Assembly: GCF_015062935.1 (NCBI RefSeq)
Contig: NZ_SUTM01000018.1
Coordinates: forward strand, 1-53,432
From: Methanobrevibacter sp.
Lineage (GTDB): Archaea; Methanobacteriota; Methanobacteria; Methanobacteriales; Methanobacteriaceae
Direction of reading: 5' to 3'
DNA: 53,432 nucleotides
The notes beneath the pieces were generated by a model. The model saw nothing but the letters and a program-made list of their open reading frames with translations, was not told where the DNA came from and ran no database searches. A program made the position numbers and the translations under genes. Shown in pieces: positions 1 through 53,432 of this stretch (positions are counted from its first letter, which is position 1; every line of letters begins with the position of its first letter).

Positions 1-92
1 AAAATAAAATCCCATTATTGCTTGAAATTAAAAAATAAGAGTTTTAAATTGAAAATTCAATATTCAATTTTTCCCTTTAAAAAAATAATAGG

Positions 93-110
93 AATGGGAA
101 AAATCCCATT
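93..110 (-). terminator. Hairpin terminator of thiI
   Basis: A perfect 7-bp inverted repeat (AATGGGA, loop of four, TCCCATT) touches the first base of the thiI stop codon. On the minus strand it is followed about ten bases later by a run of seven T. The shape is that of an intrinsic terminator. Archaea usually terminate at U-rich tracts, so the hairpin may instead fix the RNA 3' end. Confidence 0.6.
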
Positions 111-1261
111 TAAACTTTACGAATATTTTCAAAAGCCTTTTCAATAGCTTCTTTTTGATTCATGTCTTCACATGCTTTTTTAACACGTTCCAAATCTGCG
201 CGGGTTTCAGGATATTTAGGAACCGCACTGCATCCTCCGTCATCAATTTTGGATATTTCAAATGTACCTATTTTTTTAGCAATTTCTGTAATCTCTTCCT
301 TATCCAATCCTATTAACGGAGACAATATAGGCATTTCAACACCATATCTTGTTGCAAGAATGTTTGACAGAGTCTGTGAAGCCACCTGCCCGACACTGCT
401 TCCGTCAACTATAGCATCAGCACCCAATTTGAGGGCTAACTTTTCTGCTATGTGATACATTCCAGATTTGCATAAAACACAGGTCATTTTCTCAGGAGCG
501 TAATCTTTAGCAGTCTGAAGATATTCTCCATAATCCACAATACGTTTTTTAATTGGAACTCCCTGAGCATATATGTTGAGCTGGTCAACCAATGCATTGA
601 AGTTTTCTGTAACTTTCGGACCTGAAAAAGGATCATTGTTACAGTGAAGAGCCACCACTTCACATCCTCTTTTCATCATCAGGTATGCTGCAACAGGAGA
701 GTCTATACCGCTTGACAATAGCACAATAACTTTTCCCTGTGTTCCTAACGGCAATCCACCAGGACCCCTGATTTTTTCATGGAAAATATAAGTATCATTT
801 TCTCTTACTTCAACAAAAATTGTTAAATCCGGATTTGTCAAATCAACTGGTGCCAATACAACGTTTCTTACAACACCACCACAGTGGGCCGCCATTTCCT
901 GTGAAGTAAAATCATGTTTTCCAACACGACGGCATTTAATTGCAAATTTGGTGTTTTCATCGATTAATCCTTCTGAAACCAACTCTTTAACATAAGCAGA
1001 TAATGTTTCATCAATTTGCTCATAGGTTGTTTGTGTGGAAGTTGCAGGAGAATATGAAACAACACCAAAAACCCTGTTGAGTTTTTCAATTCCATCTTCA
1101 AAGTCTTCAGGATGAATATAAATTCTTCCCTGGTTTCTTTCTACATCGCATTCAAAAGTAGCTTTAATATTTTTAACTAGCTTTCTTTCAAAACGTGACC
1201 TTATCTTTGGACTTTTGAGTCCTATTTCACCATATCTGGCAATAATTAAATCATAATTCAT
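110..1261 (-). CDS. thiI: tRNA 4-thiouridine synthase ThiI (archaeal type)
   Basis: ThiI adenylates and thiolates uridine 8 of tRNA; the family also contributes to thiazole synthesis in some organisms. The 383-residue protein has an N-terminal ferredoxin-like/THUMP region (to about residue 165) and an ATP PP-loop SSGIDSP at 183-189. There is no C-terminal rhodanese domain, as is usual in methanogens. Cys261 and Cys264 form a CxxC and Cys344 lies in DGGCS. In the Methanococcus maripaludis enzyme, three cysteines with this spacing hold an Fe-S cluster that replaces the rhodanese, so an Fe-S route is inferred here. The gene stands alone with its own terminator; it is not close to thiC at 24.7 kb. 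Confidence 0.95.
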   Translation of the reverse strand: MNYDLIIARYGEIGLKSPKIRSRFERKLVKNIKATFECDVERNQGRIYIHPEDFEDGIEKLNRVFGVVSYSPATSTQTTYEQIDETLSAYVKELVSEGLIDENTKFAIKCRRVGKHDFTSQEMAAHCGGVVRNVVLAPVDLTNPDLTIFVEVRENDTYIFHEKIRGPGGLPLGTQGKVIVLLSSGIDSPVAAYLMMKRGCEVVALHCNNDPFSGPKVTENFNALVDQLNIYAQGVPIKKRIVDYGEYLQTAKDYAPEKMTCVLCKSGMYHIAEKLALKLGADAIVDGSSVGQVASQTLSNILATRYGVEMPILSPLIGLDKEEITEIAKKIGTFEISKIDDGGCSAVPKYPETRADLERVKKACEDMNQKEAIEKAFENIRKV

Positions 1262-1389
1262 AATAACATCTCTTTTTAGTGCACGCTGAAAAAAATAGCA
1301 ATCCCTTCTATACTAGTTTTTTAAAATATAACAGCAAGTATATTTTTAAGGTTAATGATTATAAAAGTTTTTGTAAAAAAAGAAAAGGA

Positions 1390-1404
1390 GGATATAAAAT
1401 ATCC
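1390..1404 (-). terminator. Hairpin terminator of alaS
   Basis: GGATAT, a three-base loop and ATATCC end flush against the alaS stop codon (1405-1407). On the minus strand the hairpin is followed by a pyrimidine stretch with seven T. Confidence 0.6.
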
Positions 1405-4095
<2,691 letters not shown>

Positions 4096-4242
4096 ATAAA
4101 TCAGTTCTAATAATTTATTAGTATATAATATATTTTTAATTTAATAAATAATTAGCGAAAAATTTGATAAAAAAGGTTGTAATGAAAAATAGATTTAAAA
4201 TTAGTAAAATAAGTCAGTAAAAAAAGATAAAAAAAGAAAGGT

Positions 4243-4263
4243 GATAGATTTAAAAAATCTATC
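4243..4263 (-). terminator. Hairpin terminator overlapping the rpl12 stop codon
   Basis: A perfect 9-bp stem, GATAGATTT / AAATCTATC with a three-A loop, contains the rpl12 stop codon (4259-4261). On the minus strand it is followed by T-rich sequence (complement of the A-runs at 4219-4236). It closes the Spt5-L11-L1-L10-L12 unit. Confidence 0.6.
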
Positions 4264-4564
4264 CGAAGAGAGCTCCTAATCCAGCCATAGCTTCTTCTTC
4301 AGAAGCTTCTTCTTCTTCCTCTTCTTCTTCCTCTTCTTCTTCAACAGCTTCAGCTGCTGCAGGTGCAGCTGCAGGTGCTGCTGCTGCCATAGCAGTAGTT
4401 TCCATAGCTTCGTCGATGTCAACATCTTCTAAAGCTGCGATTAAAGCTTTGATTCTAGCTTCATCAGCTTCAATTCCTGCTGCTTCGATAATACTTTTAA
4501 CATTTTCTTCGTTAATATCTTTTTCTGCACTGTGCAAAATCATTGCCGCATATATATATTCCAT
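4259..4564 (-). CDS. rpl12: Ribosomal protein P1 (archaeal L12)
   Basis: This acidic stalk protein of the large ribosomal subunit binds P0 as dimers and recruits translation GTPases. Its 101 residues show an N-terminal dimerisation helix region, an Ala/Pro-rich hinge (about 58-70), a run of Glu, and the tail AGLGALFG. The same tail ends P0 upstream, as expected for the factor-binding site. The gene is the last of the operon, 56 bases after rpl10. The GAA/GAG stretch makes the DNA locally repetitive. Identification is secure from the tail and operon position. Confidence 0.96.
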
Positions 4565-4620
4565 GTTATCACCATTAATTTTTTAAAGTGTTAGTTTTTA
4601 TAATAATAAAAATTTTAATT

Positions 4621-5631
4621 TTAACCGAAGAGAGCTCCTAACCCAGCTGCTGCTTCTTCTTCACTATTTTCTTCTTCTTCCTCTTCTTCCTCTTCTTCTT
4701 CGACAACTTCTTCGACTACTGGAGCAGCTGCTACAGCAACACTAGAAAGTTTTTCAGCTAATTCGTCATCGATAGCACCAGGTGCGTCAGCAACTTCGGA
4801 TGCTAAAGCTAACATTTTAGCTTGTGCTAAACCAATGATTGGTTCTGAAGTTTCAGAAGTCATTATTGCTGCTTCTACACCGACATTAATTGCTCTGGTG
4901 TATGCAAGAGTAATGATTGTGGAAATAGTTTCATCAGTAGGGATAGCTGCGTTTACAGATAAGTTGAATGCACTTCTAAATGCATTTTGTACGTCAGCTA
5001 ATGTTTGTTCTTCGTCGATTGCTAGTACATCGGAAGTATAAATTGATCCTTCTTCATATACTGCTTTTAAGTCCATTCCTACTTCCATTGGATTAATTTC
5101 CAATCTGGATAAGGTTGCTGCTACTTGTTTGGATACTTCTTCGCCAGCTTTTACGACAACTGTTTCTTTTTGTACGCAAATTTTACCTTTATCAATTTTA
5201 GCAGGAATTCCAACTTGTTGTAATTCACCTAAAAATGGACCTGGTTCAAATCCTGTGTCCCCTTCAGGTACAACAATATCGTCTACAGCAATTGATCCTG
5301 GTTTTGCAGGAGCAGAAGTTTTACTGTCTTCTAATATTTTGTACAATTTGAAAGGATTCATTTCAGTTGCAACGAGTGCAATTTGACCATCCATATGTTC
5401 TGATAAATCAACAATGTTGGTTTTTTCAGCATTACAATCTTCAAGAGCTAATTTAATAAGATTTATTTTAGACATTCTGATTACAGCATTACCTTTTAAT
5501 GTTTTTCTCATTTCTTGGAGCTGTTTTGCAGGAATGTTTTCTAAATCAACAAGACCAATAACATCGTATTCGTCAATTATTGCTTTAAGCTCTTTAACTT
5601 CTTCCTTTTTCCATTCAGCAACATGAGCCAT
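4621..5631 (-). CDS. rpl10: Ribosomal protein P0 (archaeal L10, acidic stalk)
   Basis: P0 anchors the ribosomal stalk to 23S rRNA. The 336-residue protein has the L10 RNA-binding domain (about 1-110), the archaeal/eukaryal insertion (about 110-185), helical spine segments for P1 dimers, and a Glu-rich tail ending in AGLGALFG, shared with P1. Its ATG overlaps the rpl1 stop as TAATG, so translation is probably coupled. This fits the L11-L1-L10-L12 order seen across Archaea. Confidence 0.97.
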
Positions 5632-6269
5632 TAGATCACCCTCACTACTGGTCCCATAGTTGTTTTAATAAACATGGACTTGATTTGACTTCTTCCTTTT
5701 TCTAAATTGCGGTCTAAGACTGTAAGAACAGTTTCTACATTTTCAGCTATATCTTCGTCTGACATGTCTTGGCTTCCGACAACAACCTGAATACTTGCTT
5801 GTTGTTTTACACCAACTTTGACAGTGTTCTGTAACCTTTCTAAAAGAGGAGCTAATTTGATACTTGCAGGCACTGGTTTTGGCATTTTTCCACGAGGACC
5901 TAAAACTGGACCTAGGAATCTACCAACGAGTGGCATCATATCAGCTTGAGCTACTAAGAAGTCAACAGAGTTAGCCATTTTTTTAGCTGCTTTTCTGTCT
6001 TTTCCAAACTCTTCTAAATCTCCTTTATTAATTACAGTGTCAAGACCAGCATCTTTAGCTTGAACAATGAGTTCCCCATCAGCAATGACTCCGATTTTAA
6101 CATCTTTGCCACGGCCGTTAGGAAGAGTAACTTCCTCATTAAACCTATTTTCTGGCTTTCTGACATCTAAGTCACGGATATTAATAATAATATCTACGGA
6201 CTCAGTGAAGTTTCTCGGCTTAGATTGTTCTTTTGCCTCCTTCACCGCGTTAATTACATCTTGTGTCAT
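5631..6269 (-). CDS. rpl1: Ribosomal protein L1
   Basis: L1 binds 23S rRNA at the E-site stalk and, in methanogens, represses translation of its own operon. The start is set at the ATG of [12 protein letters not shown]. It has a GGGGG ribosome-binding site (6276-6280) at suitable spacing; the longer frame to 6296 begins inside a hairpin and lacks a site. The resulting 212 residues match the family. Basic RNA-binding signatures such as GPRGKMPKP lie in the central domain. The stop overlaps the rpl10 start. The 147-nt gap before it is unusually long for this operon and holds a hairpin (see 6281-6296). Confidence 0.96.
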
Positions 6270-6280
6270 ATTCATCCCCC

Positions 6281-6296
6281 ATGAACATAAGTTCAT
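6281..6296 (-). promoter_or_regulatory. Hairpin next to the rpl1 ribosome-binding site
   Basis: ATGAAC, loop TTAT and GTTCAT form a perfect 6-bp stem whose 3' side abuts the GGGGG Shine-Dalgarno of rpl1. Upstream TCC can extend the stem past one mismatch and pair with part of the G-run. Position suggests control of rpl1 translation, but no L1-binding consensus was verified. Confidence 0.4.
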
Positions 6297-6435
6297 TGGA
6301 TTTTTTTGGTTTCATGAGAATCATTACAAGAAAAAAATTCTTAAACGATTGCATGAATTAAAAACAGTATATCAATTATAATAAAATTATAACGTCATAT
6401 ACACTGTTACTGTTAACTTAAATTTAAATTTTGTA

Positions 6436-6464
6436 GACAATATCTATTCTACTAAGATATCGTC
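6436..6464 (-). terminator. Hairpin around the rpl11 stop codon (possible processing or attenuation site)
   Basis: On the minus strand GACGATATC and GATATTGTC form a 9-bp stem with one G-U pair. The rpl11 stop codon (6444-6446) lies at its edge and loop. No strong T-run follows, so it may be a processing site or partial attenuator between rpl11 and rpl1. Confidence 0.35.
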
Positions 6465-6926
6465 GTATTCACCAGCATCTACTGCTTTTTGTGCTTCTCT
6501 AGGGTCTTTACCATCTACAGAAATACCCATACTTACACAGGTTCCCATAACTTCTTTTACACCTGCTTTGTAATCGTTAGCAAGTAATGAATCAAATTTC
6601 ATTCTAGCGATTTTTAAAGCGGTTTCAATTGGTAAGTCATTTACAATGTCTAAACCTGGTTCATGAGAAGCTTTTTCGATGCCTAATTCTTCCATGATAA
6701 GTGAAGTAGTTGGAGGAGTACCAATTTCAATTTCGAATTCTTTAGTATCCCTATCAACACTAACGATAACAGGTACTTTCATTCCTGCAAAGTCAGCGCT
6801 TTTTTTATTAATTTCTTCTACTACTTGCATCATGTTAATACCGAGAGGTCCTAAAGCTGGGCCTAATGGAGGTCCAGGAGTAGCGCTTCCACCTTCGATA
6901 AGAACTTCGACTGTATCTTTAGCCAT
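6444..6926 (-). CDS. rpl11: Ribosomal protein L11
   Basis: L11 binds the GTPase-associated centre of 23S rRNA with the stalk. The 160-residue protein shows the family hallmark [20 protein letters not shown] near the N terminus and a C-terminal rRNA-binding domain. Its ATG overlaps the Spt5 stop as TGATG, so the two are translationally coupled. Length and position are normal for Archaea. Confidence 0.97.
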
Positions 6927-7396
6927 CAGTCAGCCTCCTTTTGAATTATTCTTATTTGATCAGCTTTAACAGTAACTGGAATAGGTACTGCTGCCTCTAT
7001 TAACTCAAGGACGACTTCTTCACGTGATTCATCAATACGAACCACTTTCGCCCTTTCACCTTTGAACGGACCAGAAATAAGCTCAACAATACTTCCTTTT
7101 TGTATAGAGGAAATAATTGGCTCTGGTTTTAAGAATCTTTTTGCTTCATCGAAAGTAATGCCAACACTACCTTCAACTACCCCTCTTAAATGTTGTACTT
7201 TTAAGTCAGGGTTTCTGAGATCTATTTTTGTTGAAGATTCAACTAAAATATATCCTTTTAAAGATTCTGGGACAAGAATTGAGGAAATACCTATACCATC
7301 AATGGTTCTAGCTTTACGAGCTAAAAGTCTAGCTACATTCCTTTCTTGACCTGCAGAGGTCTTAAGAGCATATATGGAACTATTAGATTCTTCCAT
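6926..7396 (-). CDS. spt5: Transcription elongation factor Spt5 (NusG-like)
   Basis: Spt5 binds the RNA polymerase clamp, closes the cleft and links transcription to translation. The 156 residues comprise an NGN domain (about 8-92, including GYILVESS) and a KOW domain (about 98-150, with [14 protein letters not shown]). It heads the ribosomal stalk operon and overlaps rpl11 by one base. It lies downstream of secE, matching the bacterial secE-nusG-rplK order. Upstream lies a structured leader of about 125 nt (7397-7525). Confidence 0.95.
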
Positions 7397-7525
7397 GAAA
7401 AATTCACCTATTTTAATATTTGACTAAGTTAATGAAGTCCCACGCAATGTGGTTCTTAGGTAATTCACAATATATTGTGAAAATTTACTAAGCTATCCCC
7501 CACCTTCAATTGGGTTTAAAACAAT
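7397..7525 (-). promoter_or_regulatory. Structured 5' leader of the Spt5-ribosomal protein operon
   Basis: The 399-base gap 7397-7795 has no credible gene. A TATA-like GTTTATAAG on the minus strand (near 7541-7550) would place a transcript start near 7522. The predicted leader contains CACAATATATTGTG, a perfect palindrome inside a longer CTTAG...CTAAG stem (about 7455-7492). It also holds CCAC/GTGG (7438-7452) and CCCA/TGGG stems. A GGTG site lies just before the spt5 ATG. The remainder (7526-7795) is AT-rich and appears featureless. Function is inferred from position only. Confidence 0.4.
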
Positions 7526-7787
7526 CATCTATTTGATTAATTTACTTATAAACTTTTTAAAGTCTTATTTTCGTTAATCCAAAAAGATAAATTCATACAT
7601 TAAGTTAAAAGTTATTATAAAAGCCATAATTATTCAAGAATATATAAATTCCCGAAAATTAGAATTCTATAATATGAATATCTATTGCTTTAATAGTATA
7701 TAAAAGTTTTCAAAAAAATAGAATTTTGAAATAAAATATAAAATTACAAAAAATTTTATTATAAAAAAAAGGGATCAAAAAAATGAA

Positions 7788-7808
7788 AATTGGTTTTAGA
7801 TACCAATT
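7788..7808 (-). terminator. Hairpin terminator containing the secE stop codon
   Basis: AATTGGT and ACCAATT form a 7-bp stem; the secE stop codon (7796-7798) is in the seven-base loop. On the minus strand the hairpin is followed at once by TTCATTTTTTTG. Confidence 0.6.
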
Positions 7809-7975
7809 AAGCTACCTGCTAAAACGATAACAAAACCAATAACACCAACGATTAAAACACCGATGGAAACAACTTTGGCCAGTTCTCTGTATTCTTTAGC
7901 ATCAGGTTTTCTTGAAACTTTTAATACTCTTTTACTGTCTTTTATAAATTTATCAAAACTTTCTTGCACGTTCAT
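7796..7975 (-). CDS. secE: Preprotein translocase subunit SecE (Sec61 gamma)
   Basis: This 59-residue gene was found by translating the gap between spt5 and ftsZ. The product begins MNVQESFDKFIKDSKRVL. It has a cytoplasmic amphipathic helix (to about residue 35, including KPDAKEYRELAKVV) and one membrane segment (about 36-57) rich in Val, Ile and Gly. That is the SecE/Sec61-gamma plan: the helix clamps SecY and the C-terminal segment spans the membrane. The position between ftsZ and spt5 is the conserved archaeal one. Confidence 0.92.
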   Translation of the reverse strand: MNVQESFDKFIKDSKRVLKVSRKPDAKEYRELAKVVSIGVLIVGVIGFVIVLAGSLIGI

Positions 7976-8104
7976 TTAAATACCCTTTAATAAAAAAACT
8001 ATGAAATAATCATAATTTAATGAATTATAATAAAATAATAGTAATATAATAATTTATATTTTATACATTAATAAATGTTTGTATTTTTTAAAAAAAATAA
8101 GTAA

Positions 8105-8124
8105 ATGGAATTAGAAAATTCCAT
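8105..8124 (-). terminator. Hairpin terminator containing the ftsZ stop codon
   Basis: ATGGAATT, loop AGAA and AATTCCAT form an 8-bp stem that includes the last ftsZ codons and its stop (8111-8113). On the minus strand a T-run (complement of the A-run around 8092-8099) follows. Confidence 0.6.
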
Positions 8125-9247
8125 CAATGAAATCATCCAATTGGTCATTTGCAGGTTCTGTTTCCGGAACATCTTCAACATAATCATCATCAGAATCTTC
8201 ACTTGGATTATAATTGGATTTAATACCAGAAACAACCACAGTAGTCCTGACCATATTTTGGAGACTTTCATCAATTTGAGTACCCCAAATAATATTAGCT
8301 TCAGGATCAAGTTTATCAGCAACAACTTGGACAATTTTTTCTGCTTCATGTAATGTTAAGTCTGAACTACCAGATATGTTTACTAAAGCACCAGTTGCAT
8401 TTGAAATATCAATGTCTAATAATGGGCTGCTTAAAGCTTCATGTACAGATTCTAAAGCTCTGTCTCCAGAATCAGATTCTCCCATACCAATCATAGCCAT
8501 TCCAGAACCGCTCATAATGCTTCTGATATCAGCAAAGTCTAAACTTACAAGACCTTTCTTGGTAATCAATTCAGTAATTCCTTTAACTGCTCTTCCAAGG
8601 ATTTCATCAGAAACCATGAATGCTTTGTTCAATGGCAAGTTAGGAGCAACTTCTAATAATTTATCATTAGGAATAACAATGACTGTATCTGCGGATTCTT
8701 GAAGTTTTTCTAAACCTTGTTCTGCATTTTCTCTTCTTTTAATTCCTTCTGCAGAAAACGGCATGGTTGAAACAGCGACTGTTAATGCTCCTAATTTTTT
8801 AGCTATTTTAGCAATGATTGGAGCTGAACCAGTACCAGTTCCACCACCAAGACCACAGGTAACAAATACCATGTCTGCGCCTTCTAATTCATCCCTAATT
8901 TCATCTTCACTTTCTTCAGCGCATTCTTCACCAACAGATGGTTCTCCACCTGCTCCTAATCCTTTGGAAGTTTGTCTTCCTAAAAGGATCTTTTTGCTTG
9001 ATTGACTGTAAAATAAATCTTGAGCATCAGTATTGACTGCGATAGTTGTAGCGCCTTCAATACCCATTTCGTTTAATCTTGAAATAGTATTGTTTCCTGC
9101 TCCACCAGCACCAACAACAAAAATATTAGTTTTTACGCCTTGAATAATACTAATTAAATCTTCATCTATATCAGAAGAGATTTTTTCTGGCTGTTTCTCT
9201 TCCATTCTTTGTTCGGATTCTTTGATTGCATCATCTATAATTTTCAC
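8111..9247 (-). CDS. ftsZ: Cell division GTPase FtsZ
   Basis: FtsZ polymerises into the division ring. The 378-residue protein shows GAGGAGNNT for nucleotide binding (about 48-56) and the tubulin signature GGGTGTG near residue 140. The synergy (T7) loop region and a variable acidic C-terminal tail, rich in Asp/Glu and ending DDFIDGIF, follow. That tail is a candidate SepF/partner-binding peptide. Translation appears to start at GTG (9245-9247), with GGGG seven bases upstream. A hairpin at the stop suggests that it is transcribed separately from secE. Confidence 0.97.
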
Positions 9248-9367
9248 AAGTTAACCCCACTTACTCTGCTAATAAAATTAATTGTTAAATATTTCTATCG
9301 TAACTAATATTTAAATGCACCTACTATTTAAAGTATTATGAAATTTTTACAAAAATCAAAAAAATAT

Positions 9368-9943
9368 TTAATCCCTTGGCATTGCAATAATTTCATGGAA
9401 CTGAAGGTTGAATAAATTCTTGGAATTGACCGGAGTTAAAATAACTGCAGTGTCAACACCATGTGCCCTTCCTCCGATAGCAATTATTTCTTCACCGACA
9501 GGAATTAAACCTGCATCACAAGCCATTAAAGAGATTTCAGCTGCAACTTTAACACCATGGGAAAACATTCTTAAAGTGTCGGCTACAACATCCAAAGGTG
9601 AATATCCTCCATACTTATTAGTAACACCCCTGGCAGCACCGCTGAAAGCATGCAATCCCTGGAAGGTTTTGATTCCTTCATTTTCCAATTCCTTAATCAT
9701 TTCCTCTGAAATGTCTGACTCGTTGTCGCCGCTGAATCCCACATTGTGTGAAACATTGACTATTGTAATACTGTCATCGTCAATAGCCTGGCTTAACTTC
9801 AATGCGGATTCGCCTGTGGAAGATGCAATTAAAATATATTTTATATTGTCTGCAAGTTCCAATTTGTCTTTAACAGCCATAATCAATTCATCAGTATAAT
9901 CATCACCTTGTTTATCAAAATATGTTATGAATTTTCTTGCCAT
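9368..9943 (-). CDS. Pyruvate kinase C-terminal-like (alpha/beta) domain protein
   Basis: The 191-residue protein corresponds to the isolated C-terminal domain of pyruvate kinase, without the catalytic barrel. Such stand-alone proteins are common in methanogens and of unknown role. Visible features include ILIASSTGESALKLSQ near residue 40, resembling the phosphate-site segment of the domain, and a Gly-rich GAARGVTNKYGGYSP. Start is set at MARKF; an upstream in-frame GTG (9947-9949) lacks a better site. It is divergent from the CofE-like gene. A T-run directly follows the stop. Confidence 0.75.
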   Translation of the reverse strand: MARKFITYFDKQGDDYTDELIMAVKDKLELADNIKYILIASSTGESALKLSQAIDDDSITIVNVSHNVGFSGDNESDISEEMIKELENEGIKTFQGLHAFSGAARGVTNKYGGYSPLDVVADTLRMFSHGVKVAAEISLMACDAGLIPVGEEIIAIGGRAHGVDTAVILTPVNSKNLFNLQFHEIIAMPRD

Positions 9944-10025
9944 AATCACACGACCTAAAATAGATAATTATTATAATCCCTATTATGTTATATTAGTATG
10001 TAATTAATTTTTATTAAAGATTTTT

Positions 10026-10880
10026 ATGAAAGATTTGAAAAATATAAAACATGTAACAAATGGAGAATACATAGTTATTCCAATAGAAACAGGTTATATA
10101 AAGCCCAATGAAGATTTAAGTTCAATAATAAATCCTGCCATTGAATTGATGGAGGATGGCGATTATCTAGTTATTGCAGAAACACCGATTTCAGTTTCCC
10201 AAAACAGACTGGTGGATGAATCCCAATACAAACCGTCACTTACAGCAAAATTCCTGACAACAGTCTGGAGCAAATACCTCTGGGGATATGTTTTCGGCCC
10301 AATTTTGGGAATTAAAGAAAGGACAATAAAGAATCTTAGAAGATTGCCTGAAGAAACAAAATCCCACAAGGAGGTCGTGCTTCAATTGTATGGTTTAAAA
10401 CATGCCCTGAAACCGGCTTCAGAAGCGGGAATCGATTTGAGCAATGCGCCTGGAACTTTCGTCTCATTGCTTCCTGAAAATCCCGAAAAGGTTGCAAAAG
10501 AAATTAAAAATGAAATAGGAAAAAATGTTTGTGTCATGATTATCGACACCGATGCGACATACATGAAAAACGGAAAATATTTTACAGGACTTCCGATAGC
10601 CATTGACGGGATTGATGCCGACAACGGATTTTTCGGATATGTCAGGGGCCAGCTTTCTGAAAATATGGGATCAACACCTTTGGGATGCAGTGAGAAGATG
10701 GATGTTGAAACTGCCCTGAAGATAGCCAACATTGCAGAAGATTATCAAAGGTCACTGTCCACGGAAATGAAAACAATTCACAGCGTCAAAGAGGTGCTGG
10801 GCAGTGAAATCGATGAGGTTACCATAGAGGCACTTGATTCAATAACCCACACCCCTGCCGTCATCATTAGAAAACAATAA
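10026..10880 (+). CDS. CofE-like (F420-0:gamma-glutamyl ligase family) protein
   Basis: The 284 residues resemble coenzyme F420-0:L-glutamate ligase in layout. There is an N-terminal EDGDYLVIAET segment, a central GIDLSNAPGTFVSLLPENPE like the family's IDxSN...LLPxDP, and then IIDTDATYMKNG where CofE has SDTFGRPWRxG. The last motif is altered, and an extra segment rich in Trp, Tyr and Gly (about 75-100) is inserted. A paralogue with a different substrate is therefore more likely than CofE itself. It is monocistronic, divergent from the previous gene, with a short AT-rich promoter region. Confidence 0.7.
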   Translation: MKDLKNIKHVTNGEYIVIPIETGYIKPNEDLSSIINPAIELMEDGDYLVIAETPISVSQNRLVDESQYKPSLTAKFLTTVWSKYLWGYVFGPILGIKERTIKNLRRLPEETKSHKEVVLQLYGLKHALKPASEAGIDLSNAPGTFVSLLPENPEKVAKEIKNEIGKNVCVMIIDTDATYMKNGKYFTGLPIAIDGIDADNGFFGYVRGQLSENMGSTPLGCSEKMDVETALKIANIAEDYQRSLSTEMKTIHSVKEVLGSEIDEVTIEALDSITHTPAVIIRKQ

Positions 10881-10976
10881 ATATTAAAAAAAATAAATCT
10901 TAACATTAATATAATATATTTTATTTTTTGTTTCATAATAGAATATAATAACATTAAAGCGTTTAGGGGAAATTAA

Positions 10977-11495
10977 ATGATAGATGATCCATTAGTAAAG
11001 ACATTATTAACAAACGTTGTTGAAGATGAAAGTAACTTACCTATTGTTGAAGCATTAATCGATGGTGTGGAAACCGATGAAGAAATAGCAAAAAAAACTG
11101 AAATCAAATTAAATATTGTTAGAAAAGTGCTTTATAAACTTTACGATTTAGGATTAGCCAGTTATAAAAGAAGCAAAGACCCCGAAACCCAATGGTTTAC
11201 ATATTCTTGGAAATTTGAAAAAGACGAAGTAATCAACCATATTAAAAAAGATTCAGAGCAATATTTAAAAATGCTCACTGATGAGCTTGAACATGAAGAA
11301 AACAACATGTTTTTCATTTGTCCTGACGGCCATGTGAGATTTGATTTTGATGATGCTTCAGATTATGAATTCCTGTGCCCTGTTTGTATGAACGAATTAG
11401 AATTCCAAGACAATGCTGAAAACATCAAACAGCTCAAGGAAGACTTGAAAATGGTTGAAAGTAACTTTAATTCATTCAATAAAAAAAATATTTAA
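10977..11495 (+). CDS. tfe: Transcription initiation factor E alpha subunit (TFE)
   Basis: TFE assists promoter opening by archaeal RNA polymerase. The 172 residues comprise an N-terminal winged-helix domain (about 5-85), a linker and a C-terminal zinc ribbon (about 112-140). The ribbon has C134 and C137 (CPVC), but the first knuckle reads C115-P-D-G-H119 instead of CxxC. Zinc binding would then need His119 or be weaker. A GGGG site precedes the ATG. The HD gene follows after nine bases, so the two are probably cotranscribed, perhaps with the ArcS gene. Confidence 0.93.
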   Translation: MIDDPLVKTLLTNVVEDESNLPIVEALIDGVETDEEIAKKTEIKLNIVRKVLYKLYDLGLASYKRSKDPETQWFTYSWKFEKDEVINHIKKDSEQYLKMLTDELEHEENNMFFICPDGHVRFDFDDASDYEFLCPVCMNELEFQDNAENIKQLKEDLKMVESNFNSFNKKNI

Positions 11496-11504
11496 ACCGA
11501 TAAA

Positions 11505-11996
11505 ATGGAGATAGAATTACTCAAAAAAGAGAAAACTCCTGAAAATGTTATTGAACATTCAAAAGCAGTTTATAATAAAGCTATGAAAATAGCTTCTAAT
11601 TTTAATCAAGCAGATTTGGATTTAATCCGCAAAGGCGCACTTTTGCATGACATTGGGCGGTCAAAAACCCATGGCATAACCCATGCAATAGTAGGTGCTG
11701 AAATCGCCCGCTCTTACGGTTACAGTCAGGATGTGCTCAATATTATTGAAAGACATATCGGTGCCGGCATAACCGAAAGTGAAGCTGTAAAACTTGGTTT
11801 GCCCGCTAAATCATACGTTCCCCAAACCTTGGAAGAAAAGATTGTGGCTCATGCAGACAATCTGATTAGCGGAAGCGAAGAGGTTGACGTTGATTTTGTC
11901 ATTGCAAAATGGAAACGCAGAATTGAAGATCCCGACGACAATATTGAAAGACTGCTTAAACTAGATGAAGAATTAATTAAACCTTTTGAGGAATAA
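11505..11996 (+). CDS. HD-domain phosphohydrolase (HDIG/TIGR00295-type)
   Basis: This 163-residue single HD domain has the metal motif LLHDIGRS with His48-Asp49, preceded by HSKAVYNKA (His19). Distal His and Asp residues occur in RHIGAG and AHADNL. HD enzymes hydrolyse phosphoesters of nucleotides or cyclic dinucleotides; the substrate here is unknown. It is compact and lies between TFE and an archaeosine gene with almost no spacing, so it belongs to that transcription unit. Confidence 0.8.
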   Translation: MEIELLKKEKTPENVIEHSKAVYNKAMKIASNFNQADLDLIRKGALLHDIGRSKTHGITHAIVGAEIARSYGYSQDVLNIIERHIGAGITESEAVKLGLPAKSYVPQTLEEKIVAHADNLISGSEEVDVDFVIAKWKRRIEDPDDNIERLLKLDEELIKPFEE

Positions 11997-11997
11997 A

Positions 11998-12906
11998 ATG
12001 AAAGTAATATGCTCAAGTGAAGAATCTTTGTACCGTCCTGAAGCAGTTAGATGGAGGCAAAGAATGGAAATGATGGAACCTCTTGGAGAGACCGTCGTTT
12101 TATTGCCGTGCAGTATGAAGAAACCTTATTCTAATTCCAAATCACACCAGAAATTCAGAAAATTAACAAGGTCATTTCAAGAACTTATTGTTACTTCCCC
12201 TTTTGGAATTTGCCCAAGGGAACTTGAAAATACATTTCCGATACAGTCCTATGACGTGAGCACCACAGGCAAATGGTCAGAGGATGAAATTGAAGAGAGC
12301 GGAAAACTGATAGAAAAATACACCAAGGGCAAGAAAATCGTGGCTAATCTTGCCGGAGGGTACTTGCAGTCCCTTGAAGCCTACTGTGATGATTTTGTTA
12401 ATGTCTGTGTTGATGAAAGACCGACATCCCCTGAATCTCTTTACAACTTAAGAATGGAACTTAAAAAACATCAAAAGATTAACAGAAGGGACAAGACCCT
12501 GCATGAATTAAGATCAATTGCAAAATACCAGTTCGGTGAAAACGGTGATAAATTCATTCCGGACAATGTTAAAACCAAAGGAATGTACCATAAAAGAATC
12601 CTGTCCGACGGCAAACAGCTTGCATTGCTCAACAAGGATCATGGACTGTACAGGCTAAACCTTCCAGGTGGAGAAATATTGAAAGATATGGGAATAAATA
12701 TAGTCAACATTGATTTTAATCTTGAAACCAATACCGTATTTGCACCGGGAATTGAAAAGGCAGACCACAGCATCATCCCGAATGACGAAGTTGTCGTGGT
12801 TAAAGACGATAATGTCATCGGAGTGGGCAAAGCCATTATGACCGGCTGTGAAATGGAAGAATGTGACAATGGTATTGGTGTGAAAATCAAACATAGATTT
12901 AAATAA
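11998..12906 (+). CDS. arcS: Archaeosine synthase-type protein (ArcS family, DUF5591 plus PUA)
   Basis: ArcS converts preQ0 at position 15 of tRNA to archaeosine. The signature PC-x3-KPY-x2-S-x2-H is complete at residues 37-50 (PCSMKKPYSNSKSH). The last 75 or so residues form a PUA RNA-binding domain (about 225-302). The start is the ATG one base after the HD stop, with GAGG upstream. At 302 residues it is much shorter than classical ArcS, which has extra N-terminal TGT-like domains. A split system with a partner elsewhere, or a paralogue, is therefore possible. The preQ0-type transporter at 27.6 kb fits the pathway. Confidence 0.75.
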   Translation: MKVICSSEESLYRPEAVRWRQRMEMMEPLGETVVLLPCSMKKPYSNSKSHQKFRKLTRSFQELIVTSPFGICPRELENTFPIQSYDVSTTGKWSEDEIEESGKLIEKYTKGKKIVANLAGGYLQSLEAYCDDFVNVCVDERPTSPESLYNLRMELKKHQKINRRDKTLHELRSIAKYQFGENGDKFIPDNVKTKGMYHKRILSDGKQLALLNKDHGLYRLNLPGGEILKDMGINIVNIDFNLETNTVFAPGIEKADHSIIPNDEVVVVKDDNVIGVGKAIMTGCEMEECDNGIGVKIKHRFK

Positions 12907-12982
12907 CATTTTGTTAATATAACAACATATATAAATACTAGAAATATTTATACTAATAAATACAAAAAATAGGAGACTACTT

Positions 12983-13267
12983 ATGTCAGAAGATTTAGTA
13001 AATGATATTAAAGACGCAGTTTCTGTAATTAATGACCCTCACATGGGCATAAGCATTGTAGAAATGGGTATTGTACAAAATATTACCGTAGACGGAGATC
13101 AAGCTGAAATTATCCTTAAACCAACCAATCCTGGATGTATGAGTATCACCCGTATTGCAGCTGATGCAAAAGTAAGAGCTGAAAACGTCGAAGGTATTGA
13201 AAAAGCAAAAATTATCGTTGAAGGACATGCTATGGCAGAGTCAATTAACGAAATGATTAACAGATAA
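12983..13267 (+). CDS. Metal-sulfur cluster assembly factor (MIP18/DUF59 family)
   Basis: The 94 residues form a complete MIP18-like domain. DPHMGISIVEMG is the family's DPE(I/L)..SIVDLG motif, and NPGCMS provides the single conserved cysteine for Fe-S handling. Relatives (SufT, PaaD, MIP18) deliver Fe-S clusters to target proteins. A clear GGAG site lies eight bases before the ATG, and a TATA-like CATATATAAATAC sits about 50 bases upstream. It is probably monocistronic. Confidence 0.85.
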   Translation: MSEDLVNDIKDAVSVINDPHMGISIVEMGIVQNITVDGDQAEIILKPTNPGCMSITRIAADAKVRAENVEGIEKAKIIVEGHAMAESINEMINR

Positions 13268-13300
13268 ATTTTTAAATTTTAACTAAAAACTACGATATAA

Positions 13301-13318
13301 CCGAAAGAGTTATATATA
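13301..13318 (+). promoter_or_regulatory. BRE/TATA promoter of tRNA-Ile
   Basis: CCGAAA (13301-13306) followed by GTTATATATA (13309-13318) is a strong archaeal BRE-TATA pair. The expected transcript start, about 25 bases beyond the TATA centre, is near 13339, some 30 bases before the mature tRNA. The same arrangement precedes cdc48. Confidence 0.65.
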
Positions 13319-13341
13319 GTAATAAATATATGTATAAGTGT

Positions 13342-13357
13342 TGACAGTTAACTGTCA
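13342..13357. promoter_or_regulatory. 16-bp perfect palindrome at the tRNA-Ile transcript start
   Basis: TGACAGTTAACTGTCA is perfectly self-complementary and nearly extends to GTG...CAC on both sides. It sits exactly where transcription should begin and ends 12 bases before the tRNA. It could be an operator or a hairpin in the pre-tRNA leader. Confidence 0.5.
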
Positions 13358-13369
13358 CACTAATTATAT

Positions 13370-13444
13370 AGGCTAGTGGCACAGCTTGGTTAGCGCGCTC
13401 GGCTGATAACCGGGAGGTCATGGGTTCGAATCCCATCTAGCCTA
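13370..13444 (+). tRNA. tRNA-Ile (anticodon GAU)
   Basis: The sequence folds as a full cloverleaf. Acceptor AGGCTAG pairs with CTAGCCT. The anticodon stem CTCGG/CCGGG carries loop CTGATAA with anticodon GAT. The T arm is ATGGG-TTCGAAT-CCCAT and the discriminator base is A. The D stem GCAC/GCGC has one mismatch. CCA is not encoded. No intron is seen. Confidence 0.93.
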
Positions 13445-13579
13445 CTTCTAACTATTTTTAAGATATTTTCATTTACATAACAATTTTATCTAAATTTTAC
13501 CCGATTTTTTCACAATAATTATATACCATTTCGAACATATTATAACATAATTGTACAAAAAGTTGGAATGATGATTAAA

Positions 13580-14083
13580 ATGTGGGAAAAAATAAATGAA
13601 AAATTTAAAAAGTATCCTGCACGTATAAGAGTTGCAGAAAAAATGATCGAACTTGGACTGTCCATTAACGAGGACGGGAAAATATACTGTGGAAATCTTA
13701 AAATAAGCGATAAAGCACTAGCAACAGCAGCAGACGTAGACAGAAGAGCCATTAAATCAACTATTGAAATCATCAAAGAAGACGAAGAATTAAACAACTT
13801 GTTTTCAAACATAATTCCCGCAGGAACATTACTAAAAAACATTGCAAAAAATCTGGAGCTAGGCGTAATCGAAATTGAAGTAGGTCCCGAAAGCGAAGGG
13901 ATACTTGCAGCTACAACAAATCTAATAACAAAAAAAGGTATTGGCATCAGACAAGCATATGCAGAAGATACAGAGCTTCAAAGAACACCAATATTAACAA
14001 TAATTACTGAAGAACCTGTAAAAGGGGATTTAATAAATGAATTTTTAAAAATAAAAGGAGTAACAAGAGTATCAATCTACTGA
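13580..14083 (+). CDS. ACT-domain amino-acid-metabolism regulator (COG2061-like)
   Basis: The protein (about 167 residues from MWEKINEKF; 171 from an earlier ATG at 13568) has an N-terminal helical, DNA-binding-like half with SDKALATAADVDRRAIKSTIE. A C-terminal ACT-like fold (about 90-167) ends KIKGVTRVSIY. The family is annotated as predicted allosteric regulators of amino acid metabolism and is frequent in methanogens; ligand and target are unknown. Its 3' end overlaps hypC, which converges on it, by seven bases. Confidence 0.65.
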   Translation: MWEKINEKFKKYPARIRVAEKMIELGLSINEDGKIYCGNLKISDKALATAADVDRRAIKSTIEIIKEDEELNNLFSNIIPAGTLLKNIAKNLELGVIEIEVGPESEGILAATTNLITKKGIGIRQAYAEDTELQRTPILTIITEEPVKGDLINEFLKIKGVTRVSIY

Positions 14084-14086
14084 TAC
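14069..14086. terminator. Shared hairpin over both stop codons of convergent genes
   Basis: GTATCA, loop ATCTAC and TGATAC form a 6-bp stem that includes the stop of the ACT gene (14081-14083) and the stop of hypC (14077-14079). It could act for both strands but has no adjacent long T-run. Confidence 0.35.
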
Positions 14087-14355
14087 AGACCGGAGTCGAT
14101 TCTTGCTTGTTCCATTTCTTTATCTTCTTCTTCAAGAACTTCTAAAAGTTCTTCCCAAGCTTCTAAAGATTCTTTAGCAGCTTCTTCAGTTAATTTTTCT
14201 ATTGCAAAACCTGCATGGATTAAAACATAATCCCCAACTTCTACTTCAGGTAAAAGGTCTAATTTTGCTTGTTGTCTTGCTCCACCAAAGTCAGCAACCA
14301 ACAAATTTTCTTCCCTATCTATTTCAATAACATGAGCGGGTGCCGCAATACACAT
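14077..14355 (-). CDS. hypC: Hydrogenase maturation chaperone HypC
   Basis: HypC escorts the Fe(CN)2CO unit with HypD and hands it to the large subunit of [NiFe] hydrogenases, which hydrogenotrophic methanogens need in several forms. The 92 residues begin MCIAAPAHV, with the essential N-terminal Cys2. The OB-like core (VADFGGARQQAKLDLLPEVEV, GDYVLIHAGFAI) is intact. The C-terminal third is a Glu-rich helix. No other hyp gene lies in the window. Confidence 0.93.
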   Translation of the reverse strand: MCIAAPAHVIEIDREENLLVADFGGARQQAKLDLLPEVEVGDYVLIHAGFAIEKLTEEAAKESLEAWEELLEVLEEEDKEMEQARIDSGLYQ

Positions 14356-14432
14356 AATTCCATCTCCAAAATTTTAATATATACATTATTTACTAAATGA
14401 TATTATATAAAATTATCTAAATAGGTGTTTTA

Positions 14433-15734
14433 ATGAAGAATATTGTTATTGGTTCCGGCCCTGCAGGAAGATTAGGGTCTCTCGAACTTGGAAAATTAGG
14501 TGAAGACGTTACTTTAATTGAAAAAAACCATATAGCAGGTACTTGTTTGAATGAAGGATGTATGGTTGTATGTGCATTAACAGACATTACAAAATATATT
14601 GATCTGACCAACAGACTCAACAATCACGGATTCATCAAAAGCCAACTCGACATTTCATATGAAAAAATCGTTGCAAAAATAGTAGAAACCCAAGAAAAAC
14701 TAAGGCATTTAAACCAGCTGGAAAATGAAAGTGTTGGAAACACTGTAATCTACGGTGAAGCCATCATTGATGAGGGAAATGTTAGTGTAAATGGAGAGAG
14801 CTTTGAATACGATAACCTGATGATAGCTACCGGTGCAAGACCATTCATTCCGGACATCAAGGGCAGTGAATATGGTCTTACCAACAAAGACATTTTAAAA
14901 CTGGATGACATTCCTGAAAAACTGAACATCATCGGCGGAGGAATAATAGCCTGTGAAATAGCCAATATCTACTCAACATTAGGCAGTGAAGTCAATGTTA
15001 TTGCAAGAAGCTCATTTTTAAAGGAAATCAGTGAAACCACCAAAAAATATGTTTTGGAAAACATAATCCCTGATGTTAATGTTTTGGAAAACACCAATGT
15101 CAGTGAAGTGTTTAAGGACAAGGTTTTAACTGATAACGGCGAGGAACTGGAAGGACAGGCATTTTTTGCTACCGGAAGGACCCCTAACAGTGAAATTGCA
15201 GAAGGCATCGTTGAGCTTAACAGTGACAAAACCATCAAAGTCAATGAAATGATGAAAACAAATGTTGAGAATATATATGCTGCAGGAGATGTTACCGGAG
15301 GATACCAGCTGACACCAGTAGCAAGAATGGAAGGTATCACAGCTGCAAGGAATATGGCAGGATATCCGAATAAAGTAAGCTACAATTGCATTCCTCAAAC
15401 ATTGAGTTTGAACATGGAAGTCAGTTTTGTTGAAAATGAAAAATCACAATGCAGTGAAGATGACAAGCAAACCATAGGAATTCCTGGAATTGCAGGACCT
15501 CACGCATTCTGGAACATTTTAACTGGAGATACCGGTTACACCGAAGTGGAATTCGATAAGAAAAACAATAAAATAAATAGAATCAATTCCATATCCCCAT
15601 CATCCACAAGTGACGTGGCATATCTGTCATATTTAATGAGAATGGACTATGATTTGGATGATTATGGTGACTTTTTAGAAATACACCCATCTACTGATTC
15701 AAATTATAAAATAATAAAGAATTTGTGGTTATAA
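14433..15734 (+). CDS. Dihydrolipoamide dehydrogenase-like FAD/NAD(P) disulfide oxidoreductase
   Basis: The 433-residue flavoprotein belongs to the class I pyridine nucleotide-disulfide reductases. GSGPAG (7-12) binds FAD. TCLNEGC supplies the redox pair Cys38/Cys43. IGGGIIACEIANIYSTLG binds NAD(P), and the second FAD motif reads NIYAAGDVTG. Near the C terminus, EIHPST keeps the catalytic His-Pro seen in Lpd, though the dimer domain is somewhat short. After the second Cys the usual IPSK is MVVCAL, so the substrate may not be lipoamide. No lipoyl-complex genes are nearby. The physiological disulfide is unknown. Confidence 0.75.
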   Translation: MKNIVIGSGPAGRLGSLELGKLGEDVTLIEKNHIAGTCLNEGCMVVCALTDITKYIDLTNRLNNHGFIKSQLDISYEKIVAKIVETQEKLRHLNQLENESVGNTVIYGEAIIDEGNVSVNGESFEYDNLMIATGARPFIPDIKGSEYGLTNKDILKLDDIPEKLNIIGGGIIACEIANIYSTLGSEVNVIARSSFLKEISETTKKYVLENIIPDVNVLENTNVSEVFKDKVLTDNGEELEGQAFFATGRTPNSEIAEGIVELNSDKTIKVNEMMKTNVENIYAAGDVTGGYQLTPVARMEGITAARNMAGYPNKVSYNCIPQTLSLNMEVSFVENEKSQCSEDDKQTIGIPGIAGPHAFWNILTGDTGYTEVEFDKKNNKINRINSISPSSTSDVAYLSYLMRMDYDLDDYGDFLEIHPSTDSNYKIIKNLWL

Positions 15735-15741
15735 TATAACC
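15727..15741 (+). terminator. Hairpin containing the stop codon of the Lpd-like gene
   Basis: GGTTAT, loop AAT and ATAACC enclose the stop codon (15732-15734). A run of six T (15753-15758) follows on the plus strand. It sits between convergent genes. Confidence 0.5.
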
Positions 15742-15742
15742 C

Positions 15743-16792
15743 TTATTCTAACTTTTTTAAAATTTTATCTATTAATTCATCACCAGCATTCAGGCATTTT
15801 TCAGCATAAATACGGTTATTTTTCTTCATGGAATCGTAATTTGCGAAAGCTTCATCAATACTTTTGCAGACATCTCTTATTTCAGATTCTATTATAGCTC
15901 CTTTATATACACCGGCCATATTCTGATATCTTCCCCATTTTACTTTAGTTAATGTGATTATAGGGATTTCGGAAGCGACTGCCTCTTCAAGTGATACGCC
16001 ATCATCTGTGAGAACTGCCAAATCAGCATATTTGAACAGGTGGCTGATCCAGTCAATGTATCCTGCATAGATGATTTTTTCATTATCTATTGAATCCAGA
16101 TACTCATCATGCAACGGCAAACCAAGCAAAACAAGATTATATTCATCACTGCATTTGGAAACAATGTTAATGGCATCTATCATTCCTTTAAAGATTGATG
16201 AACCTGATGAAAACATGATTGTTTTTTTATTTTCATCAAAATTAGGATATTCCTTAAGTTTTTGAAGTGCTATCTGGGCATCTCCCTTACCAATATTTTC
16301 CGCTAAAGGATAAAATGTCTTATCAATGTTTTTAGGTAATGTTTCCCATCTGAACTTGTCTATTTCAGGAAACAGATAACACTGATTGAATTTAGGACAT
16401 ACCTTTGAATCAAGCGGTGTTGAGATTAATGAAAATGCAGGTTTTCTTGCAAGTTTAGCACCTATTGAACCTACAATAGCTCCTCCGCCTAAAACACCAA
16501 CAACAAAATCATAATTCTCTTTTTTAATCAGATTTCTTGCTTTGAATGTTGCTGCAACCAGTTTCAATGCACCTTTTGCAGCTGATAATTTGGTGGCCGC
16601 ATGACCTCCTGCCTGAGGAATTGATATTTTATGCCATGAATAACCGTTTTTCTTAAACAGAATCCCCGGTGCGGATTCGTCAAGAGCTATTTCACATGTC
16701 ACGCCTCTTTTTTCAAACAGTTTTATGACATTCAATGCAATAGCTGCATCACCGCCCAAACCTCTTCCGGTAACTACTACTAAAGCTTTCAT
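15743..16792 (-). CDS. MurG-like glycosyltransferase
   Basis: The 349-residue protein has the GT-B architecture of MurG/GT28. An N-terminal acceptor-binding Rossmann domain starts VVTGRGLGGDAAIALNVI. The C-terminal half contains MFSSGSSIFKGM and LTDDGVSLEEAVASEIPII, resembling the nucleotide-sugar site. MurG adds GlcNAc to a lipid-linked precursor on the cytoplasmic membrane face. In pseudomurein archaea a related enzyme is expected to finish the disaccharide lipid intermediate. It follows the MraY-like gene with a one-base gap, supporting a joint wall role, but the exact sugar is not shown. Confidence 0.7.
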   Translation of the reverse strand: MKALVVVTGRGLGGDAAIALNVIKLFEKRGVTCEIALDESAPGILFKKNGYSWHKISIPQAGGHAATKLSAAKGALKLVAATFKARNLIKKENYDFVVGVLGGGAIVGSIGAKLARKPAFSLISTPLDSKVCPKFNQCYLFPEIDKFRWETLPKNIDKTFYPLAENIGKGDAQIALQKLKEYPNFDENKKTIMFSSGSSIFKGMIDAINIVSKCSDEYNLVLLGLPLHDEYLDSIDNEKIIYAGYIDWISHLFKYADLAVLTDDGVSLEEAVASEIPIITLTKVKWGRYQNMAGVYKGAIIESEIRDVCKSIDEAFANYDSMKKNNRIYAEKCLNAGDELIDKILKKLE

Positions 16793-16793
16793 G

Positions 16794-17753
16794 TTATGGC
16801 CTGCCTAACCTTAGTTTTGATTCTGATGGAACATATCTTTGAGGATGGTGCGCATGAGGATTGTACAGCAATCTTCTGAAACCTAAACTGATCAGTAAAG
16901 GATTGGTTACTTCATATTGCTTGTCTTTGAAAATCCATTTTCTGAACATGTCTCCTAATCCCCCGCCGGTCAGTACATCCATGAAATAATCTCCGAAAGT
17001 AGGGTCCAACAGCCTTAGATTTTGTCTGAAGAAGACTTTCAGGTTGTTTCTTCTAACGAATGCAATCAGTGCAGTGGTTACTATGAACAGTACTATTAAA
17101 CTCCATAGTCCTCCGACCAGATAAAATGAAACTCCGAGTGCTATTGCAAATACATGGTTTCCGACTTCACCAAGCATGATTTTTCCAGCAAAGTCCAATG
17201 GACAGTACCCCAGACATACCACAAGAAGCAGGACAGGAGTGTAGAATGCAGGAAGTTCAGCAACATCCGGAGATCCGAAAATTACCATAAGAATCATTGT
17301 TAAAACAGACATTATCATTGTCACAATACATGTGGAACCAGGCTGCATGTCTGAAATGTTCAACGGTTGAACGAGAAGCGCGATAAATATTGAAGATACT
17401 CCCAAACCTAAAATGAAACCTGCAATCATCACAAGAATCATTCCGATTCCGCGTGAAAGCTGACCCCATTCAATTCCGAACGGAGATTTTTTTCTTCCGA
17501 GAATATCATCAATCAATGCAAATACACCGATAATTAAAATTAGGCTATTGTATCCCGGTAAAAAGTAGAGTGACAAAATAATGAATGGAATTATTCCTAC
17601 TGCTCTTGGAATTCCGCCACGTACATTGGGAAATAAATTGCCCATATATCCCCTTTTACCAAGGAATCTGAAAATGATATCGACGATACCTGTTCCAATG
17701 AGGGAAAAGAGAAAAACAAAAATCAATGCTAAAAATATCGATGTATACATCAT
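16794..17753 (-). CDS. MraY-like membrane glycosyl-1-phosphate transferase
   Basis: The roughly 319-residue integral membrane protein has about nine hydrophobic segments. Family-like cytoplasmic loops include FALIDDILGRKKSPFGIEWG (double Asp of the active site) and LDFAGKIMLGEVGNHVFAIA. GT4/MraY enzymes move a phospho-sugar from UDP onto a polyprenyl phosphate. Start is at the ATG pair 17748-17753, preceded by GTGAT; the further upstream GTG overlaps that site. With the MurG-like gene it probably acts in pseudomurein lipid-intermediate synthesis. N-glycan synthesis is an alternative. Confidence 0.75.
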   Translation of the reverse strand: MMYTSIFLALIFVFLFSLIGTGIVDIIFRFLGKRGYMGNLFPNVRGGIPRAVGIIPFIILSLYFLPGYNSLILIIGVFALIDDILGRKKSPFGIEWGQLSRGIGMILVMIAGFILGLGVSSIFIALLVQPLNISDMQPGSTCIVTMIMSVLTMILMVIFGSPDVAELPAFYTPVLLLVVCLGYCPLDFAGKIMLGEVGNHVFAIALGVSFYLVGGLWSLIVLFIVTTALIAFVRRNNLKVFFRQNLRLLDPTFGDYFMDVLTGGGLGDMFRKWIFKDKQYEVTNPLLISLGFRRLLYNPHAHHPQRYVPSESKLRLGRP

Positions 17754-17809
17754 ATAAATCACAATTCAAAATTACTATAAATAAATTTACTAGTTAATAT
17801 TATATAAAA

Positions 17810-18871
17810 TTAAGTTATTTCGTATCTTAAAATGGCCGCCATACCACCTAAACTTTCGAGCTGTTTACCGCCTTCATGTTCACTGCTGATAACCATGACT
17901 GTACCTTTCATATTTTCAACCATATCCATCAAATCACCCATATTTTCACTTGCGACCTTTGTATCGAGGATTAAAAGTTCACCAACGGCACCAAGGTTGA
18001 TTGCGTTTTTGACTTCCTTTAAACCGTATGCAATTTTGGATGAATTTTTGCCTATTTGTTCGAGAAGCCTGTTGATGGCACCCATTTCGATAGCTACCCT
18101 GTTTTCGGCAGTCAGCTTCTCGACTGTGCCTTTTTTGAGAACTTCACTGATTCCGACACGGCCTCCTGAACCTGTCGGTTCAATGACGGACATCTTGGCC
18201 AAATCCTTATGCTTTTCCTTTAGATAATCATAAAAATCGCTTTTGACAAAACCTGGACCTGCAAGAACAATGTTTTGTATCGAATCAAATTTCACTATTG
18301 ACTCAACTACTTTCTCATAAAATTTAATGATATTTTTCTGGCGGTTTTTATCCACAATTCTTTTTCCTGAAACGTTTCCCTTAATCGGACCATAATATTC
18401 GATTCCGAACTGTCTCATCAACCCTAAAGTTGCAGTGTCATCTTCAAGAACAACTATTATTGCGGATAATTTTTTAGAAGCGTCAATAGCCTGGTTAAGT
18501 CTTTTAATAGCCCATTTAGACCATCTTTCCTTTACAATCTTCAATGGAGTGTTGAGCTTAACCTCCAAGGTGTGGTGTGAACCTAAAGGAATCAGATCTT
18601 CCGGCCCTCTTGTGATTACTCCTGTCAGTCTTAATTTTCCTGTGAACAAATGAAAGGAAATGTTTTCAATTTCCAGACCCAGATAAAATGTTTTTTTAAC
18701 TCCCCTGTCACTTCTGAGTTTATCTCCGGTATTGTCCTGAATACGACGGGTTGTCTTTGAGGATGCATTGTCTCCGACTTCAACGATATGGGAGAGATGC
18801 CATAAATCGTCCAGTGTTTCAGGCACAACCTCGATTATTCCTTCCTTTGTATCTTGATTTATAATTTTCAT
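17810..18871 (-). CDS. pelA: Pelota, mRNA surveillance and ribosome rescue factor
   Basis: Pelota (Dom34) resembles eRF1 and, with the ATPase ABCE1, rescues stalled ribosomes. The 353-residue length and three-domain layout fit. There is an N-terminal Sm-like domain (about 1-130), a central domain (about 135-260) with IVLAGPGFVKSDF, and a C-terminal domain with GAVGELLILDT. The GGQ of release factors is absent, as expected. It precedes the wall genes by 57 bases on the same strand, so cotranscription is possible though functionally unrelated. Confidence 0.95.
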   Translation of the reverse strand: MKIINQDTKEGIIEVVPETLDDLWHLSHIVEVGDNASSKTTRRIQDNTGDKLRSDRGVKKTFYLGLEIENISFHLFTGKLRLTGVITRGPEDLIPLGSHHTLEVKLNTPLKIVKERWSKWAIKRLNQAIDASKKLSAIIVVLEDDTATLGLMRQFGIEYYGPIKGNVSGKRIVDKNRQKNIIKFYEKVVESIVKFDSIQNIVLAGPGFVKSDFYDYLKEKHKDLAKMSVIEPTGSGGRVGISEVLKKGTVEKLTAENRVAIEMGAINRLLEQIGKNSSKIAYGLKEVKNAINLGAVGELLILDTKVASENMGDLMDMVENMKGTVMVISSEHEGGKQLESLGGMAAILRYEIT

Positions 18872-19083
18872 GCTTTCAAAAATATTATATTTTAACTTAT
18901 TAATGAAATTTGCCCAAGGAGCATTTCACATTAACGGTTGAAAATTCCACATTGCATCCTAATCTTCATAAGGGTATATATCCCCATTCAAATTCAGACT
19001 GAATTTCAAAAATGCTTAATGTTAATGTAAATTACAGCTTATAATTCAACAAACATCCACTCAACAGTGCATTTTAATGAAGG

Positions 19084-19115
19084 TTATATATTTAAAGAGA
19101 TAAACATTAAGTACA
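19084..19115 (+). promoter_or_regulatory. tyrA: TATA box suggesting a leaderless tyrA transcript
   Basis: TTATATATTT (about 19084-19093) lies 25-27 bases before the tyrA ATG (19115), the usual TATA-to-start distance. No Shine-Dalgarno is visible before this ATG. The message may therefore begin at the start codon itself. Confidence 0.45.
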
Positions 19116-20416
19116 TGAATGTTGGAATTATTGGTGGTAGTGACGGTTTAGGTAAGACACTTGTATACTATTTTAGAGACGAGTTTACAGTTTACATCAG
19201 TGCAAGAGACCACAAAAAAGGCAGAGCAGTGGCTGAAGAATTGAATATCAACTATATTGAATCCAATGCAGGATTGGCCAATATCAGCGATATTCTAATC
19301 ATTTCCGTACCTATCCAACATACAAGCGATGTGATTCGTGAAGTTGCTCCTTTTATGAAGGACGGGTCTGTGATGATTGACGTTACCTCCATTAAAGAGG
19401 AACCTTCCAATACTATGAAGGAAGTTTTACCCGAAACAGTTGAATACATTCCAACACATCCTGTTTTTGGTCCAAGAACCACAGAACTTGACAATCAGGT
19501 CATTGTACTTACTGCAGATAAGAAAGGCAAATGGTATGAGCGAGTTTATAATTATCTGGCAAACCAGAACATGAGGATTATTGAAACCACTCCTGAAAAG
19601 CATGATTTCATGATGAGTATTGTCCAGGTTCTGACTCACTTCTCATTTATTTCCACAGCATATGCTTTTGAAAAGCTGAAAGTGGACATTAATGAAACCG
19701 AGGATTATGAAAGTCCGATTTATAATCTGATGATTGATGTGATTGCCCGTATTGTTGCGCAGAATCCGTATCTGACATACAATATACAGTCCATGAACAG
19801 CAATGGCCCAAATATAAGAAATACATTTGCAGATGCAGTTCTGGAACTTAGGGACGTCATCAATAATGCTGATGAAGATGAATTTGTTAAAATCGCCATT
19901 AAAGCTACAAAGAATATGGGTGACATTAAAAATGCATTGGGTAGAAGTGACAAGGCAATTTCTGCTTTAAGTCATGAGTACGGCCTGTTGCATAAATCTG
20001 TCGGAAAAGAAGTTGGATTAAAACACATTTACTCCGGAAAAATCCATGTTGGAGTTCTGGAAAGTGTTGACGGCAAAACTGCAGTTTTAAAATCTGGAAA
20101 CAAAACCAAAAACCTGCGTATTGCAAATATTGATGTTTTAAGTGATGCTGAACTGCAGGAGTGGAAAATCCATAATTTAAAACATGAAAAACAGTCAATC
20201 AGCTGTGTATTTTCTAAAAATGTGAATGTTAATGTTATTGAGGATACCGTGCTGAATATGGACAATATCATTGATATCAGACTGATTGATGCGTATAACG
20301 GCCCGCAGATTGATGAAAATTCTATAAGCCTGACTTTTGAGGTTGAGGCATTGTCAAAAAGTGACATTGAAAATGTGATAAAATTATTCACAGGTTTTGG
20401 CGGAACCATAAGATAA
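19115..20416 (+). CDS. tyrA: Prephenate dehydrogenase
   Basis: TyrA oxidatively decarboxylates prephenate to 4-hydroxyphenylpyruvate for tyrosine synthesis. The start is at MNVGIIGGSDGLGKTL; an in-frame ATG 48 bases upstream would add an unlikely extension before the dinucleotide fold. The 433 residues include the NAD(P)-binding GIIGGSDGLG (4-13), DVTSIKEEP and THPVFGPRT with the catalytic His region, and the helical dimer domain (about 170-270). An additional C-terminal region (about 275-433) matches the long archaeal form and may be regulatory. Confidence 0.93.
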   Translation: MNVGIIGGSDGLGKTLVYYFRDEFTVYISARDHKKGRAVAEELNINYIESNAGLANISDILIISVPIQHTSDVIREVAPFMKDGSVMIDVTSIKEEPSNTMKEVLPETVEYIPTHPVFGPRTTELDNQVIVLTADKKGKWYERVYNYLANQNMRIIETTPEKHDFMMSIVQVLTHFSFISTAYAFEKLKVDINETEDYESPIYNLMIDVIARIVAQNPYLTYNIQSMNSNGPNIRNTFADAVLELRDVINNADEDEFVKIAIKATKNMGDIKNALGRSDKAISALSHEYGLLHKSVGKEVGLKHIYSGKIHVGVLESVDGKTAVLKSGNKTKNLRIANIDVLSDAELQEWKIHNLKHEKQSISCVFSKNVNVNVIEDTVLNMDNIIDIRLIDAYNGPQIDENSISLTFEVEALSKSDIENVIKLFTGFGGTIR

Positions 20417-20441
20417 TTTGTTTTAGTAAATGCGAACAAAT
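20416..20441 (+). terminator. Stem-loop starting at the tyrA stop codon
   Basis: ATTTGTT and AACAAAT form a 7-bp stem with a 12-base loop, beginning at the last base of the tyrA stop. T-rich tracts occur further on (20489-20507). Confidence 0.35.
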
Positions 20442-20609
20442 ATTAAACTGTCTAAAAGTAACTAAATTTTCAATCAGTCTATAACAACTTATTTTTTTAT
20501 TTTTTTTAATATCTAAATAAATAAACTTATCATCTTTGTAATACCTGAAATAACATTCTTTTTTACAACATTTAAACTGTTTTTAATGGGAATTTAAAAA
20601 ACACCAAAA

Positions 20610-20722
20610 CCGAAACCTTTATATAGTAAGACATACACAGATATCTTTGTCAATAAAGTTACAAAAAGTAACAAAAAGATTTTGACACATTACAGTTATT
20701 TACATTACAGCCAATCAAGGAG
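20610..20722 (+). promoter_or_regulatory. Promoter and 5' leader of cdc48
   Basis: CCGAAA (20610-20615) followed by CTTTATATAG is a strong BRE-TATA element; the transcript should start near 20646. The roughly 85-base leader contains GTTAC-AAAAA-GTAAC, a small hairpin, and ACATTACAG twice (near 20687 and 20702). An AGGAGATGAT ribosome site ends it. The preceding 20442-20609 is AT-rich and shows nothing else. Confidence 0.6.
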
Positions 20723-20731
20723 ATGATTAAT

Positions 20732-22927
20732 ATGGCAGAAAATGAAATCACACTAAAAGTTGCAGAAGCAATTTCACAAAAGGACGTGGGTCAGGGAGTA
20801 GCAAGACTTGATCCAAACATCATGGATGATTTAGACATCCACGAAAGAGATTTAATAGAAATTGTTGGTGAAAGAAAAACTGCAGCTATCGCTCTTCCTT
20901 CTCAAACCGACATTGGCCTGGGAGTTATCAGAATTGACGGATTAGTCCGTAAAAACTCAGGAGCAACCATCGGAGGAGAAGTCACAATTAAAAAAACCAA
21001 AGCAACTGAAGCTAAAAAAGTTGTTTTAGCACCAATTGAAAACAACATTCGTGTACAGGGTGACGTTCGTGGCCTGTTTGCAGGAAAAGTAATGGTTCAG
21101 GGAGATATCATAGGATCACAAATAAGAGCCCCAAGACCAAGGATGGGCTTTAACAGTCTTTTTGATGAACTGATGGACTATACCCCTGCCATGAAAGAAA
21201 TCAAATTTGCAGTAGTGTCCACAAATCCGAAAGACATCGTTATTGTCGGCCCGAACACTGAAGTGCAGTTACACGAAAGTCCAGTGGACGTAAGCAAAAT
21301 CGAAGGTGTCGGAAACCTCGTTGATGTCAGCTACGAAGACATAGGAGGACTAAAAGAAGAAGTCAAAAAAGTAAGGGAAATGATTGAAATTCCTTTAAAA
21401 AGGCCTGAACTCTTCGAGAAATTAGGAATCGCACCACCAAAAGGAGTGTTAATGCACGGACCACCAGGTACCGGTAAAACATTACTAGCTAAAGCAGTAG
21501 CTAGTGAAAGTGATGCCCATTTCATCGCAATCAATGGGCCTGAAATCATGAGCAAATATGTGGGCGGATCCGAAGAGAACCTAAGGGAATACTTCGAAGA
21601 GGCTGAAGAAAACTCACCTTCAATCATATTTATCGATGAACTTGATGCAATTGCACCAAAAAGAGAAGAAACCAATGGAGAAGTTGAAAGAAGAACCGTT
21701 GCACAGCTTCTTACATTGATGGACGGTCTTAAATCCAGAGGACAAGTGGTTGTAATCGGTGCAACCAACAGACCGGATTCACTTGACCCTGCACTCAGAA
21801 GACCTGGAAGATTCGACCGTGAAATAGAAATCGGAGTACCTGACACCGAAGAAAGAAAAGAAGTTCTTGAAATCCACACAAGAAATATGCCTCTTGCAGA
21901 CGACGTTGATTTGGACAAAATCGCAAATACCACTCACGGATTTGTAGGAGCTGATCTCGAATCATTATGTAAAGAGGCAGCAATGAGAGTAGTAAGAAGA
22001 ATACTTCCTGAAATTCAGAATGACGAAGAAATTCCAAAAGAAGTAATGGAAAAAATTGTTGTAACCGGCGATGACTTTAAAAATGCTCAAAAGGAAATCC
22101 AACCTTCCGCACTCAGAGAAGTGCTTGTCCAAATCCCAGACATCAAATGGGATGACATAGGAGGTCTCGAAGATGTTAAACAGGAACTTAAAGAAGCTAT
22201 AGAATGGCCTTTAAAACATCCTGAAACATTCCAACGCTTAGGAATCAGACCACCTAAAGGAACATTGCTTTACGGAATTCCTGGAACAGGTAAAACATTG
22301 CTTGCAAAAGCAGTGGCAAGCGAAAGTGAAGCCAACTTCATTTCAGTCAAAGGCCCTGAACTTCTATCCAAATGGGTAGGAGAATCCGAAAAAGGAGTTA
22401 GAGAAGTCTTTAGAAAAGCAAAACAAGCTTCCCCAACAGTGATCTTTTTCGATGAAATAGATGCAATAGCCAGTGCACGTAGCGGAAATGACACTGACAG
22501 CGGAGTTACAAAAAGAGTAGTTAATCAGTTGCTAACTGAAATGGACGGCCTGGAAGAACTTGAAGACGTTGCAATCATTGCAGCAACCAACAGACCTGAC
22601 ATCCTTGATGCAGGATTAATGAGACCTGGAAGGTTTGACAGACACATTCAAGTTAAAGAACCTGATGAAGAAGCAAGACTTGCAATCTTTAAAGTACATA
22701 CAAAAGACATGCCTTTAAAAGACGATGTAGACCTCAAAAAATTAGCTAAAAATACAGAAGGATACGTTGGAGCAGACATTGAATCCGTATGTAGAGAAGC
22801 AGCAATGTTAACACTAAGGGATAACCTCGAAGCTAGTGAAATTCCATACAAATACTTTAAAGAAGCAATAGAAAAAGTGAAGCCAGGGAATAACAAACAA
22901 GACGAACAGTTAGTTCAATATATGTAG
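20732..22927 (+). CDS. cdc48: Cdc48/VCP-type AAA ATPase (VAT)
   Basis: This hexameric unfoldase feeds substrates to the proteasome or remodels complexes. The 731 residues comprise an N-terminal double-psi barrel/beta-clam domain (about 1-185) and two AAA modules. D1 has GPPGTGKT near 245 and [14 protein letters not shown]2 has GIPGTGKT near 516 and [13 protein letters not shown]. Both have arginine fingers in ATNRPD...RRPGRFDR. It ends LVQYM, with the penultimate Tyr of an HbYX proteasome-docking tail but Gln at the hydrophobic position. Start is the ATG after AGGAGATGAT; the in-frame ATG within that site was rejected. Confidence 0.96.
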
Positions 22928-22946
22928 GGAAGAAAAACACTTCCCT
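22926..22946 (+). terminator. Hairpin overlapping the cdc48 stop codon
   Basis: AGGGAAG and CTTCCCT form a 7-bp stem overlapping the TAG stop (22925-22927). A second hairpin, GGGAG...CTCCC with an internal GAT/ATC pair (22982-23005), lies before the convergent exonuclease gene. Confidence 0.5.
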
Positions 22947-22981
22947 CACTTAATCTTATTGATTTCTAACCATATTTATCC

Positions 22982-23005
22982 GGGAGGGATACAGAAATCT
23001 CTCCC
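22982..23005. terminator. Second stem-loop between the convergent cdc48 and exonuclease genes
   Basis: GGGAG and CTCCC pair, with GAT/ATC continuing the stem past one mismatched base on each side. It lies in the 109-base convergent gap and could define 3' ends from either side. Confidence 0.35.
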
Positions 23006-23036
23006 TAACCTCCATTATATAATTAAAAACAAATAT

Positions 23037-23705
23037 CTATTTTTTCGAAATCAGATTCGGTAGAATCATATTATCCGGCACTTTAAAATTGTGAAATTGT
23101 TGTGCCCCATATTTTATGAATTTGAATTTTAATCCTCCAACGCCATATTTCGGATTATATCCAAAAACATTTTTATATTCATCCAGATCATTGCGCTCTT
23201 TTTTTAATTCATTGAAAACTTCATATAATGCTTTTGTATCATCAATGGCCCTATGAAAATTAACTTCTTCAACTTCATAATACCTTACAGCATCTATTAG
23301 TTTATGAGGATATTTTTTTCTGTCTTTCAATACAGTCAGAGTATCCAGCCAGTCCAGTTTAGACAGAAGCCCGTATGCCTCATCAGGATAGTATTTCTTC
23401 AGCAAAAAGTAAATAAAAGACAAATCGAACTGGGCATTGTGTGCAATCATTAACGCATCATCAAGGAGGCGCTCCCTCAAATCAGATGCCACCTGTTTTT
23501 CACTTAAACCTTCATTTTCAAGCATGGCATCAGTAATGCCTGTGATTTTAGTAATTTTAAATGGCAACGACTTTTCATATTTAATGAATTCATCATATTC
23601 TTCAACGATTTTGCCATCCACAACAGTAATCATTGCCAGTTCTATAATCTGACAGTTCCTGCAGTTCAAACCGGTTGTTTCAGTATCAAAAAATATCTTT
23701 TTAAT
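23037..23705 (-). CDS. DEDDh 3'-5' exonuclease (DnaQ/PolC epsilon-like), probable AUU start
   Basis: The protein has the three exonuclease motifs. Exo I is FDTETTG, found only if translation begins upstream of the first TTG (23667-23669). Exo II is HNAQFDLSF and Exo III is HRAIDDTKA with its catalytic His. From the in-frame stop near 23724-23726 to Exo I there is no ATG, GTG or TTG. An ATT at 23703-23705 lies seven bases after a perfect GGAGG (23713-23717), giving about 222 residues beginning IKKIFFDTETTG. It is 14 bases after the methanogenesis marker 8 gene and likely cotranscribed. Role in DNA repair or RNA trimming is unknown. Confidence 0.8.
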   Translation of the reverse strand: MKKIFFDTETTGLNCRNCQIIELAMITVVDGKIVEEYDEFIKYEKSLPFKITKITGITDAMLENEGLSEKQVASDLRERLLDDALMIAHNAQFDLSFIYFLLKKYYPDEAYGLLSKLDWLDTLTVLKDRKKYPHKLIDAVRYYEVEEVNFHRAIDDTKALYEVFNELKKERNDLDEYKNVFGYNPKYGVGGLKFKFIKYGAQQFHNFKVPDNMILPNLISKK

Positions 23706-23719
23706 TGTAATGCCTCCAG

Positions 23720-24574
23720 TTAAAGCAACTTACGAGGAGAATCATCCTTGTTTCTCGGATAATCATTGGTTGTTAAAGGTTTGTTGATTTTTTTAAGACG
23801 GTTGTCCAAAAATCTTCTTCCGTCCTCGCTTGCACAGAATATTGGTACCTTTAACCCGTAGTAATATGGTTTATGCTCATCGGCATAGTCGCTGACCTCT
23901 TTTGAGGCGCAGGCAGTTACGATATCCCCATTTTTAAATACCATTTCTGCTTCCTCTGCACTTACGCCTGTTGTATGTGCAACAAAGATATATACATTGA
24001 CATCGTCATCAACAGGATACTGGCGAAGTTCCTTTATCATAGGTGAAGGAATTACGGTTATGGCAATGTTTTTATAGCCTTTTTCAATAGCTATCTTCAA
24101 TCCTTCCAGTTGGTTAAGCTCTGCTGTTTCCGGATCAAGTACAATGCTTCCTGTATCTTCAAGTTTTTTAATTACTTCAGGTATAGGAGTGGTGCTGATG
24201 AGACCTGACACTCTTCCACCGACTCCCTGTACAACACGTGGATTTGTCATGATTACTGTTCCTGCACCGTCACATGCGCCGACAACACAGTCTATCTCTC
24301 CGTTTTCCATGTTTGTTTTTAAGATTTCGGAAATTCCGACGGTTACCAGGTCGTCCATTTCAATGACCCTGTCTGGAGTGCACATTCCAAAGTCCTGAAT
24401 ACGGAAATTGATGTTTTTGCGGATGAATTCCTCGTTGAGTTCATCTACCTTATGCATTGCATGAAACATTGGACAATATTTCATTTCTGATGAACCAACT
24501 TCTGTAATCTCTCCGTTTTCAATAACGACTCTAACTTTACCTAATGTTTCTATCACATGTCTATCTTCAGCCAT
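23720..24574 (-). CDS. Putative methanogenesis marker protein 8 (DUF2099)
   Basis: The 284-residue protein matches the methanogen-restricted DUF2099 family by its conserved segments: KYCPMFHAMH near 32, FGMCTPDRVIEMDD near 62, VGACDGAGTVIMTNP near 97 and VAHTTGVS near 195. Several conserved Cys (in KYCP, GMCT, GACD, TACAS) suggest metal or thiol chemistry, possibly cofactor synthesis or maturation of methanogenesis enzymes. The biochemical role is not established. It is divergent from thiC and followed closely by the exonuclease gene. Confidence 0.85.
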   Translation of the reverse strand: MAEDRHVIETLGKVRVVIENGEITEVGSSEMKYCPMFHAMHKVDELNEEFIRKNINFRIQDFGMCTPDRVIEMDDLVTVGISEILKTNMENGEIDCVVGACDGAGTVIMTNPRVVQGVGGRVSGLISTTPIPEVIKKLEDTGSIVLDPETAELNQLEGLKIAIEKGYKNIAITVIPSPMIKELRQYPVDDDVNVYIFVAHTTGVSAEEAEMVFKNGDIVTACASKEVSDYADEHKPYYYGLKVPIFCASEDGRRFLDNRLKKINKPLTTNDYPRNKDDSPRKLL

Positions 24575-24690
24575 ATAACCACCATCATGTAATTTTTTAA
24601 AAATTATTATATAAAAATAATTTTGTTAAATAATTCTATATAGTATGAACAGAAAATATTATTAATGATTAGTCAACAAGAGGGATGAAT

Positions 24691-25965
24691 TTGACTCAGA
24701 AAAGTGAAGCGCAAAAAGGTAATGTCACTCCTGAAATGGAGTTCGTTGCAAAAGAAGAAAATATAGATGTGAACAAGTTAGCCAGATTGATAGACAAGGG
24801 ATTAGTTGTAATTCCAAAAAACATAAATGGTCATTCAAAACCATGCGGTATTGGTGAAGGACTTAAAACCAAAGTTAATGCAAATATCGGTTCATCATCA
24901 AAAATCGACGATATAGAACTGGAAATCAACAAGGCCAAATTAGCTCAGGAATATGGTGCTGATGCACTGATGGATTTGTCAACCGGTTCGGATTTAAGGC
25001 TGTTCAGGCAAAAAATTATGGATGCTGTCGACTTATGCATCGGGACAGTACCTATCTATGAGGCAGGTGTTGTTACACTAGCTAAAAACAAAGAAATCAT
25101 AGATATGGACCCTGACGATATCTTCAAGGCCATTGAAAACCAGGCAAAAGAGGGAGTGGACTTCATGACACTTCACTGCGGCATTACAAAAGATCTTGTT
25201 CAAAAATTAAAAGATGCAAACAGAATGATGGGCATTGTAAGCCGTGGAGGAACATTCATGGCCTCCTGGATTAATCACAACGATGAAGAAAACCCATTAT
25301 ACAAAAATTACGATTATCTTTTGGAATTATCCTACGAATACGACATTACATTATCATTAGGCGACGGCCTGAGGCCAGGCTGTCTGGCTGATGCAAGCGA
25401 CATCCCTCAAATTCAAGAACTTGTTAATCTGGGCGGTTTGGTTAAAAGAGCTCAGGATGCCAATGTCCAGGTAATGGTTGAAGGGCCGGGACACATGCCT
25501 CTCAATCAAATCAAGGCAAATATGGAAATTCAAAAAACAATATGTCACGGCGCTCCGTTTTATGTATTGGGTCCTCTGGTTACCGACATCGCACCTGGTT
25601 ACGACCACATTACAGGCGCTATAGGAGGAGCTATTGCCGCATCATCAGGTGCAAACTTCCTGTGTTATGTAACTCCTGCAGAACACCTTTCCCTACCAAG
25701 TCTTGAGGACGTTAAGGAAGGAGTTGTAGCATCCAAGATTGCAGCTGAAGCGGCTGATGTTGCCAAAGGCCTTGACTCAGCATGGACTAGAGAAAAAGCA
25801 ATGGCAAAGGCAAGAAAAGAATTCGACTGGGAAGCTCAATTTGACCTCGCACTGGACAAGTCAAAACCAAGAAAATACCGTGACAAATGCGAACTTGACG
25901 ATGATGAAATGTGTGCAATGTGCGGAGAATACTGTGCAGTTAAAATAGCAAAAGGAGAATTTTGA
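24691..25965 (+). CDS. thiC: Phosphomethylpyrimidine synthase ThiC
   Basis: ThiC is a radical SAM enzyme that rearranges AIR to HMP-P for thiamine. The 424 or so residues carry the C-terminal cluster motif CAMCGEYC near residue 409 (CxxCxxxxC pattern), ITPEM-like NVTPEMEFVA at the N terminus, and VEGPGHMP. Two starts are possible: ATG 24685, with GAGGG abutting it, or TTG 24691 (MTQKSEAQKG), which has GAGGG six bases upstream and aligns better with the family; the latter is chosen. No TPP riboswitch was recognised in the 110-base divergent leader. The stop overlaps the ligase ATG (TGATG-type). Confidence 0.95.
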   Translation: MTQKSEAQKGNVTPEMEFVAKEENIDVNKLARLIDKGLVVIPKNINGHSKPCGIGEGLKTKVNANIGSSSKIDDIELEINKAKLAQEYGADALMDLSTGSDLRLFRQKIMDAVDLCIGTVPIYEAGVVTLAKNKEIIDMDPDDIFKAIENQAKEGVDFMTLHCGITKDLVQKLKDANRMMGIVSRGGTFMASWINHNDEENPLYKNYDYLLELSYEYDITLSLGDGLRPGCLADASDIPQIQELVNLGGLVKRAQDANVQVMVEGPGHMPLNQIKANMEIQKTICHGAPFYVLGPLVTDIAPGYDHITGAIGGAIAASSGANFLCYVTPAEHLSLPSLEDVKEGVVASKIAAEAADVAKGLDSAWTREKAMAKARKEFDWEAQFDLALDKSKPRKYRDKCELDDDEMCAMCGEYCAVKIAKGEF

Positions 25966-27623
25966 TGAAATATCAGGAATTGGTTGATGTCTACTCTGCA
26001 CTAGAGGCAACTACAAAAAGACTGGAAAAAACAGAAATAATTGCAGAATATCTAAAAAAACTGGATTCAGAAACTATTGAAAAGGTAGGCCTTCTGATTT
26101 TAGGTGTCGTATTTCCTGCCTGGAGTTCTGAAGAAATTGGAATCGGAGGTAAACTTGTTGAAAGGGCAGTTGCTGAAGCTGTAGGAACCACACAGGCAGC
26201 AGTGGAAGATGCAGTCCGTGATGAAGGAGATATCGGTCTTGCATGCATTAAGCTATATGCAAAAAAATCCCAGATGACCTTTTTCTCACAGCCTCTGACA
26301 ATTGACTTTGTTTTCAACAGCCTGCGCAAACTGTCACAAATCAGCGGTTCAAGGTCAACCAACCGTAAAATTGCAGTCATTTTGGAATTGTTGAGCCAGG
26401 CAAGTGCAACTGAAGCGAAATACCTTACAAGAACAATTACAGAAGAGCTTAGAATAGGAGTGGGCGACGGTGTTGTCCGTGATGCAATAGCTCAGGCATT
26501 CAATATCGACAAGGCAGTTGTTGAGCGAGCCCAAATGCTTACAAACGATTTTTCAGTTGTTGCACGTACCGCAAAAGAGGAAGGTGAAGCCGGACTTAAA
26601 AAACTTAATTTAACACCTGGAACACCAGTCAAGCCAATGCTTGCGCAGTTGGCGCCTCCACTTGATGAAATCATCCCTGAGATGGGAACTGCAATATGTG
26701 ATACAAAGTATGACGGAATAAGACTTCAGGTTCACAGAAACGGAGATGAAATCAGAATATTTACCCGCAGACTTGAAAACATCACTCATGCGCTTCCGGA
26801 AATCGTTGAACTGTTCCGTGAGCATTTGCCTCATGAAAACTACATTGTGGAAGGTGAAGTGATAGCTACAAGAGATGGAAAACCACTACCGTTCCAGAAT
26901 GTCCTTCATAGAGTCAGAAGAAAACACAATGTTGAGGAAGCTATGGAAAACGTTCCGTTGAAGTTATATCTCTTTGATGTATTGTTCTACAAGGTACCTA
27001 TGATAGACGAGCCACTTATGAAAAGGCGTGAAACATTGGAAGAGATTGTAGACACATCCGTCGATGAAATGAATCTGAGTACCTTAAAAATCGGAACTCC
27101 AGACAACATCAATGAGATTCAGGAGCTGTTTGAAACTTCCATTAAAGACGGACATGAAGGAATCATGATTAAAGACTCACAGGCACCATACATTCCAGGA
27201 CTTAGAGGCAAAAAAATGCTTAAATACAAGGCAGAGCCTGAAACACTGGATATGGTTGTGATTGGCGGAACATACGGAATCGGTAAAAGAGGGGATTTCG
27301 TTGGATCATACCTGGTGGCCCTTAGAGATGAAAATGATGATTTTAAAAGTGTGGCATATGCTGCAACCGGACTTGATGACGCCACCCTTGAATACTTAAC
27401 TGGGAAAATGAAAGAGCTTGAAATTTCAACAAAAGGTCGTGAAATCAAGGTGGAACCGAAAATTGTTCTGGAAATTGCATTTTCTGAAATTGTAGAATCT
27501 CCGGAATATGAAACCGGTTACTCATTAAGGTTCCCTGTCGTTAAAAATATAAGAAAAGATAAAAGTCCGATGGATGCAGATACCGTGGAAAGACTGCTTT
27601 CCATGTACCATACAGGAAATTAA
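25965..27623 (+). CDS. lig: ATP-dependent DNA ligase
   Basis: This replicative archaeal ligase seals nicks using ATP. The 552 residues include an N-terminal DNA-binding domain (about 1-210) and the nucleotidyltransferase core with KYDGIR, whose lysine near residue 248 is adenylylated. Motifs follow as EGEVIA, HEGIMIKD and LKYKAEP, then the OB domain. The ATG overlaps the thiC stop by one base, with GGAG seven bases upstream, so the two genes are coupled although functionally unrelated. It ends in a four-base overlap with the convergent transporter gene. Confidence 0.96.
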   Translation: MKYQELVDVYSALEATTKRLEKTEIIAEYLKKLDSETIEKVGLLILGVVFPAWSSEEIGIGGKLVERAVAEAVGTTQAAVEDAVRDEGDIGLACIKLYAKKSQMTFFSQPLTIDFVFNSLRKLSQISGSRSTNRKIAVILELLSQASATEAKYLTRTITEELRIGVGDGVVRDAIAQAFNIDKAVVERAQMLTNDFSVVARTAKEEGEAGLKKLNLTPGTPVKPMLAQLAPPLDEIIPEMGTAICDTKYDGIRLQVHRNGDEIRIFTRRLENITHALPEIVELFREHLPHENYIVEGEVIATRDGKPLPFQNVLHRVRRKHNVEEAMENVPLKLYLFDVLFYKVPMIDEPLMKRRETLEEIVDTSVDEMNLSTLKIGTPDNINEIQELFETSIKDGHEGIMIKDSQAPYIPGLRGKKMLKYKAEPETLDMVVIGGTYGIGKRGDFVGSYLVALRDENDDFKSVAYAATGLDDATLEYLTGKMKELEISTKGREIKVEPKIVLEIAFSEIVESPEYETGYSLRFPVVKNIRKDKSPMDADTVERLLSMYHTGN

Positions 27624-28252
27624 TTTTCAGGAAGTGCCTTGACGCTTCCAATCACATATCTTGTCAGAGGATATACAATCATTTCATAGACTGTCTTGAA
27701 CAATGCTTGCGCAACTATCATTATAATCAATGCTTCAACAGGCATTGTTCCTAAAAATCCTATTGTTATGAAAATAATCGCATCCAAACCTTCACCGAAT
27801 AATGTTGAGAGTATGCATCTGAAAAACAATTTTTCTTCGTTCCATTTTTTCAAAACCACCATCAGCTTTGCATTAACAAGAGAACCTGCCAGATATGCGA
27901 TGAAACTGGCAATAAGCAATCTCAATGTGGAACCCAACACAACACCAAATGCATCTGAATTTTCAAAAAATTCAGGCGCCGGAAGCAGGATAGTTATATT
28001 GTAACAGATTACGGCAACAAGATTCATCAAAAATCCAAGCAAAATTACTTTTCTTGCCTTTTCATAGCCGTATACTTCAGCAAGAACATCATTGACAATG
28101 TAGATTATCGGAAATATTATTACACCGCAGGGAAGGACAACTGAGAAAAAATCAAATGTTTTTCCGGCAATGATGTTTGAGATTATCAGTGATGCTGTAA
28201 AAACTCCTGTAAGCATTGCATACAATTCTGTTTTTGTTAAGTTTTCAAACAT
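27620..28252 (-). CDS. Queuosine-precursor transporter family membrane protein (YhhQ/QPTR, DUF165)
   Basis: The 210-residue protein has about six hydrophobic segments and the family features: an N-terminal NIIAGKTFDFF, VLPCGVIIFPIIYIVNDVLAEVYGYEKARK and GSLVNAKLMV. YhhQ-type proteins import 7-deazaguanine precursors such as preQ0. In Archaea the precursor would serve archaeosine at tRNA position 15, consistent with the ArcS-like gene at 12 kb. Substrate is inferred. The gene is convergent with the ligase and overlaps it by four bases in TTAA, which contains both stop codons. Confidence 0.85.
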   Translation of the reverse strand: MFENLTKTELYAMLTGVFTASLIISNIIAGKTFDFFSVVLPCGVIIFPIIYIVNDVLAEVYGYEKARKVILLGFLMNLVAVICYNITILLPAPEFFENSDAFGVVLGSTLRLLIASFIAYLAGSLVNAKLMVVLKKWNEEKLFFRCILSTLFGEGLDAIIFITIGFLGTMPVEALIIMIVAQALFKTVYEMIVYPLTRYVIGSVKALPEN

Positions 28253-28337
28253 GATAATACTATATTTTCAATGCTAAATAAATTTTACAAGTTGAAATCC
28301 TATCGGCTATTTTTAATTGAAAACACAATGAAAACTT

Positions 28338-28736
28338 ATGGAAATCACAGATGACAAATTATTGAAAATAGCTTTGATAACTTCACTTGTTGGAATAATC
28401 GGCCTTCTGATATTTACACCAACGATTGAAGTTAAAAAAGTAAAAATAGAAGACATAAATCGTGGAATGATTGATGAGGAAGTATGTATTGACTGCGTTG
28501 TAACGGAAGTAGCATCATCAGCATCGAAAAGCAGTTATTTTTTAACCGTCAATGACGGCACGGGCCAAATGCCCCTTATAATATTTGAAAGCCAGGCTGC
28601 CGAACTTCAATCATCCAATATGGACATTCACGACTTTAAAGATAAAAAAGTGGAAGTTAAAGGAACCATAACCGAATACAATTCAGATTTGGAACTGATT
28701 TTATCAAGTGGTGACAGCCTGAAAATAACCGGTTGA
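28338..28736 (+). CDS. Membrane-tethered OB-fold protein
   Basis: The 132-residue protein has one N-terminal membrane segment (about 9-27, LKIALITSLVGIIGLLIF). One OB-fold of the tRNA-anti/nucleic-acid-binding type follows (about 45-130, with VEVKGTITEYNSDLELILSS). The anchor orientation and ligand are unknown; similar folds bind RNA, single-stranded DNA or proteins. It precedes the phosphoglucosamine-mutase-type gene by about 60 bases on the same strand. It is divergent from the transporter. Two Cys (CIDC) lie at the start of the OB region. Confidence 0.6.
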   Translation: MEITDDKLLKIALITSLVGIIGLLIFTPTIEVKKVKIEDINRGMIDEEVCIDCVVTEVASSASKSSYFLTVNDGTGQMPLIIFESQAAELQSSNMDIHDFKDKKVEVKGTITEYNSDLELILSSGDSLKITG

Positions 28737-28799
28737 TAAATAGTTATTTATTACTTGAAAACAAAAGTAACATCATTAAAATGTATAGGAAATAATAAT

Positions 28800-30164
28800 A
28801 TGTCTGACAAAAAACGATTATTTGGTACTTTTGGTGTGAGAAGAACTGCAAATGACGTTTTAACTCCAGAATTTGCATCAAGACTAGCAGCATGTTACGG
28901 TACACAAATTAAAGGAACTGTTGCTGTTGGCGGAGACCCAAGAACCTCCACGGTCATGTTAAAAGAAGCAGTTAAAGCCGGACTTTTATCAAGCGGTTGT
29001 GACGTAGTGGATTTAGGAATTTTACCAACACCAGGAGTTCAGTATGCAGTACGTAAATATTATGACGGAGGAGTAATGATTACAGCATCACATAACCCTC
29101 CACAATATAACGGACTTAAATTTTTAGACGAATTCGGTATTGGAATTCCTGACGATGTGGATCTTGCAATTGAAAAATTATACTTCGATGAAGAGCCTGA
29201 CAGAGTTCCATTCAACGAAATCGGTCAACTTTACCACAATGACAAGATTATCGAAGAATACGTTGATGAGGCAATCTCCAAAGTGGATGTTGAAGCAATC
29301 CGCAAAGCCAACCTGAAAGTTGTTGTAGACTGCGGATCCGGAGCAGGATGTTATACCGCCCCATACCTAATCAGAAAATTGGGATGTGAAGTCACTACAC
29401 TCAACGCTCAGGCAGACGGATTTTTCCCAGGCCGTGACCCTGAACCTATTGAAGAAAACCTTCAGGAATTAATCAGCGTCGTTAAAGAGCTTGGTGCTGA
29501 TATCGGTCTTGCACACGACGGAGATGCTGACAGAACCATTTGCATTGACGAGAAAGGTAATTTTGTTTTAGGTGATAAGACATTCACACTTGTTGAAAAA
29601 CAGATGCTTAAGGAAAACAATGGAGGAACCATTGTAACCACCGTTGCAACTTCCCAGGCAATTTATGACATTGCAGACGAATATAATGGAAATGTCATAG
29701 CCACCGCTGTTGGAGACTTGCTTGTTGCACGTAAACTCAAGGATGAAGACGGACTCTTTGGTGGAGAGGAAAACGGAGGATTGATTTTCCCTGATTTCGT
29801 TTATGGAAGAGATGCAGTAATGACTGTTGCTAAAATCCTGGAAACAATTGCAAAAGAAGGCAAACCTTTATCCGAACTCGTAGGAGAGCTTCCGGTTTAT
29901 TATGCAAGTAAAATGAAAATCGAATGTCCTGACGATGAAAAAGAATTTGTAATGAAAAGCATAGCCGAAGAAATTCAAAACACCACCGACTTTGAATTGG
30001 ATTTAACTGACGGTGTTAAAATCCTAAAAGAAGACGGCTGGGTAATCATCAGACCATCAGGAACAGAACCTATTTTCAGATGCTTTGCCGAGTCCGACTC
30101 ACAGGAAAAAGCTGACGAAATGACAGACTGGGGAATAGGTTTAATTAAAAAATATAAAAAATAG
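28800..30164 (+). CDS. Phosphoglucosamine mutase-type alpha-phosphohexomutase (copy 1)
   Basis: Family enzymes interconvert hexose 6- and 1-phosphates. The start is the ATG of MSDKKRLFGTFGVRR, after AGGA; an upstream in-frame ATG would add 15 non-homologous residues. The 454 residues contain the phosphoserine loop TASHNPP near 97, the metal loop DGDADRT, the sugar motif GGEENGG and the phosphate-binding RPSGTEP. GEENGG is typical of archaeal GlmM, but PMM/PGM activity cannot be excluded. A second, different family member lies at 39.3-40.6 kb. Confidence 0.85.
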   Translation: MSDKKRLFGTFGVRRTANDVLTPEFASRLAACYGTQIKGTVAVGGDPRTSTVMLKEAVKAGLLSSGCDVVDLGILPTPGVQYAVRKYYDGGVMITASHNPPQYNGLKFLDEFGIGIPDDVDLAIEKLYFDEEPDRVPFNEIGQLYHNDKIIEEYVDEAISKVDVEAIRKANLKVVVDCGSGAGCYTAPYLIRKLGCEVTTLNAQADGFFPGRDPEPIEENLQELISVVKELGADIGLAHDGDADRTICIDEKGNFVLGDKTFTLVEKQMLKENNGGTIVTTVATSQAIYDIADEYNGNVIATAVGDLLVARKLKDEDGLFGGEENGGLIFPDFVYGRDAVMTVAKILETIAKEGKPLSELVGELPVYYASKMKIECPDDEKEFVMKSIAEEIQNTTDFELDLTDGVKILKEDGWVIIRPSGTEPIFRCFAESDSQEKADEMTDWGIGLIKKYKK

Positions 30165-30180
30165 AATCTTGCCCCATTTC

Positions 30181-30219
30181 TAGTTTTAATTATATTGATT
30201 GAAGATATAATTAAAACTA
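30181..30219. terminator. 15-bp inverted repeat between convergent genes
   Basis: TAGTTTTAATTATAT and its exact complement flank a nine-base loop. It lies just after the mutase gene (copy 1) and before the ASCH-TPR gene end, and could terminate or stabilise both transcripts. Confidence 0.5.
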
Positions 30220-30297
30220 ACTTTAACTTTAAAACCATCATTAAAATAATAGCTATTTTTAAAATAAAAAAAGTTGATTTTTAAATAAATGAAAATA

Positions 30298-30316
30298 TCA
30301 TGTAGCATCTACATGA
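30298..30316 (-). terminator. Hairpin after the ASCH-TPR gene
   Basis: TCATGTAG, loop CAT and CTACATGA form an 8-bp stem seven bases beyond the ASCH-TPR stop codon. AT-rich sequence with T-runs follows on the minus strand. Confidence 0.5.
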
Positions 30317-30322
30317 ACTTGG

Positions 30323-31459
30323 CTAAAAGTTTTCCAAACATTCTTCTTTTAGGAAAAATGCATCCTCATTGTCAGGGTTTCTAAGCAATACCTTGTTGAA
30401 ACTGTCAACAGCCTCTTCGAATTTTCCAAGTTCCATCAGAACGACACCCTTGTTTAACAAAAAGTCAATATTATGTTTTTCCAAAGATATTGCCTTGTTA
30501 AAGCACTCCAATGCCTCATCAAATTTACCCAAATCAATGTACGCATTGCCCATTCTATTTATTGCGCTTGCATCCATGTCGGCATCATCCAAACACACTT
30601 CAACAGCCTTATCAAATGACTGGATAGCTTCTTCCAATTTGCCCATGTCAGTTAACAGATTCCCCCTTGCGTTCCACACTTCAGGATTTTCACCGTCAAT
30701 GACTATGAGCTTGTCATAAACTCTTAATGCCGCATCATATCTTCCAAGCATTTCTAAAATAAATCCTCTCCAGTACAATACAATCGGACTGCTTGGACGG
30801 TAGTTGTATGCGATTGTGCTTGCTTTATATGCCTCTTCAATTCTTCCGTCGTTTAAAAGAGCAATAGCTTTATTGTTTAGAATGTATTCGTTGTCAGGTT
30901 CGATTGCCAGAGCCTTGTCATAGCATTCAATAGCTTCATCGAACTTGCCTAACCTGGAGAGATTATCCCCCTGCTTGTTTAGAAGATAAACATCATCAGG
31001 GTCAAGGCGAAGTGCCGCTTCATAGCACATTGTGGATTTGTCGAATTTACCGCTGTCGAAAAGAATGTCGGCCCTTTTGGTAATCATTGCCTTTTCATCA
31101 ATCTTATCGCCTTTCCACTCATTGATGTTGAGTTTTTCAAAATAAATAATTTGGAATTCGTCATCATCGTTGATTTGACCGCCGTACATCTTTTTGAATT
31201 CCCTAAGCATATCATAAGAGTCTTCAAAACCTTCCTTTCTGGCCAGTTCATCATTATCCTTGATGTCTTTAAAGGAAATATTTTCGACGCTTGTTACCAA
31301 TGCTTCAAAAATCTTCATTTTTTCCTTTGAAACCAAATTCCAATAACAATAAAGTCTGTCTCCTACCTTAAGCGGAGTTTTCCATGCTTTACGTATTGTT
31401 CTGGTTTTTTTACCAGTGATTACATCAATATCATTACTTGAAAATGATAAAATAGGCAC
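30323..31459 (-). CDS. ASCH-domain protein fused to TPR repeats
   Basis: The first 112 or so residues form an ASCH domain (SFSSNDIDVITGKKTRTIRK, KVGDRLYCYWN, then a YFEKL strand), a fold related to PUA that binds RNA or nucleotides. Residues from about 125 to 378 form roughly seven TPR repeats (patterns such as GKFDEALECFNKAISLE), a protein-binding superhelix. Together it looks like an RNA-linked scaffold; no partner is known. Start is a GTG with GGAGGAG upstream. It is the last gene of a run from the GlmU-like gene, 18 bases after nrdG. Confidence 0.75.
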   Translation of the reverse strand: MPILSFSSNDIDVITGKKTRTIRKAWKTPLKVGDRLYCYWNLVSKEKMKIFEALVTSVENISFKDIKDNDELARKEGFEDSYDMLREFKKMYGGQINDDDEFQIIYFEKLNINEWKGDKIDEKAMITKRADILFDSGKFDKSTMCYEAALRLDPDDVYLLNKQGDNLSRLGKFDEAIECYDKALAIEPDNEYILNNKAIALLNDGRIEEAYKASTIAYNYRPSSPIVLYWRGFILEMLGRYDAALRVYDKLIVIDGENPEVWNARGNLLTDMGKLEEAIQSFDKAVEVCLDDADMDASAINRMGNAYIDLGKFDEALECFNKAISLEKHNIDFLLNKGVVLMELGKFEEAVDSFNKVLLRNPDNEDAFFLKEECLENF

Positions 31460-31477
31460 TTCAACTCCTCCTTAAAT

Positions 31478-32188
31478 TTATTCAATAACCTGTTCACCGA
31501 ATTCCCCGGATTTAACTTTAACCTGGCCCTTGAAGTAGGGCTTAATCTCACGTGCTAAGTCGGCTAAATCATGCGGATTTGGAACTTCAACTTTTTCCAA
31601 AGCAGGATCTAACACATTCCTATTTCTAAATTGCTGTATAGTATAGATATCTGCTTCAATATCATCAACAAGATTGATAATATCTTTTTTTGTGTGTAAT
31701 GTTGGAACATATGTAGTTCTGGCTTCCAGATAAACTCCATCATATTCATTGATAAGTTCCATTGATTTTTTGACTTGAAAACCAACGTTTGAACCTGTTA
31801 TTTTTCGGTATTTTGAAAATGTAGTTTTAACGTCAAGTGAAACGAAATCCAGGAGATTTAAATCAAGCAACTGTTTAAGTTTGTCCGGATATATTCCACT
31901 TGTATCCAATTTAGTTTTAAGACCAATTTCGCGAACGTAAGTAAATATTTCTATCAATGCATCAATCTGCATTAACGGTTCCCCACCTGATATTACCACA
32001 GCATCCAAAAAGTCCTTTGATGAGTCTATTTCATGTTTGATTTCTTCAAAGGATTTTTCTGTGGAATCCTCAAGAAGTTCCACATTATGACAATATCTGC
32101 AAGTTAAAGGGCATCCGGACATGAAAATAACCAAAGACATATTTCCATGAAATTCAACAGATGATATTACTGATCCACCTACATACAT
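31478..32188 (-). CDS. nrdG: Anaerobic ribonucleotide reductase activating protein (NrdG-type radical SAM)
   Basis: NrdG uses a [4Fe-4S] cluster and SAM to make the glycyl radical of NrdD. The cluster motif is C26xxxC30xxC33 in SGCPLTCRYCHN, followed by SGGEPLMQ. At 236 residues it has the longer archaeal form. No nrdD is in the window, so activity on another glycyl-radical partner cannot be excluded. The ATG overlaps the hisC stop in TAATG, so translation is coupled. Confidence 0.85.
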   Translation of the reverse strand: MYVGGSVISSVEFHGNMSLVIFMSGCPLTCRYCHNVELLEDSTEKSFEEIKHEIDSSKDFLDAVVISGGEPLMQIDALIEIFTYVREIGLKTKLDTSGIYPDKLKQLLDLNLLDFVSLDVKTTFSKYRKITGSNVGFQVKKSMELINEYDGVYLEARTTYVPTLHTKKDIINLVDDIEADIYTIQQFRNRNVLDPALEKVEVPNPHDLADLAREIKPYFKGQVKVKSGEFGEQVIE

Positions 32189-33288
32189 TAGTTTAAAACC
32201 TCTTTAATAATTTCTATAAACTTCTTATCCTCTTCCAGAGTACAAATACTTATTCTAATCCAGTATTCATCAAGACCTTTAAATGAAGTGCAGTCCCTTA
32301 CTATTATTCCTTTTTTCATAAGCTCCCTTGCCAGTTCTGCTGCTGTAAAACCAGTGTCCTTTATTCCAATCAGCATGAAGTTGGACTTGGATGGGAAAAC
32401 ATTCAAAGAGTCTATTTTTGACAATTCTTCATACAGATATTCTCTTGACTCAATTCCCTTTTCTATGGATTCCTTAATGTAATCCTTGTCCCTGAATGTA
32501 TTGAGGGCAGCTACAAAAGACAATCGGGTAAGAGAGAATACCGGTTTAATCCTATGCATATATTCTATAATCTGCTCGCAGGCAAGGCCGTAACCGATTC
32601 TCATTCCTGCAAGACCCAGTACTTTGGACATTGTACGGATAATGAATATATTGTCAAATTCATTGATTAAATCTTTATTAGTTACCTCTGAATATTCGAA
32701 ATAAGCTTCATCTATAACAATCAGTATTTCAGGATTTTTAGATGCAATATCTGATAAGGTTTCCTTATTTATCAGTGTTCCTGTAGGATTGTTAGGGCTG
32801 CATAGGAAAATCATTTTGGTTTTTGGAGTGATTGAATCGAAAATTGAATCCACATCCAACTCGTTCTTATCCAAATCCCATTTTGCATATACCGGACGGG
32901 CACCGTATTGCTGGAGCAGATATTCATAGTACATATATGACGGTAAAGGAACTATAAATTCATCTCCTTCATCTATGAATGTTTTTGCAAGCACGTCAAT
33001 GATTTCATCTGCACCGTCTCCTCCAACGATGACCTGATTGTCTTCAACGCCGGAATATTGTGCCATTTCATGAACCAGCTCTTTCAGCTGAGATTCAGGA
33101 TATCTGTTTATGGATTTGATTTCATGCCTGATAGCTTCCATGGCTTTTGGAGATGGACCCCAAGGATTTTCATTGGAACCCAATTTAATAATTTCATCTT
33201 TATTCAATCCGAATTCCTCGGCAATCTCGCCCTGAGACCTTCCGGGAACATATGAATCCATTTCGTCTACAATCTTTCTTGCCTTCAT
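32188..33288 (-). CDS. hisC: Histidinol-phosphate aminotransferase
   Basis: This PLP enzyme of fold type I transfers the amino group to imidazole acetol phosphate in histidine synthesis. The 366 residues have [11 protein letters not shown] near 36, CSPNNPTG near 164, DEAYFEY and the PLP lysine in [16 protein letters not shown] near 220. Sequence and length fit HisC; related aromatic aminotransferases are an alternative. It lies two bases downstream of the carbonic anhydrase gene and one base overlaps nrdG. No other his gene is present. Confidence 0.9.
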
Positions 33289-33290
33289 TA

Positions 33291-33773
33291 TTAATCTTCC
33301 TTATACTGTTTGGAAAGTTTTACATAATTGTCTGCATTATCCTGAATGTGCTGTATCTGTTCAGGACTGAGCTGCTTAACTGCTTTGCCTGGAACTCCCA
33401 GAATCAAACTTCCTTCAGGAAATTCCTTACCTTCACTTACAACAGCTCCTGCACCAACAATAGAATTCTTTGAAATGTGTGCACCGTTTAGGACAGTGGC
33501 GTTCATTCCGATTAGAACATTGTCATCCAATGTGCAACCGTGAACAACTGCGCCATGACCAACGGAAACGTTGTCTCCGATAACTACAGGAAAACCTTTT
33601 GTGCAGTGAACTACACAGTTATCCTGAACATTTGAATTGTTGCCTATGGTTATGGAATCAGTATCGCCTCTTAAAACGGCTCCATGCCAGATTGATACGT
33701 CTTCTCCCAATTCAACATTTCCTATTACTTGTGCACCTGGGCATATTACAATAGAGTCTTTTTTATTTTCCAT
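33291..33773 (-). CDS. Gamma carbonic anhydrase family protein
   Basis: The 160-residue protein is a left-handed beta-helix of hexapeptide repeats ([20 protein letters not shown]). The zinc/iron ligands are His56 (VVHCTKG), His73 and His78 (GHGAVVHGC), with Arg35 and Asp37 in LRGD. These match the trimer-interface active site of gamma carbonic anhydrases, which hydrate CO2. Some family members are inactive or act as transferases. It lies between the GlmU-like gene and hisC with 12- and 2-base gaps. Confidence 0.88.
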
Positions 33774-33785
33774 AATATCGCCAAT

Positions 33786-35072
33786 TTATTCTTCTTTTTT
33801 CTTATTTTTGTCTTGAATGATATGATTTTGTTTTACCAATACTCTTGTATCGGAGGGTACATCATCATAAAGCAAAACCCCTGAACCGATAGTGGCGTTG
33901 TGGCCTACTTTTACACCCGGTGAAAAACTGGAGTTGATTCCGGTTTTTACGGAATCTCCAATAATGGATCCGAGCTTACGCCTTCCGCTGTCTATCATCT
34001 TATTTTTAATTTTGGTTTTAACTGAGCGATTGTCAAATCTCAAGTTTGCAATGTTGGTTCCTGCAGCTATGTTACAGTTGGAACCGATTACTGAATCTCC
34101 AACGTAACTCAAGTGACTGACGTTTGTATTTTCCATAACAATGGAATTTTTGATTTCAACCGCATTTCCAACATGTACATTATCACCAAAGTAAGAATTA
34201 CCTCTAATATATGAATTAGGACCTATGTCACAGTCTTTTCCTATGTAAACATTTCCTTCAATGTAAACTCCTGCACGGATTATGCTTCCCTCATCCAGAA
34301 AGACTTCACCATGGATATGAGCTCCGTCCTCGATAGTTCCTTTTATTTCAGTGGTTAACTGACCAATTAGCTCTTCATTAACTTCAATCAGTTCCCATGG
34401 ACGACCGACATCAATCCAATCCTTGTTTGTTTTGTGTCCTATTACCTTTTTGCCGTCTTCAATCTGGAGAGACACTGAATCTGTGATTTCATATTCACCC
34501 CTCTCTGAGAGTTCTGTTTTGGCAATTTTTGAGAAGATATCCTTATTGAAAATGTAAATACCCGCATTTACAAGATTGCTTGGTGCTTCCTCTTTTTTAG
34601 GTTTCTCTACAATGTTTTTAATGTTTCCATCTTCGATTTCAACGACACCGAATGCAGAAGGATCCTCCACTTCTGTCAATACCATCAGGGTGTCAGGATT
34701 CATGTAATTAAATTTTTTGATGATTTCGTTGATGATTTCATTGTCTAAGATAATATCTCCGTTTAAAACAATCAGACTGTCTTCGATGAAGTCTTCACCA
34801 TAAGAAATAGCATTTGCAGTACCTAAGAAATCTTTTTGTGTCTTGTAAGTGATATTTACACCAAATTCACTGCCGTCACCGAAGTAATCCCTTACCATCT
34901 CTTCTTTGTAACGGACTATCAATAATATATCTTTAATTCCATTATCTCTCAATGATTCGATATTGTATTGAATAATAGGTTTTCCGGCAACAGGCAACAT
35001 GGTTTTAGGCTTTGTTAGTGTTAAAGGCCTCATTCTAGAACCTTCGCCTGCACTTAATATAATCGCTTTCAC
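33786..35072 (-). CDS. glmU: GlmU-like bifunctional sugar-1-phosphate nucleotidyltransferase/acetyltransferase
   Basis: The enzyme would acetylate glucosamine-1-phosphate and join it to UTP, giving UDP-GlcNAc. Some archaeal relatives make dTDP-glucose. The 428 residues have an N-terminal nucleotidyltransferase (about 1-235) with SAGEGSRMRPLTLTKPKTML and VNAGIYIF. A C-terminal left-handed beta-helix (about 245-415) has many hexapeptide repeats. Start is GTG (35070-35072), with GGGGAT six bases before. It heads the five-gene run that ends with the ASCH-TPR protein. Confidence 0.85.
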   Translation of the reverse strand: MKAIILSAGEGSRMRPLTLTKPKTMLPVAGKPIIQYNIESLRDNGIKDILLIVRYKEEMVRDYFGDGSEFGVNITYKTQKDFLGTANAISYGEDFIEDSLIVLNGDIILDNEIINEIIKKFNYMNPDTLMVLTEVEDPSAFGVVEIEDGNIKNIVEKPKKEEAPSNLVNAGIYIFNKDIFSKIAKTELSERGEYEITDSVSLQIEDGKKVIGHKTNKDWIDVGRPWELIEVNEELIGQLTTEIKGTIEDGAHIHGEVFLDEGSIIRAGVYIEGNVYIGKDCDIGPNSYIRGNSYFGDNVHVGNAVEIKNSIVMENTNVSHLSYVGDSVIGSNCNIAAGTNIANLRFDNRSVKTKIKNKMIDSGRRKLGSIIGDSVKTGINSSFSPGVKVGHNATIGSGVLLYDDVPSDTRVLVKQNHIIQDKNKKKEE

Positions 35073-35230
35073 TTTTCTATCCCCATAAAAATTATATAAT
35101 AATATTATATGTTTAATTCTTTACCTATAAATTAATTTCTCTAAATCAAATAACTAATTTTAAATAATAGTTGCAATATAGTAAAACTATATTAGCCATG
35201 CTAATAGCAAAACACAAAGGAGATAATAAA

Positions 35231-35398
35231 ATGACTATATATGTTTGTTTACATTGCGAATACAGATTCGATTCAGAAAAAGGAGACCCTGCATACAACA
35301 TTCCTGCTGGAGCAACTCCTGCAGACATGCCAGATGACTGGGTTTGCCCAGAATGTGCTGCTTTAGGTATTGAAGCATTCATTGCAGAAGAAGAATAA
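35231..35398 (+). CDS. Rubredoxin
   Basis: The 55-residue electron carrier has the Fe(Cys)4 ligands C6-xx-C9 and C39-xx-C42 and a rubredoxin core with GDPAYNIPAGATPADMPDDWVCP. The usual Gly after each CxxC is replaced by Glu (CLHCEY) and Ala (CPECAA), and the tail is acidic. The start is the ATG after GGAGATAATAA; an upstream in-frame ATG would add 20 residues. In methanogens rubredoxin often serves oxidative-stress enzymes, none of which is nearby. Confidence 0.92.
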   Translation: MTIYVCLHCEYRFDSEKGDPAYNIPAGATPADMPDDWVCPECAALGIEAFIAEEE

Positions 35399-35411
35399 AT
35401 ACTCTTCTTCT
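35386..35411 (+). terminator. Hairpin with the rubredoxin stop codon in its loop
   Basis: AGAAGAAGA and TCTTCTTCT form a perfect 9-bp stem; the loop holds the stop (35396-35398). TATTTTTAATTTTTT follows at once. Confidence 0.7.
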
Positions 35412-35641
35412 ATTTTTAATTTTTTACACCACCGAAACCATGCCTCGATTGACAACATTTTAACATTTATGTATTTTTCATCAATTTTTTTAATTTAACA
35501 ATTTACTTTTTATTTACACTCTGACAATTTCAATCATAAATTGAATATTATTAAAAATTATACTATTAAATTAAATGAAACATCTAATTTTTTATATTAT
35601 AATATACAAAAATAATTTCATCAACAAAGATGGAGATTATT

Positions 35642-38600
35642 ATGAAATTTTATAAAAAAAGTTTAATCATTCTATTTTTATTGATAATTACCATGGGAGT
35701 TGTCTGTGCAGAGGACATCAACGATACAGCACAGGACACTCTTGAAATAGATGACTCCCCGATTGTTCTTACCAATTCAACATCCCAAACATATGATGAT
35801 CTCTCAGAATTGGTTGACAAGTCAGGTGATTCAATAACACTAGAAAGCGATTACAAATATAATCAAGGAACTGATAAGGTTAAAAACATCGAACTTTATA
35901 AAAAAACCTTAACCATTGACGGCAATAACCATGCCATTGATGGAGATGGAAAAACAATCTTTCTCAAAATAGAAAAAAGTGACGTGACTTTAAAAAATAT
36001 GGTTTTGAGAAACTTCAATGATGCCTCAATCATAGTTATAGGCAGCAAACTGACAACATTCAACGTAACTTTTGAAAACATTACTGGATTGGACTACGGT
36101 GCTGCAATATACTGTTCAGACGACAGTACCCTTACAAGTACCAATGACAGATTCGTAGAAACCTACGCTCCAAATGCAGGTTCTGCTATTTTCGGATCAG
36201 AGTCCAAAATCAACATAAACAACGGAACTTTTGAAAACAAAAATCCGATTAACTGGAGTCTGATTTATGGAGATGGCTGTGAAATAAACGTTTATGAAAC
36301 CACATTTGCAAATTTAAACTCAAAATATGCAACTGCAATTTACAACACATTCAATACCACCATCAAAAAGTCAAAATTCATAAATTTACATGCAAATGCA
36401 ACTGCAGGAGCTGTTGCCGTTAAAAGTAAAAATGATCAGGGTTTGACCTACTTAACAGTAATTGACAGTGAGTTCATAAATGTCAGCGCCGCCAAAAATG
36501 GAGGTGCAATATTTACAGACTTCAATGGAAACGGACTCAAAACATATGAAGGACTTTTAAGCATTGTTAACTCCACATTCACCCAGTGCAGCGCTGATTT
36601 TGGAGGAGCAATTCTCCACTTAGCAAAAGCAGTTGAATTAATTAACTCTACTTTCACACAAAACAGGGCAAATGAAGCAGGTGGAGCATTATACAGTTCA
36701 AATGCATATGTCCTCTTCAATGCAACCACATTTAAAGAAAATGAAGTTGACACCATCAACGGACTTGGTGGAGCAGCATATATTGACGCTGGAGTAATGG
36801 TCATCGACAAATCTTCATTTGAAAACAATGCTGCAGGCAAAGGTGGAGGAATTTACACATTTTCTACAGGACATACAATTGTCAATTCCACATTTGCAAA
36901 CAACGGAGAAGACATACACACCAGCTATGAGGACAATGGTTCTACAATAACAGACTGCGGAGAGTTAAACTCCATCCTCGATAACAGAAACTCCAGCATT
37001 ACAGTAAGATACAATGGAGAACCAATCATATTGAATCCGCAAACAATAAAAGGATCAGCCAGTGATTCCTACTTCAATTTAAGAGATCAGGGATTAGTAA
37101 CTTCAGTTAAAAATCAAGGTTTCATGGGTGCATGCTGGGCATTCGGTGCAGCAGGAGCATTTGAATCTGCATTTTTAATTGCAACCGGAAAAACAATCGA
37201 TATTTCAGAAAATAATATTCAGGACTTAGGTTTAATCTATTCACCTTACGGAGTGGCCACCAATTTGGAAGGTGGAAACTATCTTACTTCAACATCCTAT
37301 TTCGTAAGCTGGCTCGGTGCAATAAACACTGAAGACGACAGCTACGATGAACTTGGTAAAATCTCAGCAGTAAACTACAGTCCAAATGCATACCGTGCTG
37401 TGGAAGCTATTTTTGTAGATATTAAAGATAAAGCTGCAGTTAAACAAGCCTTAACCAAATACGGTGCAATGAACCTGCATGTATATGGTGCAAATTCAAA
37501 CGACAAATCATATAACCCTAAAACATATGGCGTATATAACTCCAAATATGGCGGAAACCATTATGTCACACTGGTCGGATGGGACGACAAATATTCAAAA
37601 AATAATTTCGCAACACCTGCCCCTGGCAACGGAGCCTGGATTTGTAAAAACAGCTGGGGAACCGATTGGGGAGACGGAGGATATTTCTACATTTCCTATT
37701 ATGACAAATCCCTGGCAGCACCTGCAGTGGGATTCATATTTGAAAATGTAAATTACTATGAAAAACTTTACCAAAACGAATTGAGCGGATGCTACGGATT
37801 CAATCCAAGCTATGACACCTACGGACAGGTATTTACAAGTGAAGATGGAGACATCATTGCCGCAGTCGGAACATACTTCCAAAAGGCAAAAACTCCATAC
37901 AATATAACCATTTATGTGGATGATAACGAATGCTACAGCCAGGAAGGTGTTTCAAAACATGCAGGATACGAATGCATCCCACTAGACAGTTATATTGCTG
38001 TAGATGAAAATTCCAACTTTGAAATCAGAATACAGTCCAGTTCAGTACCTATGACCAAATATAGCAGAATGCCTACAACTGAAGGTAAAAATTATGTAAT
38101 AGACATTGCCGGTGAATTCATTGACGTCGCAAAAGATAACTTAATAGCACCTGTTAAAGCATACACCTTCAAAAACCCTCAAATCAGTAAAAACATCGTG
38201 AAATATTACTCTACAAACGAAACAATATTTACCGTGAATAATGTTTACGAGACTGACTTCCTGCCTATCTCATTTGATGACAAGAATATGACAATGACTA
38301 TTACAAACGGCAGCGGAAGTATTTCCCTAGGTGTTTTAGAGTCAGGAGCAAATCCTGTAATTATCACATATAAAAACCAAACCTTTGCAAGCATAATCTA
38401 TATCAAACCGACCATAGACTGTGAAGGTACATATGAAGTAACCGTGGCATACAACACCAAACTGACATTAGAAAATGTCAAGTTCTTAGACAGCGAGGGA
38501 AATCCTCTTGAAAATTTAACTGTTACAGTCAAATTCGACAACAAAACAGTATCCGATACCGTGACTGGTGTAAACGGATCCATGCCAATCATAGTAACAG

Positions 38601-39220
38601 CAGGAAACAAAATCGGAAAACACTATGTGTACTATTACAATCCGGTTACTACAGAAAATGCGACAATTACAGTCAGTATTGTTTCAAGATTCAGTGGAAA
38701 CTCCAATGTCAACATGTATTACTATGACGGACACACCTATAAAGTGCGCTTGAGAGATGACAATGGAAAATATGTTGGTAAAAATGTGCTTGTAACCATT
38801 AAAATCGGTAAAAAGTCATTTAAGGTTAAAACCAATGCTAACGGTTATGCAGTTTTAAAAATACCAAGCACAATAACTCCTGGAAAATACACAATTTCTG
38901 TAACATACATGAAACAGACTGTTAAAAACACATTAACTGTAAAACAGGTACTTAAAACCGCTAAAACAGTTAAAGTTAAAAAATCAGCTAAAAAATTGAC
39001 TTTGAAAGCTACCCTTAAAAAAGGTAAAACTGCTTTAAAATACAAGGTTGTCAAATTCAAAGTTAACGGTAAAACATACAAAGCAAAAACCAATAAAAAA
39101 GGAATTGCAACACTTACCCTTAAAAAAGCTGTGATTAACAAACTTAAAGTCAAAAAATACACCGTTAAAGTAAGCTACTTAAACGATGTTGTAAAATCAA
39201 CCCTACAAGTTAGACGTTAG
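35642..39220 (+). CDS. Secreted adhesin-like protein with beta-helix and papain-type (C1) cysteine protease
   Basis: The 1,192-residue protein starts at MKFYKKSLII (GGAG six bases upstream) with a signal peptide ending near VVCAED. Residues about 75-440 look like a right-handed beta-helix, with repeated GGAI and NSTF segments. A C1 peptidase follows: Gln492, Cys498 (GACWAFG), His640 (GGNHYVTLVGWDD) and Asn670 (KNSWGTDWGDGG), a complete catalytic set. A lectin-like beta domain (about 700-840) and Ig-like modules come next. The last 90 residues are very Lys-rich. No C-terminal membrane anchor is seen, so it may bind the anionic wall. Its target is unknown: self-processing, prey peptides or pseudomurein are possibilities. 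Confidence 0.88.
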   Translation: MKFYKKSLIILFLLIITMGVVCAEDINDTAQDTLEIDDSPIVLTNSTSQTYDDLSELVDKSGDSITLESDYKYNQGTDKVKNIELYKKTLTIDGNNHAIDGDGKTIFLKIEKSDVTLKNMVLRNFNDASIIVIGSKLTTFNVTFENITGLDYGAAIYCSDDSTLTSTNDRFVETYAPNAGSAIFGSESKININNGTFENKNPINWSLIYGDGCEINVYETTFANLNSKYATAIYNTFNTTIKKSKFINLHANATAGAVAVKSKNDQGLTYLTVIDSEFINVSAAKNGGAIFTDFNGNGLKTYEGLLSIVNSTFTQCSADFGGAILHLAKAVELINSTFTQNRANEAGGALYSSNAYVLFNATTFKENEVDTINGLGGAAYIDAGVMVIDKSSFENNAAGKGGGIYTFSTGHTIVNSTFANNGEDIHTSYEDNGSTITDCGELNSILDNRNSSITVRYNGEPIILNPQTIKGSASDSYFNLRDQGLVTSVKNQGFMGACWAFGAAGAFESAFLIATGKTIDISENNIQDLGLIYSPYGVATNLEGGNYLTSTSYFVSWLGAINTEDDSYDELGKISAVNYSPNAYRAVEAIFVDIKDKAAVKQALTKYGAMNLHVYGANSNDKSYNPKTYGVYNSKYGGNHYVTLVGWDDKYSKNNFATPAPGNGAWICKNSWGTDWGDGGYFYISYYDKSLAAPAVGFIFENVNYYEKLYQNELSGCYGFNPSYDTYGQVFTSEDGDIIAAVGTYFQKAKTPYNITIYVDDNECYSQEGVSKHAGYECIPLDSYIAVDENSNFEIRIQSSSVPMTKYSRMPTTEGKNYVIDIAGEFIDVAKDNLIAPVKAYTFKNPQISKNIVKYYSTNETIFTVNNVYETDFLPISFDDKNMTMTITNGSGSISLGVLESGANPVIITYKNQTFASIIYIKPTIDCEGTYEVTVAYNTKLTLENVKFLDSEGNPLENLTVTVKFDNKTVSDTVTGVNGSMPIIVTAGNKIGKHYVYYYNPVTTENATITVSIVSRFSGNSNVNMYYYDGHTYKVRLRDDNGKYVGKNVLVTIKIGKKSFKVKTNANGYAVLKIPSTITPGKYTISVTYMKQTVKNTLTVKQVLKTAKTVKVKKSAKKLTLKATLKKGKTALKYKVVKFKVNGKTYKAKTNKKGIATLTLKKAVINKLKVKKYTVKVSYLNDVVKSTLQVRR

Positions 39221-39237
39221 AGATTAAACTCTCTAAC
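39216..39237 (+). terminator. Hairpin containing the protease-adhesin stop codon
   Basis: GTTAGAGA and TCTCTAAC form an 8-bp stem; the stop TAG (39218-39220) lies in the 5' arm. It is followed by ATTTCTTATTTTTTT. Confidence 0.7.
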
Positions 39238-39269
39238 ATTTCTTATTTTTTTAAAAAAAAAAGAGTTTT

Positions 39270-39287
39270 GAAGATAAAAATATCTTC
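39270..39287 (-). terminator. Hairpin overlapping the glmM stop codon
   Basis: GAAGATA, loop of four and TATCTTC overlap the stop TGA (39286-39288). On the minus strand a run of ten T (39253-39262) follows. Confidence 0.7.
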
Positions 39288-40623
39288 ATAAGTTTTCATT
39301 AATTATTTTTACACACACATCCTTAATCTCTTCAGCCCTTTGAGCATCACGAGATTCCAGTGTGATTCTTATATAGTCTTCAGTTCCGGACGGTCTTACC
39401 AGTACCCAGCTGTCATCGGTGAATGTCAATCTTACACCGTCAATGGAATTAATGTCTTCAATGTCATCAAAAGCTGATTTGAGCAATTCTTCCATGTTTT
39501 CCATGACTTTAACCTTAGCCTCTTTAGAGCAGGTTATTTTTTCACGGATATTCGGATATGATGGAATTTCAGCTAAAAGATCGGACAATTTACCTTTTTT
39601 AGATACCAGCTCTGCCATTCTCAAACCGGATAAAATTCCGTCAGGACACATGCAGAAGTCAGGGTGCAGCCATGTTCCTGAAGGCTCTCCTCCGAATGCA
39701 GCATCTTTTTCAATAATCACTTCAGCAACATTGACGTCACCGACAGGAGTTCTGAATACCTGGCCGTTTACTGATTCGTCCATGCATAATCCCGCATCCA
39801 CAGTTGTTACTACATCCCCATCAAATTCTTTTGAGATTAATGCTAAAAGTGAATCAAATGGAGAAATGTTTCCTTTTTCATCAACGGTAATCATTCTGTC
39901 AGCATCACCGTCATGAGCTATTCCCAAATCTGCTCCAATTGCTACAACTGTTTTCATAAGATTTCCAAGATTTTCAGCATTCGGTTCAGGGTTTCTTCCA
40001 GGGAAAAATCCGTCAGGCTGAGAGTTTAAAGTAGTGACTTCGCATCCTGCTTTTCTAAATACTAAAGGTGATATTTCGCTTCCAGCACCTGATGCACAGT
40101 CGATTACTACTTTCAGACCTTCCTTAATGTCGACCATATTGACCAAATCATCAATATACTGGCCTTTAATCTGTTCATTAATGCTTAATTTACCTATTTT
40201 ATCCCATGGAACTGAAATGTATGATTTTTCTGCATAAATTTCTTCAATTTCTGATTCCTGTTTAGAAGTATATGCCATTCCGTTCTTGTTCCATAATTTT
40301 ATTCCGTTGTATGGGGAAGGATTATGGGAGGCGGTAAGCATAACTCCCGCATCGGCGTCCAGTTTTTCGGTAGCGTAACCTACTAATGGAGTTGGAACCA
40401 TGCCGATTTTTACTACATTAACTCCGCTTTCCAAAAGTCCTGCACATATAGCCTGGTCAAGCATTTTATTTGTTGTTCTTGTGTCATAACCAATTACAAC
40501 AGTACCTTCATTTCCCAAATAATATGCAAGGGATTTACCTACATTCAGTGCAAGCTCACAGGTTACTTCAGAGCCTATCAGTCCTCTGATTCCTGATGTT
40601 CCGAATAGTTTTTTAGCTACCAT
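39286..40623 (-). CDS. glmM: Phosphoglucosamine mutase (copy 2)
   Basis: GlmM makes glucosamine-1-phosphate from the 6-phosphate, the step before GlmU. Start is at MVAKKLFGTSGIRG after AGGTGG. The 445 residues include TASHNPS near 100 (phosphoserine), HDGDADRM as metal loop, GGEPSGT as sugar loop and RPSGTEDY. Compared with copy 1 (GEENGG, RPSGTEP) the sugar loop differs, suggesting different substrates. It follows apgM by nine bases, so the two are cotranscribed. Confidence 0.88.
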   Translation of the reverse strand: MVAKKLFGTSGIRGLIGSEVTCELALNVGKSLAYYLGNEGTVVIGYDTRTTNKMLDQAICAGLLESGVNVVKIGMVPTPLVGYATEKLDADAGVMLTASHNPSPYNGIKLWNKNGMAYTSKQESEIEEIYAEKSYISVPWDKIGKLSINEQIKGQYIDDLVNMVDIKEGLKVVIDCASGAGSEISPLVFRKAGCEVTTLNSQPDGFFPGRNPEPNAENLGNLMKTVVAIGADLGIAHDGDADRMITVDEKGNISPFDSLLALISKEFDGDVVTTVDAGLCMDESVNGQVFRTPVGDVNVAEVIIEKDAAFGGEPSGTWLHPDFCMCPDGILSGLRMAELVSKKGKLSDLLAEIPSYPNIREKITCSKEAKVKVMENMEELLKSAFDDIEDINSIDGVRLTFTDDSWVLVRPSGTEDYIRITLESRDAQRAEEIKDVCVKIINENL

Positions 40624-40632
40624 TTTTTCCAC

Positions 40633-41871
40633 CTATGCTCCGAACTTATGTGCATAATTCATTAGGTCCATCATGATGTTCATTACGTCAGATCCTCTGA
40701 TTCTGTTTAAACCGCCTTTTGCGCATGCGCGTTCTGAGAATTCGGTAACGTCATCAGTTCTTACTTCAGGGCCTCTGATTAAAACAGGTACAGGGTCTCC
40801 TGAGTGGTTTTTGACTGAAATTGGAGTTGAGTGGTCTGCAGTAAGGTAAATGTAAACGTCTTCAAGTTTTATGAGTTCGCTCATTACGACCTCATCAACT
40901 TTTTCAATGAATTCCTTTTTCTCTTTTGTCTGGCCGTCGTGACCTGCTTCGTCCGCACCGTCAATGTTTATCAGGAAAAAGTCATGGTCTGAGTTTTTGA
41001 CCTGGTCGATAATTGTATCACGAATGTTTTCAAGATTGGTGTCGATACCTCCGGTTACATCTTCCATTTCAATGATGTCCATACCGGCAAATCTTCCAAT
41101 ACCCATAATAAGACCTGTTTCTGCAATACAGGCAGAATTTACTTCATATTTATCATTTAATGATTCGACAACAGGTACTTCACCTGCTCCACGAGGAATG
41201 ACTATGTTTGCAGGAGGTTCGCCTTCTTCAATTCTTTTAAGGTTTACCGGATGGTCTTTTACCATTTCATAAGTTTTTACAACAAGTTTGTTTAGGATGT
41301 CTGCAGTTTTTGCCGCTTCAGGTGTGTCATCCAAAGGTTTGACCTCTTTAGGTTTGTTTCCTTCCACCTTAGGGTCTGCGTCACTTACTTTACCTGAAAG
41401 ACCTTCACCTCTTAAAACAAGAACAGCCCTGTGACCGGTTGATTCCTTAAAGATGATTTTAACATCAGGATAGTCTTCCAGAACCATTGTGTTTAAAACA
41501 TCAACAATCTCTTTGGTTCCTTCCTTGATTCTTCCTGCACGTCTGTCGGTTACGATTAAATCTTCATCTGCAGTTGAAAAGTTACATCTGAATGCAATAT
41601 CGCCAGGCAATACGTCCACACCTACACCATTAGCCTCAAACGGACCTCTTCCTGTGTATACTTCATAAGGGTCGTAACCTAAAATTGATAAGTGTGCAGT
41701 GTCACTTCCAGGGATTATGCCCGGAGCGATTGAATCCATAATACCAGTAATTCCTTCTTCAGCCATCTTATCCATATTTGGAGTATTTGCAGCTTCAAGA
41801 GGAGTTTTATTTCCTAATTCTTTAATAGGACGGTCACCCATACCATCCATAATTAAAATAAGACCTTTCAT
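40633..41871 (-). CDS. apgM: 2,3-bisphosphoglycerate-independent phosphoglycerate mutase (archaeal ApgM)
   Basis: ApgM interconverts 3- and 2-phosphoglycerate in gluconeogenesis. The 412 or so residues have the alkaline-phosphatase-type metal sites: IMDGMGDRP at the N terminus, [15 protein letters not shown] with the nucleophilic Ser, and [10 protein letters not shown] and TADHSTP near the C-terminal half. The start at [10 protein letters not shown] has GGTGAT upstream; the in-frame GTG inside that site was rejected. It leads the apgM-glmM pair. Confidence 0.93.
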
Positions 41872-41942
41872 AAATATCACCTAAATTATAATATTATAAA
41901 ATTTATTTCTAATAGTTAAAATAATTATTTAAAAAAAATAGT

Positions 41943-42653
41943 TTAGAAAACAAATGTCATCAATAAAATTCCGATAAGAGCACCTACAATTGTGGCCATC
42001 AGGTTCACATGCTCATTTGTAAGCCATCCCTGGTTTTCAAAAAGGGCGCCTAAAATACTGTCCGCAAAACATCCTGCAGTTCCGGAAACTACAGACACTA
42101 CAATTGCCGGTGCGAAATCAGAAAGAACACCTAAGAAAAATGCGGCAAGACCGATAATGGCGGCGCCAAGTACAGCTATTCCAGTTCCCAGAGGAGAAAT
42201 TGCACCGTTAGTGCCCGGATCTACCTTTTGAAAATTGGTTATTAATCGAGGATGATGGTCTAAAACACCGATTTCAGAAGCCAGAGTATCTGCAGTTGCA
42301 GTTGCAATAGCTCCTATGAAACCTCCTGCGAATGTAAGATAGTATCCTCCGAATGCAGCCATGAAACATGCAACAACACCATTGGATATAACATTTTTGG
42401 AAGTTCTTCTTCCTTCAAACTGGCCCAATGACATTTTATATTTTTTTGAGTATTTAGTGGCCAGTAAAGACAATACTAGAAACAGAACAATTAACAAAAG
42501 CCAATGAACTCCTGCTGAAAAAATAATTATAATACCCATTATAATCATAACGGCTGAACCAAACAAATCCAGAGATTTTCTTCTGTATGTGATGAACCCT
42601 AAAATAAACAGGAGGATTACATATGCCCAATTAATCATTAACTGCTCAACCAT
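41943..42653 (-). CDS. DUF92 family membrane protein
   Basis: The roughly 236-residue protein has six or seven hydrophobic segments and conserved family stretches: FEGRRTSKNVISNGV, ATATADTLASEIGVL and GTNGAISPLGT. One characterised DUF92 relative in photosynthetic organisms (VTE6) is a phytyl-phosphate kinase, so a kinase for polyprenyl or geranylgeranyl phosphate is possible; this is inference. Start is uncertain between ATG 42651-42653 and an upstream GTG. The stop is followed by an eight-T run. It is 71 bases upstream of apgM. Confidence 0.75.
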   Translation of the reverse strand: MVEQLMINWAYVILLFILGFITYRRKSLDLFGSAVMIIMGIIIIFSAGVHWLLLIVLFLVLSLLATKYSKKYKMSLGQFEGRRTSKNVISNGVVACFMAAFGGYYLTFAGGFIGAIATATADTLASEIGVLDHHPRLITNFQKVDPGTNGAISPLGTGIAVLGAAIIGLAAFFLGVLSDFAPAIVVSVVSGTAGCFADSILGALFENQGWLTNEHVNLMATIVGALIGILLMTFVF

Positions 42654-42775
42654 AAAATACACTTCTTCTCTCTTTTTTAAATAATGTTTGTTTAAAATTA
42701 TATAAAAAGATTTACATAAATAGCCGATTTTTCAATTTTTCAGTAACCCCTGCAAAAATGGGATTTTTAAAAAAT

Positions 42776-42848
42776 ATTTTTATCTAAATGGTGCAAGAAT
42801 ACCTTGACTTCTTCAAGTCGAGGATGAATTGCACCATTTGATAAAAAT
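42776..42848 (+). other. Nested palindromic element (IS200/IS605-end-like or structured RNA)
   Basis: In the 478-base gap 42654-43131, an outer inverted repeat of about 20 bp (ATTTTTATCTAAATGGTGCAA, one extra T, against TTGCACCATTTGATAAAAAT) surrounds an inner 9-bp hairpin, CCTTGACTT-CTTC-AAGTCGAGG, with five unpaired bases on each side. The GAATACC...GAGGATG frame resembles right-end hairpins of IS200/IS605 elements. No tnpA/tnpB is present. The inner stem has a G-U pair on the plus strand but a C-A mismatch on the minus, favouring plus-strand RNA. The rest of the gap (42891-43100) is AT-rich with nothing further seen. Confidence 0.5.
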
Positions 42849-42857
42849 TATAACCAA

Positions 42858-42890
42858 ATAGAGGCCGATGCCTCTATAATTCTTTTTTTT
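42858..42890 (+). terminator. Plus-strand hairpin with eight-T tail
   Basis: ATAGAGGC, loop CGAT and GCCTCTAT form a perfect 8-bp stem followed by AATTC and eight T. Both flanking genes are on the minus strand, so it would end a plus-strand transcript from the palindromic element. Confidence 0.6.
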
Positions 42891-43121
42891 AAAAAAATGT
42901 TTGCATAATCATGAAAATATTCCAAAATTTTCAGACCAAAAAATCCAATCAAAATTACATACAATATAAATGAAATAATGAGCAATTATTTTAAAATAAA
43001 TATTAAAAGTCATAATTTAATAAGATGTAAATTCGATTAAAATAAATATCTCATTAAAAAATATTAAAAAGAAATAGAGTAATCTACATCAACTGATAAT
43101 TTTTTTAAAAAATAGTAAAAA

Positions 43122-43142
43122 TTAGGAAAATTTATTTCCTAA
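43122..43142 (-). terminator. Hairpin containing the giant adhesin stop codon
   Basis: TTAGGAAA and TTTCCTAA form an 8-bp stem; the stop (43132-43134) lies in the loop. T-runs follow on the minus strand. Confidence 0.6.
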
Positions 43143-46100
43143 ATCTTCTTCTAATTTCATTTGATCCGATTGTTAACAATACCAATAACAATATCCATAA
43201 AGGATTACCTGTTGGATAATCAGATAAGCTGACTCCACCTTCACTGACATCCAATGTGATTTCATTTGAACCGTTTCCATTAGTGCCGTTATTGTTATCA
43301 TTAACAACTACATAAGTTACAGTAGTAGTTGGACCATATTTGTCATCACCGGAGTAAACTACAGTAGCCTTATAAGTACCAGCAGCCAATCCAGGAATGC
43401 TGACTATTGCTTTTCCATTAAATACCTGTGCAGTATATGTTTTGCCGTCAATAGTTATTGTTACGATTCCTGTTGCATCCGTTGGAAGTTTGATTGTTAC
43501 TGTTGCATCATCACCTACCATAATTTCATCACCAGTGGCGGAAATTTTTGATTTAGCCTTTTCCACAGTGAATTTTACAGTAGTTGAATTTTCCAGATAC
43601 TTGCCGTCACCACCATAAGTGACTTTGGCAGTGTATTTTCCTGCTGCAAGTTTAGGAACAATCACTTTAGCAACACCATTGACAATATCGCCATAGTAAC
43701 CTACACCATTGATTTCTACAAGCACTTGACCTATTGCATCTTTTGGAACATTGACTGTGATTACTTCGTCTTTACCTGCAGTAATGTCTTTTCCGGATGC
43801 TGATATGGTTGATTTAACTTTAGATACAGTGAATGAGACTGAAGTTGAATTTTCAAGATAATTATCATCACCACCGTATTCGATATGAGCTGTTTTATCG
43901 CCTGCAGTCAGGTCAGGAATGCTGATTTCTGCTTTTCCGTCTTTGATTTGGCCAGTATATGATTTACCATCCACTTCAACAGTTACGGTTCCAGTAGCCT
44001 TTTGAGGAACATTAACAACAATTACAACTGTTTCACCAACATTTATGTCATTAGCTGCAGCATCAATTGGAGCATTATATTTTGGAACTTCTACAGTGAT
44101 TTTATCTGTTTTGCTTGCATAATTGTTGTCACCAGAGTAATAGATTTCAGCTTCATGCACTCCAGGAGTAGCATTTTCCAGATTGATTACCGCAGTACCG
44201 TTTTCAACTTTAGCAGTGAAAGTTTCATCGCCAATTTTAACGGTTACATTACCCGTTGCGTCTTCAGGTAATTTTATGACAAGTGTGCCGTTGCCCTGAT
44301 CGACTTCATCTATTTTAGTGTCGATTTTTGACACTGTGAATAATGTTGTATTGGTTGCAGGCAGGTATTTTTCATCACCGTTGTATCTTACACTGACGTA
44401 GTATTCTCCTTTTGGAAGACCGGATATTACCAATTGACCGTTTCCTCCGCTTACTGCGACTGTGTATTTTCCAGCACCTTCGGTTGTGGTTAAAGTTCCG
44501 TCGTCCAGGTTGAAGTTGTATTCCTCACCGTCAATGATAACAGTGACGTTTCCGGTAGCATCATTTGGAACAAGCAGTTTGATGTTTTCGTTTTCGCCTA
44601 CCATGATGTTTGTTGCCATTGGAATTACGAATGATTCAATCTTTTCAACTTTAAATGTAGCTGAAGTATGACTTGGCATGTATTGGTCATCTCCAGTGTA
44701 TGTTACATTAACATCATATACTCCATTTGTTAAATGTGGAATTTCAGCAACGCCAGTGCCGTTGGTAATGTTTACATAATATCCAACGCCATCAATGTCA
44801 ATTAAGACTTGTCCTGTTGCATTTTCAGGAAGTTTTACAGTGACTTTTAGAGTTTCTCCAACATATATGTCTTCAACTGTTGCAGTCACTTCAGTAGGAC
44901 GTTTGTCTACTTCGAATTGGGCAGTAGTTGTATTTGCGTTGTAGTTTTCATCACCATCATATTTTACAAATACTGATTTTTTGCCTTGATCTAAGTTTTC
45001 AACTGAGAATGTTGCTTTGCCGTCTTCGATTGGAGCAGTGTATGTTTCACCATCGATTTCAATAGTGATAGAACCAGTAACTCCTTCAGGAACATTAACT
45101 ACTATTGTTTCTTTATCTCCTACTTTGATGTTTTCTACAGTTATGTCAAGTGGAGTGTCCAGTTTAGCTCCTTTTATAACTGAGGTAGTATTAGCCGCTT
45201 CATGAGTATCGTCACCGGAGTAGATGATTTCAACTTCATGGTCGCCAGGAGTTACATTACCATCCAATTGAACAACAGCAGTACCATTAACAACAGTAGC
45301 ATTATACTCTTTATCTCCAACCTTAATTGTGACATTGCCTGTAGCATTATCACCAACAACAACCACAACAGTACCATTACCTTGGTCGATGACCTTCATA
45401 TCCGGAGTTTCTTTAGCTTTCTCAACAGTTAAATTACCAACTGAACTGTTTCCAGCATAATTATCATCACCAGAGTATTTAACAGCAATTGTGTGATCAC
45501 CATCAGTTAAATTATCAACTGTGACAACAGCCTTACCATTTTCAACAGGTACTGTGTAATCTTTACCGCCAACACTAACAGTCACATTACCAGTAGCATC
45601 ATCAGGCACAGTAACAGTAACAGTTACAGACTCACCCTCTTTAGCATCACCAATTTCAACTTCAATAGGAGCATCATACTTAGGAGCAGTAATCTCAGAA
45701 GTAGCATTAGCCGCATCGTGTGTATCGTCACCGGAGTAGATGATTTCAACTTCATGAGTACCAGGAGTTACATTACCATCCAATTGAACAACAGCAGTAC
45801 CATTAACAACAGTAGCATTATACTCCTTGTCACCAACCTTAATTGTAACATTACCTGTAGCATTATCACCAACAACAACCACAACAGTACCATTACCTTG
45901 GTCGATAATCTTCATGTCAGGAACAACCTTAGCCTTATCAACTGTTAAATTGCCAACTGTGTAATTAGCAATGTAATTGTCATCACCAAAGTATTCTATA
46001 GCAATAGTGTGATTACCTGGAGATAAATCATCTACAGTTACTACCGCTTTGCCATTTTCAATAGGTGCAGTGTAGTTTTTACCACCGACACTGACAACAA

Positions 46101-49100
46101 CATCTCCAGTAGTTCCTTCAGGAACTTTAACTGTGATTGTAGTGTTTTCACCTTCTTTAGCTTCACCAATTTCTAAGTCAATTGGAGTATCGTACTTAGG
46201 AGCTGTGATATTTGCATCGGTTGAAGTAGCATTATGAGTATCATCACCTGAATAAATTACTTCAATTTCATGAGTACCAGGAGTTACATTACCATCCAAT
46301 TGAACAACAGCAGTACCATTAACAACAGTAGCATTATACTCCTTGTCACCAACCTTAATTGTGACATTACCTGTAGCATTATCACCAACAACAACCACAA
46401 CAGTACCATTACCCTGATCAATGACTTTAACATCAGGATTTACTAAAGCCTTCTCAACAGTTAAATTACCAACTGAACTGTTTCCAACATAATTATCATC
46501 ACCAGAATAAACAACAGCAATAGTATGATCACCATCAGTTAAATTATCAACAGTAACAACAGCCTTACCATCCTCAACAGGTACTGTGTAATCCTTACCG
46601 CCAACACTAACAGTCACATTACCAGTAGCATTTTCTGGAACTTTAACAGTAATTACAGTAGGTTCGCCCTCTTTAGCATCACCAATTTCAACTTCAATAG
46701 GAGCATCATACTTAGGAGCAGTAATCTCAGAAGTAGCATTAGCAGCTTCATGTGTATCGTCACCGGAGTAGATAACTTCAACTTCATGAGTACCAGGAGT
46801 TACATTACCATCCAGTTCAACGATAGCAGTACCGTTAACAACAGTAGCATTATACTCTTTATCCCCAACCTTAATTGTGACATTGCCTGTAGCATTATCA
46901 CCAACAACAACCACAACAGTACCATTACCCTGGTCAATGACTTTAACATCAGGATTTACTAGAGCTTTCTCAACAGTTAAATTACCAACTGAACTGTTTC
47001 CAGCATAATTATCATCACCAGAATATTTAACAGCAATAGTATGATCACCATCAGTTAAATTATCAACTGTGACAACAGCTTTACCATTTTCAACAGGTAC
47101 TGTGTAATCCTTACCGCCAACACTAACAGTCACATTACCAGTAGCATCATCAGGCACAGTAACAGTAATTACAGTAGGTTCGCCCTCTTTAGCATCACCA
47201 ATTTCAACTTCAATAGGAGCATCATACTTAGGAGCAGTAATCTCAGAAGTAGCATTAGCCGCATCGTGTGTATCGTCACCGGAGTAGATAACTTCAACTT
47301 CATGAGTACCAGGAGTTACATTACCATCCAATTGAACAACAGCAGTACCGTTAACAACAGTAGCATTATACTCTTTATCACCGACTTTAACAGTGACATT
47401 ACCGGTAGCATTATCACCAACAACAACCACAACAGTACCATTACCCTGATCAATGACCTTCATATCCGGAGTTTCTTTAGCTTTCACAACAGTTAAATTG
47501 CCAATAGTATAATTAGCAACATAATTGTCATCACCGAAGTATTCTACAGCAATAGTGTGATTACCAGGAGTTAAATCATCAACAGTTACTACCGCTTTAC
47601 CGTTCTCAATAGGTGCAGTGTAGTTCTTACCACCTACACTGACAACAACATCACCAGTAGTTCCTTCAGGAACTTTAACTGTGATTGTAGTATTTTCACC
47701 TTCTTTAGCTTCACCAATTTCTAAGTCAATTGGAGTATCGTACTTAGGAGCTGTGATGTTTGCATCAGTTGAAGTAGCATTATGAGTATCATCACCTGAA
47801 TAGATTACTTCAATTTCATGAGTGCCAGGAGTTACATTACCGTCTAAAGTTACAACAGCAGTACCGTTAACAACAGTAGCATTATACTCTTTACCATCCA
47901 CTTTAACAGTCACATTACCAGTAGCATTATCACCAACAACAACCACAACAGTACCATTACCTTGATCAATAACCTTCATGTCTGGAACTTCTTTAGCCTT
48001 TTCAACAGTCAGATTGCCAATTGAATAAGTGCCTGTGAAATTGTCATCTCCAGTGTAGACAACAGCAATAGTATGATCACCAGCAGTCAAGTTATCAACA
48101 GTAACAATAACCTCACCATCTTTAACTGTTCCAGTGTAATTCTTACCACCAACATTGACAATCACATCACCAGTAGCACCATCAGGAACTTTAACAGTGA
48201 CATTGAACTGTTCGCCTTCCTTAGCCTCACCAATCACAACATCAATTGAAGAATCATACTTAGGAGCAGTTATGTTAGCAGTGGAGTTAGCTGCCTCATG
48301 AGTAGCATCACCTGAATAGATTATCTCAACTTCATGAGTACCAGGAGTTACATTGCCATCCAATTGAACAACAGCAGTACCATTAACAACAGTAGCATTA
48401 AACTCTTTATCTCCAACTTTAACAGTGACATTACCAGTAGCATCATCACCAATAACAACCACAACAGTGCCGTTGCCTTGATCAATAACTTTCATGTCCG
48501 GAGTTGATTTGGCTTCTTTAACAGTCACATTACCGATTGTGTAGTTAGCGGAGAAGTTACCGTCACCAGAATACTCGACAACATAAGTTTTATTGCCGGC
48601 AGTTAAATCATCAATAGTAACAACAGCAACACCATCCTTAATCTCACAAGGATACTCCTTACCATCAATATAAACGGTTACATTACCAGTGGCGCCATCA
48701 GGAACCTCTACAGTAACAACCAACGGTTCGCCTTCAGTAACCTCAGAAGCATCGACTTTAACCTCAGTAGAATACTTAGGAGCAGTTATCTCAACTGTAG
48801 CGTTAGTTGCCTCATGAGTATCATCACCAGAGTAAATCACATCAACTTCATGAGTTCCAGGAGTTACATTGCCATCCAATTGAACAACAGCAGTACCATT
48901 AACAACAGTAGAATTATACTCCTTATCACCAACCTTAATAGTCACATTACCACTAGCATTATCACCAACAACAACCACAACAGTACCATTACCTTGATCA
49001 ATAACCTTCATGTCAGGAACAACTTTCGCTTCATCGACTGTAAAGTTACCGATAGTGTAGTTTGAAGCGTAGTTATCATCACCGGCATATTCAACAATGA

Positions 49101-52100
49101 GTGATTTGTCGCCGGCAGTTAAATTGCTTATAGGAATTGTAGCAGTACCGTTAACGATTTCAGCAGAGTACTTTTGACCATCAAATGTTACGGTTACATT
49201 ACCAGTAGCATTTTCAGGAACTTTAACAGTGATTGTAGCGGTTTCCCCTTCTGTGACTTCAGTAACATTGACAACGAACGGAGTATCATATTTAGGTCCG
49301 ATTATTGTTGTATTGACTGTAGAGTTGGTGTGAGTGTCATCACCAGAGTATATGACTTCAACATCATTAACGCCAGGAGTTAAATTACCCACTTGAACAA
49401 CAGCAGTACCATTAACAACAGTAGCATTGAATACATTATCTCCAACCTTAATAGTCACATTACCAGTAGCATTATCACCAACAACAACCACAACAGTACC
49501 ATTACCATGATCAACAACAACCAATTCAGGAACTGCCTTAGCATTGCCGACAGTGAAGTTGACTGTTGTGTAGTTTGAAGTGTAGTTGGCATCACCGGCA
49601 TATTCGATGATTGCTGTTTTGTTTCCTGCGGTTAAGTTTTCAACAGTTATGACTGCAGTTCCGTTGTCGATTTCAGCAGTGTATTTTTGACCATCAATTG
49701 TTACAGTCACATTACCAGTAGTATCCTTAGGAACTTTAACAGTAATTGTAGTATTTTCTCCTTCTTTTCCTTCATCAACAGTGACAGCAAACTCAGTATC
49801 CAGTCTTGGAATGGTTACGGTGCCGTTTACTGTTGAATTGGAATGTTTATCATCACCGGAATAGACGACTTCAATATCGTTGACGCCAGGAGTTACATTT
49901 TCTAATGTGATTACGGCAGTTCCGTTGACTATTTCTCCGGTGAAGTTTTTACCATCAACATAAACAGTTACATTACCAGTGGCATTTCCGCCAACGACCA
50001 CAACAACTGTTCCGTTTCCTTGATCAATGACTTTGATATCCTCGGAAGTTACATTGACTTTGGATACTTCAAGTTTTGCTGTGGTATTGCTTGGTCCGAA
50101 TCTGTCAGTTCCGGCGAATGTGACATTTACTGTGTAGTTTCCAACATCCAGTCCTGGAACGACAAGTATTCCGTTACCTCCAGCAACATAAACTGTGTAA
50201 TTTTTACCATCAACATTTACGGTTACATTTCCGTTCAGTTCTTTAGGAGCAGTAATGTTGATTATTGCCATGTCTCCCACTGTGATATTTTCCACTTTAA
50301 CGGAAATGTCTGCTTTAGTTATGTTTACATTAAAGCTAGATGAATTATCTGCTGTATCCCAGTATTCGTCTCCTGAGTATTCAGCAGTTACATGATAAGT
50401 TTTATTCAATAAATTATCGACTTCAAGGGCTATTTCTTGGCCAGGTACGATATCCGCATGATATTTTGTTCCGTCCACATCAATTACAACGAATCCTGTT
50501 GCGTTATCAGGGAGGTTTATAATGATTTTTGCAACTTTACCTGCAGAAGTATCGTTAACATCAATTGTGAGGGTCGGTTTGACTTTAGTCACATTGAATA
50601 TTGCTGAAGTCCAATTGCCTCTGAAGTTGTTGTCTCCTTCATAGATTACGACAACACTGTGGTTTCCTGCTGGCAGATTGGTTAATGTGAGGTTTGCAGT
50701 TCCGTTTGTTATTGGCCTTGTGTAGTTTACGCCGTCGACATTGATTGTTACATTGCCTGTTGCGTTTTTATTGCTGAGTGTTACGTTGATTGTCTCTTTT
50801 CCACCGGTTGCAATATCGTCCACATCAACGTTGACTGTAGTATTGTCTGCGTTTACAAAGAAGAGTGCAGTAGCAGTAGCCTTATTGTAGTTTTCGTTTC
50901 CGTTGAAGGTTACTTCAACAGGATATTCACCTACATTCAAGTTATATAGATATTCATGAGCTTTTTCATTATATGTAGGGAGCGGATTATGTGCTGCTCT
51001 GAGAACTACAATAGCATTATCATCTTCTCTTAAAACAATAGTTTCTTCAGTTCCGTTTACTTTAATTGTAACATTGCCCTCAGCATTTACGCGAACGATA
51101 ATGTGTTCGACTCCACCATAGGTTATGTTTTGAACTTCAATTGTAATTGTTGGATCTTTCTTGAATACTGTGAAGTTCGCTTTTGCTGAACTGTCTGTGT
51201 AGTTTGCATTACCTTTATAATCCACACGTACAGTATAATTGCCTGCATCCAGGAATACTGGCAAGACATATTCATAATTAACTATATCAATATTGCCGAA
51301 AGCAGTTACCATATCTCCGTCTGTAGCATTGAATATGAAAATATCAACTTTACCAGTAGCATTTACATAAATTGTGAATAAGCTTTCCTCGGAGTATGTA
51401 ATGTTTTGAGCAATTACATAAATCGGCATGACTCCTTTTTCCACTGTGAATGTGTTGTTTGCAGTTGCATTCATGTATTTATCATTGCCTGCGAAGTAGA
51501 TTGTCACATTGTAGTTACCTGCAGCCAAGTTTTCAACAGTCAAGTTACCTTTACCTTCAATTATGAATGCAGTGTAGTTTCTGCCGTTGATTTCGACTTT
51601 TATTGGGGCAGTAATGCTTTCAACAGATTCAAATTTGATAAGCTCTTTAGCACCATATGTAATGTCGGTTCCGTTCACGCTGAATGTAGGTTGGATTCTT
51701 AATATTGTGAAGTCAGTGCCGTTGGTGCTTGAGAGGTATTGGTCATCACCGATGTAGGTTACGTTTACAATGTATTTGCCGTTTTCTAAGTTCTTGATTA
51801 CAATAGAACCGTTTCCGTTTGTAGTGTTTACAGTATAGTTGGTTCCGTTAACGTTTACGATTACATATCCTGTAGCGTTTGCTGGAATTGTTACATTTAC
51901 GATTGCATCCATGCCAACCACTGTTGCAGAAGCTGTTACGTTTACTTGTGAACTGCGTTTGGTTACAGTGAAGTTTTGAGTAGTTGAGTTGAATACATAC
52001 TTGTTGTTGCCTTCATAGATTGCAACAACTGTTTTATTACCATAGGTTAGATCTGCAACGTAGAATGTTGCATTTCCTTTGTTGTCAGTCACATTGGTGT

Positions 52101-53432
52101 ATTTCTTACCGTTGATTTCGATTGTTGCGGTTCCACCAGCAATTTCTTTAGGAACGCTTACGATGACTTTGACTGTGTCGCCGACTTTGGCATCAGCAAC
52201 TGTAATGTTCATTGGAGTGTCCCATTTGATTACATGGAAGTTGGTTGTCACTGTCTTGTTGGCATATTTGGCGTCACCGAATGTGGCATTAACCACATAT
52301 TTGCCTGCAATTATTTTATTCAAGCTCAATGTAGCAACACCATGATTAATTGTAGCGTTTCCAGCAAATGAACCGTTTACATAAATTGAGACATTGCCGG
52401 TTACATCCTCTGGGACATTGACAACGATGGTAGTGTTTACTCCGACTTTGGTATCAGGAGCAGTCACGTTCATGTCATAACATGCAAATTTATGGACATT
52501 TACCTTATTTATTTGAGTGGTTGATGCATTTGTGAAGTTTCTATCACCACTATAGTTAGCTATGACAGTGTAATTACCTACATTTAATTGTTTAATTACG
52601 ATTTTTGCAACACCGTTTTCAATAGGGCTTGAGTAGTTTTCACCGTTTACAGTAATGTTAATGTTACCAGTAGTGCCAGGAGTAATGTGGACCACGACAG
52701 TAGCGTTTCTAGCAGAACTTACTTCAACTGTTTCAATTGTGATTACAGGAGTGACTTGTCTAACTTCAAATGATCTGTTAACCTTATTGGTGTTGTTGAC
52801 ATTGTATCTGCCGTCACCGGAATAGTTAGCATAAACTGTGTAGTTATCGGCTGCAAGGCCATCAACAATCCAGTTGACCTTACCTTTAACGACAGGTAAA
52901 GTTATATTTCTGGTTTCATTGATTCTGATTGTAATGAAGCCGGTTGCATCAGGTCTAACAGTGACTGTGATGTTTGCATTTTGAGCATAATCAATACTAT
53001 CAACACTAATGACCATAGTAGTGTTCACTTTGGTCATTTCAAATGTCTTGTCGTTGTTAGTATCAGTCAAGTATTGGCTGTCACCAAGATATGTTGCATG
53101 GACATAGTAGGTTCCGTTTCCAAGACCTTTGATTTGTACGGATCCAGCGCCACCAGTTAGGTTAATTGTGTAGTTAGTGCCGTTCACATTAACAGTCACA
53201 TATCCTGTAGCATTGCTTTGCACACTGACCTCAATGGTTGCATTGCCACCAACTGAATTTCCTCTGGCCACAACACTTAAATCAGACACACGTTTGGACA
53301 CAGTGAAGTTACTGGTAGTAGAGTTAAACATGTATTTAGCATCTCCACCATAGGTTGCAACAACAGTCTTATCACCATAAGTTATGGAAGGAACAGTAAA
53401 GCTAGCAACACCATTAGCATCAGTAGTAGACT
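43132..53432 (-). CDS. Giant adhesin-like surface protein with Ig-like repeats (5' end outside window)
   Basis: The open frame continues without a stop to the right edge; at least 3,430 residues are visible and the N terminus is missing. It consists almost entirely of Ig-like beta-sandwich repeats of about 85-90 residues (ending YSGDDxY...FTV), roughly 38-39 in view. They are rich in Asn-X-Ser/Thr sequons (NATGNVTV) and almost lack Cys. The middle (45.2-50.0 kb) is a near-identical 172-residue two-domain repeat. A Gly/Asn linker, the motif YPTGNP, a membrane helix (about WILLLVLLTIG) and a basic tail RRRFRK end it. It probably projects through the pseudomurein wall and mediates adhesion. The binding partner is unknown. 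Confidence 0.92.
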   Translation of the reverse strand, partial: STTDANGVASFTVPSITYGDKTVVATYGGDAKYMFNSTTSNFTVSKRVSDLSVVARGNSVGGNATIEVSVQSNATGYVTVNVNGTNYTINLTGGAGSVQIKGLGNGTYYVHATYLGDSQYLTDTNNDKTFEMTKVNTTMVISVDSIDYAQNANITVTVRPDATGFITIRINETRNITLPVVKGKVNWIVDGLAADNYTVYANYSGDGRYNVNNTNKVNRSFEVRQVTPVITIETVEVSSARNATVVVHITPGTTGNINITVNGENYSSPIENGVAKIVIKQLNVGNYTVIANYSGDRNFTNASTTQINKVNVHKFACYDMNVTAPDTKVGVNTTIVVNVPEDVTGNVSIYVNGSFAGNATINHGVATLSLNKIIAGKYVVNATFGDAKYANKTVTTNFHVIKWDTPMNITVADAKVGDTVKVIVSVPKEIAGGTATIEINGKKYTNVTDNKGNATFYVADLTYGNKTVVAIYEGNNKYVFNSTTQNFTVTKRSSQVNVTASATVVGMDAIVNVTIPANATGYVIVNVNGTNYTVNTTNGNGSIVIKNLENGKYIVNVTYIGDDQYLSSTNGTDFTILRIQPTFSVNGTDITYGAKELIKFESVESITAPIKVEINGRNYTAFIIEGKGNLTVENLAAGNYNVTIYFAGNDKYMNATANNTFTVEKGVMPIYVIAQNITYSEESLFTIYVNATGKVDIFIFNATDGDMVTAFGNIDIVNYEYVLPVFLDAGNYTVRVDYKGNANYTDSSAKANFTVFKKDPTITIEVQNITYGGVEHIIVRVNAEGNVTIKVNGTEETIVLREDDNAIVVLRAAHNPLPTYNEKAHEYLYNLNVGEYPVEVTFNGNENYNKATATALFFVNADNTTVNVDVDDIATGGKETINVTLSNKNATGNVTINVDGVNYTRPITNGTANLTLTNLPAGNHSVVVIYEGDNNFRGNWTSAIFNVTKVKPTLTIDVNDTSAGKVAKIIINLPDNATGFVVIDVDGTKYHADIVPGQEIALEVDNLLNKTYHVTAEYSGDEYWDTADNSSSFNVNITKADISVKVENITVGDMAIINITAPKELNGNVTVNVDGKNYTVYVAGGNGILVVPGLDVGNYTVNVTFAGTDRFGPSNTTAKLEVSKVNVTSEDIKVIDQGNGTVVVVVGGNATGNVTVYVDGKNFTGEIVNGTAVITLENVTPGVNDIEVVYSGDDKHSNSTVNGTVTIPRLDTEFAVTVDEGKEGENTTITVKVPKDTTGNVTVTIDGQKYTAEIDNGTAVITVENLTAGNKTAIIEYAGDANYTSNYTTVNFTVGNAKAVPELVVVDHGNGTVVVVVGDNATGNVTIKVGDNVFNATVVNGTAVVQVGNLTPGVNDVEVIYSGDDTHTNSTVNTTIIGPKYDTPFVVNVTEVTEGETATITVKVPENATGNVTVTFDGQKYSAEIVNGTATIPISNLTAGDKSLIVEYAGDDNYASNYTIGNFTVDEAKVVPDMKVIDQGNGTVVVVVGDNASGNVTIKVGDKEYNSTVVNGTAVVQLDGNVTPGTHEVDVIYSGDDTHEATNATVEITAPKYSTEVKVDASEVTEGEPLVVTVEVPDGATGNVTVYIDGKEYPCEIKDGVAVVTIDDLTAGNKTYVVEYSGDGNFSANYTIGNVTVKEAKSTPDMKVIDQGNGTVVVVIGDDATGNVTVKVGDKEFNATVVNGTAVVQLDGNVTPGTHEVEIIYSGDATHEAANSTANITAPKYDSSIDVVIGEAKEGEQFNVTVKVPDGATGDVIVNVGGKNYTGTVKDGEVIVTVDNLTAGDHTIAVVYTGDDNFTGTYSIGNLTVEKAKEVPDMKVIDQGNGTVVVVVGDNATGNVTVKVDGKEYNATVVNGTAVVTLDGNVTPGTHEIEVIYSGDDTHNATSTDANITAPKYDTPIDLEIGEAKEGENTTITVKVPEGTTGDVVVSVGGKNYTAPIENGKAVVTVDDLTPGNHTIAVEYFGDDNYVANYTIGNLTVVKAKETPDMKVIDQGNGTVVVVVGDNATGNVTVKVGDKEYNATVVNGTAVVQLDGNVTPGTHEVEVIYSGDDTHDAANATSEITAPKYDAPIEVEIGDAKEGEPTVITVTVPDDATGNVTVSVGGKDYTVPVENGKAVVTVDNLTDGDHTIAVKYSGDDNYAGNSSVGNLTVEKALVNPDVKVIDQGNGTVVVVVGDNATGNVTIKVGDKEYNATVVNGTAIVELDGNVTPGTHEVEVIYSGDDTHEAANATSEITAPKYDAPIEVEIGDAKEGEPTVITVKVPENATGNVTVSVGGKDYTVPVEDGKAVVTVDNLTDGDHTIAVVYSGDDNYVGNSSVGNLTVEKALVNPDVKVIDQGNGTVVVVVGDNATGNVTIKVGDKEYNATVVNGTAVVQLDGNVTPGTHEIEVIYSGDDTHNATSTDANITAPKYDTPIDLEIGEAKEGENTTITVKVPEGTTGDVVVSVGGKNYTAPIENGKAVVTVDDLSPGNHTIAIEYFGDDNYIANYTVGNLTVDKAKVVPDMKIIDQGNGTVVVVVGDNATGNVTIKVGDKEYNATVVNGTAVVQLDGNVTPGTHEVEIIYSGDDTHDAANATSEITAPKYDAPIEVEIGDAKEGESVTVTVTVPDDATGNVTVSVGGKDYTVPVENGKAVVTVDNLTDGDHTIAVKYSGDDNYAGNSSVGNLTVEKAKETPDMKVIDQGNGTVVVVVGDNATGNVTIKVGDKEYNATVVNGTAVVQLDGNVTPGDHEVEIIYSGDDTHEAANTTSVIKGAKLDTPLDITVENIKVGDKETIVVNVPEGVTGSITIEIDGETYTAPIEDGKATFSVENLDQGKKSVFVKYDGDENYNANTTTAQFEVDKRPTEVTATVEDIYVGETLKVTVKLPENATGQVLIDIDGVGYYVNITNGTGVAEIPHLTNGVYDVNVTYTGDDQYMPSHTSATFKVEKIESFVIPMATNIMVGENENIKLLVPNDATGNVTVIIDGEEYNFNLDDGTLTTTEGAGKYTVAVSGGNGQLVISGLPKGEYYVSVRYNGDEKYLPATNTTLFTVSKIDTKIDEVDQGNGTLVIKLPEDATGNVTVKIGDETFTAKVENGTAVINLENATPGVHEAEIYYSGDNNYASKTDKITVEVPKYNAPIDAAANDINVGETVVIVVNVPQKATGTVTVEVDGKSYTGQIKDGKAEISIPDLTAGDKTAHIEYGGDDNYLENSTSVSFTVSKVKSTISASGKDITAGKDEVITVNVPKDAIGQVLVEINGVGYYGDIVNGVAKVIVPKLAAGKYTAKVTYGGDGKYLENSTTVKFTVEKAKSKISATGDEIMVGDDATVTIKLPTDATGIVTITIDGKTYTAQVFNGKAIVSIPGLAAGTYKATVVYSGDDKYGPTTTVTYVVVNDNNNGTNGNGSNEITLDVSEGGVSLSDYPTGNPLWILLLVLLTIGSNEIRRRFRK
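45170..48270 (-). repeat. 1,548-nt block duplication (three repeat units) within the array
   Basis: The variant unit carrying PKYDTPIDLEIGEAKEGEN occurs twice (marker TTCTAAGTCA at 46171 and 47719), exactly 1,548 bases (3 x 516) apart. Flanking units match in the same order, so units 5-7 and 8-10 (protein order) form a duplicated block. Confidence 0.8.
45170..50040 (-). repeat. 516-nt tandem repeat array in the giant adhesin gene
   Basis: Ten copies of a two-Ig-domain unit are recognised by the segment VIDQGNGTVVVVVGDNATGN. An internal marker, GTAGCATTAT on the plus strand or its variants, occurs at 45341, 45857, 46373, 46889, 47405, 47921, 48437 and 48953, spaced exactly 516 bases. The last two, at 49466 and 49979, are spaced 513. 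Central copies are nearly identical at DNA level; those at the N-terminal side are more diverged. Confidence 0.9.

Follow-up and report, generated by a model that had tools for sequence, protein, structure and literature searches.

A tandem array of two-domain Ig-like units in a giant Methanobrevibacter adhesin-like protein, with signs of lineage-specific expansion and gene conversion

The window, by which we mean the whole stretch of DNA analysed, is an entire contig (C18, 53,432 bp), one of 44 that make up a 2.5-Mb genome. Besides archaeal-type genes, e.g. those for an archaeal alanine-tRNA ligase and a CDC48 AAA ATPase, it carries on the minus strand an ORF (43132-53430) with no stop anywhere inside, coding for 3,432 aa of an adhesin-like protein. 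The 5′ end of the ORF is open and the N-terminus is truncated where the contig stops at 53432; when its continuation was sought in other contigs, the contig end matched only parts of the ORF's own gene. Relatives of the window loci found in the named-genome scan were almost exclusively from Methanobrevibacter (seven related loci, only two of them close).

An NCBIfam search gave no name for the protein. Among Pfam families, Big_3_5 (PF16640, archaeal Ig-like) matched it in 39 stretches with a whole-protein score of 1049 bits; additional matches (DUF6621 etc.) were discarded as repeat-driven. Since the whole genome has more than 150 Big_3_5 matches, the protein is, by this domain count, one of many adhesin-like proteins (ALPs) in the genome. 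It has the features by which ALPs are recognised: Big/ABD Ig-like repeats, great length (3432+ aa), a composition rich in Asn and Thr (329 N, 434 T) and a terminal membrane-anchoring segment, here a C-terminal hydrophobic stretch with a basic tail, judged by eye on the sequence. N-X-S/T sequons number 220, versus 53 in shuffles, an excess consistent with a secreted glycoprotein. A signal/TM stretch opens the intact relatives, some of which have a glycine/asparagine-rich region resembling the beta-helix domain seen in other ALPs.

The C-terminal order of YPTGNP, hydrophobic stretch and RRRFRK is the layout of a sortase substrate (motif, hydrophobic stretch, basic tail); a canonical LPXTG is not present at the C-terminus of this ORF, which has YxTGNP instead. 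The same YxTGNP-hydrophobic-basic ending was seen in array-bearing intact relatives and, more widely, in long ORFs of many relatives (loci L170, L173, L175-L179, L181 and L193). The signal has no NCBIfam name, nor is it named in those parts of the ALP paper that we draw on. The genome has one sortase match (PF04203, E 1.4e-17; L140, G000:C11:22621-22965); M. ruminantium M1 also carries one sortase (PMC2812497). A link between presence of a sortase and the YxTGNP motif was considered and dropped: PF04203 sortases occur in 56 of the 60 genus genomes, including some without the motif, and because the enzyme is near-universal in the genus, presence or absence is uninformative.

The array itself is made of ten domain pairs in tandem (Table 1). 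Each unit of 171 or 172 aa pairs two unlike Ig-like domains, A (PDMKVIDQGNGTVVVVVG...) and, after it, B; U10 lies at the low coordinate and U1 at the high one. Start-to-start spacing is 516 nt seven times, then 513 nt: eight 516-nt units (U3-U10) fill 44902-49029, and U2 and U1 are of 513 nt. Tandem Repeats Finder overlooks the array, because its longest period is 500.

Table 1. Features of the array gene (coordinates in the window)
Feature	Coordinates	Strand	Remarks
C-terminal sorting-like signal	43132..43218	-	YPTGNP, hydrophobic stretch, RRRFRK
Separate C-terminal A+B pair	43819..44313	-	orthologous pairs exist in relatives
Array of ten A+B two-domain units	44902..50055	-	U10 to U1
U10	44902..45417	-	516 nt, chimeric edge unit; A half 79-88% to array, B half 48-61%
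Stretch matching +1548 nt	45190..46422	-	92-96%, three segments
U9	45418..45933	-	516 nt
U8	45934..46449	-	516 nt; conversion tract in common with U9
U7	46450..46965	-	516 nt
U6	46966..47481	-	516 nt; 93% to U9, 92% to U7
U5	47482..47997	-	516 nt; B half 92% identical to U8
U4	47998..48513	-	516 nt; sister is a G002 unit
U3	48514..49029	-	516 nt; clusters with G002/G019/G007 units
U2	49030..49542	-	513 nt, edge unit; partner is a G019 unit
U1	49543..50055	-	513 nt, edge unit; clusters with other species' edge units
More diverged Ig-like domains	50056..53430	-	N-terminal to array; true N-terminus missing

Pairwise DNA identity of the units is 65-93% overall (71-93% among U3-U9, 65-71% for U10), and no exact direct repeat in the gene is longer than 107 nt (45635-45741 versus +1548). 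At the protein level U6/U7/U9 are 90-95% and U5/U8 92% identical; for most other pairs of 172-aa units the value is 66-79%. The original prediction spoke of an exact 516-nt array of near-identical copies. The spacing of eight units and a similarity far above chance (79, 78 and 81% at offsets of 516, 1032 and 1548 nt; 36.8%, maximum 41.3%, at other in-frame offsets) stood up, but two further units are of 513 nt and the copies are neither exact nor near-identical. A 1,548-nt block duplication, also proposed, corresponds to a real displacement by three units; this offset is, however, only slightly the best (81% versus 79%), is clean over only ∼1.2 kb and is mosaic, with high-identity segments at 45190-45620 (93%), 45635-45897 (96%) and 45944-46422 (92%). 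The signal comes from U5/U8 (90%) and U6/U9 (93%); U4/U7, despite the same offset, are at 79% no better than background, and U6/U7, just one unit apart (offset 516), are with 92% as similar as the offset-1548 pairs.

Other ALPs of the same genome are repetitive as well. One (L199 2-14497, G000:C3) has a period of 358 aa (1,074 nt) in about four to five copies with 78-92% DNA identity and exact repeats of up to 203 nt; in two others (L201 7338-14765 and L202 2-7861, G000:C4), tandem duplications of 179 and 177 aa include exact repeats of 372 and 490 nt and are more recent than the window array. With longer exact repeats in other ALPs of the genome, the window array is not exceptional. The idea that A/B alternation is a rule across ALPs was rejected: periods of two to five domains are common and single-domain periods (82-89 aa) also occur.

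Among U3-U9, NG86 dS ranged from 0.19 to 0.89 with a median of 0.69, and alaS of this genome compared with the nearest species in the comparison set gave 0.68; the unit values may be biased by codon usage (third-position GC is 21.5% in the array and 31.0% in the rest). As unit dS is close to that of the species split, the array cannot be called very recent. In our judgement the youngest copies (dS 0.19-0.38) have about a third to a half of the age of the alaS split, well past usual within-species distances; thus the ‘recent’ origin expected earlier was not confirmed. Such values, with no pair below 0.19 and no exact run longer than the 107 nt mentioned, agree with a static stalk: an array built long ago, kept by selection on fold and length and invariant between strains.

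Against a static stalk speak, however, signs of conversion between units. In a permutation test for shared tracts two pairs were significant, U8/U9 (unit nt 90-174) and U3/U5 (18-70), with p=0.0005 (0.010 corrected for 21 pairs). Both tracts were also significant on third codon positions alone, which indicates conversion and not only selection at the protein level. In U8/U9 a dS of 0.06 in the A-core stands beside 1.12 in the B-half.

A tree built on 68 units of thirteen genes argues in the same direction. Edge units, like the separate C-terminal A+B pair, cluster largely by position, across species; interior units cluster mostly within species (U5/U8 and U6/U7/U9 in the window, seven units in G009, four in RGIG2750 and two in G001), with the window units overall not forming one clade and some deeper forks weakly supported. 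Interior units are then younger than the separation from relatives, or homogenised after it, contrary to what a static stalk predicts.

The number of units also differs. The locus order ALP-DUF92-apgM is conserved; DUF92 adjoins the array gene and apgM comes then, marking the same place in relatives. Counting tandem AB units at this place (for draft contigs these are lower bounds, several contigs, including the window's, stopping inside the gene), we found 10 in the window, 3 in G001, 3 in G002, 2+1 in G007, at least 4 in G019 (C15, contig end) and 1 each in G006 and G015; the closest species, G003, has no tandem AB run at this locus, and a long ALP ORF is absent there in G004 and G010. At a second locus an orthologous gene has seven interior units in G009 versus one in G014, between orthologous edge units; the two genes have the same N-terminus (73% identity) and G014 is a single-contig genome. 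Given these differing numbers in orthologous genes, copy number changes between species by whole units, the comparison being between species with one genome per species. Such marked differences between related species, like the tracts and the tree, count against an invariant array, and we consider a static stalk possible but rather doubtful.

Taken together, the unit tree and the unit counts in orthologues support an expansion and contraction specific to the lineage, along with gene conversion. As judged from the sequences, interior units were multiplied within the lineage between conserved edge units, and short tracts were exchanged between copies. Unequal recombination or gene conversion, as originally predicted, is in this respect upheld.

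The G009 array (L103 3963-19901, G009:C14), homologous to that of the window, offers a contrast: among its seven interior units DNA identity is 90-100%, with one pair at 100% and a third unit at 98%; it is a better place than the window array to seek strain-level length variation. Draft contigs of G001, G003, G006, G007, G015 and G019 (L090, L092, L094, L095, L102 and L105) also break inside the array gene; as this happens repeatedly, drafts systematically lack its N-terminus and its full length.

Shuffling could matter more than length: gene conversion of B domains would yield new combinations of surface epitopes. In line with this, A halves are uniform (aa mean 87%) and B halves variable (67%), the nearest relatives of the A half and the B half of units differ, and U10 is a chimera with a B half foreign to the rest of the array. 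On the other hand, dN was below dS in every unit pair, with no signal of positive selection, and there is no known immune pressure aimed at the array protein; we regard predominance of shuffling as unlikely.

An assembly artefact, i.e. repeats collapsed, expanded or chimeric, might be suspected as the contig stops inside the array gene; it is very improbable, with units diverged and individually recognisable, exact repeats of 203-490 nt resolved by the same assembly in other ALP genes as against at most 107 nt in this one, and edge units matching orthologous edge units in other assemblies. Least probable of all, almost negligible, is phase variation by slippage toggling the gene on and off, which came from the original prediction only: both unit lengths, 516 and 513 nt, divide evenly by 3, and no stop interrupts the ORF. 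Unit gain or loss preserves frame, each unit being a whole number of codons (172 in the 516-nt units), and recombination therefore alters length and not expression, which leaves variation in reach of the surface protein plausible.

We return to expansion and conversion of whole units as the preferred reading: a giant Methanobrevibacter ALP stalk whose A+B units multiply and convert and vary in number, out-of-register recombination changing length and reach while the C-terminus anchors the protein. We give this reading a probability of roughly 0.7. Homologous recombination between units out of register would add or remove whole 172-aa units with the frame intact; the stalk would lengthen or shorten, and a putative N-terminal binding part would be held nearer to or further from the wall. 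The YPTGNP-hydrophobic-basic C-terminus would anchor the protein at the membrane or, putatively through sortase, to the wall. The divergence of the youngest unit pairs counts against this reading, so turnover in the window array is slow.

The AlphaFold model of one A+B unit (pLDDT 92.9) is all-beta and two-domain; its best PDB match was the Bap C region (7dm0), and SiiE (2yn3) also matched. With the giant adhesins Bap/BapA and SiiE the array thus has in common an Ig-like stalk and a matching fold; they differ in bacterial secretion and anchoring, and sequence identity to the model is only 16-20%. The B-repeats of SasG and Aap are staphylococcal G5-E repeats in which two different domains alternate as the recombining unit. 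Such alternation is common to the array as well, whereas the domain families differ and SasG and Aap are bacterial LPXTG-anchored proteins.

Periscope Proteins (PMC8201768, PMC9704523) appear to be the closest concept: they are surface proteins with a stalk of folded domains in tandem, a build that the anchor-like C-terminus and the all-beta model would suggest for the array protein too, and they likewise have long DNA repeats resembling one another and copy-number differences between homologues, known for the array between species. They are bacterial, and archaea are unmentioned in these two papers; the array is archaeal. Periscope SHIRT domains have 82-100% protein identity between neighbours, whereas the array repeats are less alike, and adjoining A and B domains are, owing to the alternation, only 34-43% identical. 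The Periscope threshold (tandem repeats longer than 50 residues and ≥80% identical; PMC8201768) is exceeded by U6/U7/U9 and U5/U8; most pairs stay below it. Neighbouring domains in large multidomain proteins usually have <50% identity, proposed to limit misfolding (PMC8201768). The A/B alternation may reconcile recombination with folding: neighbours are dissimilar, and like units could still recombine. One could speculate, quite tentatively, about an archaeal counterpart of Periscope Proteins, with stalk length tuned by gain and loss of A+B units, alternation avoiding misfolding and YxTGNP, possibly read by sortase, fixing the proteins to the pseudomurein wall.

The ALPs of Methanobrevibacter and Methanosphaera (PMC11532034; PMC2812497) are, like the array protein, giant secreted Asn/Thr-rich proteins with tandem Big3-type domains and a terminal hydrophobic anchor; their signal/TM start is matched by the intact relatives. 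Similar archaeal big domain (ABD) repeats in ALPs, proposed to extend reach, are already reported in PMC11532034. What sets the array apart is a fixed pair of unlike domains as unit, with evidence for lineage-specific expansion and gene conversion; the sections of the ALP papers cited here contain no report of unit turnover. The array is real and, as a case of stalk evolution among ALPs, ordinary to good, in a kind of adhesin already known.

In the two human gut methanogens of the PMC11532034 study, ALPs fill more than 10% of the genome. The array findings carry a warning that draft genomes undercount such repeats. ALPs are believed to attach methanogens to hydrogen-producing partners, and whole-unit recombination altering stalk length would be a testable route by which methanogens may adjust contact with these partners.
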